Assembly (NCBI GenBank): GCA_020846875.1
Contig: JADLDB010000134.1
Location: forward strand, 1 to 53,995
From: Myxococcales bacterium
Lineage (GTDB): Bacteria > Myxococcota > Myxococcia > Myxococcales > Myxococcaceae
DNA length: 53,995 nt
Direction: 5' to 3'
Part shown: positions 1 through 53,995 of the stretch, in pieces
How the letters are laid out: every line of letters begins with the position of its first letter
Numbering within the stretch: position 1 is the first letter of the stretch
Notes under the pieces: model-generated
Databases searched by the model: none
Told to the model about the DNA's origin: nothing
Seen by the model: the letters and a program-made list of their open reading frames with translations, nothing else
Translations under genes and position numbers: made by a program

Positions 1-150
1 GCTCCACCGCCGCCGACTCCACCGCCGCCGGCTCCACCGCCGCCGACTCCACCGCCGCCGACTCCACCGCCGCCGACTCCACCGCCGCCGACTCCACCGC
101 CGCCGACTCCACCGCCGCCGACTCCACCGCCGCCGACTCCACCGCCGCTG
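1..150. repeat. 15-bp tandem repeat, ten copies, inside a coding region
   Basis: Ten back-to-back copies of a 15-bp unit (actccaccgccgccg on the plus strand) run from the window edge to about 150; the first and third copies start with g, and the last has one changed base. The unit length is a multiple of three, so copy-number change keeps the minus-strand reading frame and only lengthens or shortens a Gly-Gly-Gly-Val-Gly linker. The array may continue to the left of the window. Confidence 0.9.
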
Positions 151-245
151 CCTCCGTCATCGACGGTGATGCTGCCTCCGCAGCCAGCGGCGAGCAGCAA
201 CGCTGCTGAGACGGCGAGAGCGCGGTGCATGAGTGCGGCGATCAT
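1..245 (-). CDS. Lipoprotein with Gly-rich repeat linker (partial, C-terminus outside window)
   Basis: A minus-strand frame opens with a short signal peptide ending LLLAAGC, then a Gly/Asp-rich stretch and the GGGVG repeats encoded by the 15-bp array; it runs off the left edge. The Cys after AAG looks like a lipidation site, so the protein is probably an envelope lipoprotein whose folded domain is held off the membrane by a flexible linker. Two ATG codons fit, at 245 and 230; neither has a clear ribosome binding site, and both keep the signal peptide. The function cannot be judged because the folded domain lies outside the window. The same linker style recurs in the lipoproteins at 12796-13608 and 35660-36481 and in the exported protein at 8620-9498. 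Confidence 0.7.
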   Translation of the reverse strand, partial: MIAALMHRALAVSAALLLAAGCGGSITVDDGGSGGGVGGGGVGGGGVGGGGVGGGGVGGGGVGGGGVGGGGAGGGGVGGGG

Positions 246-437
246 CGCGTGGCGCGCAACCTCGGGAGAACACGCTTCGCTGGCCCGTTGACCCACCCCT
301 CCGCTCCTTCCTCGCTTCTCGACCTCCGGCCGACGCTCTGCGCGATGCTCTACCCAGATGAACTCTGGGGTTGGCGGCTCCTCTCTTCCGGCCAACAACC
401 GGCGTCTTGCGCGGCGAGTTCCGAAGACGGCGCGGCG

Positions 438-641
438 CTACTCCTGGCCGGCGTTGAGCGCCTTGTCGGCGGCTTCCTGCTGCTGGCCTTCGATGCGCTT
501 CGCCGCGTCCTTCGCGTTCTTCAGTTGCTCGGGCGGCGCCTGGCCTGGCTCCCCTGCGCCCGGCATGCGCCCGTACATCACCTTGTAGGCGATGAAGCTC
601 ACCACGATGAGTCCCAGGACGATGGAGAGGATTTTGCCCAT
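438..641 (-). CDS. Small single-pass membrane protein (67 aa)
   Basis: The frame starts at an ATG at 641 and encodes 67 residues. Residues 4-20 form one hydrophobic helix (ILSIVLGLIVVSFIAYK), followed by a Pro/Gly stretch and a charged Gln/Ala/Lys-rich tail likely to be helical. No known domain is recognised. It is transcribed divergently from the outer-membrane protein gene that starts about 50 bp away, so the short intergenic stretch must hold both promoters. A role as a small inner-membrane anchor is only inferred from the topology. Confidence 0.6.
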   Translation of the reverse strand: MGKILSIVLGLIVVSFIAYKVMYGRMPGAGEPGQAPPEQLKNAKDAAKRIEGQQQEAADKALNAGQE

Positions 642-689
642 GGCACAGGACAGCCTACCCCCAGCCGGCGCGCGCAGCCGAGGGGCGGC

Positions 690-1787
690 GTGGCATATTG
701 GCGCCTCTTCACCGTGAGCGCGGCCGCCCTCCTCGTCGCCCTGTCCCTGGCCCAGGCCGAGGTGAAGCTGGTGCCCTTCGTGGCGCCCGCCTACACGCCT
801 GAGTTGGGGTTCCTCTTCAACGCGGGCGGAGCGATGACGTGGAACGCAGACCCCGCCCACCCCGACATCCCCCGCTCGTCCCTCACCCTCACCGCCGCAT
901 ACGGCACCGTCGGCGCCTTCCTCCTCCAGGCCCGGCTTGTCTCCTTCCTCGAAGGCGACCGCACCCGCATCAACGCGCTCATCGACGTGCGGGACCAGCC
1001 CGACCACTACTTCGGCGTCGGCTTCGACAACGGCTTCTCCCGCCCCCAGGGCCCCGACACCACGGCGCTGCGCAGGACGTGGTGGAGCGCGGACCCCACG
1101 CTGCTGCGCCGTCTGGCGGGCCCCCTCTACGGCGGCGCAGTGCTGCAGCTCTCCGGCACCCTGGCGCGCGACGTGAGCGAAGGCGTGGCCGCCGACCCGG
1201 ACTACCAGCGCCACGGCGCGCAGGTGGTGAACACCGGCATGGGCCTCACCTTGCAGCTCGACACCCGCGACGTGCCCATCAACGCGCAGAAAGGCGTCTT
1301 CCTCGCCGCCACCTGGACCTTCTTCGGCCGCGCGCTGGGCGCCACCACCGAGTGGCACGCGCTGAGCGCCGACTACCGGCACTACGTGACGCTCTTCCGC
1401 GCCGGCACCACCCTGGCCTGGCAGGTGAAGTACCGCGCCGCCTTCGGCGACGTGCCCTGGTCCGAGATGACGCAGGTGGGCACGCCCTTCGACCTGCGCG
1501 CCTACCGCTGGGGCCAGTACCGGGACCGCACCGGCTTCACCGCGCTGGTGGAGTTCCGCTTCATGCTGCCGTTTCCGCCCGAGTCGCTCTGGTCGCACCT
1601 GGGCTTCGCCGCGTGGGGCGGCCTGGGGGCGCTCTCGCCGACGGCGCTGCCCAACTTCACGCAGGTGCTGCCGTCGGCGGGGGCGGGCCTGCGCGTGGAG
1701 TTGATGCGGCGGGTGACGCTGCGCCTCGACGTGGGCTTCGGGCGCGGGTCGCGCGCCGTGTACTTCAACTTCCTCGAGGCCTTCTGA
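690..1787 (+). CDS. Omp85/BamA-like outer-membrane beta-barrel protein
   Basis: The protein has a signal peptide ending in SLAQA and then about 340 residues of alternating amphipathic strands, closing with a terminal aromatic residue (EAF) typical of outer-membrane barrels. Near residue 269 it carries LRAYRWGQYRDR, which matches the conserved loop-6 motif (R-G/A-Y...G-Y-R-D) of Omp85 surface-antigen barrels. There are no POTRA domains, so this is a stand-alone barrel like those in patatin fusions or small D15-type proteins, not BamA itself. The GTG at 690, preceded by GAGGGG, was chosen; GTG at 714 would give a shorter signal peptide. Much longer upstream reading is possible in this frame but has no signal-peptide logic. 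The ligand or client is unknown. Confidence 0.8.
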   Translation: MAYWRLFTVSAAALLVALSLAQAEVKLVPFVAPAYTPELGFLFNAGGAMTWNADPAHPDIPRSSLTLTAAYGTVGAFLLQARLVSFLEGDRTRINALIDVRDQPDHYFGVGFDNGFSRPQGPDTTALRRTWWSADPTLLRRLAGPLYGGAVLQLSGTLARDVSEGVAADPDYQRHGAQVVNTGMGLTLQLDTRDVPINAQKGVFLAATWTFFGRALGATTEWHALSADYRHYVTLFRAGTTLAWQVKYRAAFGDVPWSEMTQVGTPFDLRAYRWGQYRDRTGFTALVEFRFMLPFPPESLWSHLGFAAWGGLGALSPTALPNFTQVLPSAGAGLRVELMRRVTLRLDVGFGRGSRAVYFNFLEAF

Positions 1788-1790
1788 CGG

Positions 1791-3383
1791 TCACAGCGGG
1801 TACCAGTACTCCCGTCCGTCGCTGGCCACGAAGCGGTAGTCCATCACCGCGGGCCAGAGGGGCGGGACGCACTGGGCTTCCCACGCGTCCAGCTCGCCGA
1901 GGAGGCGCTTCACGTCCTCAGGCCGCGCGGCCGAGACGTCCTTCTTCTCTCCCGCGTCGCTTTCGAGGTCGAACAGCGCCGTCACCCCCGACTGGCGGTC
2001 TCGAAGCAGCTTGAGCGGCCCCTGGCGCAGCGCGCTCGCGTACCCGGCGCGCCAGAAGAGCGTCTGGTGGGGGGGCCCTGCCTTCTCGCCCCGCACGAAG
2101 GGCAGGAGGTCCACGCCGTCGTACGCGCGGTCCTGGGGCAAGGGCAGGCCCACCGCCTCGGCGATGGTGGCCACCACGTCCAGCGTGCTGACCGGCTCGT
2201 CGTAGCGGGCGCCCGCGGGCAGCCGCCCCGGCCAGCGCATCGCGAAGGGCACGCGCACGCCGCCCTCGAAGTGGGTGAACTTCCCGCCCTGGTACGGCGC
2301 GTTGGTGGTGGCCTGCGTGTACAGCGCCGCCCCGTTGTCACTCACGAAGATGACCAGCGTGTCGTCGGCCAGGCCGAGCTCGTCCAGCGCGTCCAGCACC
2401 CGGCCCACCGAGGTGTCCAGCGAGCGGATGAGTGACAGGTAGCTGCGGCGAAGGGGGTCCTTCTCCCCGGCGAAGGCGTCCCAGTCGCTGCGCTTGGCCT
2501 GAAACGGCGTGTGCGGGTTCTGGTACGGCAGGTAGAGGAAGAAGGGCTCGTCCCGGTGCTTGGCGATGAAGCCGATGGCCTCGTCGGTGAAGACGTCGGT
2601 GAGGTAGCGCGGCTCCTCCACCACCTTGCCGTCGCGGACCAACGCCGCGCTGCCGGTGCGCCCCTTGTCCCAGATGAAGCGGTCAGAGAACTCCGGCAGG
2701 TGCTGGTCGACGATGTCCGCGCGCCCCTCCGGCTCGGCGTACAGGGAGAAGGCCTCGTAGAAGCCGGTGAACTCGTCGAAGCCCCGGTGCTGCGGCTGGA
2801 AGTCCGGGCTCCACCCGAGGTGCCACTTGCCGAACATCCCCGTGGCGTAGCCGGCGCGGCGCAACAACTCGGGCAGCAAGAGCTCCGAGCGCGGAATGCC
2901 CTGGCGCTGCACGTCCTCGGTGTCGGGCGCCCGGTAGGTGAGCAGCCGCCAGTCGTCGGTGGCCAGGAAGAGGCGCGCGAAGAAGAACTCGAGGCGGTTG
3001 CGGGCGTAGCGGTCGTGCGGCTGGCCCTCGTGCCCGAAGCGCTCCTGGTAGCGGCCGGTGAGCAGCCCCGCGCGCGACGGCGAGCACAAGGGCGCGGTGA
3101 CGTAGCCCGCCCCGTAGCGCACGCCGTCGCGGGCCAGCCGCTCCAGGTTGGGCGTCTGGACGCCGCTCGCTCCGTACAGCGAGGTGTCGGCCATGCCGAG
3201 GTCGTCGGCGACGATGAGCACCACGTTCACCTTCTGCTTCGGGGTGACGCGCGGCTGAGCGAGCCACGCGTCGCGCCCCGCCAGCGCCTTCTCATTCGGG
3301 CGGATGCGGTACGCCTCGCCGCCGGTGGCGCACGACGCGAGCAGGAAGAGCCACCACCAGCGAGCCGTCACGCGCCGCACCAT
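1791..3383 (-). CDS. Sulfatase lipoprotein (formylglycine-dependent)
   Basis: This is a 530-residue type I sulfatase that hydrolyses sulfate esters. The N-terminus has a lipoprotein signal with Cys18 (LLASC). Metal-binding Asp60-Asp61 lie in IVADDLG, and C100-S-P-S-R104 followed by AGLLTGR is the Cys-type sulfatase signature whose Cys becomes formylglycine; a later SDNG supplies further metal ligands. Activity would need a formylglycine-generating enzyme from elsewhere in the genome. It ends 3 bp after the Omp85 gene, in convergent orientation. Substrate cannot be assigned, but the envelope location and long insertions resemble arylsulfatase or glycan-sulfatase relatives. Confidence 0.93.
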   Translation of the reverse strand: MVRRVTARWWWLFLLASCATGGEAYRIRPNEKALAGRDAWLAQPRVTPKQKVNVVLIVADDLGMADTSLYGASGVQTPNLERLARDGVRYGAGYVTAPLCSPSRAGLLTGRYQERFGHEGQPHDRYARNRLEFFFARLFLATDDWRLLTYRAPDTEDVQRQGIPRSELLLPELLRRAGYATGMFGKWHLGWSPDFQPQHRGFDEFTGFYEAFSLYAEPEGRADIVDQHLPEFSDRFIWDKGRTGSAALVRDGKVVEEPRYLTDVFTDEAIGFIAKHRDEPFFLYLPYQNPHTPFQAKRSDWDAFAGEKDPLRRSYLSLIRSLDTSVGRVLDALDELGLADDTLVIFVSDNGAALYTQATTNAPYQGGKFTHFEGGVRVPFAMRWPGRLPAGARYDEPVSTLDVVATIAEAVGLPLPQDRAYDGVDLLPFVRGEKAGPPHQTLFWRAGYASALRQGPLKLLRDRQSGVTALFDLESDAGEKKDVSAARPEDVKRLLGELDAWEAQCVPPLWPAVMDYRFVASDGREYWYPL

Positions 3384-3405
3384 AGCGCGTCGGGCCGGAG
3401 CACCC

Positions 3406-4653
3406 TCAGACGTCCCACTCGGGCAGCGGACTCAGGCGCCCCTCGAAGAGGCGCCAGGCCCCGCCGATGCCCTCGCGCGCCGACTCCAGGCCCTCCAGCT
3501 TCTTCGCCGAGGCCGTGTCGGACTCGCGGCACAGCAGCACCAGCTCCCGCAGCCCCAGGTACACCCGCCACGGCCCGGGCCCCGCCGCCTTCTCCAGCGC
3601 CGCCTGGTGCGAAGGCGTCAGGACTCGCGCCCCGTCGTGCCCGTCACCGTGCGCCAGCGCCCACAGCCCGGTGGGCGTCGCGGACAGCCGCAGCGCGCCT
3701 TGCTCCAGCTCGATGGCGCGCACCTCCGCCGGGTGGGCCTCCAGGTTCTTCCACGCCGCGGTGTCCAGTTGCTCCAGGTCCACCCGCATCGCGGACAGCA
3801 CGCCCTCGGGCACGTACAGCACCACCTCCGGGTCCTCTACCGCATAGAAGAACCACAGCCCCGCCGGCCCTTCGCGCCGCACCGTCCCCGTCGCCCGCTC
3901 GAGGAAAGACGAGTCGCGCAGCACCGGCAGCACCTTGGACAACAGCTGCAGCTTCCCCGGGGGCAGGCCCAGGCTGCGCTCGGCGAAGTCCCGCCCGATG
4001 AGGGCCACCGCGCCGTCCAGGTCCTGCCCGGTGCGCCGCGCCTCGCGGAACAGGGAGTCCAGGTCGAAGCGCGCCACCCCGCCGCGGCCCAGGCGAATCA
4101 ACACCGCGTCCTTCTGGAGGAGGAACGGCGTGGACTGCGCCTTCAGCACCTCGGACAGCGCGTGGGTGAAGTCCTCCAGCGACGGCCCGTGGGCCAGGTC
4201 CGCCGGCTGCGCCGCCTCCACCTCGCTGAAGAGCAACTGCGCCTCGCTGTCGAAGGGGTCCTTCCGCAGCACCTGCTGCAGCAGCTCCTTCGCTCGGCTC
4301 CACTCTGCGCGCCGCAGCGCGACGGTGGCCAGCGCCTTGAGGGGCTCGGGGTCGGCGGGGTTCAGCTCCAGCGCGCGCTTGAGCGGCTCTTCCGCCTCCG
4401 TCCACTTCTCCAGGCTGATGAGGGCGCGGCCCAGCGCCAGGTGCACCTGCGCCTCTTTGGGGAAGTCGCGGCGCACCGCCAGCAGGAGCGAAATGGCCTG
4501 CCGCGGGTGGTCGGCGTTGATGAGCGCCTGCGCCACCGTGGTGCGCAGGGTGGGCCCGCCTTCCCGCTGCGCGGCCGCCGTCAGCTCGTTCAGCTCGTCG
4601 TCGGTGAGGCGCTCGCCGCTCCACACCTTGGACTGGATGCGCTCGACCGACAC
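3406..4653 (-). CDS. TPR-repeat protein with DUF1444-like C-terminal region
   Basis: The 415-residue protein has no signal peptide. Residues about 35-155 hold tandem TPR helices (for example WTEAEEPLKRALELNPADPEPL), and the C-terminal two thirds have the look of a DUF1444/YtpQ-type domain, with a characteristic FLLQKDAVLIRL strand pair and a repeated domain half. The reaction, if any, is not known for that family, and the DUF1444 match is from memory of the pattern only. It starts with GTG at 4653 and lies directly upstream of the sulfatase on the same strand (22 bp gap), so the two may be co-transcribed. It is divergent from the isocitrate dehydrogenase gene. Confidence 0.75.
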   Translation of the reverse strand: MSVERIQSKVWSGERLTDDELNELTAAAQREGGPTLRTTVAQALINADHPRQAISLLLAVRRDFPKEAQVHLALGRALISLEKWTEAEEPLKRALELNPADPEPLKALATVALRRAEWSRAKELLQQVLRKDPFDSEAQLLFSEVEAAQPADLAHGPSLEDFTHALSEVLKAQSTPFLLQKDAVLIRLGRGGVARFDLDSLFREARRTGQDLDGAVALIGRDFAERSLGLPPGKLQLLSKVLPVLRDSSFLERATGTVRREGPAGLWFFYAVEDPEVVLYVPEGVLSAMRVDLEQLDTAAWKNLEAHPAEVRAIELEQGALRLSATPTGLWALAHGDGHDGARVLTPSHQAALEKAAGPGPWRVYLGLRELVLLCRESDTASAKKLEGLESAREGIGGAWRLFEGRLSPLPEWDV

Positions 4654-4721
4654 GGCGCGCAGCCTACCACCCGCCCATCCCTGTGACGGGAGGCGCCTCG
4701 CCTGCTACAGACACCCACCCC

Positions 4722-5732
4722 ATGAGCGACGCGCGACGGACGGTGACCTTGATGAGCGGCGACGGCATTGGCCCCGAGGTGATGGAAGCCACCCGCGCCA
4801 TCCTCGAGGCCGCGAGGTGCCCGCTGGACTACGAGTACCAGGAGGCCGGCGCCGGCGCCTCGTCCCGCTTCGGCACCAACCTGCCCGACGTCACCGTGGA
4901 GTCCTGCCTGCGCAACGGGGTGGGCCTCAAGGGCCCCACCGCCACCGGCATCGGCGGCGGCCAGCAGTCGGCCAACGTGGCCCTGCGCAAGCGCCTCGAC
5001 CTCTACGCCAGCCTGCGCCCGGTGAAGTCCATCCCCGGGGTGAAGACGCGCTACGAGGACGTGGACCTGGTGGTGGTGCGGGAGAACACCGAGGACCTCT
5101 ACGCCGGCCTCGAGCACATCGTGGTGCCGGGCGTGGTGGAGAGCCTCAAAATCATCACCGAGAAGGCGTCCACCCGCATCTGCCGCTTCGCCTTCGAGTA
5201 CGCCCGCGCCCGCGGCCGCAAGAAGGTGTCGGCGGTGCACAAGGCCAACATCATGAAGCTGTCCGACGGCCTCTTCCTCGACTGCTTCCGCGCCGTGTCG
5301 CGCGAGTTCCCCGACATCCAGGGCGAGGAAGTCATCGTCGACGCCCTGTGCATGCAGTTGGTGCGCTGGCCGGAGAAGTTCGACGTGATGGTGATGGAGA
5401 ACCTCTACGGCGACATCGTGTCCGACTTGTGCGCGGGCCTGGTGGGCGGGCTGGGCCTGGTGCCGGGCGCCAACCTCGGGGAGAAGACGGCCGTCTTCGA
5501 GGCGGTGCACGGGACGGCGCCGGACATCGCGGGCAGCGGCCTGGCCAACCCCACCGCGCTCTTGATGTCCGCGGTGATGATGCTGGACTACCTGAAGCTG
5601 ACCGAGCACTCCCGGCGCATCGAGCAGGCGCTCCTGGCGGTGTACGCCGAGGGGAAGGTGAAGACGAAGGACCTCGGCGGCAGCGCGAAGACGACGGACT
5701 TCACCCGAGCCGTCATCGACGCGATGAAGTGA
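4722..5732 (+). CDS. Isocitrate dehydrogenase, NAD-type family
   Basis: The 336-residue product belongs to the beta-decarboxylating dehydrogenase family. It shows the substrate loop [18 protein letters not shown], the [13 protein letters not shown] segment, the catalytic Lys region ([12 protein letters not shown]) and the metal/NAD region ([11 protein letters not shown]). The Ser-x-Asn pair in the substrate loop and the ENTEDLYAG run fit isocitrate rather than isopropylmalate or tartrate, and the short length fits the NAD-dependent, IDH3-like group. It would oxidise isocitrate to 2-oxoglutarate in the TCA cycle. ATG 4722 was chosen because the family N-terminus ([15 protein letters not shown]) follows at once. 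The ApbE gene begins 9 bp downstream. Confidence 0.92.
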
Positions 5733-5741
5733 GGAGCTCGC

Positions 5742-6809
5742 GTGCACGGTGACGGGAAGCTCCCTCGCCCCTGGCTGGCCGCGCTCCTCGTGGTGTCCTC
5801 CGCCGCCTGGGCCGACGCCGGCACCCTCGACGCCGGCACCGGCGAGCCCTTCGTGCGCCGCACCCGGGAGTTGATGCACACCCGCGTGGCCATCGCGCTG
5901 CCCTGGTCGATGGACGCCGCCGCGCGCGAAGCCGCCTTCACCGAGGCCTTCGCCGTCTTCGAGGCCATCGAGGTGCGGCTCAACGAGTGGAAGCCCGACT
6001 CCCCACTCTCCCGGGTGAACGCGGGCGCCGGCGGGAAGCCGGTGGAGGCGCCGGCCGACGTGTGTGACGTCGTCTCGCTGGCGCTGGACGGCGCGAGGAA
6101 GACGGGCGGGCTGTTCGACCCGACGTGGGCGGCGCTCAAGGACGTGTGGCGCTTCGGCAGCGACGAGACGGGTGAGGTGCCCTCCGACGAGGCGCTCGCG
6201 AAGGTGTGCCCACTGGTGAACTGGAAGGCGGTGGAGCTCGAGCCGCTGACGAAGCCGACGACGGAGCGCGCCTGCACCATCCGCCTGGCGAAGCTGGGGA
6301 TGCGCCTGGGGCTGGGCGGCGTGGTGAAGGGCTGGGGCGTGGACCAGGTGGTGAAGCGCCTGCGCGCGAAGGGCCTCGCCGACTTCTTCGTGCAGGCCGG
6401 CGGGGACTTGTACCTCGCGGGGAAGAATGGAGACCGGCCCTGGCGCGCCGGCATCCGCGACCCGAGAGGCCCGCTGGAGCAGACCGTCGCGCGGCTGGAG
6501 GTGGGCGACACCGCCTTCTCCACCTCGGGCGACTATGAGCACTTCTTCCTGAAGGACGGCGTGCGCTACCACCACCTCATCGACCCGCGCACCTGCCGGC
6601 CGGCGACGACGTCCATCTCCGCCACCGTGCTGGCGAAGACGGCGGTGGACGCGGAGTTCCTCACCAAGGCTGTCTTCATCCTTGGCCCGAAGGAAGGCGG
6701 AAAGCTGGCCGAGAAGCTGGGCGCGCAGGTGGTCGTCATCACCCCCGATGAGGCCGTGCACGCCTCGAAGGCCCTCGAGGGCCGCCTCGTCACCTGGAAG
6801 AACCGGTGA
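5742..6809 (+). CDS. apbE: FAD:protein FMN transferase, periplasmic (ApbE)
   Basis: ApbE moves FMN from FAD onto a Thr or Ser of exported flavoproteins. This copy has a signal peptide ending near SSAAWA, so it acts in the periplasm. The family motifs are present: GGVVKGWGVDQ, QAGGDLYLAG and HHLIDPRTC, plus a late Ala/Asp-rich metal-binding segment (AKTAVDAEFLTKA). Length (355 aa) is normal. The GTG start at 5742 follows GAGGAG at 5731 with good spacing. It is 9 bp behind the dehydrogenase gene but functionally fits the convergent operon that ends 2 bp away at 6812 (DUF4266, DUF3570, heme-motif proteins): I recall ApbE-DUF4266-DUF3570 sets in other bacteria. No substrate with the canonical S-G-A-T type acceptor was seen in the window. 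Confidence 0.93.
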   Translation: MHGDGKLPRPWLAALLVVSSAAWADAGTLDAGTGEPFVRRTRELMHTRVAIALPWSMDAAAREAAFTEAFAVFEAIEVRLNEWKPDSPLSRVNAGAGGKPVEAPADVCDVVSLALDGARKTGGLFDPTWAALKDVWRFGSDETGEVPSDEALAKVCPLVNWKAVELEPLTKPTTERACTIRLAKLGMRLGLGGVVKGWGVDQVVKRLRAKGLADFFVQAGGDLYLAGKNGDRPWRAGIRDPRGPLEQTVARLEVGDTAFSTSGDYEHFFLKDGVRYHHLIDPRTCRPATTSISATVLAKTAVDAEFLTKAVFILGPKEGGKLAEKLGAQVVVITPDEAVHASKALEGRLVTWKNR

Positions 6810-6811
6810 AG

Positions 6812-8629
6812 CTACAGCTCGACGCGCGCCGCCACCTGCCCGCCGTGCGTCACGTCCGTCGCCTGCAGCGGCCCCGCTCCGCGCGCGCCTCCGCCGGCAA
6901 AGCGCACCTGGCTCCAGGAGAAGAGGTACTTGAGGCCGAGGTGCACGCCGGACCTCCCCAGCCCCAGGCCCACCTGCGCCTGCCCGCCGGCGGTGAGGCC
7001 TCCCAGAAACGCGCCGTAGCCCGTCTCCGCCAGGGTGCCCGCGTCCACCACTGCGCCGAGGCGTGGCCGCACCTCCACCACCACCGGGCCGGAGAAGCGC
7101 AGCGCCACCTCTCCGCCCAGCGACTGCAGCCACACGTCGTCGAAGGCGCTGTTCTTCTCCACCCCGCCGACCTCCATGCGGAAGAGGCCGCGCGGCGAGA
7201 CGGAGAAGCGCCCCAGGTCGAAGCGCCAGCCCAGGGCGAGAAAGCCCTCCGAAGGCAACACCGCGTTGGCGTCGGTCTGGTCCGCGCCGATGGCCCAGCC
7301 CACCTGGTAGTTGCCTTCGAGGTGCAGCCCGCCGTCGGCCAGGCGCAACAGGCGCAGCGGGTAGAGGAGGAAGCCGAAGGCCACCGCGGGGTACGCCATG
7401 GCGTAGCGCTGGAAGGGCGCGTCGGAGTCGAGCGCGAAGACGCGGTGGCCGCCGCCCAGCCCGGCGGAGAGCTCGAGGGCCGAGGGAGCGTCTGAGTCGT
7501 CGCGGCGCCGCTGCAGGGTGGAGGCGACGCGGTCGGCATCCGCCGTGCCGGCGAGGGAGGTGGCCGATGCGGCCGAGGTGCCCGCGGAGGTGCCCGGCGC
7601 CGCCCCTGCCGAGGGGCGCCCACTCTCCGCCGCCGCCCCCGGTGCCGCCCCGGTCGAAGTCGAGGAGTCACCCGTGGAGGCCGCAGCGGGAGCAGCGCCC
7701 GCGCCGGCTGACGAGGCCGCGCCCGGCGCGACGGACGACGCCCCTGCGGCAGGGGCGTCCACCGCGGGAGGCTTCTGCGGGGCGCCGTCCTCGCTCTTCT
7801 TCTTCGCGCTCGCCGCCGCCGGCTTCTTCGGGGCGTTCTTCTTCGGCGCCGCCCACGACGCATCCGGTGCCAGCAGCAACGCGAACAGCACGCCCGCGAG
7901 GGAGCACCTCCTCGGCCCGGCCCTCTCCTGCGATGGAGGAGAAGGAGCCCCCTTCCGGCGCAGCAGCAGCACGAGGACCAGCCACGCCAGCGCGCTCCCC
8001 GGCACCGCCGCGCAACCGCCCGGCTTCGGCGTCGTCGGCGAGGGGAGGCCCACCACCAGCGACACCGCCGCGTCCTCCAGGTTGGTGCCGTCGCCGTTGC
8101 CGGCCACCGCCGAGAAATACAGTGTCACCTGGCCCACGTCGGTGGCCGGCGCCGTCCACGCAAGCCGCCACCGCGTCAGGCCCTCCCGGCACGCGTTGGA
8201 GTGCGCCACCCGCCCGTCCGCCGACACCTCCACCACCGCCGAGAAGCCGTCGGGGCACAGCGCCTCGGCCTCCATTCCCGGCGCGGGCGGCGCCACGGAC
8301 AATGTCCCGGCCGGCGCCCCCGCTGCGTCCACCACCTCCAGCGCGATGGCCGAGGCCTTCGCCGCCTCCGTCACCGACACCTCCAGTGGGTACGTCTCGC
8401 CCGGCGCGTAGCCCTCGGCGTCCAGGTTCCTCCCTGACGCCGTGATGCTGGCCCGCAAGGTGGGCTGCTTCTGGCTGGGAAGGGGCCCGTGGCACACCCC
8501 GCAGCTCCACTTCGACGCCGGCGCCCCGGTGAAGTCCACCCCGCCGCCGCCGCCCACGAAGGCCGGGGCCTGGAAGTTGACCGGCACGGTGAAGGCCAGC
8601 ACCGACAAGGTGACGAGGCTCACGGCCAC
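6812..8629 (-). CDS. CxxCH/reeler-domain protein fused in frame to an outer-membrane protein
   Basis: This 605-residue reading frame looks like two proteins joined. Residues 1-225 have a signal peptide, a single heme-c type motif C43-G-V-C46-H47, a reeler-like (choice-of-anchor V) domain with GYAPGETY and WRLAWTAP, and then PGGC206 followed by a short hydrophobic helix and LRRKG, which resembles a myxobacterial C-terminal sorting tail. Residues about 242-260 then form a second signal-peptide-like stretch (SLAGVLFALLLAPDASWA), followed by an Ala/Pro/Lys-rich linker to about 390 and a beta-rich, probably outer-membrane barrel, domain. A GTG at 7891 could start the second part separately. The start GTG 8629 follows GGAGGT; GTG 8623 would overlap the upstream stop. 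It is the last gene of the DUF4266 operon, and its first half resembles the protein at 13632-14327. Confidence 0.75.
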   Translation of the reverse strand: MAVSLVTLSVLAFTVPVNFQAPAFVGGGGGVDFTGAPASKWSCGVCHGPLPSQKQPTLRASITASGRNLDAEGYAPGETYPLEVSVTEAAKASAIALEVVDAAGAPAGTLSVAPPAPGMEAEALCPDGFSAVVEVSADGRVAHSNACREGLTRWRLAWTAPATDVGQVTLYFSAVAGNGDGTNLEDAAVSLVVGLPSPTTPKPGGCAAVPGSALAWLVLVLLLRRKGAPSPPSQERAGPRRCSLAGVLFALLLAPDASWAAPKKNAPKKPAAASAKKKSEDGAPQKPPAVDAPAAGASSVAPGAASSAGAGAAPAAASTGDSSTSTGAAPGAAAESGRPSAGAAPGTSAGTSAASATSLAGTADADRVASTLQRRRDDSDAPSALELSAGLGGGHRVFALDSDAPFQRYAMAYPAVAFGFLLYPLRLLRLADGGLHLEGNYQVGWAIGADQTDANAVLPSEGFLALGWRFDLGRFSVSPRGLFRMEVGGVEKNSAFDDVWLQSLGGEVALRFSGPVVVEVRPRLGAVVDAGTLAETGYGAFLGGLTAGGQAQVGLGLGRSGVHLGLKYLFSWSQVRFAGGGARGAGPLQATDVTHGGQVAARVEL

Positions 8630-9498
8630 GGGCCACCTCCGTCACAGGAGGCGCCGGAGTTGATCCACTCCAGCAGGGCCGGCTGGTGGCTGGGCAGCAG
8701 CACGCCCTGGTGCGCCTTCAGCCCGTAGGGCGGCCCGGTGTACTGCATCAGCTTCGAGCGCGCCGGCTCGCACGGCAGCACCGAGGGCCGCGCGCACCCC
8801 GACGCCCGCACCGCCTCGCAGCTGTCCGGAAGAAAGCAGCCCGCGTCGCGCACATTCTGTGGGGTGTGGCAGCCCGCCTCCCGCGCGCAGGTGGCCGGGG
8901 TGATGATGCTGGCCACCCGCTGGTAGCCCACCCCCGCGTCGAGACACGCCGGCACGCCGCCGCCGCCTCCTCCGCCGCCCGTGCCGCCATCGTCGGCGCC
9001 GCCGCCGCCTCCTCCCGCGCCGCCGCCCGCGCCCGCGTCCCACGCCGCGCCCGCCACCCAGTCGGCCAGCGCCTTCCACCGCGCGTCCTCCTTCGTCGGG
9101 TAGACGTTCTTCCCGAAGGCGTCCACGCCCTCGTGGCCCGCGCCGCCGGCCGCCTCTTGCAGCGGCTTGCGCAACAGGTCGGACAGGGCAGCGGCGGTGG
9201 GCGCCGCCGACAGCCGCGCGCGCTCGAAGTTGGCCTGGTGCTCCTCGGGGACGAGGCCGTCGGTGGGCAGCCCTGCGCGCAGGCGCAGCCCCGCGGGAGA
9301 GAAGAGGCGCAGGGGCCGCTGCGGCGCTCCGTGGCAGTTGCTGAAGGCGCAGCTGTGCAGAAGCTCCGGCTCGACGACGGCCTCGAAGTACGCCCGGTCC
9401 AGCGCCGGCGCCGTCTGTACCGGGTTGCCGGGCGGACTGCCCGCGCAGGGGAAGGTGAGGGCCGCGCCGAAGACGGTGAGGGAGAAGAGGGCGCGCAT
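8620..9498 (-). CDS. Exported protein with CX4CH and CX5CH motifs and Gly-rich linker
   Basis: The 292-residue protein has an N-terminal hydrophobic signal with PC18AG, possibly a lipoprotein. After it comes C50-AFSN-C55-H56-G, a CX4CH motif, then a Gly/Asp linker at about 155-182, then C204-AREAG-C210-H211, with eight further Cys nearby. Such CX4CH pairs occur in planctomycete-type cytochrome-like domains, where heme attachment has been proposed but is less certain than for CxxCH. Local sequence LHSCAFSNCHG...RPLRL parallels LNCSMIGCHG...RPYF in the protein at 12796-13608. It starts 4 bp after the DUF3570 stop and overlaps the next gene by 10 bp, so the operon is tight. Electron transfer is an inference. 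Confidence 0.85.
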   Translation of the reverse strand: MRALFSLTVFGAALTFPCAGSPPGNPVQTAPALDRAYFEAVVEPELLHSCAFSNCHGAPQRPLRLFSPAGLRLRAGLPTDGLVPEEHQANFERARLSAAPTAAALSDLLRKPLQEAAGGAGHEGVDAFGKNVYPTKEDARWKALADWVAGAAWDAGAGGGAGGGGGGADDGGTGGGGGGGGVPACLDAGVGYQRVASIITPATCAREAGCHTPQNVRDAGCFLPDSCEAVRASGCARPSVLPCEPARSKLMQYTGPPYGLKAHQGVLLPSHQPALLEWINSGASCDGGGPWP

Positions 9499-9502
9499 GG
9501 CG

Positions 9503-10576
9503 TTAGAAGTCCACCCCCACGCCGGCCTGGGTGATGAGGGCCCACCGCGTCGGCAGCCGCGGGAAGTCGGGGTACTGGAAGTACATCCCCTCCACCTTGG
9601 CGTCCACGCGCACCACCGCGCCGCTCTTCTTGCTGCGCAGGGGCAGCCACTCCAGCTTCACCCCGAAGAGGTGCGAGGTGAAGGCCGACAGCTCCCGGTC
9701 CGCGGACAGGTACGCCTTCGGCGCGTCGTAGAAGGACTGGTAGAAGTACGCGCCGTTCTGCACGTAGAAGCGGTAGCGCAGCCGCACCGTCAGCGCGTCG
9801 AAGTCGAGGACGAGGCGCGCCTCCGCGGTGTGCGAGAGCAGCGACCAGGTGTCGGCGTAGAGGCGGTAGTCGAGGTGCGCCACCAGCAGGCCCACGTACT
9901 GCTTCACGCCCACCGCGCCCGCTACCCGGAAGCGGCTGCCCGGCTCCGTCTCGGGCAGCAACGTCACCGCGTCTCCCAGTTGCACGCGCACCTTGCGGTA
10001 CGGGCTGGCCAGCATGCCGTTGGACTGGGCCACCGTGGCGGCGACTTGCGCGATGGTGCGCGGCGTCAGCGTGTATGTCGCCGCGAGGTCGCCGCTCCAG
10101 TCGGACATCGGCGCCACGTACGCGGGGTCGTCGGCGCGCCCCACCAGGTTGGACATGAAGCCCACCCGCGCGGTGACGCCCAGGTTCCGCTGGAGGAACT
10201 CCCGGGTAAAGGAGAGCGAGCCGCCGTTGGAGGTGTAGTCCCGCTCGCGCGCGTGCATGTACGCGGCGCTCACCTGCCCGCCCAGCACCGCCTGCCCCAG
10301 GCCGAAGTCGACCTCCTGCCGCCGGTCGTAGATGCGCGGGCTGGCGGTGGTGCGCACGTCCACCGAGGCGGAGGAGACGACGTCTTCGGTGTAGGTGGCG
10401 TTGACGGAGGTGCCGGTGCCGAAGGTGGCGCTGCCGGTGACGTGCGGCGAGACGACGATGGTGGCGTCGCTGTCCGCGTACACCTGCACCTTGGAGGACA
10501 CCACCACGTCGGCGGCCTGCGCGCCGGCCGCCAGCGCCGCACCGAGGGAGACGAGGGCCCTCAGTTGCAGCCGCAT
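9503..10576 (-). CDS. DUF3570 outer-membrane beta-barrel protein
   Basis: The 357-residue protein has a signal peptide ending GAQAA and continuous amphipathic beta strands ending GVGVDF, with the terminal Phe expected of an outer-membrane barrel. Patterns such as the early strand VVSSKVQVYADSD, a DRRQEVDFG segment and repeated Y-rich strands fit DUF3570. In other bacteria I know this family next to DUF4266 and ApbE, as here. ATG 10576 was chosen because the signal peptide follows it; it overlaps the DUF4266 stop by 16 bp, which suggests translational coupling. Its role is unknown; a porin-like conduit or anchor for the redox proteins of the operon is an inference. Confidence 0.88.
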   Translation of the reverse strand: MRLQLRALVSLGAALAAGAQAADVVVSSKVQVYADSDATIVVSPHVTGSATFGTGTSVNATYTEDVVSSASVDVRTTASPRIYDRRQEVDFGLGQAVLGGQVSAAYMHARERDYTSNGGSLSFTREFLQRNLGVTARVGFMSNLVGRADDPAYVAPMSDWSGDLAATYTLTPRTIAQVAATVAQSNGMLASPYRKVRVQLGDAVTLLPETEPGSRFRVAGAVGVKQYVGLLVAHLDYRLYADTWSLLSHTAEARLVLDFDALTVRLRYRFYVQNGAYFYQSFYDAPKAYLSADRELSAFTSHLFGVKLEWLPLRSKKSGAVVRVDAKVEGMYFQYPDFPRLPTRWALITQAGVGVDF

Positions 10577-10770
10577 CCGCCTCCCCGGGCCCCGCGCGCG
10601 CCGGACGAGCCTTCCCTGCTGTCCACCAGGTGGTTCTCCAGCACCTGCTCGTCGCTGTCCTCGTTGAACTGCATGCAGCGCTTCGACAGCAGCCCGCGCT
10701 GGGGCGCGGAGACGAGGACGCACGAGGGCAGGAGGGCCAACACCGTGCACAGGGCCAGCGCGCGACGCAT
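10561..10770 (-). CDS. DUF4266 small lipoprotein with C-terminal CGCN tail
   Basis: This 69-residue protein matches the DUF4266 pattern: a lipoprotein signal (ALLPSC17), a short middle with RGLLSKRCMQF, an acidic helix, then SSGARGARGGGCGCN at the extreme C-terminus. The Gly-rich tail ending C66-G-C68-N is the hallmark of the family and suggests metal binding, modification or cross-linking at the tip. It is the first gene of the minus-strand operon and overlaps DUF3570. ATG 10770 gives the signal peptide directly; a longer open frame upstream has no such logic. The SSGAR stretch resembles part of the ApbE acceptor motif but has Arg where Thr or Ser should be, so flavinylation at that residue is not expected. 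Confidence 0.88.
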   Translation of the reverse strand: MRRALALCTVLALLPSCVLVSAPQRGLLSKRCMQFNEDSDEQVLENHLVDSREGSSGARGARGGGCGCN

Positions 10771-10844
10771 CGACGCGCGAGCGTACCCCGACTGTCCCCC
10801 CCCCGCCGAAGGAGAGAGGTGCGCACCCGTGACCACCTCCGGCG

Positions 10845-11819
10845 TCAGCGGCCGCGGGCCTTGCGTTCGGCCTCCAGGGCCTTCAGTCGCGCGGCCGCGC
10901 CGGAGAAGTCCGGCCACAGCTCCAGCGCGCGGCGGTAGGCGGCCAGGGCCTCGTCGTACTCCTCCGCCGCCGCGTGCGCCTCGGCCTTGCCGAACCAGGC
11001 CTGGGGTTGAGTGGGCGCCAGGCACACCAGCGTCTCGTACGCGGCGCGCGCCTCTTCCTGCAGGCCGGCGGCCCGGTACGCGCCTGCCGCGCGAAACCAG
11101 GTGGGCGCCTCGGTGCCCCGGGCCGCGAGGTACGCCCGGTAGGCCCGGCGGGCCGCCTCGCTTCCGCGCAGCGTCTCCACGAAGGACTGGTGGGAGATGG
11201 GCAGCTTCGCCCCTTCTGCGTCGAAGGCCGCGCGGAAGGCCGCCTCGGCCTGCGCTTGGTCGAGGTGCTCCAGGCAGCCCGCGCGGGCCTGGCGGGCCTG
11301 GGCCCGGCGGAAGTCATCGGTGAGGACGCGCACGGGGCGCCCGTGGAGCTTCAGCGTGCGGTTGTCGGGCTCGGCCAGCACCTCGTCCCACGCGGCCACC
11401 GCGGCCTCGTCGCGTCGCAGGGCGGTGAGGGCCTGGGCGCGGCCGAAGAGGGCCTCGGGTTCGTCCGCCCGCAGCGCCAGCGTGCGCTCGAAGGCGTCCA
11501 GCGCGGCCTCGTCCCGTCGCAGCCGCGCGAGGCACTGCGCCATCGACAGCCAGACGTCCGCGTCATCGGGGCTCAAGTGCGTGGCTTGCACGAAGGCGTC
11601 CAGCGCCTCCTCGTGGCGCTCGAGGCTGGCGAGGGTGAAGGCCCGCTGGCGCGCCGCGCCCCGGTGCGAAGGGTCCAGGGCCAGCGCCTGCTCGAAGGCC
11701 GCCACCGCGTCCTCCAGGTCGCCCCGGTACTCGGACAGCCGGTCCGCGCCGCGCGAGAGGTCCAGGCACCACTCGCCCTTGTCAAACCACGCTTCCGCTG
11801 TCGTCGGCGCCGGGTCCAC
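10845..11819 (-). CDS. TPR-repeat protein
   Basis: The 324-residue protein has no signal peptide and consists almost entirely of TPR helices: residues about 10-165 carry four units with the usual spacing (DAVAAFEQALALDP, EALDAFVQATHLSP, AALDAFERTLALR, AAVAAWDEVL), and three more follow at 230-315. A non-TPR insert around residues 160-215 includes DNRTLKLHGRPVRVLTDDFRRAQ. It would act as a cytoplasmic protein-protein scaffold; no enzyme motif is visible. It starts at GTG 11819 and ends 74 bp before the DUF4266 start on the same strand, so it could be the head of that operon or independent. Confidence 0.8.
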   Translation of the reverse strand: MDPAPTTAEAWFDKGEWCLDLSRGADRLSEYRGDLEDAVAAFEQALALDPSHRGAARQRAFTLASLERHEEALDAFVQATHLSPDDADVWLSMAQCLARLRRDEAALDAFERTLALRADEPEALFGRAQALTALRRDEAAVAAWDEVLAEPDNRTLKLHGRPVRVLTDDFRRAQARQARAGCLEHLDQAQAEAAFRAAFDAEGAKLPISHQSFVETLRGSEAARRAYRAYLAARGTEAPTWFRAAGAYRAAGLQEEARAAYETLVCLAPTQPQAWFGKAEAHAAAEEYDEALAAYRRALELWPDFSGAAARLKALEAERKARGR

Positions 11820-11966
11820 CCCGCCAGTCTAGGCGGGCTCTCGCGCTGAACTCTTAAGGGGCGCGGTGAGCCTGCCTCATCCTTCCTCCAGTCAGGCCTT
11901 GTCCCGGGCGGCCAGTTCGGGCAGGATGCCCGTGAATTTGAAAGTCAGTCGCAAAGTGGAGCCCTC

Positions 11967-12197
11967 ATGTACGTCTGTATCTGCAAGGCCGTCACGGACC
12001 GGGTGGTGGACCAGGCCATCGAGGCCGGCGCGGCGTCGGTGGGCGCGGTGGGCGAGGCGACGGGCGCGGGGACGGACTGCGGCTGCTGCCAGAATGCCAT
12101 CGCCCGCCGGCTGGCCCGCGCGGCCGGGGGCTGCGGCGGCGCGTGCAGCACTTGCCCTGCGCAAAACGGTGCGGCGCAGGCGGGGGCGACGGGTTAG
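11967..12197 (+). CDS. bfd: Bacterioferritin-associated ferredoxin, [2Fe-2S]
   Basis: The 76-residue protein has C4-x-C6 at the N-terminus and C38-G-C-C41, the CxC...CxxC ligand set of Bfd, which binds a [2Fe-2S] cluster and delivers electrons to bacterioferritin to release stored iron. The C-terminal 20 residues add four more Cys residues (GGCGGACSTC) that standard Bfd lacks, which may be an extra metal site or simply a tail. It lies 30 bp upstream of the bacterioferritin gene on the same strand, the expected pairing. Iron control is likely by analogy, but no convincing Fur-type operator was found upstream. Confidence 0.93.
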   Translation: MYVCICKAVTDRVVDQAIEAGAASVGAVGEATGAGTDCGCCQNAIARRLARAAGGCGGACSTCPAQNGAAQAGATG

Positions 12198-12227
12198 GGT
12201 CCTTCCATTCTGACGCCGGGAGGGGCC

Positions 12228-12704
12228 ATGAAGGGTGATGCGAAGGTCATCGCGCTGCTCAACGACATCCTCACTGCCGAGCTGACGGCCATCAACCAGT
12301 ACTTCCTGCACGCCGAGCTCTGCGAGCACTGGGGCTTCGAGCGGCTGCACCACCGGCTGCGCAAGGAGTCCATCGAGGAGATGAGGCACGCGGAGAAGCT
12401 CGTCCACCGCATCCTCTTCCTCGAGGGCTTGCCCAACCTGCAGAAGTTGAACAAGGTGGGCGTGGGCCAGACGGTGGCCGAGCAATTCCAACTGGACCTG
12501 GCCGTCGAGCTGGAGGCGGTCAAGCGCCTCAACGACGCCATCGAGGCCTGCCGCGCGGTGGGTGACGGCGGCACCCGGGAAGTCCTCGAGCACATCCTCC
12601 GCGAGGAGGAAGGGCACGTCGACTGGACCGAGACGCAGTTGGAGGCGATGAAGACGGTGGGCGAGCAGAACTACCTGGCCGAGCAACTGAAGAAGGAAGA
12701 GTAG
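12228..12704 (+). CDS. bfr: Bacterioferritin
   Basis: The 158-residue protein matches bacterioferritin position by position: ferroxidase ligands E18, E51, H54, E94, E127 and H130 are all present, and M52 is the residue that ligates the inter-subunit heme. It stores iron as ferric mineral in a 24-subunit shell, with ferroxidation at the dinuclear site. It is preceded by bfd and followed, after 91 bp, by the second CX4CH/reeler gene pair, which may share the iron or heme theme. The ATG at 12228 follows a GGGAGGGG ribosome site. Confidence 0.97.
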   Translation: MKGDAKVIALLNDILTAELTAINQYFLHAELCEHWGFERLHHRLRKESIEEMRHAEKLVHRILFLEGLPNLQKLNKVGVGQTVAEQFQLDLAVELEAVKRLNDAIEACRAVGDGGTREVLEHILREEEGHVDWTETQLEAMKTVGEQNYLAEQLKKEE

Positions 12705-12795
12705 GCCGCGCGCCCGCGCCGACTCGACGGACTCCCCCGTAGACCGAAGTCCGGTACACTCCGGTGCTCACGGCCGAAGCCGAAGGGGAGACGGA

Positions 12796-13608
12796 ATGCA
12801 CCTGCGCCGAGTGGTGGTGCCGCTGCTGATTCTCGCAGCGGCGTGGAGCTGCGGCAGCCCGACCAACCCGGACCTCGACGGAGGAGCAGGCGGAGGAGCC
12901 GCCGGCGGTGGCTCCGGCGGCGGAGGGGGAGGCGCGGGCGGCGGCAGCGTGGGTGGCGGCACGGGTGGCGGCGGCAGCGCGGGCGGAGGCGGCGGCTCCA
13001 GCGACGGCGGCTGCCCGGAAGACTGGGTGTGCGGCACCTGGGTGCCGGTGCCCGACGCCGGCGTGGCCACCCGCACCTGCATCGACCAGAACGCCAGCGG
13101 CACCACCGTCTGCAAGCCCGGTGAAGGGCCGGTGCCCCTGCCGCCCCTGGACTACAACTTCTTCCGCTGCCGGGTCCACCCGGTGCTGGCCCTCAACTGC
13201 TCGATGATTGGGTGCCACGGCGACGCGCAGCGCCCGTACTTCATCTACGCGCGCGGGCGGATGCGCATCCACGAGACGGTGACGATGGCCTGGCCGGGGT
13301 GCCTCATCAACACGCCGCAGACCTTCGACGTGTACGACCGCGCCACCGCCACCGTGCAGTGCTGGGGGAACATGGCGCTGCGCCCGCGCGAGTGGGCCAA
13401 CAACTTCGACATGAGCCGCGCCCTGGCTCTCGACACCACCGCGCCCGCCGACTCCGAGCTCCTCGCGCAGCCCAACAGCCAGTCCTCCTTCGCCCACGCC
13501 GGCATGAAGTTCTGGGACCCCTCCTCGCCCGACTTCCAGACGCTGGCCCTCTGGTTGGACGGGGGCACGCAGGCCACCTGCGACGCCGGCTTCAACGACC
13601 ACAACTGA
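12796..13608 (+). CDS. Lipoprotein with Gly-rich linker and CX4CH motif
   Basis: The 270-residue protein has a lipoprotein signal (AAAWSC19), a Gly-rich linker at about 29-68, a Cys-rich stretch (C73 to C106), then RVHPVLALNCSMIGCHG with C135-SMIG-C140-H141, a CX4CH motif, and a C-terminal region with FWDPSSPDFQTLALWLDGG, which recalls the closing segment of planctomycete-cytochrome-like domains where a short helix precedes the end. It is a paralogue in layout of 8620-9498. The ATG has a strong GGGGAGA ribosome site. The next gene, a CxxCH/reeler protein, starts 23 bp downstream, repeating the order seen in the minus-strand operon. Heme attachment is not proven by sequence. Confidence 0.87.
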   Translation: MHLRRVVVPLLILAAAWSCGSPTNPDLDGGAGGGAAGGGSGGGGGGAGGGSVGGGTGGGGSAGGGGGSSDGGCPEDWVCGTWVPVPDAGVATRTCIDQNASGTTVCKPGEGPVPLPPLDYNFFRCRVHPVLALNCSMIGCHGDAQRPYFIYARGRMRIHETVTMAWPGCLINTPQTFDVYDRATATVQCWGNMALRPREWANNFDMSRALALDTTAPADSELLAQPNSQSSFAHAGMKFWDPSSPDFQTLALWLDGGTQATCDAGFNDHN

Positions 13609-13631
13609 CTTTCACGAAGGACGCCACCTCC

Positions 13632-14327
13632 ATGAAGCGCTTCCGACTTGCAGTGCTGGGCGTGCTCCTCCTCGCGGGCGCGGTGCGGGCCTGGCAGTAC
13701 GAAGACGAATTCACCCTGGACCAGATGGGCGGGCGGCCCGGCGGCGGCGGCAACTGGGCCACCGGCGGCCAGCGCGAGCACAAGGTGACGTGCGTGATGT
13801 GCCACGTGCTGCCCGACGCCGGCTTCCCGTCCCGCATCAGCGCCAACGTCACCTTCTCGCCCGCGCTCACCTCGGCGGCGGACGGCGGCAGCGCCTACCT
13901 GCGCAACACCACCTACGACGTCACCGTGGCGATGGTGGGCGAGCACCTGGGCCTGTCCGGCACCGGCGCCAACCACAACCAGATGGCCGCGTCCTTCGAG
14001 GACGGGCAGGGGCGGTACGCGGGGCGCCTGCGCTCGGACACCGGCTTCGCCAAGGGCGGCAACTGCCCCACCACCCTGACGGCAGCGCACTTCAACGCCT
14101 ACGACGCGGGCAGCACCACCGTCACCTTCGCCGGCTGCAACGCCGTCGTCGGGCGGGGGCGCGGCGCCAACGCCAGCGGCCACACCACCTGGCGCTTCCA
14201 GTGGACGGCCCCGGACGGCGGCGGGCCCATCACCCTCTACTACGGCGTCACCGACGCCAGCGGCGACGAGAAGACGCTCGGCGACGACTCGGTGATGGGC
14301 GCCAGGGTGCTGGAGCAGGGAAACTGA
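13632..14327 (+). CDS. CxxCH/reeler-like (choice-of-anchor V) exported protein
   Basis: The 231-residue protein has a signal peptide (LLLAGAVRA), then C54-V-M-C57-H58, a standard heme-c motif, and a beta domain with LRNTTYDVTVAM, a conserved Cys pair (GGNCPTTLTA, FAGCNA), TTWRFQWTAPDGG and ITLYYGVTDASGDEKTLGDDS. The W-x-F-x-W-T-A-P and the Gly-Asp-x-x-x-x-D ending are shared with the N-terminal half of the protein at 6812-8629, but here no C-terminal anchor or fused barrel follows. It sits directly behind the CX4CH lipoprotein. A role in envelope electron transfer or in presenting heme is inferred from the motif only. Confidence 0.87.
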   Translation: MKRFRLAVLGVLLLAGAVRAWQYEDEFTLDQMGGRPGGGGNWATGGQREHKVTCVMCHVLPDAGFPSRISANVTFSPALTSAADGGSAYLRNTTYDVTVAMVGEHLGLSGTGANHNQMAASFEDGQGRYAGRLRSDTGFAKGGNCPTTLTAAHFNAYDAGSTTVTFAGCNAVVGRGRGANASGHTTWRFQWTAPDGGGPITLYYGVTDASGDEKTLGDDSVMGARVLEQGN

Positions 14328-14519
14328 AGCCCCTCACCCGGCGCCGAGGTGCCGGGTAAACCAGTCACCAGCCAACCGGGCCACATCCTCCAGCGCGCCG
14401 GGCCTTCTTCCACCCGCTGCATCGGGCGCACCACCGCCGCACCCGACAAGGGCTCCCCTCGGAGAAGGGCGCAACGGCTTCGCCGGGCGCCGCCGCCCGC
14501 CCCCTCTCTCGCGCGGGCC

Positions 14520-15440
14520 TTACAGCCAGCGCTTGCGCCAGAAGAAGAAGGCCACCGCCCCGGCCACGGTGAAGGAGCCGAGCAGGACGAAGAAGAAGGC
14601 CAGCGGGTGGTGCTGAAGAGGCAGGTCCACGTTCATCCCGTAGAAGCTGGCCACCATGGTGGGGAAGGTGAGCACCAAGGTGAGGGCGGTCAGCACCTTC
14701 ATCACGACGTTCAGGTTGTTGGAGATGATGGAGGCGAAGGCGTCCATCATCTGCGAGAGGATTTCTTCGGTGATGCGCGTCATCTGCAGCGCCTGGCGAA
14801 GCTCCACCTGTGCGTCTTCCAGGAGCGCCTGGTCCTCGGCCGAGACGGCGAAGCGCGCGTCCTTCGGCAGGCGCGACAGCATCAACTCATTGGCCTCCAG
14901 CCCGGTGGTGAAGTGGACCAGCGCCTTCTGGTACTTGAGCAGCCCCAGCACCTCGCGGTTGCGCAGGCTGGCCTCGAGCTCTTCTTCCAGGGTGTCCACG
15001 GCGCGCTCGATGTCGCGCAGGTGCGCGAGGTAGTTGGCGGCGCAGACGCCCACCAGGTTCAGGACGAAGTGGTTGGTGCGCGAGGGGTCCAGGCCCTGCC
15101 GCGCGGCCAGCGCTGCCGCCAGCTCCGCGCCGCCGGCCGACACCGTCACCACCAGGCCCTCGCGGAAGATGACGCCCAGCGTGGTGGTGCGGAAGGGCAC
15201 TCCGTCGCCGTTGCCGGGCGCCGGCACGCGCAGCACCACCAGCGCGCAGGCGCCGTCGTGGTCCACCCGGGCCACCTCATCGGGGTCCAACGCGTAGGCC
15301 AGCAGCGCCGGGGCGATGCCCGCGGCCTCGAGCGCCCTTCGTTCCTCTGCGCCCGGCGCCGCCGCGTGCACCCAGCCGGACGCCGGCAGCGTGCCCAGCG
15401 GCTCCAGGGCGTGCGTCTTCTCGTTCCAGCGCTGCAGCAC
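14520..15440 (-). CDS. CorA-family divalent cation transporter
   Basis: The 306-residue protein has the CorA layout: a soluble N-terminal alpha/beta domain, a long helical funnel, and two C-terminal transmembrane helices, the first ending in the YGMN signature (YGMNVDLPLQ) that forms the pore selectivity filter for Mg2+ and related ions. The cytoplasmic tail ends WRKRWL, the basic patch usual in the family. It starts at GTG 15440. The protein at 17603-18622 is a second, distant member, so this locus carries two. It is followed at its 3' end by a 192-bp stretch with no clear gene. Confidence 0.92.
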   Translation of the reverse strand: MLQRWNEKTHALEPLGTLPASGWVHAAAPGAEERRALEAAGIAPALLAYALDPDEVARVDHDGACALVVLRVPAPGNGDGVPFRTTTLGVIFREGLVVTVSAGGAELAAALAARQGLDPSRTNHFVLNLVGVCAANYLAHLRDIERAVDTLEEELEASLRNREVLGLLKYQKALVHFTTGLEANELMLSRLPKDARFAVSAEDQALLEDAQVELRQALQMTRITEEILSQMMDAFASIISNNLNVVMKVLTALTLVLTFPTMVASFYGMNVDLPLQHHPLAFFFVLLGSFTVAGAVAFFFWRKRWL

Positions 15441-15472
15441 GGCGCCCTTCTACGCCGAGGAGGAAGCCGGTG

Positions 15473-16108
15473 CTACCAGGTGAAGGCCACCGCCGGCGCG
15501 AGGCCCGACAGCCCACCTGCGTCGCGCAGCGGGGACACCGAGGCCGACACCTTCAGCTCGCCCGGCTTGAAGAGCTCCATGAAGAGGACGGCGCCCAGCG
15601 CGGCGAAGGCCGGGGCGACGAAGACGGAGATGGCCATGGCGCCGGACAAGTCGGCAGGCCCGGCCACCGCGCGGCCGATGAGGTAGCCCACCCCCAGGCC
15701 GGCCAGTTGCCCCACCGCCGCGCCCAGCAGCGCATGGAGGAGGCTGCCTGGCACCGAGCGCTGGGACGCGTCCATCAGCCCGATGAGCCAGGAGGCCCCC
15801 GCCGCCATCACCGCCGGCAGCGCGCCCAGCAACAGAATGTCCCCCGCGTCCGGCGGCCACTGCAGCCCGCCCTGGCCGATGTTGTACAGCACGCCCACCA
15901 GCACGCCCGCGTAGGCCGCCACCGTGCCCACCGTGAACTCCAGGAGGCCGATGAGCGGGTTGAAGGACTTGTGGCGCTCCTCCTGCGGCGTGAGGGACGC
16001 GCTGCGCGCCGGTGCGGCGGCGGCGGGCGGGGAAGCTTCAGGAGGCGCGGACGCCGGGGCCTCGGTGGCGCCCAGGTGCAGCGCGAGCGCCAGGGTGAGG
16101 GTCAGCAT
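15473..16108 (-). CDS. Multi-pass membrane protein, unrecognised
   Basis: The 211-residue protein has an N-terminal signal-like helix (LTLTLALALHLG), an Ala/Pro-rich stretch to about residue 45, then four or five hydrophobic helices (for example FTVGTVAAYAGVLVGVLYNIG, ILLLGALPAVMAAGASWLIG and LLGAAVGQLAGLGVGYLIG). No catalytic or binding motif is visible. It lies 32 bp upstream of the CorA gene on the same strand and may be co-transcribed with it; the function is unknown. The start ATG at 16108 is the only one giving the signal peptide. Confidence 0.75.
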   Translation of the reverse strand: MLTLTLALALHLGATEAPASAPPEASPPAAAAPARSASLTPQEERHKSFNPLIGLLEFTVGTVAAYAGVLVGVLYNIGQGGLQWPPDAGDILLLGALPAVMAAGASWLIGLMDASQRSVPGSLLHALLGAAVGQLAGLGVGYLIGRAVAGPADLSGAMAISVFVAPAFAALGAVLFMELFKPGELKVSASVSPLRDAGGLSGLAPAVAFTW

Positions 16109-16138
16109 GCGCCCAGTGTAGCCCGCCCGGGCTGGCTT

Positions 16139-16789
16139 TCAGTTGCGCTTCTTCGGCTTCTTCGCCTTCTTCGTCTTCAGGGGCACAGGCGCAGCCACAG
16201 GCTCCGGTGGAGGCGGAGGAGGGATGAGCTCCACTGTCCCCGACTCCCCATTCACCATGTCGTACTCGACGGCGGTGCCACTCGCGGAGTACCGCGGCGG
16301 CTGCCCTGGCTGGGCGTAACACCCCTGCAGCCAGGAGCTGGACGTCTTCAGCGCCTCCTCGGGCAGGAGCGCCACGCCGGGCACCACATAGTCCAGCGCC
16401 TCGCGCCTCAACACGCGCATCAACTCCGTCTGCGACCACGGCCTGCCGCGCTGCGGCGCCGCGATGAAGGCGACGGTGCGCTCGCAGCCGGGCCCGACGA
16501 AGCGGCGGTCGGACTTCTCGACGAGACAGGGGCCGGTGCCCTCCCAGAGCCGCGCCTCTCCCTGCGTGCACGCCAGGTAACAGCGGCCGCCCACGGACCT
16601 CGAGCGCAAGAGCGCTGTGCGGTCCGCGGTGGGCGTCTGCCACTCGTACTTGTCGTCCGGGGCAGGAGCCGCGGTGTCCGCCGCTGCCTCCTCGGGCGCG
16701 CCCGCGTCCACCACGGGAGCAGGAGGCGACGGCACCCGGCACCCGCCGCCGGTGGCACCAGCGAGGACGAAGAGGAGGACGTGCCTCAC
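16139..16789 (-). CDS. Secreted or lipid-anchored protein, unrecognised
   Basis: From a GTG at 16789 the product (216 aa) begins with a short hydrophobic signal (HVLLFVLAGATGGGC), where the Cys could be lipidated although the residues before it are all Gly. The mature part has Cys residues in GGRCYLACTQGE, GTGPCLVEK and GPGCER, likely paired in disulfides, and ends with a Pro-rich stretch and a very basic tail of Lys-rich repeats (KTKKAKKPKKRN). A start 42 codons earlier exists but would bury the signal peptide. It is 30 bp upstream of the membrane protein gene on the same strand. No function is known. Confidence 0.7.
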   Translation of the reverse strand: MRHVLLFVLAGATGGGCRVPSPPAPVVDAGAPEEAAADTAAPAPDDKYEWQTPTADRTALLRSRSVGGRCYLACTQGEARLWEGTGPCLVEKSDRRFVGPGCERTVAFIAAPQRGRPWSQTELMRVLRREALDYVVPGVALLPEEALKTSSSWLQGCYAQPGQPPRYSASGTAVEYDMVNGESGTVELIPPPPPPEPVAAPVPLKTKKAKKPKKRN

Positions 16790-17001
16790 GCCGTGGTCCT
16801 CACCACCCCAGTGAGCTGTGCATTCAAGTCGACGAGGCCGCCGAGGGCCGCCAGCTTCCTCGCGAGCCTGGGTCGCGTCCGAGACTCCGGCGCCTGCGCG
16901 CTGTCCCATAGACAAGTGTGCGACTCAGCCATGGCACCCCCTCAAGTCGAGTCTACCTGGAGACAGGGACCGCGCGCCGACGCGGACAGAAACAAGAGAG
17001 A

Positions 17002-17580
17002 ATGAGGCCCATGCCCGACACCGACCGCGAGCGCTGGGACGCGAAGTGGCGAGCCGCCACGCCGAAGCAGCCCTCACCCTTCCTGGTGGGCCTCGACGCC
17101 GCGCTGCCGCGGGTGGGGCGCGCGCTGGACGTGGCAGGCGGGCCGGGCCACGACGCCCTGTGGCTCGCCGCGCGCGGCCTGGCGGTGACGCTGGTGGACG
17201 GCTCCTTCGTGGCGCTGGAGCGCGCGAGGGCGGAGGCGGCGCGACGCGGCCTGCCCCTGGCCGCCGAGGCGCGGGACCTGGAGGTGGCCGGCCTCCCCGA
17301 GGGGCCTTTCGCGGTGGTGGTGTGCCTCAACTACCTGCAGCGCTCGCTCTTCCCCCGCTTCGCCGAGGTGCTGGCGCCGGGCGGAGTCCTCGTCTTCTCC
17401 CAGCCCACCCGCACCAACCTGGAGCGCCATCCGAAGCCGGGCCCGCGCTTCTTCCTCGAGCCGGGCGAGCTGGCCTCCCTGGTGCCGGCCAGCCTCGCCG
17501 TCGTCTCCCTGGTGGAGGACTGGACTGCCGAAGGCCGGCACGAAGCCCGGCTGGTGGCGCGGCGCGCTCCGGCTCGTTGA
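17002..17580 (+). CDS. Class I SAM-dependent methyltransferase
   Basis: The 192-residue protein shows the Rossmann methyltransferase motifs: ALDVAGGPGHDALWLA (SAM-binding loop), then TLVDGSFVALERA with the acidic residue contacting the ribose, AEARDLEVAGLPEGPFAVVVCLNYLQR and LAPGGVLVFSQPT. The short N-terminus (RERWDAKW) and single domain resemble TehB-like and thiopurine-type small-molecule methyltransferases. ATG 17002 follows AAGAGAGA; ATG 17011 is also possible. It stands alone, 22 bp before a CorA-type gene. The acceptor is unknown. Confidence 0.88.
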   Translation: MRPMPDTDRERWDAKWRAATPKQPSPFLVGLDAALPRVGRALDVAGGPGHDALWLAARGLAVTLVDGSFVALERARAEAARRGLPLAAEARDLEVAGLPEGPFAVVVCLNYLQRSLFPRFAEVLAPGGVLVFSQPTRTNLERHPKPGPRFFLEPGELASLVPASLAVVSLVEDWTAEGRHEARLVARRAPAR

Positions 17581-17602
17581 AGGTACGTCGCGCCGGAGTA
17601 CC

Positions 17603-18622
17603 ATGCGCGGCGTGGGGGACTGGGCACCCAGCGAGAAGTCCTGGAGCGGGGGCGAGGCGGGCTACACCTGCGTCGAGCTGGACTTCGCCACCAAGAAGCA
17701 CCGGGCCATCGGCGCCGCGGAGGCGCAGGCCGCGATGGACGGGGGGAAGTTCATCTGGCTCGACGTCGACTTGGCGGCGGGTGAGGTGGCCCGGAAGGTG
17801 CTCGAGCTGGCGAAGCTGGGCACCGCGGAGATTGTGGAGGACGCACTCTCCCGCGAGCCGGCTACCCAGTTGGCGCGCCACGAGGACTTCCTGCACCTGG
17901 TGCTGACCGGCTGCCGCCTCGAGGCAAGCAGGTTCGCCCTGGAGCGCGTGGACGCGGTGCTGGGTGAGCGCTTCCTCATCACCCTTCACAAGGGCTCCAC
18001 GGTGTTCCTCTCGACGCTGCGCCGCACCTGGCTGGACGACTTCGTGCGCTTCGCGCAGAGCCCCAGCTTCCTCCTCTACGAGCTGTGGGACTGCCTGTTG
18101 GACAACTACCTGGCGGTGCAGAAGGTGCTGGAGGAGCGCGTCGAGAAGACCCAGGCGCAGCTCACCGGCGAGGTGGACGACCGCCTCTTCAAAGAGGCCA
18201 CCGAGCTGGGGGCGGAGCTCTTGCATCTGCGCAAGGTGGTCCTGCCCGCGCGCGCGGTGTTGACCGACCTCTCTACCCGCAAGTCCCGCTTCGTCAGCGA
18301 GGCCACCCAGCCGTACCTGAGCAACATGGTGGGCGTGGTGGAGCGCGTGCTGCAGGACGTGCTGACGGACCGCGACATCCTCGCCGGCAGCTTGAGCAAC
18401 TACATGTCGCTGGTGGCCCACCGGACCAACCGGGTGATGAGCAAGCTGACGGTGGTGAGCATCATCTTCCTCCCGCTCACCTTCCTCTGCGGCGTGTACG
18501 GGATGAACTTCGAGGTGTTGCCTGAGCTGCGCTGGCAGTACGGGTACGGGGGCTTCTGGGGGCTGGTGCTGGCCATCGTCCTGGGGCTCCTGTGGTTCAT
18601 GCGGAAGAACAGGCTGCTGTGA
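17603..18622 (+). CDS. CorA-family divalent cation transporter (second copy)
   Basis: The 339-residue protein has the full CorA architecture: N-terminal alpha/beta domain, long stalk helix (QKVLEERVEKTQAQL onwards) and two C-terminal transmembrane helices with the signature YGMN (CGVYGMNFEVLPEL). The periplasmic loop is longer and more aromatic than in the copy at 14520-15440 and the tail ends FMRKNRLL. The two copies are distant paralogues, not a recent duplication. An ATG at 17603 is used. It is followed after 67 bp by a three-gene group on the same strand. Confidence 0.93.
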   Translation: MRGVGDWAPSEKSWSGGEAGYTCVELDFATKKHRAIGAAEAQAAMDGGKFIWLDVDLAAGEVARKVLELAKLGTAEIVEDALSREPATQLARHEDFLHLVLTGCRLEASRFALERVDAVLGERFLITLHKGSTVFLSTLRRTWLDDFVRFAQSPSFLLYELWDCLLDNYLAVQKVLEERVEKTQAQLTGEVDDRLFKEATELGAELLHLRKVVLPARAVLTDLSTRKSRFVSEATQPYLSNMVGVVERVLQDVLTDRDILAGSLSNYMSLVAHRTNRVMSKLTVVSIIFLPLTFLCGVYGMNFEVLPELRWQYGYGGFWGLVLAIVLGLLWFMRKNRLL

Positions 18623-18689
18623 GGCGCGGGCGTGCGCGCAGCCTGGCCTCGTGACACGCTCTGTCCTGGTTCCACTCGAGGAGGCGGCC

Positions 18690-19670
18690 ATGCGGGGAAT
18701 GCGCGTCGGTGTGGTGGTGCTTGGTGTCGTGTCGTCGTCGGCGTGGGCCGGGGCCCCGGCGGCCGACGCGGTGCTGTCCGACCTCGGCTTCTCCGCCGAC
18801 GAGGTGGCCCAGGTGAAGGCCGGCAAGCTGGTGTCCCGCGACTCGAAGGGCGCCACCGAGCGCGACCTCACCACCAGCTTCGCCTTCTTCCTGAAGAAGC
18901 CGCCCGCCGAGGCGCTCAAGGACTTCAAGGCAGGCGTGATGCTGAAGGTGGACCCCAACACCCTCGCCAGCGGGCTCCTCACCGCCGACGCCACCGTCGA
19001 CGCCTTCGCCAGGCTGACGCTGGAGCCCGACCAGGAGAAGCGCGTGAAGAAGTACCAGGGCGCGAAGCCCGGCGACGCGCTCAACCTGTCCACCGAGGAA
19101 ATCGCCGCCTTCCAGAAGGCCGCCGACGCCGCCGCAGTGGAGGCGCTGGTGAAGGCGTCGCTGTTGGCCCGCTACCAGGCGTACCGGGCCAAGGGCCTCG
19201 ACGCCATCGCCTCCTATGACCGCGGGGGCTCGCAGCGCTCGGTGACGGACGAGCTCAAGGCCTTCATGAAGGCCCACGATGGCTTGAAGAAGTTCGCCCC
19301 GAAAGCCTGGGCCGCCATGCTGGGCTACCCGGGCTCGAAGGCCGACGGCGCGGAGCACGTCTTCCGCTGGGTGCACCTCAAGGCCCACGGCACCCCCACC
19401 CTCGCGCTGGTGCACGGCATGGCCGTCCCCGACGCCGACGCCTTCCTCGTGCTGCAGCGGCAGTACTACGTCAGCGAGGGCTTCAACTGCGAGCAGGCCA
19501 TCGCCGCGCTGGTGCCGGTGGACGGCGGCACCGTCGTCCTCTACGCCAACCACACCTCCACCGACCAGGTGACGGGCTTCGGCGGAGCCGCCAAGCGCTC
19601 CATCGGCACGAAGCTGATGGCCGGCGAGGTGCAAGGCCTCTTCGAGAAGCTGCAGAAGCGCGCTCCGTGA
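18690..19670 (+). CDS. Secreted protein, unrecognised
   Basis: The 326-residue protein begins with a signal peptide (VVVLGVVSSSAWAG) and is soluble after it. The first half is Lys/Ala-rich and helical with a LSDLGFSADEVAQVKAGKLV start; the second half has VHLKAHGTPTLALVHG, QQYYVSEGFN-like and GTVVLYANHTSTDQV strands that look like a small alpha/beta ligand-binding domain. No family is recognised with confidence. ATG 18690 follows a GAGGAGG ribosome site. The next gene starts 5 bp after its stop, so the two are co-transcribed. Confidence 0.8.
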   Translation: MRGMRVGVVVLGVVSSSAWAGAPAADAVLSDLGFSADEVAQVKAGKLVSRDSKGATERDLTTSFAFFLKKPPAEALKDFKAGVMLKVDPNTLASGLLTADATVDAFARLTLEPDQEKRVKKYQGAKPGDALNLSTEEIAAFQKAADAAAVEALVKASLLARYQAYRAKGLDAIASYDRGGSQRSVTDELKAFMKAHDGLKKFAPKAWAAMLGYPGSKADGAEHVFRWVHLKAHGTPTLALVHGMAVPDADAFLVLQRQYYVSEGFNCEQAIAALVPVDGGTVVLYANHTSTDQVTGFGGAAKRSIGTKLMAGEVQGLFEKLQKRAP

Positions 19671-19674
19671 CGGA

Positions 19675-20238
19675 ATGAGGCGGTTCGACTTCCGGCAACT
19701 GCTGTCGGCCCCCAACCTGATGAGCCTGTCCCGCCTCCCCATGGCGGGCCTGGTGTGGGTGGCGCCGCGGTCGCTGGCCTGGGTTGGGACGCTCTTGGTG
19801 TTGGCCGCCCTGTCGGACCTGCTGGACGGGTGGCTGGCGCGGCGCGCGGGCGTGCCCGGGGAGGACCTCGGCGCGTGGCTCGACCCGCTCTGCGACAAGG
19901 CCTTCGTGGTGTCCACCCTGGTGGCGGTGTGGGTGGCGTTTCAGCCGCCGTGGTGGCTGGCGGCCCTGGCGGCCACCCGCGAGGTGGTGCTGCTGCCCCT
20001 GGTGGTGGCCCGCTTCGTGGTGCCCGGCGTGCGCGAGCGCCATATTCCCTGGAAGGCGAAGGCGCTGGGGAAGGCAACCACCGTGGCCCAGTTCGCTCTC
20101 TTCATGTCGGTGTTGCTCCAGTGGGACTTCCTGTCGCTTCCCTGCGCGCTGGCCTCCGCGGTGCTGGGGCTGGGTGCGGGCGTGCAGTACACGCTGCGCG
20201 CGGCGAAGGTGCTGGCCGCCAAGGCCGGGGAGTCTTAG
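19675..20238 (+). CDS. CDP-alcohol phosphatidyltransferase family membrane protein
   Basis: The 187-residue protein has about five or six transmembrane helices and the CDP-alcohol phosphotransferase signature, DLLDGWLARR...LGAWLDPLCDK, with the conserved Asp residues that hold two metal ions. It would move a phosphoryl-alcohol from a CDP-activated lipid or sugar to an acceptor, as PgsA does in phospholipid synthesis. Between AR and the following Gly I count nine residues rather than the usual eight, so the substrate loop is one longer. It sits in a tight trio with the secreted protein before it and the S26-like protein immediately after it. Confidence 0.85.
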   Translation: MRRFDFRQLLSAPNLMSLSRLPMAGLVWVAPRSLAWVGTLLVLAALSDLLDGWLARRAGVPGEDLGAWLDPLCDKAFVVSTLVAVWVAFQPPWWLAALAATREVVLLPLVVARFVVPGVRERHIPWKAKALGKATTVAQFALFMSVLLQWDFLSLPCALASAVLGLGAGVQYTLRAAKVLAAKAGES

Positions 20239-20676
20239 GTGACGGCGCCGGCCACCGACGCGCGCTTCAAGGCGCTGCTGGTGGCGCTCGCCCCGGGCCA
20301 GGTGATGTGGCTGCGCGCCGCCGGCAACAGCCTGTGGCCCTTCGTGCGCGACGGCGACTCGCTCCAGGTGCGGCGCTGCGGGGAAGGGGACGTGCGGCGC
20401 GGGGAGGTGGCGGTGGTGGAGGCCGCCTCCGGCGAGCTGGTGGCCCACCTCGTCGTCGGCGTCAGGCCCGTGCGCACCGCGTCGACGAATGGCCGGGAGG
20501 ACGCGCCTCCGAAGGCGGTGCTGGGAAGGGTGACGGCGCTGCGGCGGCGCGGCGTGCTGGTGCCGCTGCCGGCGGTGGCCCGCTGGGTGTTGCGCTGGGT
20601 GCCTGGTGCGTCCAACGTGCTGCGCCGGGTGCCGGGTGCGGGTGTCCTCGTGCGGCGCCTGCGCGACGGGAGGTGA
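20239..20676 (+). CDS. S24/S26-fold peptidase-like protein
   Basis: The 145-residue protein has the small beta-barrel fold pattern of signal-peptidase-like serine peptidases: GNSLWPFVRDGDSLQV contains the Ser of the G-x-S-x-x-P motif, followed by GDVRRGEVAVVE. Where bacterial signal peptidase I has its Lys, this one has LVAHLVV, with His, as in ER-type signal peptidases and their archaeal and bacterial relatives. There is no clear transmembrane anchor; the C-terminus is basic and hydrophobic. GTG 20239 abuts the previous stop with no gap. Peptidase activity is a guess; related proteins may instead be LexA-like or non-catalytic. Confidence 0.65.
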   Translation: MTAPATDARFKALLVALAPGQVMWLRAAGNSLWPFVRDGDSLQVRRCGEGDVRRGEVAVVEAASGELVAHLVVGVRPVRTASTNGREDAPPKAVLGRVTALRRRGVLVPLPAVARWVLRWVPGASNVLRRVPGAGVLVRRLRDGR

Positions 20677-20994
20677 CGCCGGACACTCCGCTTTCAGGGG
20701 GCGTGCGCGCAGTCGCCCCGTGCCCGCGCTCGTCCCCCCTCGACGCCGCTGCGGAGGCGGGGCGCCGGCCAGGGCTGCCCGCCGCGCACCATCCGCACTT
20801 CGCACCAGGACGACTTCATCGGCCCCCTGGGCCTGCACCAGCACCAGCGGCCACGCCTTCACCGCGGACCAAGAGCAACTCAACCCTTCGCCGCGACCGC
20901 GCCCCAGGGGCGGAAGTGGGAGCTGGTTGGGGAATTGCCGGCAAATCCACGACCAGAGCGCTTCAGCGGCTACAGTCGCCGCGCCGGAGGGCGC
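20677..20994. other. 318-bp intergenic stretch
   Basis: No gene with credible start and signals was found on either strand. The right end holds a candidate sigma-54 promoter (20923-20938) overlapping a near-perfect palindrome around TTGCCGGCAA at 20935-20944, which could also be an operator. A minus-strand peptide string in the middle reads well for about 35 residues but has no start or stop that would make a gene. Confidence 0.5.
20923..20938 (+). promoter_or_regulatory. Candidate sigma-54 (-24/-12) promoter
   Basis: The sequence CTGG-N8-TTGC has GG at 20925-20926 and GC at 20937-20938 with exactly ten bases between, as the sigma-54 consensus requires, and also keeps the Y before TGG and the G after the CAC position. 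The central CAC is TTG here. Transcription would start near 20950, about 45 bp before the ATG of the HPt-receiver gene. The GC-rich background makes a chance match possible. Confidence 0.5.
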
Positions 20995-22161
20995 ATGGAC
21001 CAGGGCAAGCTGCTCGAAGCGCTGCGCGAAGAGACGCTGCCGCGCCTCGACGCCGCGCGCAGGGCGTTGGACGCGGCGCTGCAGTCGGGCGACGGGGCGG
21101 AGCTCAAGCCGGTGCGCGAGCTGTGTCACCGCGTCGCCGGCACGGGCGCGGTGGCCGGCCTGCCCGGTGTCTCTCGCCTGGCGCGCGTCGGGGAATTGGT
21201 GGCCCAGTTGGCCCAGGAAGGCGAGGCGAAGGTGAGCGCCCGCCTGTGCAGCGCGCTGGCCCAGGTGCTGGACGGCCTCGAGGCCGAGTTGGTGGAGGAG
21301 CGCACCGACCGCTTCTCGAGCCTGGTGGCGCGGGGGGAAGGGCCGGAGCCCGCCAGCGGCGCCAAGGGCCGCGTGGCCGTGGTGAGCGACGAGGCCGTCA
21401 GCAGGAAGCTGCTGGTGCGTGTACTGGAGGACGCGGGCTTCGAGGTGACGACGCTGAAGCTGGCCGAGGCGGAGTCCGCGCCCGCCGCCGACGTCGTGGT
21501 GCTGGACGCGCCCGCGGGCGACGCGCGCCTCGCCCAGGTGGACGCCGTGCTGAAGAGCGCGGTGGCCGCGCGGCTGCCGGTGCTGCTCACCGGCAAGGCG
21601 GACGTCGAGCCCTTGAAGCCTCTGCAGGCGAAGGCCAGCCAGTTCCTCGCCAAGCCGGTGGTGCCCGAGGCCCTGGAGGCGGCGGTGCGCACCCTGGTGG
21701 CCCGCCGGCGCCTGGCGGCGGCCGCCCGCGCGAAGGCGCCCACCGCGCAACTGCCCAGCCCGGTGGCACCCGGCGCGTCTGGCCGGGCGCTCAAGGTGCT
21801 GGTGGTGGACGACAGCCGCGTCATCCGCGGGGTGGTGCGCGAGGCCCTGGCCGAGGTGGGCCTCATCGCCGTGGAGGCCGAGGACGGCGCCGAGGCGGTG
21901 CGGCTGTTCGAGGCGGAAGAGCCCGCCGCCGTCATCAGCGACGTGCAGATGCCCGGCCTGGACGGCACGCAGTTGACGCGGCTCTTGCGCGCCCGCGGCG
22001 GGGACAGGCGCATCCCCATCGTCGTGTTGTCGGCCCTGGACGACGACGCCTCGCGCAAGGCGGGCCTCGACGCGGGCGCCGACGCCTACCTCGTGAAGTC
22101 CGTCATCGACGGGCCGGCTCTGCTGCAGGCCCTCAAGGGCGCGGGCCTGCCCATCGAGTGA
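20995..22161 (+). CDS. HPt-receiver signalling protein
   Basis: The 388-residue protein has three parts. Residues about 5-100 form an HPt-like helical domain with the phosphate-accepting His in LCHRVAGTGAVAG. Residues about 120-235 are a receiver-like domain with weak active-site residues (VVSDEA where DD is usual, a possible Asp in VVVLDAP, and LAKPV). Residues about 260-385 are a full receiver, with VLVVDDSR, VISDVQMPGLDG, VVLSAL and AYLVKSV. It therefore combines a phosphotransfer module with a likely functional and a likely degraded receiver. ATG 20995 follows GGAGGG and a candidate sigma-54 promoter lies upstream. The convergent kinase-receiver gene may be a partner. Confidence 0.88.
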   Translation: MDQGKLLEALREETLPRLDAARRALDAALQSGDGAELKPVRELCHRVAGTGAVAGLPGVSRLARVGELVAQLAQEGEAKVSARLCSALAQVLDGLEAELVEERTDRFSSLVARGEGPEPASGAKGRVAVVSDEAVSRKLLVRVLEDAGFEVTTLKLAEAESAPAADVVVLDAPAGDARLAQVDAVLKSAVAARLPVLLTGKADVEPLKPLQAKASQFLAKPVVPEALEAAVRTLVARRRLAAAARAKAPTAQLPSPVAPGASGRALKVLVVDDSRVIRGVVREALAEVGLIAVEAEDGAEAVRLFEAEEPAAVISDVQMPGLDGTQLTRLLRARGGDRRIPIVVLSALDDDASRKAGLDAGADAYLVKSVIDGPALLQALKGAGLPIE

Positions 22162-22164
22162 CGG

Positions 22165-23667
22165 TCAAGGTGCCTGCAGCATCGCCGCGCGCTGCAGGTG
22201 GGCCTTCACCCGCGCCGCCAGCTCTTCCGGCTCGAAGGGCTTGCGCAAGAAGTCGTCGCCGCCCACCTGCAGGCCCTTGCTGCGCTCGTCGATGCTGCAC
22301 GCCGCCGAGAGGAAGACGATGGGAATGCGCCTCAAGTCCCCCCGGGTGCGGATGCGCTCGCACAGCTCGAAGCCGTCCATGCCCGGCATGCGCACGTCCA
22401 GCACGATGAGGTCCGGGCGCATCTGCTCCAGCACCTCCAGCGCTTCCTCACCCGACTCGGCGTCGAGGACGCGGTGGCCTTCGGCCTTGAGCACGCTCTC
22501 TACCGCCAGGCGGCCCACCCGGCTGTCGTCCACCACCAGCACGGTGCCGGTGCGCGGGGCCAACTGCGCGGCGCGGGTGGGCATGTCTGCCGGCACCACC
22601 GCCGACACCAGCGAGGTGGGCGCCGCCAGGGACACGTGCGAGGCGGAGCCCGGCTTCTCGCCGCCGCGGGACAGCTCCTGCACCACCTGAGCGATGCGCG
22701 CCTCGTCGCCTTCCTCCGCCAGCGCCAGCATGGAGCGCGTGCGCTGGATGTCCTCGGCGAAGTTGGCTTCCATCCACGCGGAGCGCTCGGCCTCGTCGAA
22801 GCAGCGGGTGGCCTGCTCGAGGGCCCTCGCCATCTCCCGCCCGGTGAGGAAGCGCCGGGCCTTGTCCTTCTGCAGCGCGCGCAGCACCACCTCGGCCAGG
22901 GCCCTGGGCACCTCGGGGTTGAAGGTGCGCGGGTCGGGCGGCGCGTCGTTGAGCACCTTGTACATGGTGGCCGTCGGGTCGTCGGCCTGGAAGCCCCGCC
23001 GCCCGGTGAGCAGCTCGAAGAGGACGGCGCCGGTGGCGAAGAGGTCGGATTCGCCCGTCAGGTCCTCGCCGCGGATCTGCTCGGGCGACATGTACCCGGA
23101 AGAGCCCTTCACCATCCCCGCCGCGGTGGACGACAGGCTGCCCCTGGCCTTGGCGATGCCGAAGTCAATCAGCTTGGTGGTGCCGGCGTACGTCACCATG
23201 ACGTTCCGCAAGGAGAGGTCGCGGTGGATGACGGGCAGCGCGCGGCCCGAGGGGCTCTTGAAGGCGTGCGCGTAGTGCAGCGCATGGCAGGCGTCGCGCA
23301 CCACGCCCGCGGAGAAGCCCACCGGCAGCACGCCGCCCTGCTTGCGGGCCGCGCGGTTGATGCGCGAGAGGTCCTGCCCTTCGATGAACTCCATCGCCAG
23401 GTAGAAGTCCTTGCCCGCCTCGCCCAGCTCGAAGACCTGGCCGATGTTGGCGTGCGAGAGCGCCGCGGAGATGCGCGCCTCGTCGAGGAACATGGCCACG
23501 AAGTCCTCCTGCTCGCGGAACTGCGGGAGGATGCGCTTCAAGGCGACGAACTTCCGGAAGCCGCCGGGCCCGGTGAAGTGCGCGAGGAACAGCTCCGCCA
23601 TGCCGCCCACCGAGAGCGGGGTGAGGACTTCGTAGCGGCCGACCTTCTCGCGTGGGGGGAAGCTCAC
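22165..23667 (-). CDS. Ser/Thr protein kinase fused to a receiver domain
   Basis: The 500-residue protein begins with a Hanks-type kinase: glycine loop SVGGMAELF, ALK with the ATP-binding Lys, HRDLSLRNVM as catalytic loop, IDFGIAK and GYMSPEQIRG. After a linker of about 60 residues, a complete receiver follows: VLVVDDSRVG, LIVLDVRMPGMDGFE with the phospho-Asp, FLSAACS and FLRKPFEPEE. There is no transmembrane helix. The fusion places a Ser/Thr kinase under direct control of a two-component receiver, or makes the receiver a kinase target. GTG 23667 was chosen over TTG 23712. The gene is convergent with the HPt-receiver gene, 3 bp apart. Confidence 0.92.
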   Translation of the reverse strand: MSFPPREKVGRYEVLTPLSVGGMAELFLAHFTGPGGFRKFVALKRILPQFREQEDFVAMFLDEARISAALSHANIGQVFELGEAGKDFYLAMEFIEGQDLSRINRAARKQGGVLPVGFSAGVVRDACHALHYAHAFKSPSGRALPVIHRDLSLRNVMVTYAGTTKLIDFGIAKARGSLSSTAAGMVKGSSGYMSPEQIRGEDLTGESDLFATGAVLFELLTGRRGFQADDPTATMYKVLNDAPPDPRTFNPEVPRALAEVVLRALQKDKARRFLTGREMARALEQATRCFDEAERSAWMEANFAEDIQRTRSMLALAEEGDEARIAQVVQELSRGGEKPGSASHVSLAAPTSLVSAVVPADMPTRAAQLAPRTGTVLVVDDSRVGRLAVESVLKAEGHRVLDAESGEEALEVLEQMRPDLIVLDVRMPGMDGFELCERIRTRGDLRRIPIVFLSAACSIDERSKGLQVGGDDFLRKPFEPEELAARVKAHLQRAAMLQAP

Positions 23668-23812
23668 CGGCGCCGCAGCATAGTCCTCGAGCCTTCGCCT
23701 GACGTGGACCAATACGTGGCCTTCTGCCTCTCGTACAGCCTGTCGGTGGCGGTCGGCCCCGTCGTCGGGGCCCCACCTCGACCGCCGGGGGAGGTTGTGT
23801 CACGAAGTCGCT

Positions 23813-24514
23813 GTGGGGAGGGCTCCAACAGACCAGCTTCGAGGCCCCCCCGCTGGGCCTCCGCCGGGGCCGGCCCAGGACGAGCGCGCAGGAGTGCTGG
23901 CGCTGGCGGCGGCGCTGGTGGGTGTCGCTTCGGGACTCGGGCTCGCGTCGAGGTGGGTGAGTGGCACCGCCACCTTCGCGGCGCTGGCCATCGGCCTTGG
24001 CACCGTGGCGTGCTGCGCGGCGACGGTGGCCCTGGCGCGGCGGGAGCGCCTCACGGCAGCGGCGGGGCTCTTCCTGCCGGTGGCCTGGGCGATGGTGGGG
24101 GCCATCAGCGTGGCCCGCGGCGGCCTGTACTCCGGCACGGTCGGCCTGTACCTGCTGTGCACGGTGCTGGCAGGCGTCCTCGTCTCGGCGCGCGCCGCCC
24201 TCCTGGTGTGTGGGCTGTCCATCGCCGGCAGCCTGGGGCTGCTCGCGTCGGAGGCGTGGGGCCTCGTCCCCGCCAACGCCGGCATGTCGCCCTTTCAGCG
24301 CGGGCTGACGGCGGTGTTGACGCTGGCGGTGACGACGGCGGTGTTCCTCATCGCGCTGCGGCGGCTCAAGGAGTCGCTGGCGCAGACCACCGCGGCGCGG
24401 GAAGCGCTGGAGAAGAAGAATGACGAATTGCGTCTGGCCCAGGCCTCGCTGGAAGAGACGGTGCGGCAGCGCACGCAGAGCCTGCTGGAGGCCCGCGACC
24501 AGGCATCGGGGTGA
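23813..24514 (+). pseudogene. Sensor histidine kinase, N-terminal membrane half (H-box missing)
   Basis: The 233-residue frame has six hydrophobic helices (about residues 25-185) and a coiled coil ending [16 protein letters not shown] and a stop. In intact relatives that coiled coil runs straight into the H-box, but here it ends, and the next frame begins just after where the H-box should be. This looks like the front part of one hybrid kinase broken by a deletion and frameshift. GTG 23813 is a guess: TTG 23795 and GTG 23893 are also possible. The stop overlaps the next start by 4 bp (GTGA), so both parts may still be made. Confidence 0.7.
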
Positions 24515-25560
24515 CGGAGCTGCTCAAGACGCGGAAGCTGGACTCGGAGTCGGGCGAGCTCGTCCAGTTGATGGCGGACAGCGCCGACGCCCTGGTGAAG
24601 TTGCTCGACGACGTGCTGGACCTGGCGAAAATCGAAGCCGGACGGCTGGTGGTGGAGAAGGCCCCGTGGGACGTGCGCGCCACCCTGGCCGAGGTGGTGG
24701 CGCTGATGACGCCGCAGGCGCGGGCGCGGGGGCTGCAGCTGTTCTCCTTCGTGCCCGACGAGGTGCCGCCGCTGGTGCTGGGGGACCGGGCGCGGGTGCG
24801 GCAAATCCTGCTCAACCTGCTGGGGAACGCGCTCAAGTTCACCGACAAGGGCAGCGTGCAGCTCTCGGTGACGCAGGAGGCCGACGCGCGGCTGCGCTTC
24901 GCGGTGACGGACACGGGCGTGGGCATCGACGCGGCGGACCAGCAGCGGCTGTTTCAGCCCTTCGAGCAGCTAGACGCCTCGTCGACGCGGCGGCACGGGG
25001 GCACGGGCCTGGGCCTCGCCATCAGCAAGCAGTTGGCGGAGTTGATGGAGGGCGCCATCGGCGTGGCCAGCGCGCGGGGGCAGGGCTCGACCTTCTGGTT
25101 CACCGTGCGCGCCCACCCGGCCACGAAGCCCACGCCCACAGGGGAGCAGCCGGTGGTGAGCAACGGCTCGCTGCCGGCGAAGGTGCTGGTGGTGGAGGAC
25201 AACCTGGCCAACCAGCGCATCGCGCGCTCGCTGCTGGAGCAACTGGGCTGCGCGGTGCAGGTGGTGGACTCGGGGCTGGCGGCGCTGGACGCGTGCGCGC
25301 GCGAGGCCTTCGAGGTGGTGTGGATGGACATCATGATGCCGGACCTCGACGGCCGGGAGACGACGCGGCGGTTGCGCGCGCGCGAAGGGCCTCAGGCGTG
25401 GATTGTGGCGGTGACGGCCAGCGCGCTGCCCGAGGACGAGCGGGCCGCGTACGCCGCGGGGGCGGACGACTTCCTGTCCAAGCCGGTGAAGCTGGAGGCG
25501 CTGCGGAAGAGCCTCGAGCGAGCGCGCGCAAGGAAGCAGGGGCGCTCACCTCCGGCGTGA
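24511..25560 (+). CDS. Hybrid histidine kinase, ATPase-receiver half
   Basis: This 349-residue frame continues the same protein: it begins [10 protein letters not shown], a segment that normally follows the H-box by a few residues, then has the dimerisation helix ([14 protein letters not shown]), the N-box ([17 protein letters not shown]), G1 (DTGVGID), G2 ([17 protein letters not shown]), and a complete receiver ([26 protein letters not shown] and [10 protein letters not shown]). The phosphate-accepting His and the SHELRTP motif are absent from both frames. Unless the deletion is a sequencing error, the kinase cannot autophosphorylate in the normal way, although the receiver may still work as a target. 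GTG 24511 overlaps the upstream stop. Confidence 0.78.
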
Positions 25561-25583
25561 GTCTGTGCAGGTGCCGGCGGAGG

Positions 25584-27020
25584 TCAGCGCACCCCGGGGG
25601 CGTCGCGCACCACCAGCAGCCGGACTTCCGTCATGTCCTCGATGGCGAAGCGCACGCCCTCGCGGCCGAGGCCGGACTGCTTCACCCCGCCGTAGGGCAT
25701 GGAGTCCACCCGCCACGACGGCACGTCGCCCACCACCACGCCGCCCACCTCCAGCGCGTCCCAGGCGCGCAGCGCCCGGTGGAGGTCGTCGGTGAAGACG
25801 CCCGCCTGTAGCCCGAAGCGCGAGTCATTCACCTCGGCCAGGGCGGCCTCGAAGTCCGAGAAGCGCGACAGCACCACCACCGGCCCGAAGGCCTCGTCCG
25901 TCACCACCTTCGCCGTCTTGGGTACGTCCTCCAGGACAGTGGCCTCCAGCATCGCGCCGGTGCGCTTCCCGCCGCACAGCACCTTCCCGCCAGACTCCGC
26001 AATCCACCGCTCGAGCCGCGTGGCCTCGGAGACGTCAATCATCGGCCCGAGGAAGGTGGCCTCGTCCTTCGGGTCGCCGGACTTGAGCGCCTTCACTGTC
26101 GCCACCAGCTTCGCCTTGAGCGCGTCGTACAGGGAGTCGTGCACCAGAATCCGCTGCACCGAGATGCACGACTGGCCGGACTGGTAGAAGCCGCCGGCGA
26201 CGAGGCGCTCCACCACGAAGTCCAGCCGCTGGCCCTGCGTCTCGTCCACCACGCACGCCGCGTTGCCGCCCAGCTCCAGCACCACCTTCTTGTCGCCGGC
26301 CTTCGCCTTGAGGGCCCAGCCCACCCCCGGCGAGCCGGTGAAGGACAGCAGCTTGAGGCGCGCGTCGGTGGTGAAGAGGTCGGCGCCCTCGCGGTGCGCG
26401 GGGAGGATGGAGAAGGCGCCCTTCGGCAAGGCCGTCTCCGCCAGCACCTCGCCGAGGAGCAGCGCCCCCACCGGCGTGCGGCTGGCCGGCTTCAGGACGA
26501 AGGGACAGCCCGCGGCGATGGCCGGCGCCACCTTGTGCGCGGCGAGGTTCAACGGGAAGTTGAAGGGGCTGATGAAGCTGCACGGCCCCACCGGCACGCG
26601 CTTCCACATGCCGCGGTAGCCCTTCGCCCGCGCGGAGATTTCGAGCGACGGCACCTCGCCGTGGATGCGGGTCGCCTCCTCGGAGGCCTCGCGGAAGGTG
26701 TCGATGAGGCGCGTCACCTCGCCGCGCGAGTCGCGGATGGGCTTGCCAGCCTCGACGCAGAGGGCCAGCGCCAGCTCGTCGAAGCGCTCCATGAAGCGGC
26801 GGGCGCAGTGCGCGAGGACGTCGCGGCGGGCGTAGGGAGGCAGCGCCGCCATCGCGCCTCTGGCCTGGTGCGCGGCTTCGATGCCCGCGTCGATGGCCTT
26901 CGCGTCGGCCAGCGCCACCCGCGTCGCGACTTCGCCGGTGTACTTGTCGGTGACGGGCAGCGCCTCGTTGGCGAAGACGGGCGCGTTGGCGAGGAAGTAC
27001 GGGTAGCGGGGCTTCAGCAT
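25584..27020 (-). CDS. NAD(P)-dependent aldehyde dehydrogenase
   Basis: The 478-residue protein is a full-length aldehyde dehydrogenase. It has the cofactor segment PFNFPLN and VLKPASRTP, the SFTGSPGVG motif, E249 in LELGG as general base, and C285 in GQSC as the nucleophile; the spacing of 36 residues is normal for the family. The end GVKQSGLGREGVRFAIEDMTEVRLL is also standard. It oxidises an aldehyde to an acid, possibly of the succinate-semialdehyde, lactaldehyde or phosphonoacetaldehyde type, but the substrate is not clear from the sequence. ATG 27020 was chosen; the open frame upstream is noise. It stands alone. Confidence 0.94.
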   Translation of the reverse strand: MLKPRYPYFLANAPVFANEALPVTDKYTGEVATRVALADAKAIDAGIEAAHQARGAMAALPPYARRDVLAHCARRFMERFDELALALCVEAGKPIRDSRGEVTRLIDTFREASEEATRIHGEVPSLEISARAKGYRGMWKRVPVGPCSFISPFNFPLNLAAHKVAPAIAAGCPFVLKPASRTPVGALLLGEVLAETALPKGAFSILPAHREGADLFTTDARLKLLSFTGSPGVGWALKAKAGDKKVVLELGGNAACVVDETQGQRLDFVVERLVAGGFYQSGQSCISVQRILVHDSLYDALKAKLVATVKALKSGDPKDEATFLGPMIDVSEATRLERWIAESGGKVLCGGKRTGAMLEATVLEDVPKTAKVVTDEAFGPVVVLSRFSDFEAALAEVNDSRFGLQAGVFTDDLHRALRAWDALEVGGVVVGDVPSWRVDSMPYGGVKQSGLGREGVRFAIEDMTEVRLLVVRDAPGVR

Positions 27021-27115
27021 GGCGTGACTGTAATGCCCGCGGGTGGGGCGAGCAGCCGCGAGGAAGGCGTGGGGCGCACGCAGGCCGTGCCCGCCGGCGC
27101 CAGCCCGTGTAGCCG

Positions 27116-27904
27116 CTACTCCTCCAGGTCCGGCGGCGGCAGGCCCTTCTCCTTGCACGCCTCCTGGTCGCCCAGGCTGCACGCGCGGGACAGCGCCTTC
27201 TGGCCGCGCTCTCCGTCGCCGCGCTGCTTGAGCGCCCGGCCGATGTTGGCGCAGGCGGCGGCGTTGCGCTCGGTGCAGGCCTTCGCCCACAAATCCATGG
27301 CCTTCTCCACGTCCTTCTTCACGCCCGCGCCCGCGAAGAGCGCCATCGCCAACTGGTTGCACCCCGACGCGCTGCCGCCCTCGCAGGCCTTCTGGAAGAA
27401 GCCGGCCGCCTTCGCCGGGTCCTTCTGGCCTACTTCGCCCTGCGCGTAGAGGCTGCCCGCGGTGCCGCAGCCGAAGGCGTCGCCCAGCTTGCAGGCCTTC
27501 TCCGCCAGCGCGGCGGCCTTCTTCGGGTCCTTCGGCACGCCCTCGCCGTCCCAGGTGAAGCTGGCCAGGTTGGCGCAGCCCAGCGCGTCGTTGCCGTCAC
27601 ACGCCCGGGTGAAGAGCTGAATGGCGCGCTTCACCGGCGCTGGGTCGCGGGAGCCCTCCACCAGGCGGAAGCCCAGCTTGGAGCAGCCCCGCAGGCCGCC
27701 CCGGTTGCACGCCGTCTCGTAGCGAGCCAGCGCCTCGGCGTGGCAGCCAGGCTGGGGCAGCAGCTTGTCGCCCGCCGCCACGCAGGCCTCCACCGGCTTC
27801 TTGTCGCAGGGCCCGATGTCCAGCAGCGGGTCCTTCGCCGCCTTCGGGCAGGCGGGGCCGGGCGGCGCGGCGAGGACGGCCACGGAGAGGAGGGCGGAGA
27901 ACAT
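27116..27904 (-). CDS. Sel1-repeat secreted protein
   Basis: The 262-residue protein has a signal peptide (SALLSVAVLAAP) and then five or six Sel1-like units of about 36 residues, each with the pattern A...LF.KACDGN..GC.NL and conserved Cys residues (GCANLASFTWDGEGV, FGCGTAGSLYAQGE and similar). The paired Cys at the unit ends suggest disulfides, which fits export. Such repeats serve as protein-binding scaffolds. The larger Sel1 protein at 52097-53872 uses the same Cys-rich repeat style. It starts at ATG 27904. Confidence 0.85.
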   Translation of the reverse strand: MFSALLSVAVLAAPPGPACPKAAKDPLLDIGPCDKKPVEACVAAGDKLLPQPGCHAEALARYETACNRGGLRGCSKLGFRLVEGSRDPAPVKRAIQLFTRACDGNDALGCANLASFTWDGEGVPKDPKKAAALAEKACKLGDAFGCGTAGSLYAQGEVGQKDPAKAAGFFQKACEGGSASGCNQLAMALFAGAGVKKDVEKAMDLWAKACTERNAAACANIGRALKQRGDGERGQKALSRACSLGDQEACKEKGLPPPDLEE

Positions 27905-28070
27905 GCGTGCATCCTCGCACGTCGCGCGGCAGGCTTCTCGCCACCGTCGCTCGGCGTGGGTGGGGTCTGGCGGCCTCCCCCGGTCCGGCGGGCCTGGAGA
28001 CTCGAGTCCCCACCCTTACCCGTGCTTCCGCGGCGCTGCGCCGGCGCGCGGCGTGCTTCACCGACGGGGC

Positions 28071-28808
28071 ATGCACCTCACCAGCGCTGGCCTCTCCCAT
28101 GTCGGACGTCGCAGCAACAACGAGGACGCGCTGTGCGACGCGCCGGCCTTGCGGCTCTTCGTCGTCGCCGACGGGCTGGGAGGCTACGAGGGCGGCGAGG
28201 TGGCCTCGCAGCTCACCGTGTCGCTGCTGCGCGAGTTCATCGACGACAACCGCAGAGACCCGCAGGGCACCTGGCCCATCCGCGAGGCGAAACACCGCAG
28301 CTACGAAGAGAACCTGCTCACCGCCGCCACCGTCGCCGCGCACCGGGCGATTCTCGAGAAGCGCTCGGGCGCGCTGTCCCAGATGGGCTCGACGGTGGTG
28401 GCGGCGCTGGTGTGCGGGGAGAAGCTGGTGGTGGCGCACGTGGGCGACAGCCGCCTGTACCGCCTGCGCGACGGCGCGGTGACGGCGCTGACGCGGGACC
28501 ACTCGCTGTGGGCGGAGCTGGAGGCCGCGGGCACCGCCGGGGACCGGAAGAGCTTCCCCTGGAAAAACCAGATTACCCGCGCGCTGGGCCTCGACGGCCA
28601 CGCGCAGGCGGACGTGGCGTCGTTCTCCCTCGAGCCCGGCGACGTCTACCTCCTGTGCAGCGACGGGCTGTACGACCCGCTGGACGAGGCGCGGCTCAAG
28701 GCGGGCCTCGAGCTGCCTCCAGAGGCGGCGTGCCGCAACCTGGTACAGGCGGCCTTCGACGCGGGGAGCCACGACAACATCACCGGCGTGGTGGTGCGCT
28801 GCGGCTGA
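28071..28808 (+). CDS. PP2C-family Ser/Thr protein phosphatase
   Basis: The 245-residue protein is a PP2C-type metal-dependent phosphatase: SNNEDALCD, VVADGLGGYEGGE, GSTVVAALV, VAHVGDSRLYRL, CSDGLYDPL and HDNITGVVV give the Asp metal ligands in order. It would reverse phosphorylation by the Hanks kinases that lie nearby at 22165, 30390 and 33824. It has no transmembrane helix, so it is cytoplasmic. ATG 28071 directly precedes the domain. The convergent FHA regulator ends 28 bp away. Confidence 0.95.
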   Translation: MHLTSAGLSHVGRRSNNEDALCDAPALRLFVVADGLGGYEGGEVASQLTVSLLREFIDDNRRDPQGTWPIREAKHRSYEENLLTAATVAAHRAILEKRSGALSQMGSTVVAALVCGEKLVVAHVGDSRLYRLRDGAVTALTRDHSLWAELEAAGTAGDRKSFPWKNQITRALGLDGHAQADVASFSLEPGDVYLLCSDGLYDPLDEARLKAGLELPPEAACRNLVQAAFDAGSHDNITGVVVRCG

Positions 28809-28836
28809 CACCACTTCCCTCTGGGAGAGGGGAGAC

Positions 28837-30174
28837 TCACCCCTCCTCGTCGCCGGAGTCGGGCAGCAGGCCGTGCTTGCGCAGCAGCGCCCGCCAGTGC
28901 TTTCGGTCCACCCCGGCGAAGCGCGCGCCGGCCGACACGTTGCCGTCGTGCTTCACGTGCACGTCCCTCAGGTACTTCTCCTCGAAGGCGTCGACGACGG
29001 CGTCCTTCGCGTCCTTGAAAGGCAAGTCCACCCGCACCGGCAGCGCGTCCGACCCCGGCGCTACGGGTTCTAGCCCCAGTTTGAGCCCCCCGAAGGACGT
29101 CGCCCCCGGAGACAGCGCCAGCGCCCGCTCCAGCACGTTGCGCAGCTCCCGCACGTTGCCCGGCCAGCCGTGCACCATCAGCCGGTCCAGGTTGGGGCCC
29201 TTCACCGGACCCGGCTCGAAGCCGCGACGGCGCAGCACCTCGGCGGCGACGACGGGAATGTCCTCGCGGCGCGCGCGCAATGGAGGGAGTTCCAGCGCCA
29301 GCACCGAGAGCCGGTAGAACAAGTCGGCGCGAAACTGCCCGGCGGCGACGCGCGTGGCCAGGTCCACCGGCGTCGCGGCGATGACGCGCACGTCCACCTG
29401 ACGCTCCACGTCGCTGCCCACCGGCTTCACCGTCCTCGCCTCCAGCACCCGCAGGAGCCGCGCCTGCGCCGACGGCGACACGGCGCCCAATTCGTCGAGG
29501 AAGAGCGTCCCCCCGTCGGCCTTCTGGAAGGCGCCTCGCCGCTCGGACAGCGCGCCGGTGAAGGCGCCGCGCACGTGGCCGAACAGCTCACTCTCCAGCA
29601 ACGACTCGGGCAGCGCCCCGCAGTCCACCGTGACGAAGGGCTTGCCACGCCGCGCGCTCTTCTCGTGGACGGCCCGGGCCACCAGCTCCTTCCCGGTGCC
29701 CGTCTCGCCGGTGACCAGCACGGTGACGTCGCCGCGCGCGGCCAGCTCCAGCACGGAGAAGACCTCCCGCATCGCCAGCGACTCGGCCACCAGGTCGCCG
29801 AAGCGCCGGGCCTGCGACGGCACCACCTCCAGCGCCTGGGCCTGCGGCTGCACCCGCAGGAACGTCCGCCCCACCTTGAGCGTCGCCCCGGCCGTCACCT
29901 CCGCCTCGCCGACGCGCGCGCCCTCCAGCCAGGTGCCGTTGGTGCTCGCCAGGTCCTTCACCCGGAAGCCGCCGCCGTCGGGCCTCACCTCCAGGTGGCG
30001 CGCGGACACGCGCTCGTCCGACAGCACCAGGTCACAGTCACCCGAGGTGCCCACCACCCTCGCCCCGTCCAGCGCGATGGCCCGGCCCACGTCAGGGCCC
30101 TCCACCACCACGAGCTGGCTGCGGACAGGAGCCCCCGCGTCGTCGAGTTGCGTGGTGAGGCGGGTCTGCGCCAC
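28837..30174 (-). CDS. FHA-AAA+ sigma-54-dependent activator
   Basis: The 445-residue protein has an FHA domain at about 20-110 (DLVLSDERVSARHLEV and STNGTWLEG), which binds phospho-Thr, then a sigma-54 activator AAA+ domain with Walker A GETGTGKE, GAFTGA inside HVRGAFTGALSERR, Walker B GGTLFLDEL, and WPGNVRELRN, and a Fis-like C-terminal helix-turn-helix with VDRKHWRALLRKHG. It should activate sigma-54 promoters in response to phosphorylated partners, probably the kinases nearby. The GTG at 30174 is used. The gene is divergent from the kinase at 30390. Confidence 0.95.
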   Translation of the reverse strand: MAQTRLTTQLDDAGAPVRSQLVVVEGPDVGRAIALDGARVVGTSGDCDLVLSDERVSARHLEVRPDGGGFRVKDLASTNGTWLEGARVGEAEVTAGATLKVGRTFLRVQPQAQALEVVPSQARRFGDLVAESLAMREVFSVLELAARGDVTVLVTGETGTGKELVARAVHEKSARRGKPFVTVDCGALPESLLESELFGHVRGAFTGALSERRGAFQKADGGTLFLDELGAVSPSAQARLLRVLEARTVKPVGSDVERQVDVRVIAATPVDLATRVAAGQFRADLFYRLSVLALELPPLRARREDIPVVAAEVLRRRGFEPGPVKGPNLDRLMVHGWPGNVRELRNVLERALALSPGATSFGGLKLGLEPVAPGSDALPVRVDLPFKDAKDAVVDAFEEKYLRDVHVKHDGNVSAGARFAGVDRKHWRALLRKHGLLPDSGDEEG

Positions 30175-30389
30175 GGGGCGGCGACTCTACCAGCCTGGCC
30201 CGCGCGGGGTGTCGACGGTCGCGCGTCGAGGCCGCCTCGAGGGCGGTGGACGGGCGCGTCGCTCGTCGCCACCAGCCCCTCGGCCCGGACCAAGGGCACC
30301 AGCGTGTCTCGCGCGTCGCCGGCATGGCTCGACGCCCGACGTGGGCCCCGGTTTGGTTGTCCTGACGACGACTTCGAGGCCCACGTGCC

Positions 30390-31376
30390 TTGGGGGACGC
30401 GCGCGCTCGACGGTCGGCCCCGTTCGCCGTACCGTTTCGCACCTTGGAGCTGCCGCGGCCCTTCGGCCCCTTTCTCCTCGAGGCGAAGCTGGGCCACGGC
30501 GGCATGGCCGAGGTCTTCCGCGCCCGCGTCTACGGGGCCAGCGGCTTCGAGAAGGTAGTCGTGGTGAAGACGCTCAAGGCCGAGCTGCTGGGCGAGCCGG
30601 AGCCAGAGCGAATGTTCCTCGAGGAGGCGCGGCTGCAGGCGCTCCTCTCCCATCGCAACCTGGTGCAGGCGCACGACGCCGGAGTGGCCGAGGGCCGCCC
30701 GTGGGTGCGGCTCGACTTCGTGGACGGCGTGGACCTCTCCCGACTCGCCCTCCCACTCCCCGCGGAGGTGGCCCGCTTCGTCGCCGCAGAGCTGGCGCTC
30801 GGCCTCCACGCGCTGCACGAGGCCAGCGACGCGACGGGCCGTCCCCTCGGCATCGTCCACCGCGACGTCAGCCCGAAGAACGTCCTCCTCTCGAAGTGGG
30901 GCGAGGTGCGGCTGGCCGACTTCGGCATCGCCCGGGCCACGCAGCTCCAGGAGCAGACGCGCGGCGGCGTGCGCAAAGGCACCTGGGCGTACATGTCCCC
31001 CGAGCAGGTCGCCGGCCGCGCGCTCACCTCCGCGAGCGACCAGTTCGCCCTCGCCACCCTGACGGTGGAGCTGCTCACCGGCGCGCGTCCCTTCGACGCC
31101 GCGACCCCGTTGGAGACGATGGACCGCATCAAGGAAGCCCGGCCGCCCGCGCTGGACGCCGTGGAGGCCGGCCTGCGCGAAGTGCTGCTGCGCGCCTTCT
31201 CCGCCGAGCCGTCCGCGCGCTTCCCTTCGTCGCGGGCGCTGCGCGAGGCCCTCTGTGCCTGCGGCCCGGTGGCGGACGAGCTGGCCCTCGCCGAGCTGGT
31301 CCGCTCCAGCCTCGCCGCGGGCCAGGAGCGCGGCTCCACCGCCTCAACCCGCATCGACACCGAAGCGCCGGGCTGA
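30390..31376 (+). CDS. Ser/Thr protein kinase (Hanks-type), cytoplasmic
   Basis: The 328-residue protein is a kinase domain with GHGGMAEVFRA as glycine loop, VVVKTLK with the ATP-binding Lys, HRDVSPKNVLL catalytic loop, ADFGIAR and AYMSPEQVAG. It has no transmembrane helix or sensory domain; the last 50 residues are a short tail. A TTG at 30390 gives the longest form, but TTG 30444 (before ELPRPFGPF) fits the domain start more closely. It lies divergently from the FHA-sigma-54 activator, whose FHA domain is a plausible target of its phosphorylation. Confidence 0.9.
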   Translation: MGDARARRSAPFAVPFRTLELPRPFGPFLLEAKLGHGGMAEVFRARVYGASGFEKVVVVKTLKAELLGEPEPERMFLEEARLQALLSHRNLVQAHDAGVAEGRPWVRLDFVDGVDLSRLALPLPAEVARFVAAELALGLHALHEASDATGRPLGIVHRDVSPKNVLLSKWGEVRLADFGIARATQLQEQTRGGVRKGTWAYMSPEQVAGRALTSASDQFALATLTVELLTGARPFDAATPLETMDRIKEARPPALDAVEAGLREVLLRAFSAEPSARFPSSRALREALCACGPVADELALAELVRSSLAAGQERGSTASTRIDTEAPG

Positions 31377-31378
31377 CC

Positions 31379-31486
31379 TCAGGCCCGCCGGTACGAGGCG
31401 CGGTTCTCGAAAGGCCGGCCGTGCGGGTCGACGCCACGCTGGACGATTTCCAGCTCCGTCCCGGCTCGCGTGGGCCGTGCTGGCAT
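31379..31486 (-). CDS. Possible 35-residue peptide
   Basis: A minus-strand ATG at 31486 opens 35 codons ending FENRASYRRA and a stop. Codon choice is like the neighbours (nearly all third positions G or C), and the end reads like a real protein tail, but there is no ribosome site. It may be a small gene, or the relic of the end of a larger one. Nothing else in the 224-bp gap looks coding. Confidence 0.25.
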   Translation of the reverse strand: MPARPTRAGTELEIVQRGVDPHGRPFENRASYRRA

Positions 31487-31600
31487 GCGCCGCGCCCACC
31501 CAGCCGCCCGCGCTGGCGTGACCGGCGACTCGGGGCCTTCGCGTGGGCGCGAGGGGCTGGTCCCCCCAAAGCCGGCCAAAAGAGATAAAGACGAGTCCGC

Positions 31601-32410
31601 ATGTGGCTCGCGCTCCTCCTCGCGGCGGTGCCGGCGGACTCCCCGCGCAGCGTCGTCCTGCTGCCGGAGTCCGGCTCTCCTTTGGCGGTGGTGGTGGCGG
31701 CGGCGCCGGTGACGGAGACGCCCCCCAGCCTGGTGGAGGCCCGCAAGCTGGGCGAGCAACTGCGCTACGAGGAGGCAGTGGTGGAGTACCAGCGCTACCT
31801 GGCGCTGCCCGAGCGGCCCTTGAAGGAGCGCGCCGAGGCGCTGATGGAGGTGGCCTTCATCCACCTGGTGCTGGGGGACAACGCCAACGCGGAGTCCCGC
31901 GCCCAGGAGGCCTTCGAGACGGACCCGAAGTTCACCGCCCCTCCTTCGGCGCCGGCCAAGCAGGCCGACTTCATCGCGAAGATGCGCAAGCTGTACCTGT
32001 CGCGCGCGCGGCTTCTGGTCGAGCCCCGCAAGGACGACGACGCGCCGTCCCAGGTGCGGGTGGTGGTGGCGGACCCGGAGAAGGTGGTGACGCGGGTGCT
32101 GTTGCGGCACGCGCTGGCGCCCACCGGCCCCTTCGCTTCCTCGGAGATGACGTGCGAGGGCGAGGCGTGCACCGGCTTCATCCCTCCGCCGAAGGGCGCG
32201 TCCAGCTACACCGCCTGGTACTTCGTGGAGGCGCTCGACCCCACCAACGCCACGGTGGCGCGGGTGGCGGGCGCGGGCTCTCCCTTGCAACTGTCGGTGG
32301 TGGACCAGAAGCCCTGGTACACCAGCCCGGTGGTGTGGGGCGTCACCGGCGCGGCGCTGGTGGGCGTGGCCACCGTCATCTTCCTGCTGGCGCCCCAGCC
32401 GCCGAAGTGA
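31601..32410 (+). CDS. Exported TPR-like protein with C-terminal membrane helix
   Basis: The 269-residue protein begins with a short hydrophobic segment (MWLALLLAAVPAD) that may act as a signal, then has TPR-like helices at about residues 45-110 (EEAVVEYQRYLAL, NAESRAQEAFETDP), a beta-rich domain to about 235, and a C-terminal transmembrane helix (VVWGVTGAALVGVATVIFLL). No family name fits. ATG 31601 is used. It is 1 bp from the phosphoesterase gene, so they form one operon. Confidence 0.78.
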   Translation: MWLALLLAAVPADSPRSVVLLPESGSPLAVVVAAAPVTETPPSLVEARKLGEQLRYEEAVVEYQRYLALPERPLKERAEALMEVAFIHLVLGDNANAESRAQEAFETDPKFTAPPSAPAKQADFIAKMRKLYLSRARLLVEPRKDDDAPSQVRVVVADPEKVVTRVLLRHALAPTGPFASSEMTCEGEACTGFIPPPKGASSYTAWYFVEALDPTNATVARVAGAGSPLQLSVVDQKPWYTSPVVWGVTGAALVGVATVIFLLAPQPPK

Positions 32411-32411
32411 C

Positions 32412-33035
32412 GTGAGTCCGAAGGGCGTCAGGGTGGTGGCGATGGCCGACACGCACGGCTTCGAGGGGAAGCTGGCGGTGCCGGACGGAGACGTCCTCAT
32501 CCACGCGGGCGACTTGACGATGAGGGGCACGCGGCCGCAGTTGGAGGCGGTGGCGCAGTGGCTGAAGAGCCTGCCGCACCGGCACAAGGTGGTGGTGGCG
32601 GGCAACCACGACTTCCTCTTCGAGAACGAGCCTGCGGCGGCGCGCGCGCTGTTCCGCGACTTCCTCTACCTGGAGGACGCGGAGGTGACGGTGGAGGGCC
32701 TGCGCATCTGGGGCAGCCCCTGGCAGCCGTGGTTCCACAGCTGGGCCTTCAACCTGCACCGGGGGGCGCCCATCGACGAGAAGTGGAAGCTGATTCCCGA
32801 GGGCCTGGACCTCCTCGTCACCCACGGGCCGCCGGCGGGCTACGGGGACCGCTGCTTCGACGGGCGGGAGGTGGGCTGCGAGGACCTGCTGCGGCACCTG
32901 GGGCGGACGAAGCCGCGCTACCACCTCTTCGGGCACATCCACGAGGCGCGCGGCCAGTGGGAGGTGGCGGGGATGAAGCTCCTCAACGTCACCACCAACG
33001 AGTGCGAGCTGCCGGTGACGGTGCTGGACGTGTGA
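32412..33035 (+). CDS. Calcineurin-like metallophosphoesterase (MPPED/UPF0046 type)
   Basis: The 207-residue protein has the metallophosphoesterase motifs in order: MADTHG, HAGDLTMRG, VVAGNHDFLFE, VTHGPPAGYGD and FGHIHEARG. The short length and the GNHD/THGPP pattern match the MPPED1/2-like or UPF0046 group, which hydrolyse phosphodiesters of uncertain biological target. It starts with GTG one base after the stop of the TPR-like gene, showing an operon. It is convergent with the HTH-DUF4325 gene, whose stop lies 1 bp away. Confidence 0.92.
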   Translation: MSPKGVRVVAMADTHGFEGKLAVPDGDVLIHAGDLTMRGTRPQLEAVAQWLKSLPHRHKVVVAGNHDFLFENEPAAARALFRDFLYLEDAEVTVEGLRIWGSPWQPWFHSWAFNLHRGAPIDEKWKLIPEGLDLLVTHGPPAGYGDRCFDGREVGCEDLLRHLGRTKPRYHLFGHIHEARGQWEVAGMKLLNVTTNECELPVTVLDV

Positions 33036-33036
33036 G

Positions 33037-33561
33037 TCAGCCGGCCTGCGCGAAGCGGCCCAGCGCGGCGGAGCGGCGGGCGGCCTCGGCGCGGGCTTCG
33101 GTCCAGGACGTCGGCGCAAGGAGGCCCTTCTGGCGGGCCAGCCCGAAGAGGAGCGGCGCGAAGCGGGCCGGCAGGTGCGCCACCTTCACGGAGACGGCCG
33201 GGTGGGCGGGGGCCCAGGCGAGGAAGACCTCCTCGAGGAACTCCTCGGTGACGTCGGCGACGCCGGTGAAGTCGAGCGTGACTTCGCCCGCGGTGACGCC
33301 GTCCAGCAGCAGGCGCGCGGAGAGGCGGAAGGTGGAGCCGGCGGAGGCCACCTCGAGGCGCGTGCGCAGAAGGGTGAAGCGCGAGTAGCGGGCGGCGCGC
33401 GCCTTCCCCTGCACGACGAGGGCGCCGTCGCGCACCAGGCGGGCGAGGTGCTTGTGCGCGGCCTGGCGGGACACACCCGCGGCGCGGGCCAGGGCGGTGC
33501 TGGAGACAGCGGTGGAGGTGTCGAGCAACCGCTCGAGGACCTGGGCGACGGTGCCGGGCAT
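33037..33561 (-). CDS. Winged-helix protein with DUF4325 (STAS-like) domain
   Basis: From ATG 33561 the 174-residue product has an N-terminal winged helix (SSTALARAAGVSRQAAHKHLARLVRDGALVV as one helix-turn-helix and wing, residues about 20-55) and a C-terminal STAS-like DUF4325 domain with GEVTLDFTGVADVTEEFLEEVF. In other bacteria this family has been linked to gene control beside restriction or mobile systems, and to STAS-type partner switching, but no partner is seen here. It starts just downstream of the repeat array at 33663-33806, which lies upstream of this gene on its own strand and may be its own operator. Confidence 0.85.
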   Translation of the reverse strand: MPGTVAQVLERLLDTSTAVSSTALARAAGVSRQAAHKHLARLVRDGALVVQGKARAARYSRFTLLRTRLEVASAGSTFRLSARLLLDGVTAGEVTLDFTGVADVTEEFLEEVFLAWAPAHPAVSVKVAHLPARFAPLLFGLARQKGLLAPTSWTEARAEAARRSAALGRFAQAG

Positions 33562-33662
33562 GGAGCGGATGCTACGGGCCGCCACCGGCGGGGCAACTAT
33601 CTGGCCTCGCAGGGGCGAGTCTCGCGGACGAAGCAGCGACGCGGATGACGAGTGGCCAGAAG

Positions 33663-33806
33663 AATCGTCGCCGGTGACGGGCGGGGAGACGTTTCGGGCG
33701 GCGTCCGTGGAATCGTCAACCCGTCAGGGGCGGGGCGGGGTGGGCCGGACAATCGTCAACCTCTTGCGCGGCGCGCCGAGCGGGCACCCCTGGCGAATCG
33801 TCAACC
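33663..33806 (-). promoter_or_regulatory. Operator-like direct-repeat array (GGTTGACGATT, three full copies plus one partial)
   Basis: On the minus strand GGTTGACGATT occurs identically at 33796-33806, 33751-33761 and 33711-33721, and a shortened core GACGATT at 33663-33669; centres are about 45, 40 and 48 bp apart. All four lie in the gap between the kinase gene and the start of the HTH-DUF4325 gene, 102 to 245 bp upstream of its ATG. Three exact 11-mers in 96 bp are far beyond chance. They could be binding sites for that or another regulator. The flanks do not match. Confidence 0.7.
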
Positions 33807-33823
33807 GCTTCCTCTGGGCAGCC

Positions 33824-35611
33824 TCACCGTGAGCTCGACGACCACTTCTGCGACGAAGCGTCGAACATCACCGTCGTCGTCTGGTCCGGCCACACCGACG
33901 CGCGCGAGCTCGAGGTGGACCCGTCCGGCAGCTTCACCGTCACCCGGTACACCCCGGAGTTTACCTTGCGATTCACCGGCGGCTCGCCCCAGTCCTCGTT
34001 GCCCACCAGAATCTTCGCGCTCGGGCCGGACACGTTGATGCGCAGCTTCCCTTCTCCGGGGGGAATGGCCTCCTCCTTCGCGGCCGGCGGAGGCGGCGGC
34101 GTCTTCTCGGCGGGGGGCGCCTTCGCCACGGCCACCGGCTTCGGCGGCCTCGGCCGCACCGGCTCCCTCAACACCGTCGCCGGAGGCCCCTTCGGGCGCT
34201 CCACCTTCACCATCTCCTCGCCGTCCGTCACCGTCACCTGGGGCTCTGGCGGAGGCGGGGCCTTCGGCTGGGGAGGCAGCTTCACCGTGGCCAGTGGCGT
34301 CGGCTTCTCTACCGGCGCGGGGACCAGGTTCTCGGGCAGCGGCGTCGGCTCGCCGTCCACCACCAGCAGCACGCCCAACACTCCAATCACCACCGCCGCA
34401 CCGAAGGCCGCCACCATCAGGGGCGTGCGCGAGCGCCGCTTCGCCGGCGCCCCGGGCGTCCGAGAAATTCTCTCCGTGTGGTGCGAGCGCCGCTTCACCG
34501 GCTCGGGCAGCGCGGCGCCCAGCGGCTCCGTCGACTCGGGGCTGGCGGCCGGCGTGGCCAGGGCCCGCCCGGACGGCACCTGCACCTGCGGCGAGGACTT
34601 GTGGGACGCCGCCAGCTTCGTCGCGGTGGGCGGCGCGGAGATGACCGGCATCAGCGAGCTGCGCGAGCCCCCCGTGGCGGTGATGTCCCCGTCGTCGTCC
34701 ACGTAGCCCAGCAGCGTCGACTGGCTCACCCGCAGGCCCGCGTCGAAGGCCGCCTTCTCCAGCGTCTCCCGCATCTCCCTCGCTGTCTGGAAGCGCGCCT
34801 CGGGCTTGAGCATCAGCGCGCGGTCCACCGCCTCATGGAAACCGGCTGGCAGGCCCGGGCACACCTCGTGGAGCTTCTTCCACTGGCCGCGCACCAGGGC
34901 CGCGTGGCGCTCCGCGTGATTCTTGTAGTCGTCGAAGGGCGTCTCGCCCGCCGCCAGCTTGTACAGCGACACCCCCAGCGAGAAGAGGTCGCTGCGGCCG
35001 TCCAGCTTCTTGCCCATCGCCTGCTCGGGCGAGAAGTAGCCCGCCTTGCCCTTGGTGACGCCGGGCATGGTGAGGTTGCGGTTGGTGGCCGCCTTGGCGA
35101 TGCCGAAGTCAATCAGCTTGAGCGCGCCCGTCGAGGACAAGAGCAGGTTGTGGGGGCTCACGTCCCGGTGCACCAGGTTGGCGTGGCCGCCCTCCACCTT
35201 GAGCGCGTGCACCGCCTCCAGCGCGCCCGCCGTCCAGATGCCGATGGCGAAGAGCGCGTCGTCCGCGAGGCGCTCGGCGTTGTTGCGCAGGGTGCGGTTG
35301 AGGGTGGCCAGCGTCTCGCCGGACACCAGCTCCATCGCCATGTACAGCTGGCCCTCGTCCGTCTCCCCCACCTCGTAGATGTGGACGATGTTGGGGTGCG
35401 ACAGGGTGCAGGCGGTGCGCGCCTCGTCGAGGAACATCTCCCGGAAGTCCTGCGACTCGGAGTACTCCGGGCGAATCACCTTCACCGCCACCTGCCGGCT
35501 GATGCCGCTGGTGAGCTCCTGGTCCGCCCGGTACACCTCGGCCATGCCGCCCTGCGCCAGCAGGCGCTGGATGGTGTAGCGGCCGACCTTCGTCCCGGCT
35601 TCGAGTGGCAC
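33824..35611 (-). CDS. Transmembrane Ser/Thr protein kinase with extracytoplasmic domain
   Basis: The 595-residue protein has a kinase domain at about 10-285 (GGMAEVYRA, VAVKVIR, HRDVSPHNLLL, IDFGIAK and GYFSPEQAMG), a Ser/Thr/Pro-rich juxtamembrane linker, a transmembrane helix (VAAFGAAVVIGVLGVLLVV, around 405-425), a Pro-rich stalk and a C-terminal PEGA-like beta domain (KLRINVSGPSAKILVG, VTVKLPDGSTSSSR). PEGA-type domains are thought to bind surface glycans or envelope proteins. The GTG at 35611 is used. Its gene follows the Gly-rich lipoprotein gene at 35660 on the same strand. Confidence 0.92.
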   Translation of the reverse strand: MPLEAGTKVGRYTIQRLLAQGGMAEVYRADQELTSGISRQVAVKVIRPEYSESQDFREMFLDEARTACTLSHPNIVHIYEVGETDEGQLYMAMELVSGETLATLNRTLRNNAERLADDALFAIGIWTAGALEAVHALKVEGGHANLVHRDVSPHNLLLSSTGALKLIDFGIAKAATNRNLTMPGVTKGKAGYFSPEQAMGKKLDGRSDLFSLGVSLYKLAAGETPFDDYKNHAERHAALVRGQWKKLHEVCPGLPAGFHEAVDRALMLKPEARFQTAREMRETLEKAAFDAGLRVSQSTLLGYVDDDGDITATGGSRSSLMPVISAPPTATKLAASHKSSPQVQVPSGRALATPAASPESTEPLGAALPEPVKRRSHHTERISRTPGAPAKRRSRTPLMVAAFGAAVVIGVLGVLLVVDGEPTPLPENLVPAPVEKPTPLATVKLPPQPKAPPPPEPQVTVTDGEEMVKVERPKGPPATVLREPVRPRPPKPVAVAKAPPAEKTPPPPPAAKEEAIPPGEGKLRINVSGPSAKILVGNEDWGEPPVNRKVNSGVYRVTVKLPDGSTSSSRASVWPDQTTTVMFDASSQKWSSSSR

Positions 35612-35659
35612 GACGGACCCGAGGTTAGCGCAGGTGAGCGCCCCCGCGCCCCACGGGGA

Positions 35660-36481
35660 TCAGAAGGTCGCGTTGACGGTGGCGGACTGCACCAGGTAGC
35701 ACTGGCCGCCGGTCACCGGCGTGTCGCTGCTCAGGTTCCACTCCTCGAAGCGGACGTCCGTCAGCGTGGCCGAGATGCTCCCTGTCATGGTGCGGGACGC
35801 CTGGCTCACCACCATCGTTCCGGCGCGGCCGAGGAAGCGCTGGGCGCACGTCATGGTGCTGTTGGAGCAACCGGTGGACAGCGTCGTGCAGTACAGGCAG
35901 GAGCGGTACGTGCCGCCCGTGGCCAGGTTCACCGAGCTCGGCACCATCACGTTGGTGGGCGTGCCGCTGATGGCCCAGATGACCTCCACGCCGACGATGT
36001 CGTAGGGGTCCGTGGTGGCCGAGGTGACGCTGCCGCCGGTGATCTCGTAGTTGGCGTTGTTGTCGTAGTAGCCCTCGGGAGCCAGCGTGGGGAACGTGGT
36101 GATGGTGGTGCAGCCGCCACCGGTGCCCCCACCCGTGCCGCCGCCGCCGCCGCCGACACCACCGCCCGTCGCCCCGCCGCCCGTGCCGCCGCCCGCCGCC
36201 CCGCCGCCCTGGCCACCGCCCGCCGCCCCGCCGCCGGTGCTGTTGCCGACGCACAGGCCCAGGCTGCAGAACTGGCCCAGCGGGCAGGACACGCACAGCG
36301 CGCCGCCCGAGCCGCAGTAGGTGTTGCTCCCGGAAGGCTGGCAGGTGCCCATCGCGTCACAGCAGCCCGTGGCGCAGGTGCTGGCGTTGCACGTCTTGGT
36401 GCCCCCTCCGCACGAGACGCCGACGGCGCCGAGGAAGCCAAAGAGGAAGCCGGTCAACAACCAACGGTGGACAGTGCGCAT
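35660..36481 (-). CDS. Cys-rich lipoprotein with Gly-rich linker
   Basis: The 273-residue protein has a signal and likely lipid Cys (LGAVGVSC), a Cys-rich head (residues about 28-75, twelve Cys) that resembles a small disulfide-knotted module, a Gly-rich linker at about 80-122 and a C-terminal beta domain with GYYDNNANYEITGG and DVRFEEWNLSSDTPVTGG. No known domain was recognised. The linker style matches the lipoproteins at the left edge and at 12796, and the exported protein at 8620. The ATG at 36481 is clear. Confidence 0.85.
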   Translation of the reverse strand: MRTVHRWLLTGFLFGFLGAVGVSCGGGTKTCNASTCATGCCDAMGTCQPSGSNTYCGSGGALCVSCPLGQFCSLGLCVGNSTGGGAAGGGQGGGAAGGGTGGGATGGGVGGGGGGTGGGTGGGCTTITTFPTLAPEGYYDNNANYEITGGSVTSATTDPYDIVGVEVIWAISGTPTNVMVPSSVNLATGGTYRSCLYCTTLSTGCSNSTMTCAQRFLGRAGTMVVSQASRTMTGSISATLTDVRFEEWNLSSDTPVTGGQCYLVQSATVNATF

Positions 36482-36531
36482 AGAAGCGCCCGCTTGGCAC
36501 GCCCCACGCCGGAAGACAATGAGGACGCCCG

Positions 36532-37884
36532 CTACTCGTCGTTGGCCGTCACGCCCAGCCGCCGCAGCATGCGGTGGTAGCTCTGCCGGGGCAGGCCCGC
36601 CCGCTGCGCCGCCCGCGTCACCACCCCGTTGGCCGCCTTGAGGTGCTCCAGCAGGTACGTCTTCTCGAAGCTCTCCAGCACCCGGTCCTTGGCGTCGTGG
36701 TACGGCAGGGACAACAGTTGCTGGCTCATCTCGGCCCGCAGCTTGGCGCCCGAGGACTCGTCGTTGGTGGTGTCCAGGTTCTTCCCCAGGGCCCGCGCGA
36801 TGGCCCCCGCGCCGAGGTCCGGGAAGGCCGCCAGCCGCTCCAGCACGTTGCGCAATTCGCGCACGTTCCCCGGCCAGTCGTGGCGGGCCAGCATCTCCAC
36901 CGTCTCCTCGCTGACCGCCTGCTGCGACTTGTTCCTCGCCTCGAAGGCCCGCACCAACTGCGGCACGTCCTCGGGCCGCTCGCGCAGGGGCGGCACCCGC
37001 ACGCGGAACACCGACAGCTTGAAGAAGAGGTCCTCGCGGAAGCGGCCGGCCTTCACCTCGGCCTCCAGGTCCTTCTGGGTGCTGGCGATGACCCGCACCT
37101 CCACCTTGGCGGTGCCGCCCTGGCCGGGGCGCTTGATCTCTTTCGTCTCCAGCGCCCGCAACAGCCGCGCCTGCAGGGTGTTGGACAGCTCCGCCACCTC
37201 GTCGAGGTACAGCGTGCCGCCCTCCGCCTCCTCGAAGGCCCCGGGGCGGGCCACGGGCCGCGCGGTGGACACGTCGTGCCCGAAGAGGTCCGAGTCCATC
37301 AACGCCTCGTTGGAGGCCCCCAGGTCCACCACCACGAAGGGCCCCTCCCGGCGCGCGCTCTTCTCGTGGATGGCGCGGGCCAGCAGCTCCTTGCCGGTGC
37401 CGGGCTCGCCTTCCAGGATGACCGGGCTGTCGGTGGGGGCGGCGCGCTCCAGCAGCGCGAAGAGGCGGCGCATGGCGAAGGACTTGCCGATGACCTCCCC
37501 GAAGCGCTCATGGGGGGACAGCGGCCACTGGATTTCGTGCCGCTCGGGCTCGAAGCGCAATTCGTTGCGGCCCACGGTGAGGCGCGTCTTGTCGGACAGG
37601 CGCGCGTCCATCACCTGCACGCCCTCGAGGTGCACGCCGTTGGTGCTGCGCAGGTCGCGCAGCCGGTAGCCGCCCGGGCCGCCGGACAGCTCGAAGTGCC
37701 GCCGCGAGACGGAAGGGTCCTTCAGCCGCAGTTGGCACGACTCGTCGGTGCCCACCACCACCGTCTGTCCTTCCAGCACCACCTCGGCGCCCTTGTCGGG
37801 GCCCTTCACCACGGACAGGCGGGCGCGGGGGAAGCGGGCCACTTCGGCCTGCAGGACTTCGGTCAGCTGATCCAAAGGAGGCAT
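36532..37884 (-). CDS. FHA-AAA+ regulator lacking the GAFTGA loop
   Basis: The 450-residue protein has an FHA domain (about 30-115, with LRLKDPSVSRRHFEL and STNGVHLEG), a sigma-54-activator-type AAA+ domain with Walker A GEPGTGKE, Walker B GGTLYLDEV and WPGNVRELRN, and a C-terminal Fis-like helix-turn-helix (VTRAAQRAGLPRQSYHRMLRRLG). Where GAFTGA should stand after ELFGH it reads DVSTARPVARPGAFEEA, so the sigma-54 contact loop is replaced. Such proteins may bind DNA and oligomerise without activating sigma-54, or control sigma-70 promoters. ATG 37884 lies at the frame start. Confidence 0.92.
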   Translation of the reverse strand: MPPLDQLTEVLQAEVARFPRARLSVVKGPDKGAEVVLEGQTVVVGTDESCQLRLKDPSVSRRHFELSGGPGGYRLRDLRSTNGVHLEGVQVMDARLSDKTRLTVGRNELRFEPERHEIQWPLSPHERFGEVIGKSFAMRRLFALLERAAPTDSPVILEGEPGTGKELLARAIHEKSARREGPFVVVDLGASNEALMDSDLFGHDVSTARPVARPGAFEEAEGGTLYLDEVAELSNTLQARLLRALETKEIKRPGQGGTAKVEVRVIASTQKDLEAEVKAGRFREDLFFKLSVFRVRVPPLRERPEDVPQLVRAFEARNKSQQAVSEETVEMLARHDWPGNVRELRNVLERLAAFPDLGAGAIARALGKNLDTTNDESSGAKLRAEMSQQLLSLPYHDAKDRVLESFEKTYLLEHLKAANGVVTRAAQRAGLPRQSYHRMLRRLGVTANDE

Positions 37885-37942
37885 GCGGCCAGCGAGCCTA
37901 GCCGCTTCGGACGCAGGGAGCGCGTGCTAACACTCGCCCACC

Positions 37943-38995
37943 CTACCAGAGGACGTCCTGGTCCTCGGTGACGCCGGCGGCGTTCTCGAAGCGCACCGCG
38001 CTGTCCCCCAGCTTCAAGGTGCCGCTCCACAGGCCCACCGGCTGCTCGAAGCGGCTCTTCACCAGCTTGAGGTCGCGGAAGTCGCGGTGGGCGGCCAGCG
38101 GCTTGAAGGTGAGGTCCACCTTCCCGTCGGTGGTGCTGACGCGCCAGGGGTCGAGCGGATCGCTCCGGTTCCACGCGAAGCGCGCGCGGCCCACCGGGTG
38201 GAGCTGTTGCCCCAGCCACACCGCGTTCTCGTTGACGTCGTCGCGCGTCTCGTTGAAGCCCTCCACCAGGTTGATGCCGAAGGGCGTGCCGTCGTCCAGC
38301 CGGCCGCAGACGAAGGCCCAGCGCCAGGACGTGCGCCGCGCCAGGTAGCCGTGCGTGTAGTCCAGCCCGCCTACGCCCCCGTCCAGGACGAAGCGCCGCC
38401 CGCCCGCCTCCAGTTGTCCGAAGGACAGCAGCCCGGCCCACTTCTGCGTCACGTTGACGACGCCGCCCTCCACCGGGGCGATGACGGTGAGCGGCGGCGC
38501 GGCGCCGGCGGCCAGAAGCTCCCAGGTGAAGGCCAGCTTCGGCCGCACGAAGGGGAGGCTGGGCCCCAGGCGCACGCTGCCGTGGAAGCGCTCGTCGCCG
38601 AAGCGGCGGGAGGCGGCCAGGCGCGCGTCGGGCCGGCGGAAGCCCACCTCGAGGCCCGGGCCGGGGTGGTCGCCCACGGTGACGAAGGGCCTGGGCAGCC
38701 CCAGGTAGCTCTCGTCGGCCAGCACCCGCTGTGTGGTGAGGTCCAGCGCCAGCGAAAACGCGTTGGAGGTGTAGCCCAGGTCCACCACCGCCCACAGGGC
38801 CAGCACCTCGCGGGTGGCGAGGAAGCCGTACAGCCACTTCTTGTGCATCCGCAGCTTGTCCAGCGCGTTGGGCTGGTAGCTGCCGCGCAGGTTCTTCAGG
38901 TGCACCGCGTCCAGCGTGCCCTCGTAGGTGCCGAAGCGTGGGGCGCCGCCGCCGTCGTCGACGGACGGAGGCGCGGGCGGAAGCCGGGGAGCCAT
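37943..38995 (-). CDS. DUF2804 family protein
   Basis: The 350-residue protein matches DUF2804: RGSYQPNALDKLRMHKKW, then many beta strands with DYTHGYLARRTSWRWAF and INLVEGFNETRDDVNENAVW near the middle. The family is common in proteobacteria and its function is unknown; the conserved Trp-rich strands suggest a hydrophobic-ligand or lipid-related beta-structure. There is no signal peptide. ATG 38995 is used. It lies upstream of the FHA-AAA+ regulator on the same strand, with a 58-bp gap. Confidence 0.88.
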   Translation of the reverse strand: MAPRLPPAPPSVDDGGGAPRFGTYEGTLDAVHLKNLRGSYQPNALDKLRMHKKWLYGFLATREVLALWAVVDLGYTSNAFSLALDLTTQRVLADESYLGLPRPFVTVGDHPGPGLEVGFRRPDARLAASRRFGDERFHGSVRLGPSLPFVRPKLAFTWELLAAGAAPPLTVIAPVEGGVVNVTQKWAGLLSFGQLEAGGRRFVLDGGVGGLDYTHGYLARRTSWRWAFVCGRLDDGTPFGINLVEGFNETRDDVNENAVWLGQQLHPVGRARFAWNRSDPLDPWRVSTTDGKVDLTFKPLAAHRDFRDLKLVKSRFEQPVGLWSGTLKLGDSAVRFENAAGVTEDQDVLW

Positions 38996-39055
38996 GAGGC
39001 TGATGCTACCTGAACACGTCGAAGACGCCCGACTTCCACCGCGAGGGTGACGCCG

Positions 39056-41209
39056 CTACCTGGTGAAGTTGCACGGCGTGGGGCACATGCCGCCGTTGTA
39101 CGGCTTCGGGTAGTCCGTGTACGCGGTGCGGACGTGGTAGCGCGCGTTGGCGTACGACGTCCGGTCCACGCCGGTGACCGTCAGGTAGAACTTCCCGGCC
39201 TGGACGAAGCGGTCCTCGAAGCAGAAGCAGCCCCACGGGAGCGCCGTCACCTGCGTGCGGTCGGACAGGGTGGCGCGGGAGTACACCGGCTGGAAGGCCG
39301 CGCCCTGCACGCCCGCGCTGTGCCACGCGCCGAGGTTCCCGCCCTTGTAGCCGATGCTGCGGGCCACCGGGGTGCACGCCGCGCCCACGCAGAACTCGAC
39401 CTCCAGCACCACGTCATAGGGCGGTCCGCCCGCGCCGGCGTGCTCGACTTCCCACTGCAGCTCCCAGGCCCGGTCTCCGCTCATGCCGGCGGGGAAGCGC
39501 AGCTCGTAGCGGTCGGTGTCGCTGGTGAAGACGTCGTAGTCCCTCGGCCCGCGCACGCCCTGCGCGTCCTCAGGCTCGAAGTTGCGGCTGAAGCCGTGCC
39601 CGTACGACAGGGTGCCGGTGAGCTCGAAGGTCGCCCCTGAAGGAGGGACAGGGAAGGCGCCGCCCGTGTCGCCGCCGAGCGTCCGCACCACCGTCTGGGG
39701 CCGCGACTCCTCGTCGGCGTCGGCGCGCCACTCCACCTTCAACTGGTAGTCGAGGTCGTCGGCCCAGTTGCTGCCGTCGTCCTGCACGACGACGTAGAGG
39801 CGCAGGGGCGCGCCGTGCGGCGGCACGGGGACGGCCCCCTCGAAGTTCTTCAGGCTGGTGAACTTGGGCGTCTCCTCGCGCGAGGCGATGAGGCAGCGCG
39901 GCGGCGAGAGGCCGCAGTGCGCGTCGACGGTCGCCTTCATCTCGTCGTCGCCGTTGTCCTTGCGCGGGCAGGCGCTGGCCTGGGTCCGGCAGGCGTTCTG
40001 CCGGTCGGCCTCGTTCGCGCCCTGCGTCACGGGCAGGAAGACCCGCACCAGGCGGTCCTTCGGCCCGGGCAGCGTCGCGAACCGCCCGCCGTTCGAGGTG
40101 GGGCTCACCTGGTAGTACAGCACCGTGGGCTTGTTGCTGGGCGCGAGGTCGATGGCGAACCAGTCCGGGTCGGGGATTTGCCCCAGGCGCGCGGTGAGGT
40201 TCGCGGCGCTGCCGGGCGCGCTCAAGGGCACCGCCTTCGCCGTCTGCAGGGTGTCGTTGGGCTCGTGGGCGTCGGCCTCCGGGTACACCACCACCTCGAC
40301 TTGGTACTGCTGCCGCAGGTCGCCCGGGACGGTGGTGACGTTGCTGCTCGGGTTGCGGTAGCCCTCGATGGCCAGGGTGTACCTGCCGCCGGTGGTGATG
40401 CGCGCCGTCGCCAGGTCCACGCCGTTGAACTCGTTGGCTACCCGGCCCTCCGAGATGGGCACGTCGTTGGAGTCCCGAAGCGTGTACGCGAGCCGGTACG
40501 CGGGCGGGGGCGTCTGCTTGGGGCTGGTGATGTGCAGGTAGGTGACCTTGCGCCCCGCGGGCACCTCGAAGGCGAAGCGGTCGACGTCGTTCGCCGTGGC
40601 CAGGTAGCCCGTCTGGCTCCCCTTCACGGTGGCGCCCTCGGCGGCGGTGAGCGGAATCGGGGTGGGCGTGACGTCGTTGGACTCGTTGGCGTCGGGGTTG
40701 TCCACCACCTCCACCATCAGCGAGTAGGGCGCGCGCGCGTCGAAGTGCTTGGCGCCCTGGTCCGACACCATCACCAGCACCTTCGTGCCCGACTCGTTGA
40801 AGGGGACAATCAGGTTCACCGGCCTGGGCGCCGCCGCCCCGTGGACGTCCACCCCGTTCATGATGCTCGAGCCGTTGGCCCGCACCACGTTGACGGCCAG
40901 GTTCACCCCCGTCGCGGGCACCGAGTAGCTCGCCGTCAGGTGCAGCAGGCTGCGGTCGGTGAGGCCCGAGGGAAGCTGCACCACGTACCAGTCCTGGTCC
41001 CCCAGCCTCCCGATGAGCTCGCGCTGCGGCTGCCCCAGCGACAGCTCGCACGACGCGCTGCTGAGCGCCTCGTCTTGCGTGTTGCAGATGTCCGGCGGGG
41101 GGATGAACTCGGGCGGCTCTTCTTCTTCCTCGGGCGCAGGTCCACAGCCCCACCCCAGGCAGACGAACACGGCAGTCACCACGGCCGGAAAGAAGGTTCG
41201 AGGGCTCAC
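39056..41209 (-). CDS. Large lipoprotein with PPC-type domains
   Basis: From GTG 41209 the protein (717 aa) has a lipoprotein signal (VCLGWGCG) followed by an acidic stretch (PAPEEEEEPPEF). Two or three beta domains follow, two of them introduced by D-x-x-E-x-N-D motifs (DANESNDV, DAHEPNDT), the mark of bacterial pre-peptidase C-terminal (PPC) domains. The C-terminal third holds Cys pairs (CVGAACTP, WGCFCFED, CPTPC). It would sit on the envelope and bind carbohydrate or protein. No protease domain is attached. It stands alone, 60 bp after the DUF2804 gene on the same strand. Confidence 0.85.
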   Translation of the reverse strand: MSPRTFFPAVVTAVFVCLGWGCGPAPEEEEEPPEFIPPPDICNTQDEALSSASCELSLGQPQRELIGRLGDQDWYVVQLPSGLTDRSLLHLTASYSVPATGVNLAVNVVRANGSSIMNGVDVHGAAAPRPVNLIVPFNESGTKVLVMVSDQGAKHFDARAPYSLMVEVVDNPDANESNDVTPTPIPLTAAEGATVKGSQTGYLATANDVDRFAFEVPAGRKVTYLHITSPKQTPPPAYRLAYTLRDSNDVPISEGRVANEFNGVDLATARITTGGRYTLAIEGYRNPSSNVTTVPGDLRQQYQVEVVVYPEADAHEPNDTLQTAKAVPLSAPGSAANLTARLGQIPDPDWFAIDLAPSNKPTVLYYQVSPTSNGGRFATLPGPKDRLVRVFLPVTQGANEADRQNACRTQASACPRKDNGDDEMKATVDAHCGLSPPRCLIASREETPKFTSLKNFEGAVPVPPHGAPLRLYVVVQDDGSNWADDLDYQLKVEWRADADEESRPQTVVRTLGGDTGGAFPVPPSGATFELTGTLSYGHGFSRNFEPEDAQGVRGPRDYDVFTSDTDRYELRFPAGMSGDRAWELQWEVEHAGAGGPPYDVVLEVEFCVGAACTPVARSIGYKGGNLGAWHSAGVQGAAFQPVYSRATLSDRTQVTALPWGCFCFEDRFVQAGKFYLTVTGVDRTSYANARYHVRTAYTDYPKPYNGGMCPTPCNFTR

Positions 41210-41344
41210 GCAGACCGCTGTTGGCAAGAGCCGTGCCCCGAGCGGAGCTGCCCAACCTCGCGAAAGCCAGCCGGAAGGCCACCCTCGTTTACACACCGGT
41301 GGTGCACCCTCGCGTGCACTCGGCTGTCAGGACGTCAAGCCGCG

Positions 41345-41782
41345 TCAGCGCGCGGCGTCCGCCTCCACCGCCTGGGCCAGGGGCAGCGCCTCGGCCGAGG
41401 ACACGAAGCGCACGTGGTGCGCCGTCTGCGCGCCGCGCGTGGTGTGCGAGATGACCTCCGCGCTGGCCGCCAGGCCCCGGTAGGACACCACCACCGCGGA
41501 CACCGGCAGGCGCTGGGTGAGGACGAACATCGCCCCTCCCCGGGAGATGTCGCCGTGCACCTGGAGCTGCGCGTCACCGGCCCCTACCAAGAAGTCACAG
41601 GCGATGCGCCGGCTGCGGCGCGCGGCGGCCGTGCCGGCCTCGGGGAACTGCGCGGGCGGCCAGTTGGGGTCGCCAATGAGTCCCTTGTGCACTCCCCACG
41701 ACGGAGAGAACTGCGCGTTGGAGTGCTTCTTCACCTTCCGGTGGCTATCGAGAGGTGCTGCTCGCTGCAGGGCGTCGTACAT
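41345..41782 (-). CDS. PilZ domain protein
   Basis: From ATG 41782, preceded by GGGGGA, the product (145 aa) has a C-terminal PilZ domain: RRSRRIACDF supplies the R-x-x-x-R and GDISRGGAMF supplies the D-x-S-x-x-G that bind cyclic-di-GMP. The first 40 residues are a charged, likely disordered lead (HRKVKKHSNAQF). In myxobacteria PilZ proteins act in motility and development. The open frame upstream of the ATG is not supported. It is convergent with nothing and divergent from the relic at 41971. Confidence 0.82.
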   Translation of the reverse strand: MYDALQRAAPLDSHRKVKKHSNAQFSPSWGVHKGLIGDPNWPPAQFPEAGTAAARRSRRIACDFLVGAGDAQLQVHGDISRGGAMFVLTQRLPVSAVVVSYRGLAASAEVISHTTRGAQTAHHVRFVSSAEALPLAQAVEADAAR

Positions 41783-41970
41783 GAAATTCCCCCTTGGTGT
41801 GCTGCCGTGACAGATGTGCCCGCGGGAGCCCCAGGTCAAGCAGAAGCCCCGGGCCACGCTGATGGGACGCAACAGCGCAGGCGCGGTGGGCAACTGACCG
41901 AGGAGCAACGACGGGATGCGACGCAAATCGCCGATGTCACGACGGGAGCTAACCTGTTCGGCGCTCTAGC

Positions 41971-42252
41971 GTGGCCGCTTCGCGCTGCCACTCTCACGGG
42001 GGAGGGCTGCCCGGCGCCGCGGACTCCTTCGACACGGCGATGACCGCCGAGACTGGCCCGGGCGTGCCCGCCTGGCGCAAGCGCGTCGGCCCCGACGGCG
42101 CCGTGCTGAGCGAGAGCACCACCAAGAAGCTGTCCACCGACTCTCTCGCCGCCTCCGTCTTCGAGGTGCCAAAGGGGTACACCGCCCGCACCGTCGGCGG
42201 CCCCGGCGCTCCTCCGCCCGGAATGCCTCCCATGCCCCCGTCCTCCCCCTGA
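41971..42252 (+). pseudogene. C-terminal relic of a DUF4412-like secreted protein
   Basis: The frame from 41971 reads as a 93-residue C-terminus with DTAMTAETGPGVPAWRKRVG, VLSESTTKKLSTDSLAASVF and FEVPKGYTAR, followed by a Gly/Pro/Met tail. This order (short loop, Thr-rich strand, ASxFEVPxGYT) is the end of many DUF4412-type secreted proteins. There is no signal peptide or full domain before it, so the front of the gene seems to be lost, perhaps by the rearrangement that also left the inverted-repeat element at 42399. A genuine short protein remains possible. Confidence 0.5.
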
Positions 42253-42631
42253 AAGCCAGGCTCTCCAGGAAGATGAGGTCACCCAGTCGGTGCGCCGGCG
42301 CCGTGCCCACCGCGAGACAGCTCCTCGGCTCGCGCGGAAGGACACGCGATGGCCGGGAGCACTCAAGTTGACAACTGCGCGTGGGTGCCCCGGAAGGCGT
42401 GAGACTGAGATGAGACAGTCGTCTCATTTTGAGTCCGCAACCTCTCGAAGTTCGGCGCGCGTTTTGGGTGTTTCTGAGACGACAGTCTCATCTCAGTCTC
42501 ACGGGAAAAAGCCGGTGGGCCTGCGCCCTGGTACTTCGGCGAAGTCCCGCTCGCGTCTTGAGGTGACTGGCGCAAGTCCGCAGCCTCCCCGTCGATGCGC
42601 GCGCCGGTTCGTCTCGCCCGCCGGCAGTGGT
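42253..42631. other. 379-bp intergenic stretch holding an inverted-repeat element
   Basis: No supported gene was found. The region holds the inverted repeat at 42399-42502 described separately. The flanks show ordinary codon-like composition but no start with a ribosome site. The stretch lies between a gene relic and a c-type-cytochrome-like lipoprotein gene and could be an insertion point. Confidence 0.55.
42399..42502. repeat. 104-bp element with 28-bp terminal inverted repeats
   Basis: The arms at 42399-42426 and 42475-42502 are inverted copies that differ at one of 28 bases, with a 48-bp loop between. Each arm also contains the palindrome TGAGAC-N4-GTCTCA. The arms are AT-richer than the surroundings. 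No transposase is present, so it could be a MITE- or REP-like element, or a large RNA hairpin. No target duplication was seen. Confidence 0.8.
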
Positions 42632-43165
42632 ATGCGCGCCTCGATGCGCCGCCTGCTCGCCTCGTCCCTCCTGTTGCTCGCCGCCTGCACGCGCGCCCCG
42701 GCCGCCGCGGCCCGCGACGCCTCCACGCTGAAGGCTGAAGCGCCGCTGCCGGAGTGCACCCTGGCCACGCCTTTGGTGCCGGGCGTCCCCGGCAGCCCGG
42801 GCCACCTCATCCCCTCGGAGTTGAACCCCAACGGCGCGAGTGAGCTGGCCGCGCTGATGCGCACCATGGTGGCCGACCTGGAGGCAGGCCGCGCCGCGCT
42901 GGAGAAGGGAGGGACGCCGCCGCCGCTGTGGAGCCGCCACCGGAAGCTGCGGTGCGCCTGGCCCACCGACTCGGCGGACCGCAACCCGCAGTTCGACGCG
43001 ATGGCCGTCACCTACCTCGCCCAGGTGCAGGCGCTGGACGCGAAGCCCACCCACCCGCGCGCCGCCTTCAACGCGGTGGTGACGGCCTGCCAGGCGTGCC
43101 ACGAGAACTCCTGCCCAGGCCCCATCGAGAGAATCGTCCAGCTCAAGGTGGCGGACGCGCCCTGA
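42632..43165 (+). CDS. c-type-cytochrome-like lipoprotein
   Basis: The 177-residue protein has a lipoprotein signal (LLLLAACTRAP) and a single C-terminal heme motif, CQACH in TACQACHENSC, close to the end as in class II c-type cytochromes (cytochrome c'), preceded by helical segments (ELAALMRTMVADLEAG, PQFDAMAVTYLAQVQ). It lacks the usual four-helix length, so the fold is not sure. Two extra Cys follow the heme motif. ATG 42632 or ATG 42644 can start it. It is followed by two zinc-ribbon membrane-protein genes. Confidence 0.8.
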   Translation: MRASMRRLLASSLLLLAACTRAPAAAARDASTLKAEAPLPECTLATPLVPGVPGSPGHLIPSELNPNGASELAALMRTMVADLEAGRAALEKGGTPPPLWSRHRKLRCAWPTDSADRNPQFDAMAVTYLAQVQALDAKPTHPRAAFNAVVTACQACHENSCPGPIERIVQLKVADAP

Positions 43166-43236
43166 CCCACCCGGGGGGAAGCCGCGCCGCTCCTCCGCGG
43201 GGCGCGGGACAGGGAGGTGCTACGCTCCCCCCTTCC

Positions 43237-43929
43237 GTGACGACTGCCGCGCTCTCTCCTCGCGAGGTGCACCGGCTGGCGCTCCTCCTGGAAGGGCGCT
43301 GTCCTTCCTGCGCGGAGCGGCTTCCGGGCGGCGTGGCCCTCGAGGGCAGCCAGTGCCCCCGCTGTGACACCTCCCTCCGCAACCCCCACGGCCCCCTCGA
43401 GGACTGGTACGCGCGCCGCACCTCCGCGCGGATGTGGGTGGCGGTGGTGCTGGTGGGCGCCGGGGCCTTCCTCACCGGCATGCTGCCGCTGGTGGCCTCG
43501 CTCCTGGTGCTGGCCGGGCTGGCGTGGATTCGCTTCACCATCATCGCCCCGGGCACGCGGCTGCTCTCCACCGGCCGGCGCATCGTCTCGCAGTGGACGC
43601 TCCGCCTCGGAGGCGGCGCCTTCGCCGCGGGCTGCTTCATCGTCATCGAGGCCCTGACGCTGCTCTCCTTCCTCGGCATGCCGCTCAAGGCCGCCATCGC
43701 CGCGGTGCAGGTGGCCTTCGCCGCCTGGTTCTCCCGCCGGTACCTGGCGTGGCAGACCCGTCGCGAGGCTGCGCGCGCCGGCGTGGCGGCCTGGGAGTGG
43801 GCGCTGGTGCTGGGCGCCGCCGCGGCCCTCGTGCTGGCGTGCGCGGTGCTCGTCGTCACCCTCGTCTGGGTGAAGGACGCGCTGGCGGCGGCGATGACGG
43901 CCGTGGACGGAGGGACCCTGGCGAAATGA
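43237..43929 (+). CDS. Membrane protein with N-terminal zinc ribbon
   Basis: The 230-residue protein has a zinc-ribbon of two CxxC pairs (CPSCAERLPGG and CPRCDTSL) in the first 45 residues, then four transmembrane helices (VAVVLVGAGAFLTGML to LVVTLVWVK). GTG 43237 was chosen. It overlaps the next gene, which has its zinc ribbon at the other end, by 4 bp (ATGA), so the two are translationally coupled and may form a complex. Function unknown. Confidence 0.8.
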   Translation: MTTAALSPREVHRLALLLEGRCPSCAERLPGGVALEGSQCPRCDTSLRNPHGPLEDWYARRTSARMWVAVVLVGAGAFLTGMLPLVASLLVLAGLAWIRFTIIAPGTRLLSTGRRIVSQWTLRLGGGAFAAGCFIVIEALTLLSFLGMPLKAAIAAVQVAFAAWFSRRYLAWQTRREAARAGVAAWEWALVLGAAAALVLACAVLVVTLVWVKDALAAAMTAVDGGTLAK

Positions 43930-44666
43930 TTCCCTTCGACGCCGCGTCCCGGTTGCTGGGCCTCGCCACGGCCAGCGGCACGCGCGCGGCCCTCTCGCTC
44001 CTCCTCCTCGCGGCCGGCGCGCGCCTCGGGAAGGTAGCCCTGCCCCCCGGCCTCGGCTTCCTCACCCACGACGCCGCGCTGGGCGCGCTCCTGGCCCTCT
44101 CGATTCTGGAGCAGGCCACCCAGCGCGACGACGACGTGCGGAAGTTGCTCGCCGTCCTCTCCTACGGCGTCCATGGCCTGGCGGGCACGCTGGTCGGCCT
44201 GGCTGCCCAGAAGTCCGTGGGCCTCGAGCACGCGCCGCCCGTCGCGCTGGGAGCCGCGGGCGCCGCCCTCGCCCTGCTGACACAAGGCGCGCGTCAGCGA
44301 CTGCACGACGCCCTGGGCGCCCTGGAGCACGACGTCGTCTCTCCGCGCCGGTGGCTGGTGCGCCTGGAGAACGGCGGCGTCCTCGGGGTGGCGGTGGCGG
44401 CGCTGCTCGCGCCCGTGGTGGCGCTGGCCTTCGTCCTGTCGGGCGCGGCGCTGACGGTGGCGGCCCTGGTGGCGGCGCGCAAGCTGGAGGGCCGCGCCCG
44501 GCGGCCCTGCCCCGCGTGTGGTGCCCGCATCCGCGAGGAGGCCTCCCGGTGCCCGAAGTGTCGCGCCGAGGTGGACCCGGTGACGTGGCGAGACCTGGGG
44601 TGGCTCCACCGCGCCGGCGCCCTGGCTTCCTCCGCGGCAACCTCGCTCGAGACTCCCTCGAGGTGA
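43926..44666 (+). CDS. DUF4126-like membrane protein with C-terminal zinc ribbon
   Basis: The 246-residue protein has an N-terminal region of about five helices resembling DUF4126 (RLLGLATASGTRAALSLLLLA), then a Leu/Ala-rich helix, and a C-terminal zinc ribbon (CPACGARIREEASRCPKC). ATG 43926 lies inside the stop of the previous gene (ATGA). The pair with opposite-end ribbons suggests docking of the two. Function unknown. It ends 4 bp before the convergent lipoprotein gene. Confidence 0.8.
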   Translation: MIPFDAASRLLGLATASGTRAALSLLLLAAGARLGKVALPPGLGFLTHDAALGALLALSILEQATQRDDDVRKLLAVLSYGVHGLAGTLVGLAAQKSVGLEHAPPVALGAAGAALALLTQGARQRLHDALGALEHDVVSPRRWLVRLENGGVLGVAVAALLAPVVALAFVLSGAALTVAALVAARKLEGRARRPCPACGARIREEASRCPKCRAEVDPVTWRDLGWLHRAGALASSAATSLETPSR

Positions 44667-44670
44667 CGCC

Positions 44671-45201
44671 TCACTCCTCGCGGTCGTTGACGTGCCGCCA
44701 GGGCAGCCCGCGGGTGACGACGCCTCCGTCGCCCAGCGCGCGGTCCTTCGTGCTGATGCTCCACACGTCCACCGTCTCGTCGCCGTCGAGGTTCCCCACG
44801 CAGGCCACCGTCACCTCGCAGGCGGGGCACTCGCCCTCGACGCCCAACTGCCCGGCGACGTCCTCGGGCAGGCGTTCGCGCAGCCACTCCGCCGTCACGC
44901 CGCGCGCGCGCGTGTCCGGGCCCACGCCCACCGACTCCTCCGGCGGAGGCGAGGGCTTGTCGTCCCGCCGAGTCACCTCGCCGGCGGCCGCGAAGAGGTA
45001 GAGGTACCGGTTGCCGGGCGCGGGCGAAAAACCCACCTCCGCGGGGTGCACGGAGAAGACGCCGCGCTCCTCCTTGAGCTCCACCTGCCGGCCGACGAGG
45101 GACCGCAGGTTGCCCCGGCACTCCGACTCGCGGGGCGGGCCGCGCAGCAGGTTGCAGCCGGCGAGGGACAGGCTGACGAGGACGGCGACGCCGGCGCGCA
45201 C
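44671..45201 (-). CDS. Lipoprotein with pilin-like C-terminal domain
   Basis: From GTG 45201 the 176-residue product has a classic lipobox (SLAGC) and then ESECRGNLRSLVGRQVELKEERG, which reads like the alpha1-C part of type IV pilins but without their hydrophobic alpha1-N. The C-terminal stretch CEVTVACVGNLDGDETVDVWSIST resembles the closing strands of PilA-like myxobacterial pilins (G-N-L-D-x-D...D-x-W-S-I). A lipidated, pilin-derived envelope protein is thus likely; it cannot assemble into a pilus by the usual helix. It is divergent from the acetyltransferase gene. Confidence 0.65.
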   Translation of the reverse strand: MRAGVAVLVSLSLAGCNLLRGPPRESECRGNLRSLVGRQVELKEERGVFSVHPAEVGFSPAPGNRYLYLFAAAGEVTRRDDKPSPPPEESVGVGPDTRARGVTAEWLRERLPEDVAGQLGVEGECPACEVTVACVGNLDGDETVDVWSISTKDRALGDGGVVTRGLPWRHVNDREE

Positions 45202-45300
45202 CAGGCCGCCATACCTCAGCCGGCGCGCGCGGACGAGCAGCGCGCCGAATAGGGGAAGTGCGACGGGACTGAGGTTAGGCTTCTCCTCTCGGGAGGCCCC

Positions 45301-45846
45301 ATGCGGCTCGTCACGCCCCGGCTGGTGCTGAGGAACTTCATCGAAGCGGACCTGGCGCGCGAGTGGGCGCCGCTCAAGCCGGTGGCGGCGGCGGTGCAGC
45401 CCTTCGACCTGCGCGACCTTCCGGCGGTGAAGCGGCAAGTCCACGACGCCATCGCCACCTGCCGCGAGGAGCCCCGCACCACCTGGGACCTCGCCGTCGT
45501 CGTTTCCGAGGGAGAGCGGCTCATCGGGCGGGCGGGCCTCAAGAGGGGGGAGCGCGAGCCCCGCGAGGCGCTGATGTGGTTCGTCTCGGACCCCTCCTCG
45601 TGGAACCAGGGCTACGCCCACGAGGCCCTCACCGCGCTTTTGGGCGCGGCCTTCGGCCCCCTGAAGCTGCACCGCGTCACCGCCGAGACGAGCCCGGGCA
45701 ACGCGGGCGCCGTGGGCCTCTTCGAGTCGCTCGGCCTGCGGCGCGAAGCCCACTTCGTGGAGAACGCCTTCGCGGGCGGAAGGTGGGTGGACACCGCGCT
45801 GTACGCGACGCTGGACCGCGAGTGGGCGGCCCGGCCGAAGCCGTAG
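45301..45846 (+). CDS. GNAT N-acetyltransferase (RimJ/RimL type)
   Basis: The 181-residue protein has the RimJ/RimL-like start (RLVTPRLVLRNFIEADL) and the acetyl-CoA motif region (WFVSDPSSWNQGYAHEAL), and NAGAVGLFESLGLRRE near the end as motif B. It would transfer acetyl groups to amines of proteins or small molecules. ATG 45301 fits. The convergent kinase gene ends 101 bp downstream, and a GC-rich hairpin-capable stretch between them could terminate both. Confidence 0.92.
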   Translation: MRLVTPRLVLRNFIEADLAREWAPLKPVAAAVQPFDLRDLPAVKRQVHDAIATCREEPRTTWDLAVVVSEGERLIGRAGLKRGEREPREALMWFVSDPSSWNQGYAHEALTALLGAAFGPLKLHRVTAETSPGNAGAVGLFESLGLRREAHFVENAFAGGRWVDTALYATLDREWAARPKP

Positions 45847-45947
45847 CTGCCGGCCAGGAGAAGCCGCGAGCCGTCCCCGCCGTCGCTGGGCGGCTGCTTC
45901 GGCCCAAGCGCCGCGGTGAGGGCCGAAAGGGCGTCTTCTCTCTCGAC

Positions 45948-47378
45948 TCAGCGTTGAGAGAACAGCCACCACAGCCCCACCAGCAGCGCGGCGATGGTGC
46001 CGATGAGCGCGAGGATGAGCGGCAGCCGCGACGGAGGGAGCGCCAGGTCCTCGGGTTGCGGCGGGGCCGCCTGCGGCCGCGGGTAGAAGGGGCCGGTGGG
46101 GGTCGCCGCCGGTGGAAGTTGTGTGTCCCCGCCGCCTCTGGCCAGCACCTGCCCGGGCTTCAAGGTGGAGTCCGTCACGTCCTTCGGCGGCGCCGGCACC
46201 GGGACGGGCGAGGTCCTCCGGAGCGCGTCAGGCACCGGCAGGCCGTACGGCTCGGTGGGCCGCGGCGGCGTCACCTGGGGAATGGGCAGCGCCCCCTGCG
46301 TCTGCGCGAAGGGGCTGTAGTGGTCCTCGGTGCTGACCTCTGCGGCGGGCCCATACACCGGCTCGCCCACCATCGTCTTCGCTTCGCCCCAGTCCCGCTT
46401 CGGCATCACCCCCGCGCCGGCCGAGGCCCGTACCGGCACCGGGCCCACCGCCTGCGGGCCGGACTGGGTGCGGGTGTCGAGCAGCCGCCGCAGCCTGCGC
46501 CGCGCCTCGTCCGCGTCGCCCAGCCGGTCCGGCACCTCGCGCGCCAGCAGCGACATCACCCACGCGTCCAGCTCGTCGGACAGCTTCGGGTTCCACTGCT
46601 TCGGCCGAATCGAGTCGTGCGCCATCTTCTGCGACAGCACCTCGATGGCGTTGGGTGCCTCGTGGGGCAGGTGCCCGGTGAGCAGTTGGTAGGCGATGCC
46701 ACCCACCGCGTAGAGGTCGGTGGCCGGCGTCAGCTTGAGCCCCATCACCTGCTCCGGCGCCATGAAGGCCGGGGTGCCGATGAGGGTGCCCGGGTTGGTG
46801 GGCCGAATCGAGCCTCCCGCGCGGTCCGCCTGCCTGGCCAGGCCGAAGTCGATGACCTTCAGCTTGTAGCCGCCTTCGGGCAGCGCCTCGAGGAAGACGT
46901 TGCCGGGCTTCAAGTCGCGGTGCACCACGCCCACCTGGTGGGCCGCGTGGAGCGCCGAGAGCAACTCCTCCAGGATGGGCCCGGCGGTGCGCACCGGTAC
47001 CGGCGCCTCGCGGGTGATGAAGGCGTCGAGCGGCTCGCCCACCAGCAGGTCCATCACGATGTACGGCTGCCCTGTCTTCGGCAGCGTGCCGAAGCCGAAG
47101 ATGTCCACGATGCCCGGGTGGCGAATGGCGTTGACGGTGCGCGCCTCGCGGATGAGCCGCTGCACCATGTCCGGGTCGTCCGCGTAGTCGGGCTTGAGCA
47201 CCTTGATGGCCACCGTCTTGCCGATGACGTTGTGCACCCCCCGGTAGACGATGCCCATCGCCCCTGCGCCCACCTGCGCCTCCACCAGGTAGCTGTCCAC
47301 CGTCGAGCCGACGAGTGGGTCCGCCCGGGCGGAAACCCCGAACTGGCGAATCGTCTCGTCCCCCACTCGGCTGGACAC
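45948..47378 (-). CDS. Membrane Ser/Thr protein kinase (Hanks-type)
   Basis: The 476-residue protein has a full kinase domain at about 25-280: GAGAMGIVYRG, VAIKVLK, HRDLKPGNVFL with the canonical Lys-Pro-x-Asn, IDFGLAR and AFMAPEQVMG. A long Pro/Ser-rich linker follows and one transmembrane helix at the very C-terminus (LPLILALIGTIAALLVGLWWLF), so the kinase is tail-anchored in the membrane. It is the fourth kinase in the window. GTG 47378 is used. The gene is divergent from the urea transporter. Confidence 0.93.
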   Translation of the reverse strand: MSSRVGDETIRQFGVSARADPLVGSTVDSYLVEAQVGAGAMGIVYRGVHNVIGKTVAIKVLKPDYADDPDMVQRLIREARTVNAIRHPGIVDIFGFGTLPKTGQPYIVMDLLVGEPLDAFITREAPVPVRTAGPILEELLSALHAAHQVGVVHRDLKPGNVFLEALPEGGYKLKVIDFGLARQADRAGGSIRPTNPGTLIGTPAFMAPEQVMGLKLTPATDLYAVGGIAYQLLTGHLPHEAPNAIEVLSQKMAHDSIRPKQWNPKLSDELDAWVMSLLAREVPDRLGDADEARRRLRRLLDTRTQSGPQAVGPVPVRASAGAGVMPKRDWGEAKTMVGEPVYGPAAEVSTEDHYSPFAQTQGALPIPQVTPPRPTEPYGLPVPDALRRTSPVPVPAPPKDVTDSTLKPGQVLARGGGDTQLPPAATPTGPFYPRPQAAPPQPEDLALPPSRLPLILALIGTIAALLVGLWWLFSQR

Positions 47379-47498
47379 GGTGCCCGCAACGCTACCCTGC
47401 CGGGGGGATGGGCGCGAACGGGGAGCGCCTTCGGCCCAGGGCCGGCCGATTTCGGGTGACGGCGCCCGTCCTGCTGCCGCAAAAGGAGGACGCCATTC

Positions 47499-48488
47499 AT
47501 GAGACTCGAGCTTCGTGCGGACGGCCTCGCCGTCGAAGGGAACGTGGCGCTCTCGACGCTCGACGCGGTGCTGCGCGGCGTCGGCCAGGTCATGCTCCAG
47601 AACAACACCTGGGCGGGGCTGCTCTTTGCCGCCGGCGCCTTCGCGGCGTCCCCGGCGGCCGGCGCGTCACTCCTGGCGGGAGCGACCATCAGCACGTTGG
47701 TCGCGGCGCTCCTCGGGGCGGACCGCGGCGACGTGCGCGCCGGCCTCTACGGCTTCAACGGCGCGCTGGTGGGCATCGCCCTGGCGGTGTTCCTGCGGAT
47801 GGACGCCTTCTTCTGGGCCTTGTTGGTGGGCGGCGCAGGGGGTGCGACCGTGGTGGCCGCGGCGCTGTCCCAGGCGCTGCGCGCGCACGCGCTGCCGGCG
47901 CTCACGGCGCCCTTCGTACTCGTCACCTGGGCCATCCTCGCGGGGCACCCTGGGCTGTCGCACCTGCGCGCGAGCGACGCGATGCCTGTCGCGCACCTGG
48001 CCGCGGCGGCGGCGGCGCCCGGCGCGGTGGCGCTCTCGACGCTGGCGGAGGGGACGGCGCGGGGCCTCGCGCAGGTCTTCGTGCAGGACCACCTGGCCAG
48101 CGCCGCGCTGGTTCTCGCTGGGCTGCTTTTGGCCTCCCGTCGCGCGGCGGCGGCGGCGGTGTTGGGGGCGCTCGGCGGTACCGCCGTGGGCGCCGCCCTG
48201 GGGGCTGGGGAACCAGCGCTGCGCACGGGCCTGTTCGGCTACAACTCCGCGCTCACGGCGGTCGCGCTGGTGGCGCTGCTTCCTTCCAGCCGGTGGGCCG
48301 CGCTCTACGCCCTCTTCGCGGTCGCCGCGACGGCCGTCGCTTCAGCCGCGACCTCGGCGCTGCTCGCGCCCCTCGGCCTGCCGGGCCTCACCGCGGCCTT
48401 CGTCGGGGTGACGTGGGGCGCGCTTCTGGCTGCGCCCGGCTTCGGCCGAGTCGTCCCTCGCGGCGCTGCGCCGAAGGGCGGGGGTTGA
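47499..48488 (+). CDS. Urea transporter (UT family)
   Basis: The 329-residue integral membrane protein repeats two halves, each with the UT selectivity signature: QNNTWAGLLFAAG with YGFNGALVGIAL and, in the second half, FVQDHL...with FGYNSALTAVAL. Such channels pass urea down its gradient. No urease gene is in the window. ATG 47499 follows an AAAAGGAGG ribosome site. The 3' end is followed by several hairpins before the convergent methyltransferase gene. Confidence 0.9.
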   Translation: MRLELRADGLAVEGNVALSTLDAVLRGVGQVMLQNNTWAGLLFAAGAFAASPAAGASLLAGATISTLVAALLGADRGDVRAGLYGFNGALVGIALAVFLRMDAFFWALLVGGAGGATVVAAALSQALRAHALPALTAPFVLVTWAILAGHPGLSHLRASDAMPVAHLAAAAAAPGAVALSTLAEGTARGLAQVFVQDHLASAALVLAGLLLASRRAAAAAVLGALGGTAVGAALGAGEPALRTGLFGYNSALTAVALVALLPSSRWAALYALFAVAATAVASAATSALLAPLGLPGLTAAFVGVTWGALLAAPGFGRVVPRGAAPKGGG

Positions 48489-48495
48489 GGCACAG

Positions 48496-48579
48496 CGGCG
48501 AAGTCGCCGCGCCCTCCCGCGTCCGGAGGCCAGGAGGGCGCGGACCACCGCGCTGGCGAAGCGCCTCTCTGCGCAGAGG
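48496..48579. terminator. Cluster of hairpins between convergent genes
   Basis: Three hairpins lie between the urea transporter and the convergent methyltransferase: CGGCG-AAGT-CGCCG (48496-48509), an exact 10-bp stem CGCGCCCTCC/GGAGGGCGCG (48508-48542, 15-base loop), and CCTCT/AGAGG (48564-48579). There is no T-run, so a bidirectional termination role is inferred from position only. Confidence 0.45.
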
Positions 48580-48634
48580 GCGTACGGGGAGCCGCCTCCT
48601 CTTTCGTGGTTTGGACGGGCGCGCCGTCCGGGCG

Positions 48635-49549
48635 TCAGGGTTTCGGGCTCGCGTGCTTCCGGCCCGAAGCCAGGAAGAAGAAGCCCGCCCCGAGGCTGAA
48701 CTCCGTGCCCTGCGCGTAGCCCTCCACCACCCGCCGCGCCGCCGCCAGGCCCCGCGCGTACTCCGCCTCGAAGAGGCCGGGCTCGCCCCCGCCCGCCAGG
48801 AAGGAGCGGCGCGTCTCCTCGCGCTCCCATGGCCACACGCCGCGCGCGAGGTCGTCCTTCGCCTCCGCGACGACTGCCCGCGCCTCTGGCTCGTCGTAGG
48901 GCGGGGCGATGACTGCCGCCTTGTCCGTCTGCCAGGCCCGCAGCTCCTCCAGCCCCGCCTGGGTGAAGAGCCTGGGCAGCAGCGCGCCGATGGAGTTGTG
49001 GCCCAGGCCCAGGCGCTCCTTCCCCCGGTAGCAGGTCAATTCGAAGCGCAGCAGCGCCACCGTCTCGTCCACGTCCTCGTGGAAGCGCGTGCTGCCCAAC
49101 ACCAGCGAGGACGCCTGGTTGACGGGCTCCGCCACCGCCACGAGGCCGCCGGGCACCACCACCCGCCGCAGCTCCTTCAGCACCGCCACCGGGTCCGGCA
49201 CGTGGAGCAGCACCGTCTGGCAGGTGGCGAAGTCGAAGGACGCGTCCGGGAAGGGCAGGGCCTGCGCGGTGCCCTCCACGTACTTCGCCGGAAGTCGCGC
49301 GCGGTCCGCCCTGGCCTGCGCTTCCTTCACCCACAGCGGCTCACGGTCGACGCCGGTCAACGTCGCGCCGGGCGCGCAGCGCGGAAGGAGCAGCCGCCCC
49401 CAGTGGCCGACGCCGCAGCCGACGTCGAGGACGCGCGTCACCCCGGACAGCGACCAGCGCCGCGCCATCAAGTCGAGGAAGTCGGCGTTCCACCAGAAGT
49501 CGCGCGTCTCGCGCGAGAGGTGGTCCGCGGAGTGGGGCTGTGGGTCCAT
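48635..49549 (-). CDS. Class I SAM-dependent methyltransferase
   Basis: The 304-residue protein has the methyltransferase motifs: RVLDVGCGVGHWGR (SAM loop), LTGVDREPLWV, GTAQALPFPDASFDFATCQTVL and VVVPGGLVAVAEP. It is a ubiE/UbiG-like fold with a C-terminal extension. ATG 49549 was chosen because it has an AAAGG site and the domain follows closely. It lies downstream of the FHA-Lon gene on the same strand, 93 bp away, but a functional link is not evident. The acceptor is unknown. Confidence 0.9.
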   Translation of the reverse strand: MDPQPHSADHLSRETRDFWWNADFLDLMARRWSLSGVTRVLDVGCGVGHWGRLLLPRCAPGATLTGVDREPLWVKEAQARADRARLPAKYVEGTAQALPFPDASFDFATCQTVLLHVPDPVAVLKELRRVVVPGGLVAVAEPVNQASSLVLGSTRFHEDVDETVALLRFELTCYRGKERLGLGHNSIGALLPRLFTQAGLEELRAWQTDKAAVIAPPYDEPEARAVVAEAKDDLARGVWPWEREETRRSFLAGGGEPGLFEAEYARGLAAARRVVEGYAQGTEFSLGAGFFFLASGRKHASPKP

Positions 49550-49642
49550 GACGAGGCCTTTCGTGCCCCCACGCGACGAGGAGGACACCGCCAGGCTGAC
49601 GCTCGAGTCGGAGGCGGGCGGACGCGCCAGGGCGCGGCAGGT

Positions 49643-52024
49643 CTACTCGGACGCCAGCGTCGCAGCCAGCTCGGACCAGAAGGCGCTGGTCCAGTAGTTG
49701 TTCAACGCATCGAGCTTGTCGCTGTCGGCGCCTTCCCGCATCGCCGTCGCGTGCTGGTAGTCGAGCCGGGCGGCGACGGGGATGAAGCCGGCGGTCGCCT
49801 TCGCGCGGCCGGCCGCCTCCCGGGCGTGCAGCCGCGCCTGCTCGAGCTGCGCGGTGAGCGCCTTGCGCCGCGTCAGGGTGATGTCACCGGACCTGCTGAA
49901 CTCGGCACCCAGGGCGTAGTACTTGTTCACCAGGCCGGCCGCCGTGAAGTACGCATCGACGCCGGCGGCGAGCCGCATCAGGTTCTTCGGGCCGTCGTCA
50001 CCCGGCTTGATGCTCTCGGTGAGCAGCACGCCGTGCTTGGCGAGCAGGTAGGGGAGCTCCCGGCTGGCCATGACCTGCTCCGCCTCGGCCTTCGTCACGC
50101 CCTTGCCCTCCTCAATCTGCGCGGTCACCAGCGCGTCGAAGTAGGAGAGCGCCGCGCCGGCCGCCGAGCCGTAGGCCGCCGCTTCTCGCCCCAGCCGCGC
50201 CAGGTTCGCGCGGGAAGCCTGCCCTTCTTCCCCCGACAGGTCCTGGAAGTCCCGGGCCAGGTCCAGCATCACCTTCGCGCAGTGGTAGTAGGCGATGGGC
50301 AGGATGAGGTTCTCGGTCAGGAACTGGAACACGTCCGGGGTCATCTTGATGGTGCCGGCGCGCAGCATCTGCATCGCCTTACCTGCCTTGGCCTTGGCGG
50401 TCTCGGCCAGGTCGGCGAAGTTCGCCGCCGAGGTGTAAGTGGTGAACGAGAGGGTCACGTTCACCTGGCCGCCGACGCTCTGCTTCTTCGAGCGGATGAG
50501 CAGCTCGTCGCCGAAGGCCTTCACCTGGCCGCGGACCGAGGAGGCCTCGGCGATTTGCGACTCGATGCTCTGCAGGTCGCCTTGCAGCAGGCTGGCCGTG
50601 AAGGCCATGGTGTCGCGCACCAGCACCAGGCTCAGGCCAGCGCGGGTGTAGTTGGACAGCGCGGCCGCGGGGAGGTCGCTGCGCTCCATCGTCTGGGCGC
50701 TCTTGACCAGGTCGGCGGCCGTGTTCATGAGCGGCTGAACGAAGGGGGCGACGCGCGGCTCGCGCCGGAGGTCCTTCTGGAGCCCGGCAATCTCGCTGTC
50801 GAGCCGGGCCTTCCAGGAGGTGACCTTCGCGTGCAGCCGTTGGCTGGTCTCTGCGTCGAGCTCCATGGCGGCCTCGTCGACGGGCGCCGGGCGGGGCAGT
50901 TGGTCCCCGGTGAGGAACTCGTACGCCTCGTTGAGGTCGTGGATTTCCTTCACCTCGAGCCCGAGGCGGCTGCCGACCGCCTCGAGGTCCACCTGCGACA
51001 TGTCGCTCAGGTCGACGTGGTTGCGCGCCCCCATCGGGTAGCCGAAGCGGGTAATGCCGTCCTTCTTCGCGCCGCCCATCTTCTGGACGATGCCGCCCAC
51101 CGGGCCCGCGGAGCCGTCGGGGTTGATGGTGCCCGTCATGGTGGTGTTGGGCACCAACGGCTTGCCGCGCAGCAGGGCCATCATCGTCGCCGTCATGAGC
51201 ATTCCGGCGGACGGGCCGTCGATGTGGCCGCCGGCGCGCACCAGGTACTCATGGTCGATGAGCGAGACGCCCACCGCCTTGCTGGCGCTGAAGGCGGCGA
51301 GCCAGCTCGCGGTCCTCCATTGGTTGCCCGTCCCGCCGGCGAACTCCTCGATGACGCCGACGGACGCCCCGTCCTTGGTGTTGGGGCTCACCCGCATCGT
51401 GATGTCGGCCGTGCCGCCTTCCACCTGGACGCCGGGGCGGCCGCTGAACCACACCGCCTTGACGGTGGCCTCGCCGCCCGGGGCCACCGGTTCCTTCGCG
51501 CCAGGGCGCGAGCTGTCAGCCCCTCCGCCCTTCGACAAGACGCGCAGCGCGCCCGCGCCGAGCGCCGCGACGGCCAGCACTCCCAGGGCGCCCAGGGCGA
51601 CGAAGAGGGCGCGCCGGGAGGAGGCCGCCGGCCGCTGGGGCTGGCTGGCCACGGGCTGCGCCGCGGGGGTCCCGGCGGCGGGCGTCGTGGGGCGCCGGGT
51701 GACGGCCTGGGCCACCACGGTGCGACCCCGGCCGGCGGGCGCCTCGTACTGAAGCGTGGAGCTGCCGATTTGAACGATGGAGCCGGGCACCAACTCGACC
51801 TGCTGAATGCGCTGGCCGAGCAGGAAGGAGCCGTTGGTGCTGTTGAGGTCGCGGTACGTCAGCCGGCCGCCCTCCCAGAGCAGCTCGGCGTGGGTCGAGC
51901 TGCACAGCGCGTCGGCGACGACCAGGTCCCCCGCCTCCCGTCCGATGGTGAGGCGTGGCTGGCTGAAGACCAGGCGCTGGGGCCCCTGCCCCGCGACCGT
52001 GAGAACGATGGTGAAGGTCGTCAC
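49643..52024 (-). CDS. FHA-transmembrane-Lon-type protease
   Basis: The 793-residue protein is built of an FHA domain (about 20-95: LTIGREAGDLVVADALCSSTHAELLW, STNGSFLL), a linker, one transmembrane helix (about 138-163), a Lon-type S16 protease domain and a long helical C-terminal region. The protease has D-G-P-S272-A-G and K315 in IVQKMGGA, spaced 43 residues apart, exactly as in Lon, but no AAA+ ATPase is attached. With the FHA inside the cell, the protease would face the periplasm. The C-terminal 400 residues have coiled-coil-like helices. It starts at GTG 52024 after GAGGGGG. The combination is unusual. Confidence 0.9.
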   Translation of the reverse strand: MTTFTIVLTVAGQGPQRLVFSQPRLTIGREAGDLVVADALCSSTHAELLWEGGRLTYRDLNSTNGSFLLGQRIQQVELVPGSIVQIGSSTLQYEAPAGRGRTVVAQAVTRRPTTPAAGTPAAQPVASQPQRPAASSRRALFVALGALGVLAVAALGAGALRVLSKGGGADSSRPGAKEPVAPGGEATVKAVWFSGRPGVQVEGGTADITMRVSPNTKDGASVGVIEEFAGGTGNQWRTASWLAAFSASKAVGVSLIDHEYLVRAGGHIDGPSAGMLMTATMMALLRGKPLVPNTTMTGTINPDGSAGPVGGIVQKMGGAKKDGITRFGYPMGARNHVDLSDMSQVDLEAVGSRLGLEVKEIHDLNEAYEFLTGDQLPRPAPVDEAAMELDAETSQRLHAKVTSWKARLDSEIAGLQKDLRREPRVAPFVQPLMNTAADLVKSAQTMERSDLPAAALSNYTRAGLSLVLVRDTMAFTASLLQGDLQSIESQIAEASSVRGQVKAFGDELLIRSKKQSVGGQVNVTLSFTTYTSAANFADLAETAKAKAGKAMQMLRAGTIKMTPDVFQFLTENLILPIAYYHCAKVMLDLARDFQDLSGEEGQASRANLARLGREAAAYGSAAGAALSYFDALVTAQIEEGKGVTKAEAEQVMASRELPYLLAKHGVLLTESIKPGDDGPKNLMRLAAGVDAYFTAAGLVNKYYALGAEFSRSGDITLTRRKALTAQLEQARLHAREAAGRAKATAGFIPVAARLDYQHATAMREGADSDKLDALNNYWTSAFWSELAATLASE

Positions 52025-52096
52025 GTGATGCCCCCTCTCGCGCTCCAGCGGCAGAGCCCGCTTGAAACGTTTGGACGGTATGCCAGAAATCGAGGC

Positions 52097-53872
52097 ATGA
52101 CAGCACTCTCTCTTGATTGGAAGAGTTCTGGCTTGGCGCTGACCTTCGCGCTGGCCGCTTCGTCGTGCGCCGGCTCGGGGCGCTCATGGAGCACCACCAC
52201 GACGAGCACGACGACCTGGTCCTCGTCTTCCTCCTCGGGAGGCGAGGAAAAGCCCCGGCGCAACCCGTGCGGCAGCAGGAGCGCCGCCGACTGCAGCGAG
52301 GACGCGAAGAGGTTGATGGACCGAGGCGAGGCGGCGGGGGCAGACCTGGCCGAAGCGGCCTGCTTCATGGGCCTCGCGCCTTCTTGCGCGGACGCCGTCG
52401 TCTTCCTGGAGAAGAGGGACCCGGAGCGCGCCTTTCGCATCCAGTCGCACGGTTGCTCGGAGCTGCGTGACACCTTCGGGTGCGTGAACCTGGGCGTGTT
52501 GCTCGCGGATGGCACCGGCACCAGTCCAGACCCCGCTCGCGCCCTGAAGCTCTACCGGAGCGCCTGCGACCACCGCGATGGGCGCGGCTGCCGCTACCTG
52601 GGAAACTCCCTGCGCGACGAGCGCTTTGGAGCGACGAAGCCCGACGAAGCGGTCGCGGCCTATGCGGCCGGCTGCAAGGCCGGCGACGCCAGGTCGTGCG
52701 AGCTGGTGCCCGTGGCCGCGCGCGAGAGCGGCAGGCCCCTGCCAATCGACGACGAGAGCGCGTGGCTGCGCGCTTCCTGTACGGAGGCCAACCCGACAGG
52801 CTGCACGGCCTGGGGTATTTTTCTCATGAACCTGGAGCGGCCGTATCTCGCGGCCTTCGCCAGCGGCTGCAAGTGGAGGGCCGCGCCTTCCTGCGCGGAG
52901 CTCTCGGCGGCCGCCCTGCGAGCCGACAGAGAGGTCGAGGCGCTGGAGAGGGCCAGGGAAGCGTGTGGGTACGACGGCGCGTGGTGCTTCTGGTACGGCG
53001 CGGCCCTGTCCAGGAAGCGCGACTTCGTCGCGGCCGCGCAGACGTGGGAGGCCGCCTGCGGCCAGGGGGAGGCGCGTTCCTGTCGCGCGCTGGGTATCGC
53101 GTACCTCCAGGGGCAGGGGCGCGACCTCGACGTGGCCCGCGCCCAGTCACTCCTCCAGAAGGCCTGCGACCTGAAGGACGGCCGGTCCTGCGAGTCGGTG
53201 GGCGTGCTGTTCCTCCAGGGGAAGCTCGTCCCCAGGGACCTCACGGCCGCGCGGGCGTCCTTCGAGGACGCCTGCAAGAAGGGCGCGTGCCGGGCGCTCG
53301 CGGCCTGCGAGGCAGACGGGGTGCTGGGCAAGCCGAACAAGGCGCGGGCGCGCCAACTGTACGAGCAGCAGTGCACCAACAGCCCAACCACCGGCTGCGT
53401 GGAGGCCGGGGTCATGGCCCGCGAAGGGCAGGGCGGCCCCAGGGACCTGGGGCGAGCGGCGTCGCTGTTCTCCAGAGGGTGCAACGCGAAGGACGACTGG
53501 TCCTGCAACATGCTGGCGTACCTGACCATCGCCGGCGAGGGCGTCCAGAAGAACATCCCCCGCGCCTTCGAGTTGTGGGAGAGCGCCAGCAAGACCCTGC
53601 CGGAGGCGCACGACAGCATCGGCGAGGCGCACGAGAAGGGCCTGGGTGGGATTCCGAAGAACCTCCCGCTCGCTTACGAGCTGTACCTGCAGGCCTGCAA
53701 CGCCGGGGTCCGCGAGTCCTGCGCCAACGCCGCGCGCGTGGCGAAGGCCGTCCGGAAGCCCGCCCCGAAGGCACCGCCACCTCCGGCGTCAGACCAAGGC
53801 CCACGCCCCACGCAGGCTCAGCGGGGCGGCCTCGCCCTGCCGGACCTCACCGGCATCATCAACAGCTTCTAA
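52097..53872 (+). CDS. Sel1-repeat lipoprotein
   Basis: The 591-residue protein has a signal with likely lipid Cys (ALAASSCAG), a Thr/Ser-rich stretch (STTTTSTTTWSSSSSS), a Cys-rich region, then at least ten Sel1 units (FGCVNLGVLLADG, RGCRYLGNSL, RSCRALGIAYLQGQG and so on) with Cys near each unit end, and a Pro-rich tail. It would act as a surface scaffold. ATG 52097 was chosen; a much longer open frame to the left (from 47315) is a shadow of GC-rich genes. It ends 1 bp before the IS630-like sequence. Confidence 0.88.
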   Translation: MTALSLDWKSSGLALTFALAASSCAGSGRSWSTTTTSTTTWSSSSSSGGEEKPRRNPCGSRSAADCSEDAKRLMDRGEAAGADLAEAACFMGLAPSCADAVVFLEKRDPERAFRIQSHGCSELRDTFGCVNLGVLLADGTGTSPDPARALKLYRSACDHRDGRGCRYLGNSLRDERFGATKPDEAVAAYAAGCKAGDARSCELVPVAARESGRPLPIDDESAWLRASCTEANPTGCTAWGIFLMNLERPYLAAFASGCKWRAAPSCAELSAAALRADREVEALERAREACGYDGAWCFWYGAALSRKRDFVAAAQTWEAACGQGEARSCRALGIAYLQGQGRDLDVARAQSLLQKACDLKDGRSCESVGVLFLQGKLVPRDLTAARASFEDACKKGACRALAACEADGVLGKPNKARARQLYEQQCTNSPTTGCVEAGVMAREGQGGPRDLGRAASLFSRGCNAKDDWSCNMLAYLTIAGEGVQKNIPRAFELWESASKTLPEAHDSIGEAHEKGLGGIPKNLPLAYELYLQACNAGVRESCANAARVAKAVRKPAPKAPPPPASDQGPRPTQAQRGGLALPDLTGIINSF

Positions 53873-53995
53873 GTACAGCGCCCCAGAAGTTGGTGCTCTT
53901 ACGCGGCGCGCGCAACGCGGGCCTCGTGGGTCCTGAGCACCTTGTCGAACGAGGCAGAGGTCCAGTTGAACGGATGAGCCTCGCGATTCCATGCA
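53873..53995. mobile_element. End of an IS630-like insertion sequence (partial)
   Basis: Directly after the TAA of the Sel1 gene begins a stretch tacagcgccccagaagttgg that has the look of an IS630 terminal repeat, then the end of a transposase on the minus strand. The IS continues beyond the right edge. IS630 elements insert at TA, and a TA lies at the junction, so the Sel1 reading frame may now end at the element. Confidence 0.6.
53899..53995 (-). CDS. IS630-family transposase, C-terminal end (partial)
   Basis: The last 31 codons read AWNREAHPFNWTSASFDKVL and then RTHEARVARAA before the stop at 53899. The H-P-F-x-W-T motif just before the end is typical of IS630-type DDE transposases. The rest of the gene lies outside the window. 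The frame is open to the right edge. Confidence 0.65.
   Translation of the reverse strand, partial: AWNREAHPFNWTSASFDKVLRTHEARVARAA

Follow-up and report, generated by a model that had tools for sequence, protein, structure and literature searches.

A published flavinylation gene set with a conserved, probably haem-bearing two-protein extension in a Myxococcales bacterium

A locus of a Myxococcales bacterium, found in a window of 53,995 nucleotides (the whole stretch of DNA analysed, contig JADLDB010000134.1), joins a known, little-studied gene set for electron delivery to a flavin-tagged barrel of the outer membrane with a conserved two-protein extension that is probably haem-bearing, as judged from sequence. 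The evidence suggests, with a probability of roughly 0.6, that the locus encodes an outer-membrane electron-transfer module in which a path would lead from thiols through FMN to haem. The identity of its ApbE, DUF3570 and DUF4266 with the published flavinylation set is strongly supported, as is the tie between this set and a recurring two-gene unit composed of a CX4CH lipoprotein and a CxxCH protein of the choice_anch_V family. The new element is this conserved pair of probable haem proteins, which the main text of the one DUF3570/DUF4266 paper found does not name. Together, the haem-type partner, the predicted barrel and its outward site indicate in concrete terms where the flavins and the next electron carrier could be located. 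If true, this would be a flavin-based way of moving electrons over the outer membrane; in a more tentative form, as a conduit, it would be a flavin counterpart of the porin-cytochrome conduits (Mtr/Pcc). The likeness to Mtr/Pcc lies in the idea only, that of an outer-membrane barrel with redox cofactors moving electrons. No homology to these conduits was found and, unlike them, the locus encodes no multihaem cytochrome, its FMN is predicted to sit on the barrel itself, and its partners are of a single-haem type.

The first-pass annotation had described apbE as facing a tight operon, and all of its genes were found at or very near the positions given there (Table 1). The minus-strand operon runs from DUF4266 through DUF3570 and CX4CH lipoprotein A to choice_anch_V protein A, with gaps of -16, +4 and -10 bp. 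It converges on apbE at a distance of 2 bp, and apbE itself follows icd on the same strand with 9 bp between them. A promoter scan found no promoter, and terminator matches were uninformative. The second pair claimed to lie behind bfd-bfr is likewise present (pair B, 12796-14327). Its description as a copy holds for the two protein types and fails for the sequences, which are not close copies. Plain duplication of pair A was ruled out, the two CX4CH proteins being about 31% identical.

Table 1. Genes of the flavinylation locus and the adjacent second pair in the window.
Feature	Coordinates	Strand	Characteristics
apbE, exported FMN transferase	5742..6809	+	PF02424 E 8.8e-74, signal peptide
choice_anch_V (reeler-like) protein A	6812..8629	-	CGVCH and barrel-like tail; NF041895 E 9.9e-17
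CX4CH lipoprotein A	8620..9498	-	two cytochrome-like domains, CAFSNCH and CAREAGCH
DUF3570	9503..10576	-	PF12094 E 4.5e-32; predicted 16-strand outer-membrane barrel
DUF4266 lipoprotein	10561..10770	-	PF14086 E 8.8e-15; C-terminal GGGCGCN (CXC)
bfd	11967..12197	+	
bfr	12228..12704	+	
CX4CH lipoprotein B	12796..13608	+	CSMIGCH, Gly-rich linker
choice_anch_V protein B	13632..14327	+	CVMCH; NF041895 E 7.8e-11

The combination of ApbE, DUF4266 and DUF3570, noted as familiar in the first-pass annotation, is the flavinylation set of Meheust et al. 2021 (PMC8238504). That paper describes clusters in which ApbE, DUF3570 and DUF4266 are joined by a thioredoxin-like protein and in some cases by DsbD, shows flavinylation of a Chlorobium DUF3570 at two [ST]GA[ST] motifs, and calls the function of the DUF3570/DUF4266 clusters uncertain. 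No other paper naming DUF3570 or DUF4266 was found in the literature search. The window shares with this system an exported ApbE (PF02424, N-terminal signal sequence judged by eye), a DUF3570 with two putative motif sites and a DUF4266 with a C-terminal CXC (PF14086, ending in CGCN). It differs in that Ser or Thr takes the place of the motif Gly, and in the addition of a CX4CH and choice_anch_V pair with a second pair nearby. It also differs in that neither the thioredoxin-like gene, typical but not universal in the published system, nor DsbD is present in the cluster. Both are encoded elsewhere in the genome, DsbD as one copy and the thioredoxin-like protein as a TlpA lipoprotein (G000:C109), a 52% identical ortholog of the TlpA of the relative L027/L095. 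Sister clusters have TlpA in the cluster or fused into a cluster protein. The lack of TlpA and DsbD in the window cluster weakens the case for an electron-transfer module. The pair had been set apart from the known combination, rightly so: it is a recurring addition, and neither the CX4CH/CxxCH pair nor a barrel nor Myxococcota is mentioned in the main text of the one DUF3570/DUF4266 paper found.

The two motif sites of the window DUF3570, DVVSSAS (residues 65-71) and RTTAS (residues 75-79), read SSAS and TTAS against [ST]GA[ST]. A70 and S71 are found in all of 19 homologs and D65 in nearly all, and the Gly position is taken by Gly, Ser, Ala or Thr among homologs outside Myxococcota too. Ser/Thr at this position speaks against the module, since a Gly-to-Ala change in another flavinylation target reduced flavinylation to about half (PMC12052999). 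The genome, 100% complete, encodes one ApbE and one DUF3570 and neither FMN_bind nor DUF2271 proteins, the other ApbE substrate classes tested. DUF3570 is thus the only substrate of the tested classes, which favours electron transfer; a substrate outside these classes is also possible. The distribution of ApbE points the same way: it is found in 9/9 Myxococcota genomes judged to have a motif-bearing DUF3570 and in 2/8 with a motif-less one (Fisher 0.002, ignoring kinship). Eight f11 DUF3570-like proteins have neither flavin motif nor CXC, and six of these genomes are without ApbE.

Structure prediction strongly supports a beta-barrel fold for DUF3570. The AF2 model, based on 19 sequences, has a pLDDT of 85 and 16 long strands, and its Foldseek matches are OmpG and other outer-membrane barrels. 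The loop carrying the motifs (residues 69-82, of which 71-80 are of low confidence) connects barrel strands 3 and 4, and the four longest loops all lie on the side of this loop. This side would face outward if both termini are periplasmic, an orientation deduced from topology. In at least 85% of the sequences 28 residues are conserved, 27 of which sit in the motif-loop half (background 59%, Fisher 4e-6), and their concentration in the putative outward half favours the electron-transfer module.

Scattering of these genes among other myxobacteria had been named in the first-pass annotation as the outcome that would speak against a common system. Instead, the neighbourhood recurs, although few genomes of the family have the complete set. 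DUF3570 occurs in 17/195 Myxococcota genomes, four of them in the family of the window. Relatives of choice_anch_V protein B are found in 5/195, all with DUF3570 (P 2.8e-6, ignoring kinship). The CX4CH gene comes first and choice_anch_V next on the same strand in 14/14 pairs from five genomes, and this order, confined to DUF3570 genomes, argues for the module. An operon in the MAG Archangiaceae bacterium LZH (L027/L095) argues for it as well, with the order TlpA, DUF4266, DUF3570, CX4CH A, choice_anch_V A, CX4CH B, choice_anch_V B, ApbE. The A and B types lie next to each other there, and the presence of both pairs in one operon links pair B to the same system. Gene fusions provide further support. 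L028 has ApbE converging with choice_anch_V A, CX4CH, DUF3570 and TlpA fused to DUF4266, one additional gene being interposed; TlpA is fused to ApbE in L139; a single ORF in L093, from a distant genome, combines a choice_anch_V domain with a complete DUF4266; and the motif-less f11 DUF3570 carries a DUF4266-like segment. The genome of L093 also holds a DUF3570-CX4CH-choice_anch_V run without DUF4266 (L035). These fusions, taken as assembled, and the neighbourhoods come from few genomes, several of them draft metagenome bins, which lowers their weight for the module.

More distant genomes also place a CX4CH-type protein beside DUF3570 (L032, L033, L035, L039 and most f11 loci), and no CX4CH gene lies near DUF3570 in L030, L031 and L034. 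Hydrazine-synthase-alpha-like and propeller cytochrome-like proteins are encoded at the DUF3570 locus in L033 and L039, and CxxCH proteins adjoin a thioredoxin-DUF4266-DUF3570 run in the gammaproteobacterial loci L100-L102 and L104. By Pfam, c-type cytochromes occur in DUF3570 loci of other lineages (L033, L039, L100); together with the Ccm system I genes present in the genome, they favour a haem-bearing electron path. The scattered distribution (4 of the family's genomes), and the fact that pair B and its relatives also stand alone, would fit a pair that came to adjoin the flavin set accidentally or through shared mobility and has no function in common with it. This is highly improbable in view of an adjacency repeated in several lineages with fixed gene order, the choice_anch_V-DUF4266 fusion and the fact that the pair subfamily is found only in genomes with DUF3570.

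For the CX4CH proteins, neither Pfam nor NCBIfam gave a family match above cut-off, and many phmmer matches were dropped as they aligned only the Gly-rich N-terminus. Protein B has a 74% identical relative (G068:C410) that is again followed by a choice_anch_V gene. Across 15 relatives there is no variation at the Cys of the lipobox, at the two Cys of the motif and the His and Gly after them, or at a distal His, a possible ligand, so the motif is not a chance occurrence. Searches of the PDB with single proteins gave no match. With the CX4CH profile, only PccH (4rlr, E 0.069) and hydrazine synthase alpha (5c2v, E 1.8) were matched among all PDB sequences, weakly, each at its haem Cys in an F...v.PlL...C...CHG register. 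No membership is claimed. The spacing is CX4CH/CX5CH, unlike the CXXCH of c-type cytochromes. Haem binding by the CX4CH proteins is likely, and the coincidence with haem sites favours the module. It is put no more firmly because the AF2 model of protein B is of low confidence (pLDDT 43) and because Polyangia relatives (loci L106, L107, L109-L111) and the relative in L097 have CX10-15CH. In known cases, the CX15CH and CX12NKGCH haem sites of sulfite reductases, such spacing needs a dedicated haem lyase (PMC6976685). The low pLDDT, the weak E values and the Polyangia spacing likewise count against the module as a whole.

In the CX4CH family the C-to-CH spacing ranges between 4 and about 14, and TlpA and CXC chemistry lies upstream. 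This could also suit a flavin/thiol core acting on a pair without haem, whose CX4CH and CxxCH disulfides would be substrates in a thiol-disulfide or surface-protein maturation path. Such a path is unlikely, though, because a disulfide needs neither the conserved His after the second Cys nor the distal His, the profile matches are haem sites, and cytochromes hold the same places in other lineages. In the favoured electron-transfer reading, reducing equivalents would pass from DsbD to the TlpA lipoprotein, both encoded outside the cluster, and from there to the CXC tail of DUF4266. The tail would reduce two FMNs placed by ApbE on the loop that joins barrel strands 3 and 4. From FMN the electrons would move on to haem groups carried by the CX4CH lipoprotein and by the choice_anch_V protein, and these two proteins would exchange them with something outside, to or from the cell surface. 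Pair B would provide these carriers a second time. A more specific arrangement is offered tentatively: a thiol-FMN-haem conduit with two covalent FMNs at the outward rim of DUF3570, approached from inside by the Gly-rich CXC tail of DUF4266 and served by the CX4CH/choice_anch_V haem proteins.

An electron or iron route across the envelope had been envisaged at the outset; electrons remain the best reading, and iron finds little place. A module that assimilates or stores iron, in partnership with cytoplasmic Bfd-Bfr, would draw on the position of bfd-bfr directly upstream of pair B and on the 25 DUF3570 clusters with VIT1 in Meheust et al. (PMC8238504). It is very improbable, given that no other locus retrieved has a bfr match, the other loci with a stand-alone pair (L087-L093) among them, and that no iron-transport gene was seen near the cluster. 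A link to iron through bfd-bfr is not supported, its adjacency not being conserved in other loci.

The partner proteins had been labelled 'reeler', which stands as a loose likeness and not as a family. Proteins A (61.4 bits) and B (42.2 bits) both score above the cut-off of 42 for NCBIfam choice_anch_V (NF041895); Pfam Reeler matches neither, nor does any Pfam family at E 1. The family profile reaches spondin-1 structures, which are solved reeler domains, only weakly (E 0.2-0.4; 0.23-0.37), and matches cytochrome c552 in the PDB at its CXXCH (E 0.0094). All 14 choice_anch_V relatives compared keep the CxxCH, so this motif too is not due to chance. A literature search for choice-of-anchor V found no paper. 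The family at large occurs in 96/195 genomes and was therefore ruled out as a marker of the system, only the paired subfamily being specific. Its general members mostly stand alone with CxxCH or CX3-4CH near the N-terminus (18 regions). The window proteins share with them the model score and the N-terminal CxxCH, and differ in being paired with a CX4CH lipoprotein and, for A, in the barrel-like tail.

Between the choice_anch_V domain and this tail, protein A contains a Cys-TM-RR segment resembling MYXO-CTERM, followed by a second signal-like segment (by eye). MYXO-CTERM tags are cut by myxosortase for surface anchoring (PMC11980579); NCBIfam does not call the tag in protein A and comes near cut-off in L035. 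Protein A may be a polyprotein that is cut in two. Its counterpart in L027 shares the layout of domain and tail but has one hydrophobic stretch, and that of L028 has the same layout with the same Cys-hydrophobic-Arg appearance.

DUF4266 occurs in two single-ORF fusions among the loci fetched from other genomes (L-numbers). In the first (L093), choice_anch_V (CTSCH) is followed by an Arg-bearing hydrophobic segment, then another signal that has a lipobox, and a complete DUF4266 portion terminating in CACN. Choice_anch_V protein A of the window (6812-8629) is possibly a polyprotein: its internal MYXO-CTERM-like segment precedes another stretch resembling a signal, and the tail is barrel-like.

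Next to the thioredoxin-ApbE fusion are a protein with two CxxCH motifs, a CX4CH protein and a larger one that is cytochrome-like. DUF2271, matched beside a DUF3570 gene of genome G018, represents another ApbE substrate class.

Features of the fetched loci and the window
Feature	Location	Strand
choice_anch_V-DUF4266 fusion	L093:717-2024	-
TlpA-like thioredoxin-DUF4266 fusion	L028:10545-11255	-
Thioredoxin-ApbE fusion	L139:8-1405	-
DUF2271-matching protein	L034:10066-11676	-
CorA-family transporter	window 14520-15440	-
CorA-family transporter	window 17603-18622	+

In L037-L045 (f11 Myxococcota) and L104, a DUF3570-like protein is at the centre of a larger conserved cluster comprising a CX4CH protein, SH3 and OMP proteins, and TPR-containing proteins of ~210, 620 and 1000 aa. 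The flavin motif is absent from the DUF3570-like proteins of f11, and a MotA/ExbB gene lies near the L104 cluster.

Within the window, icd and apbE (4683-6809) share a strand, are separated by 9 bp and may be co-transcribed. Both CorA-family genes fall within ~4 kb.
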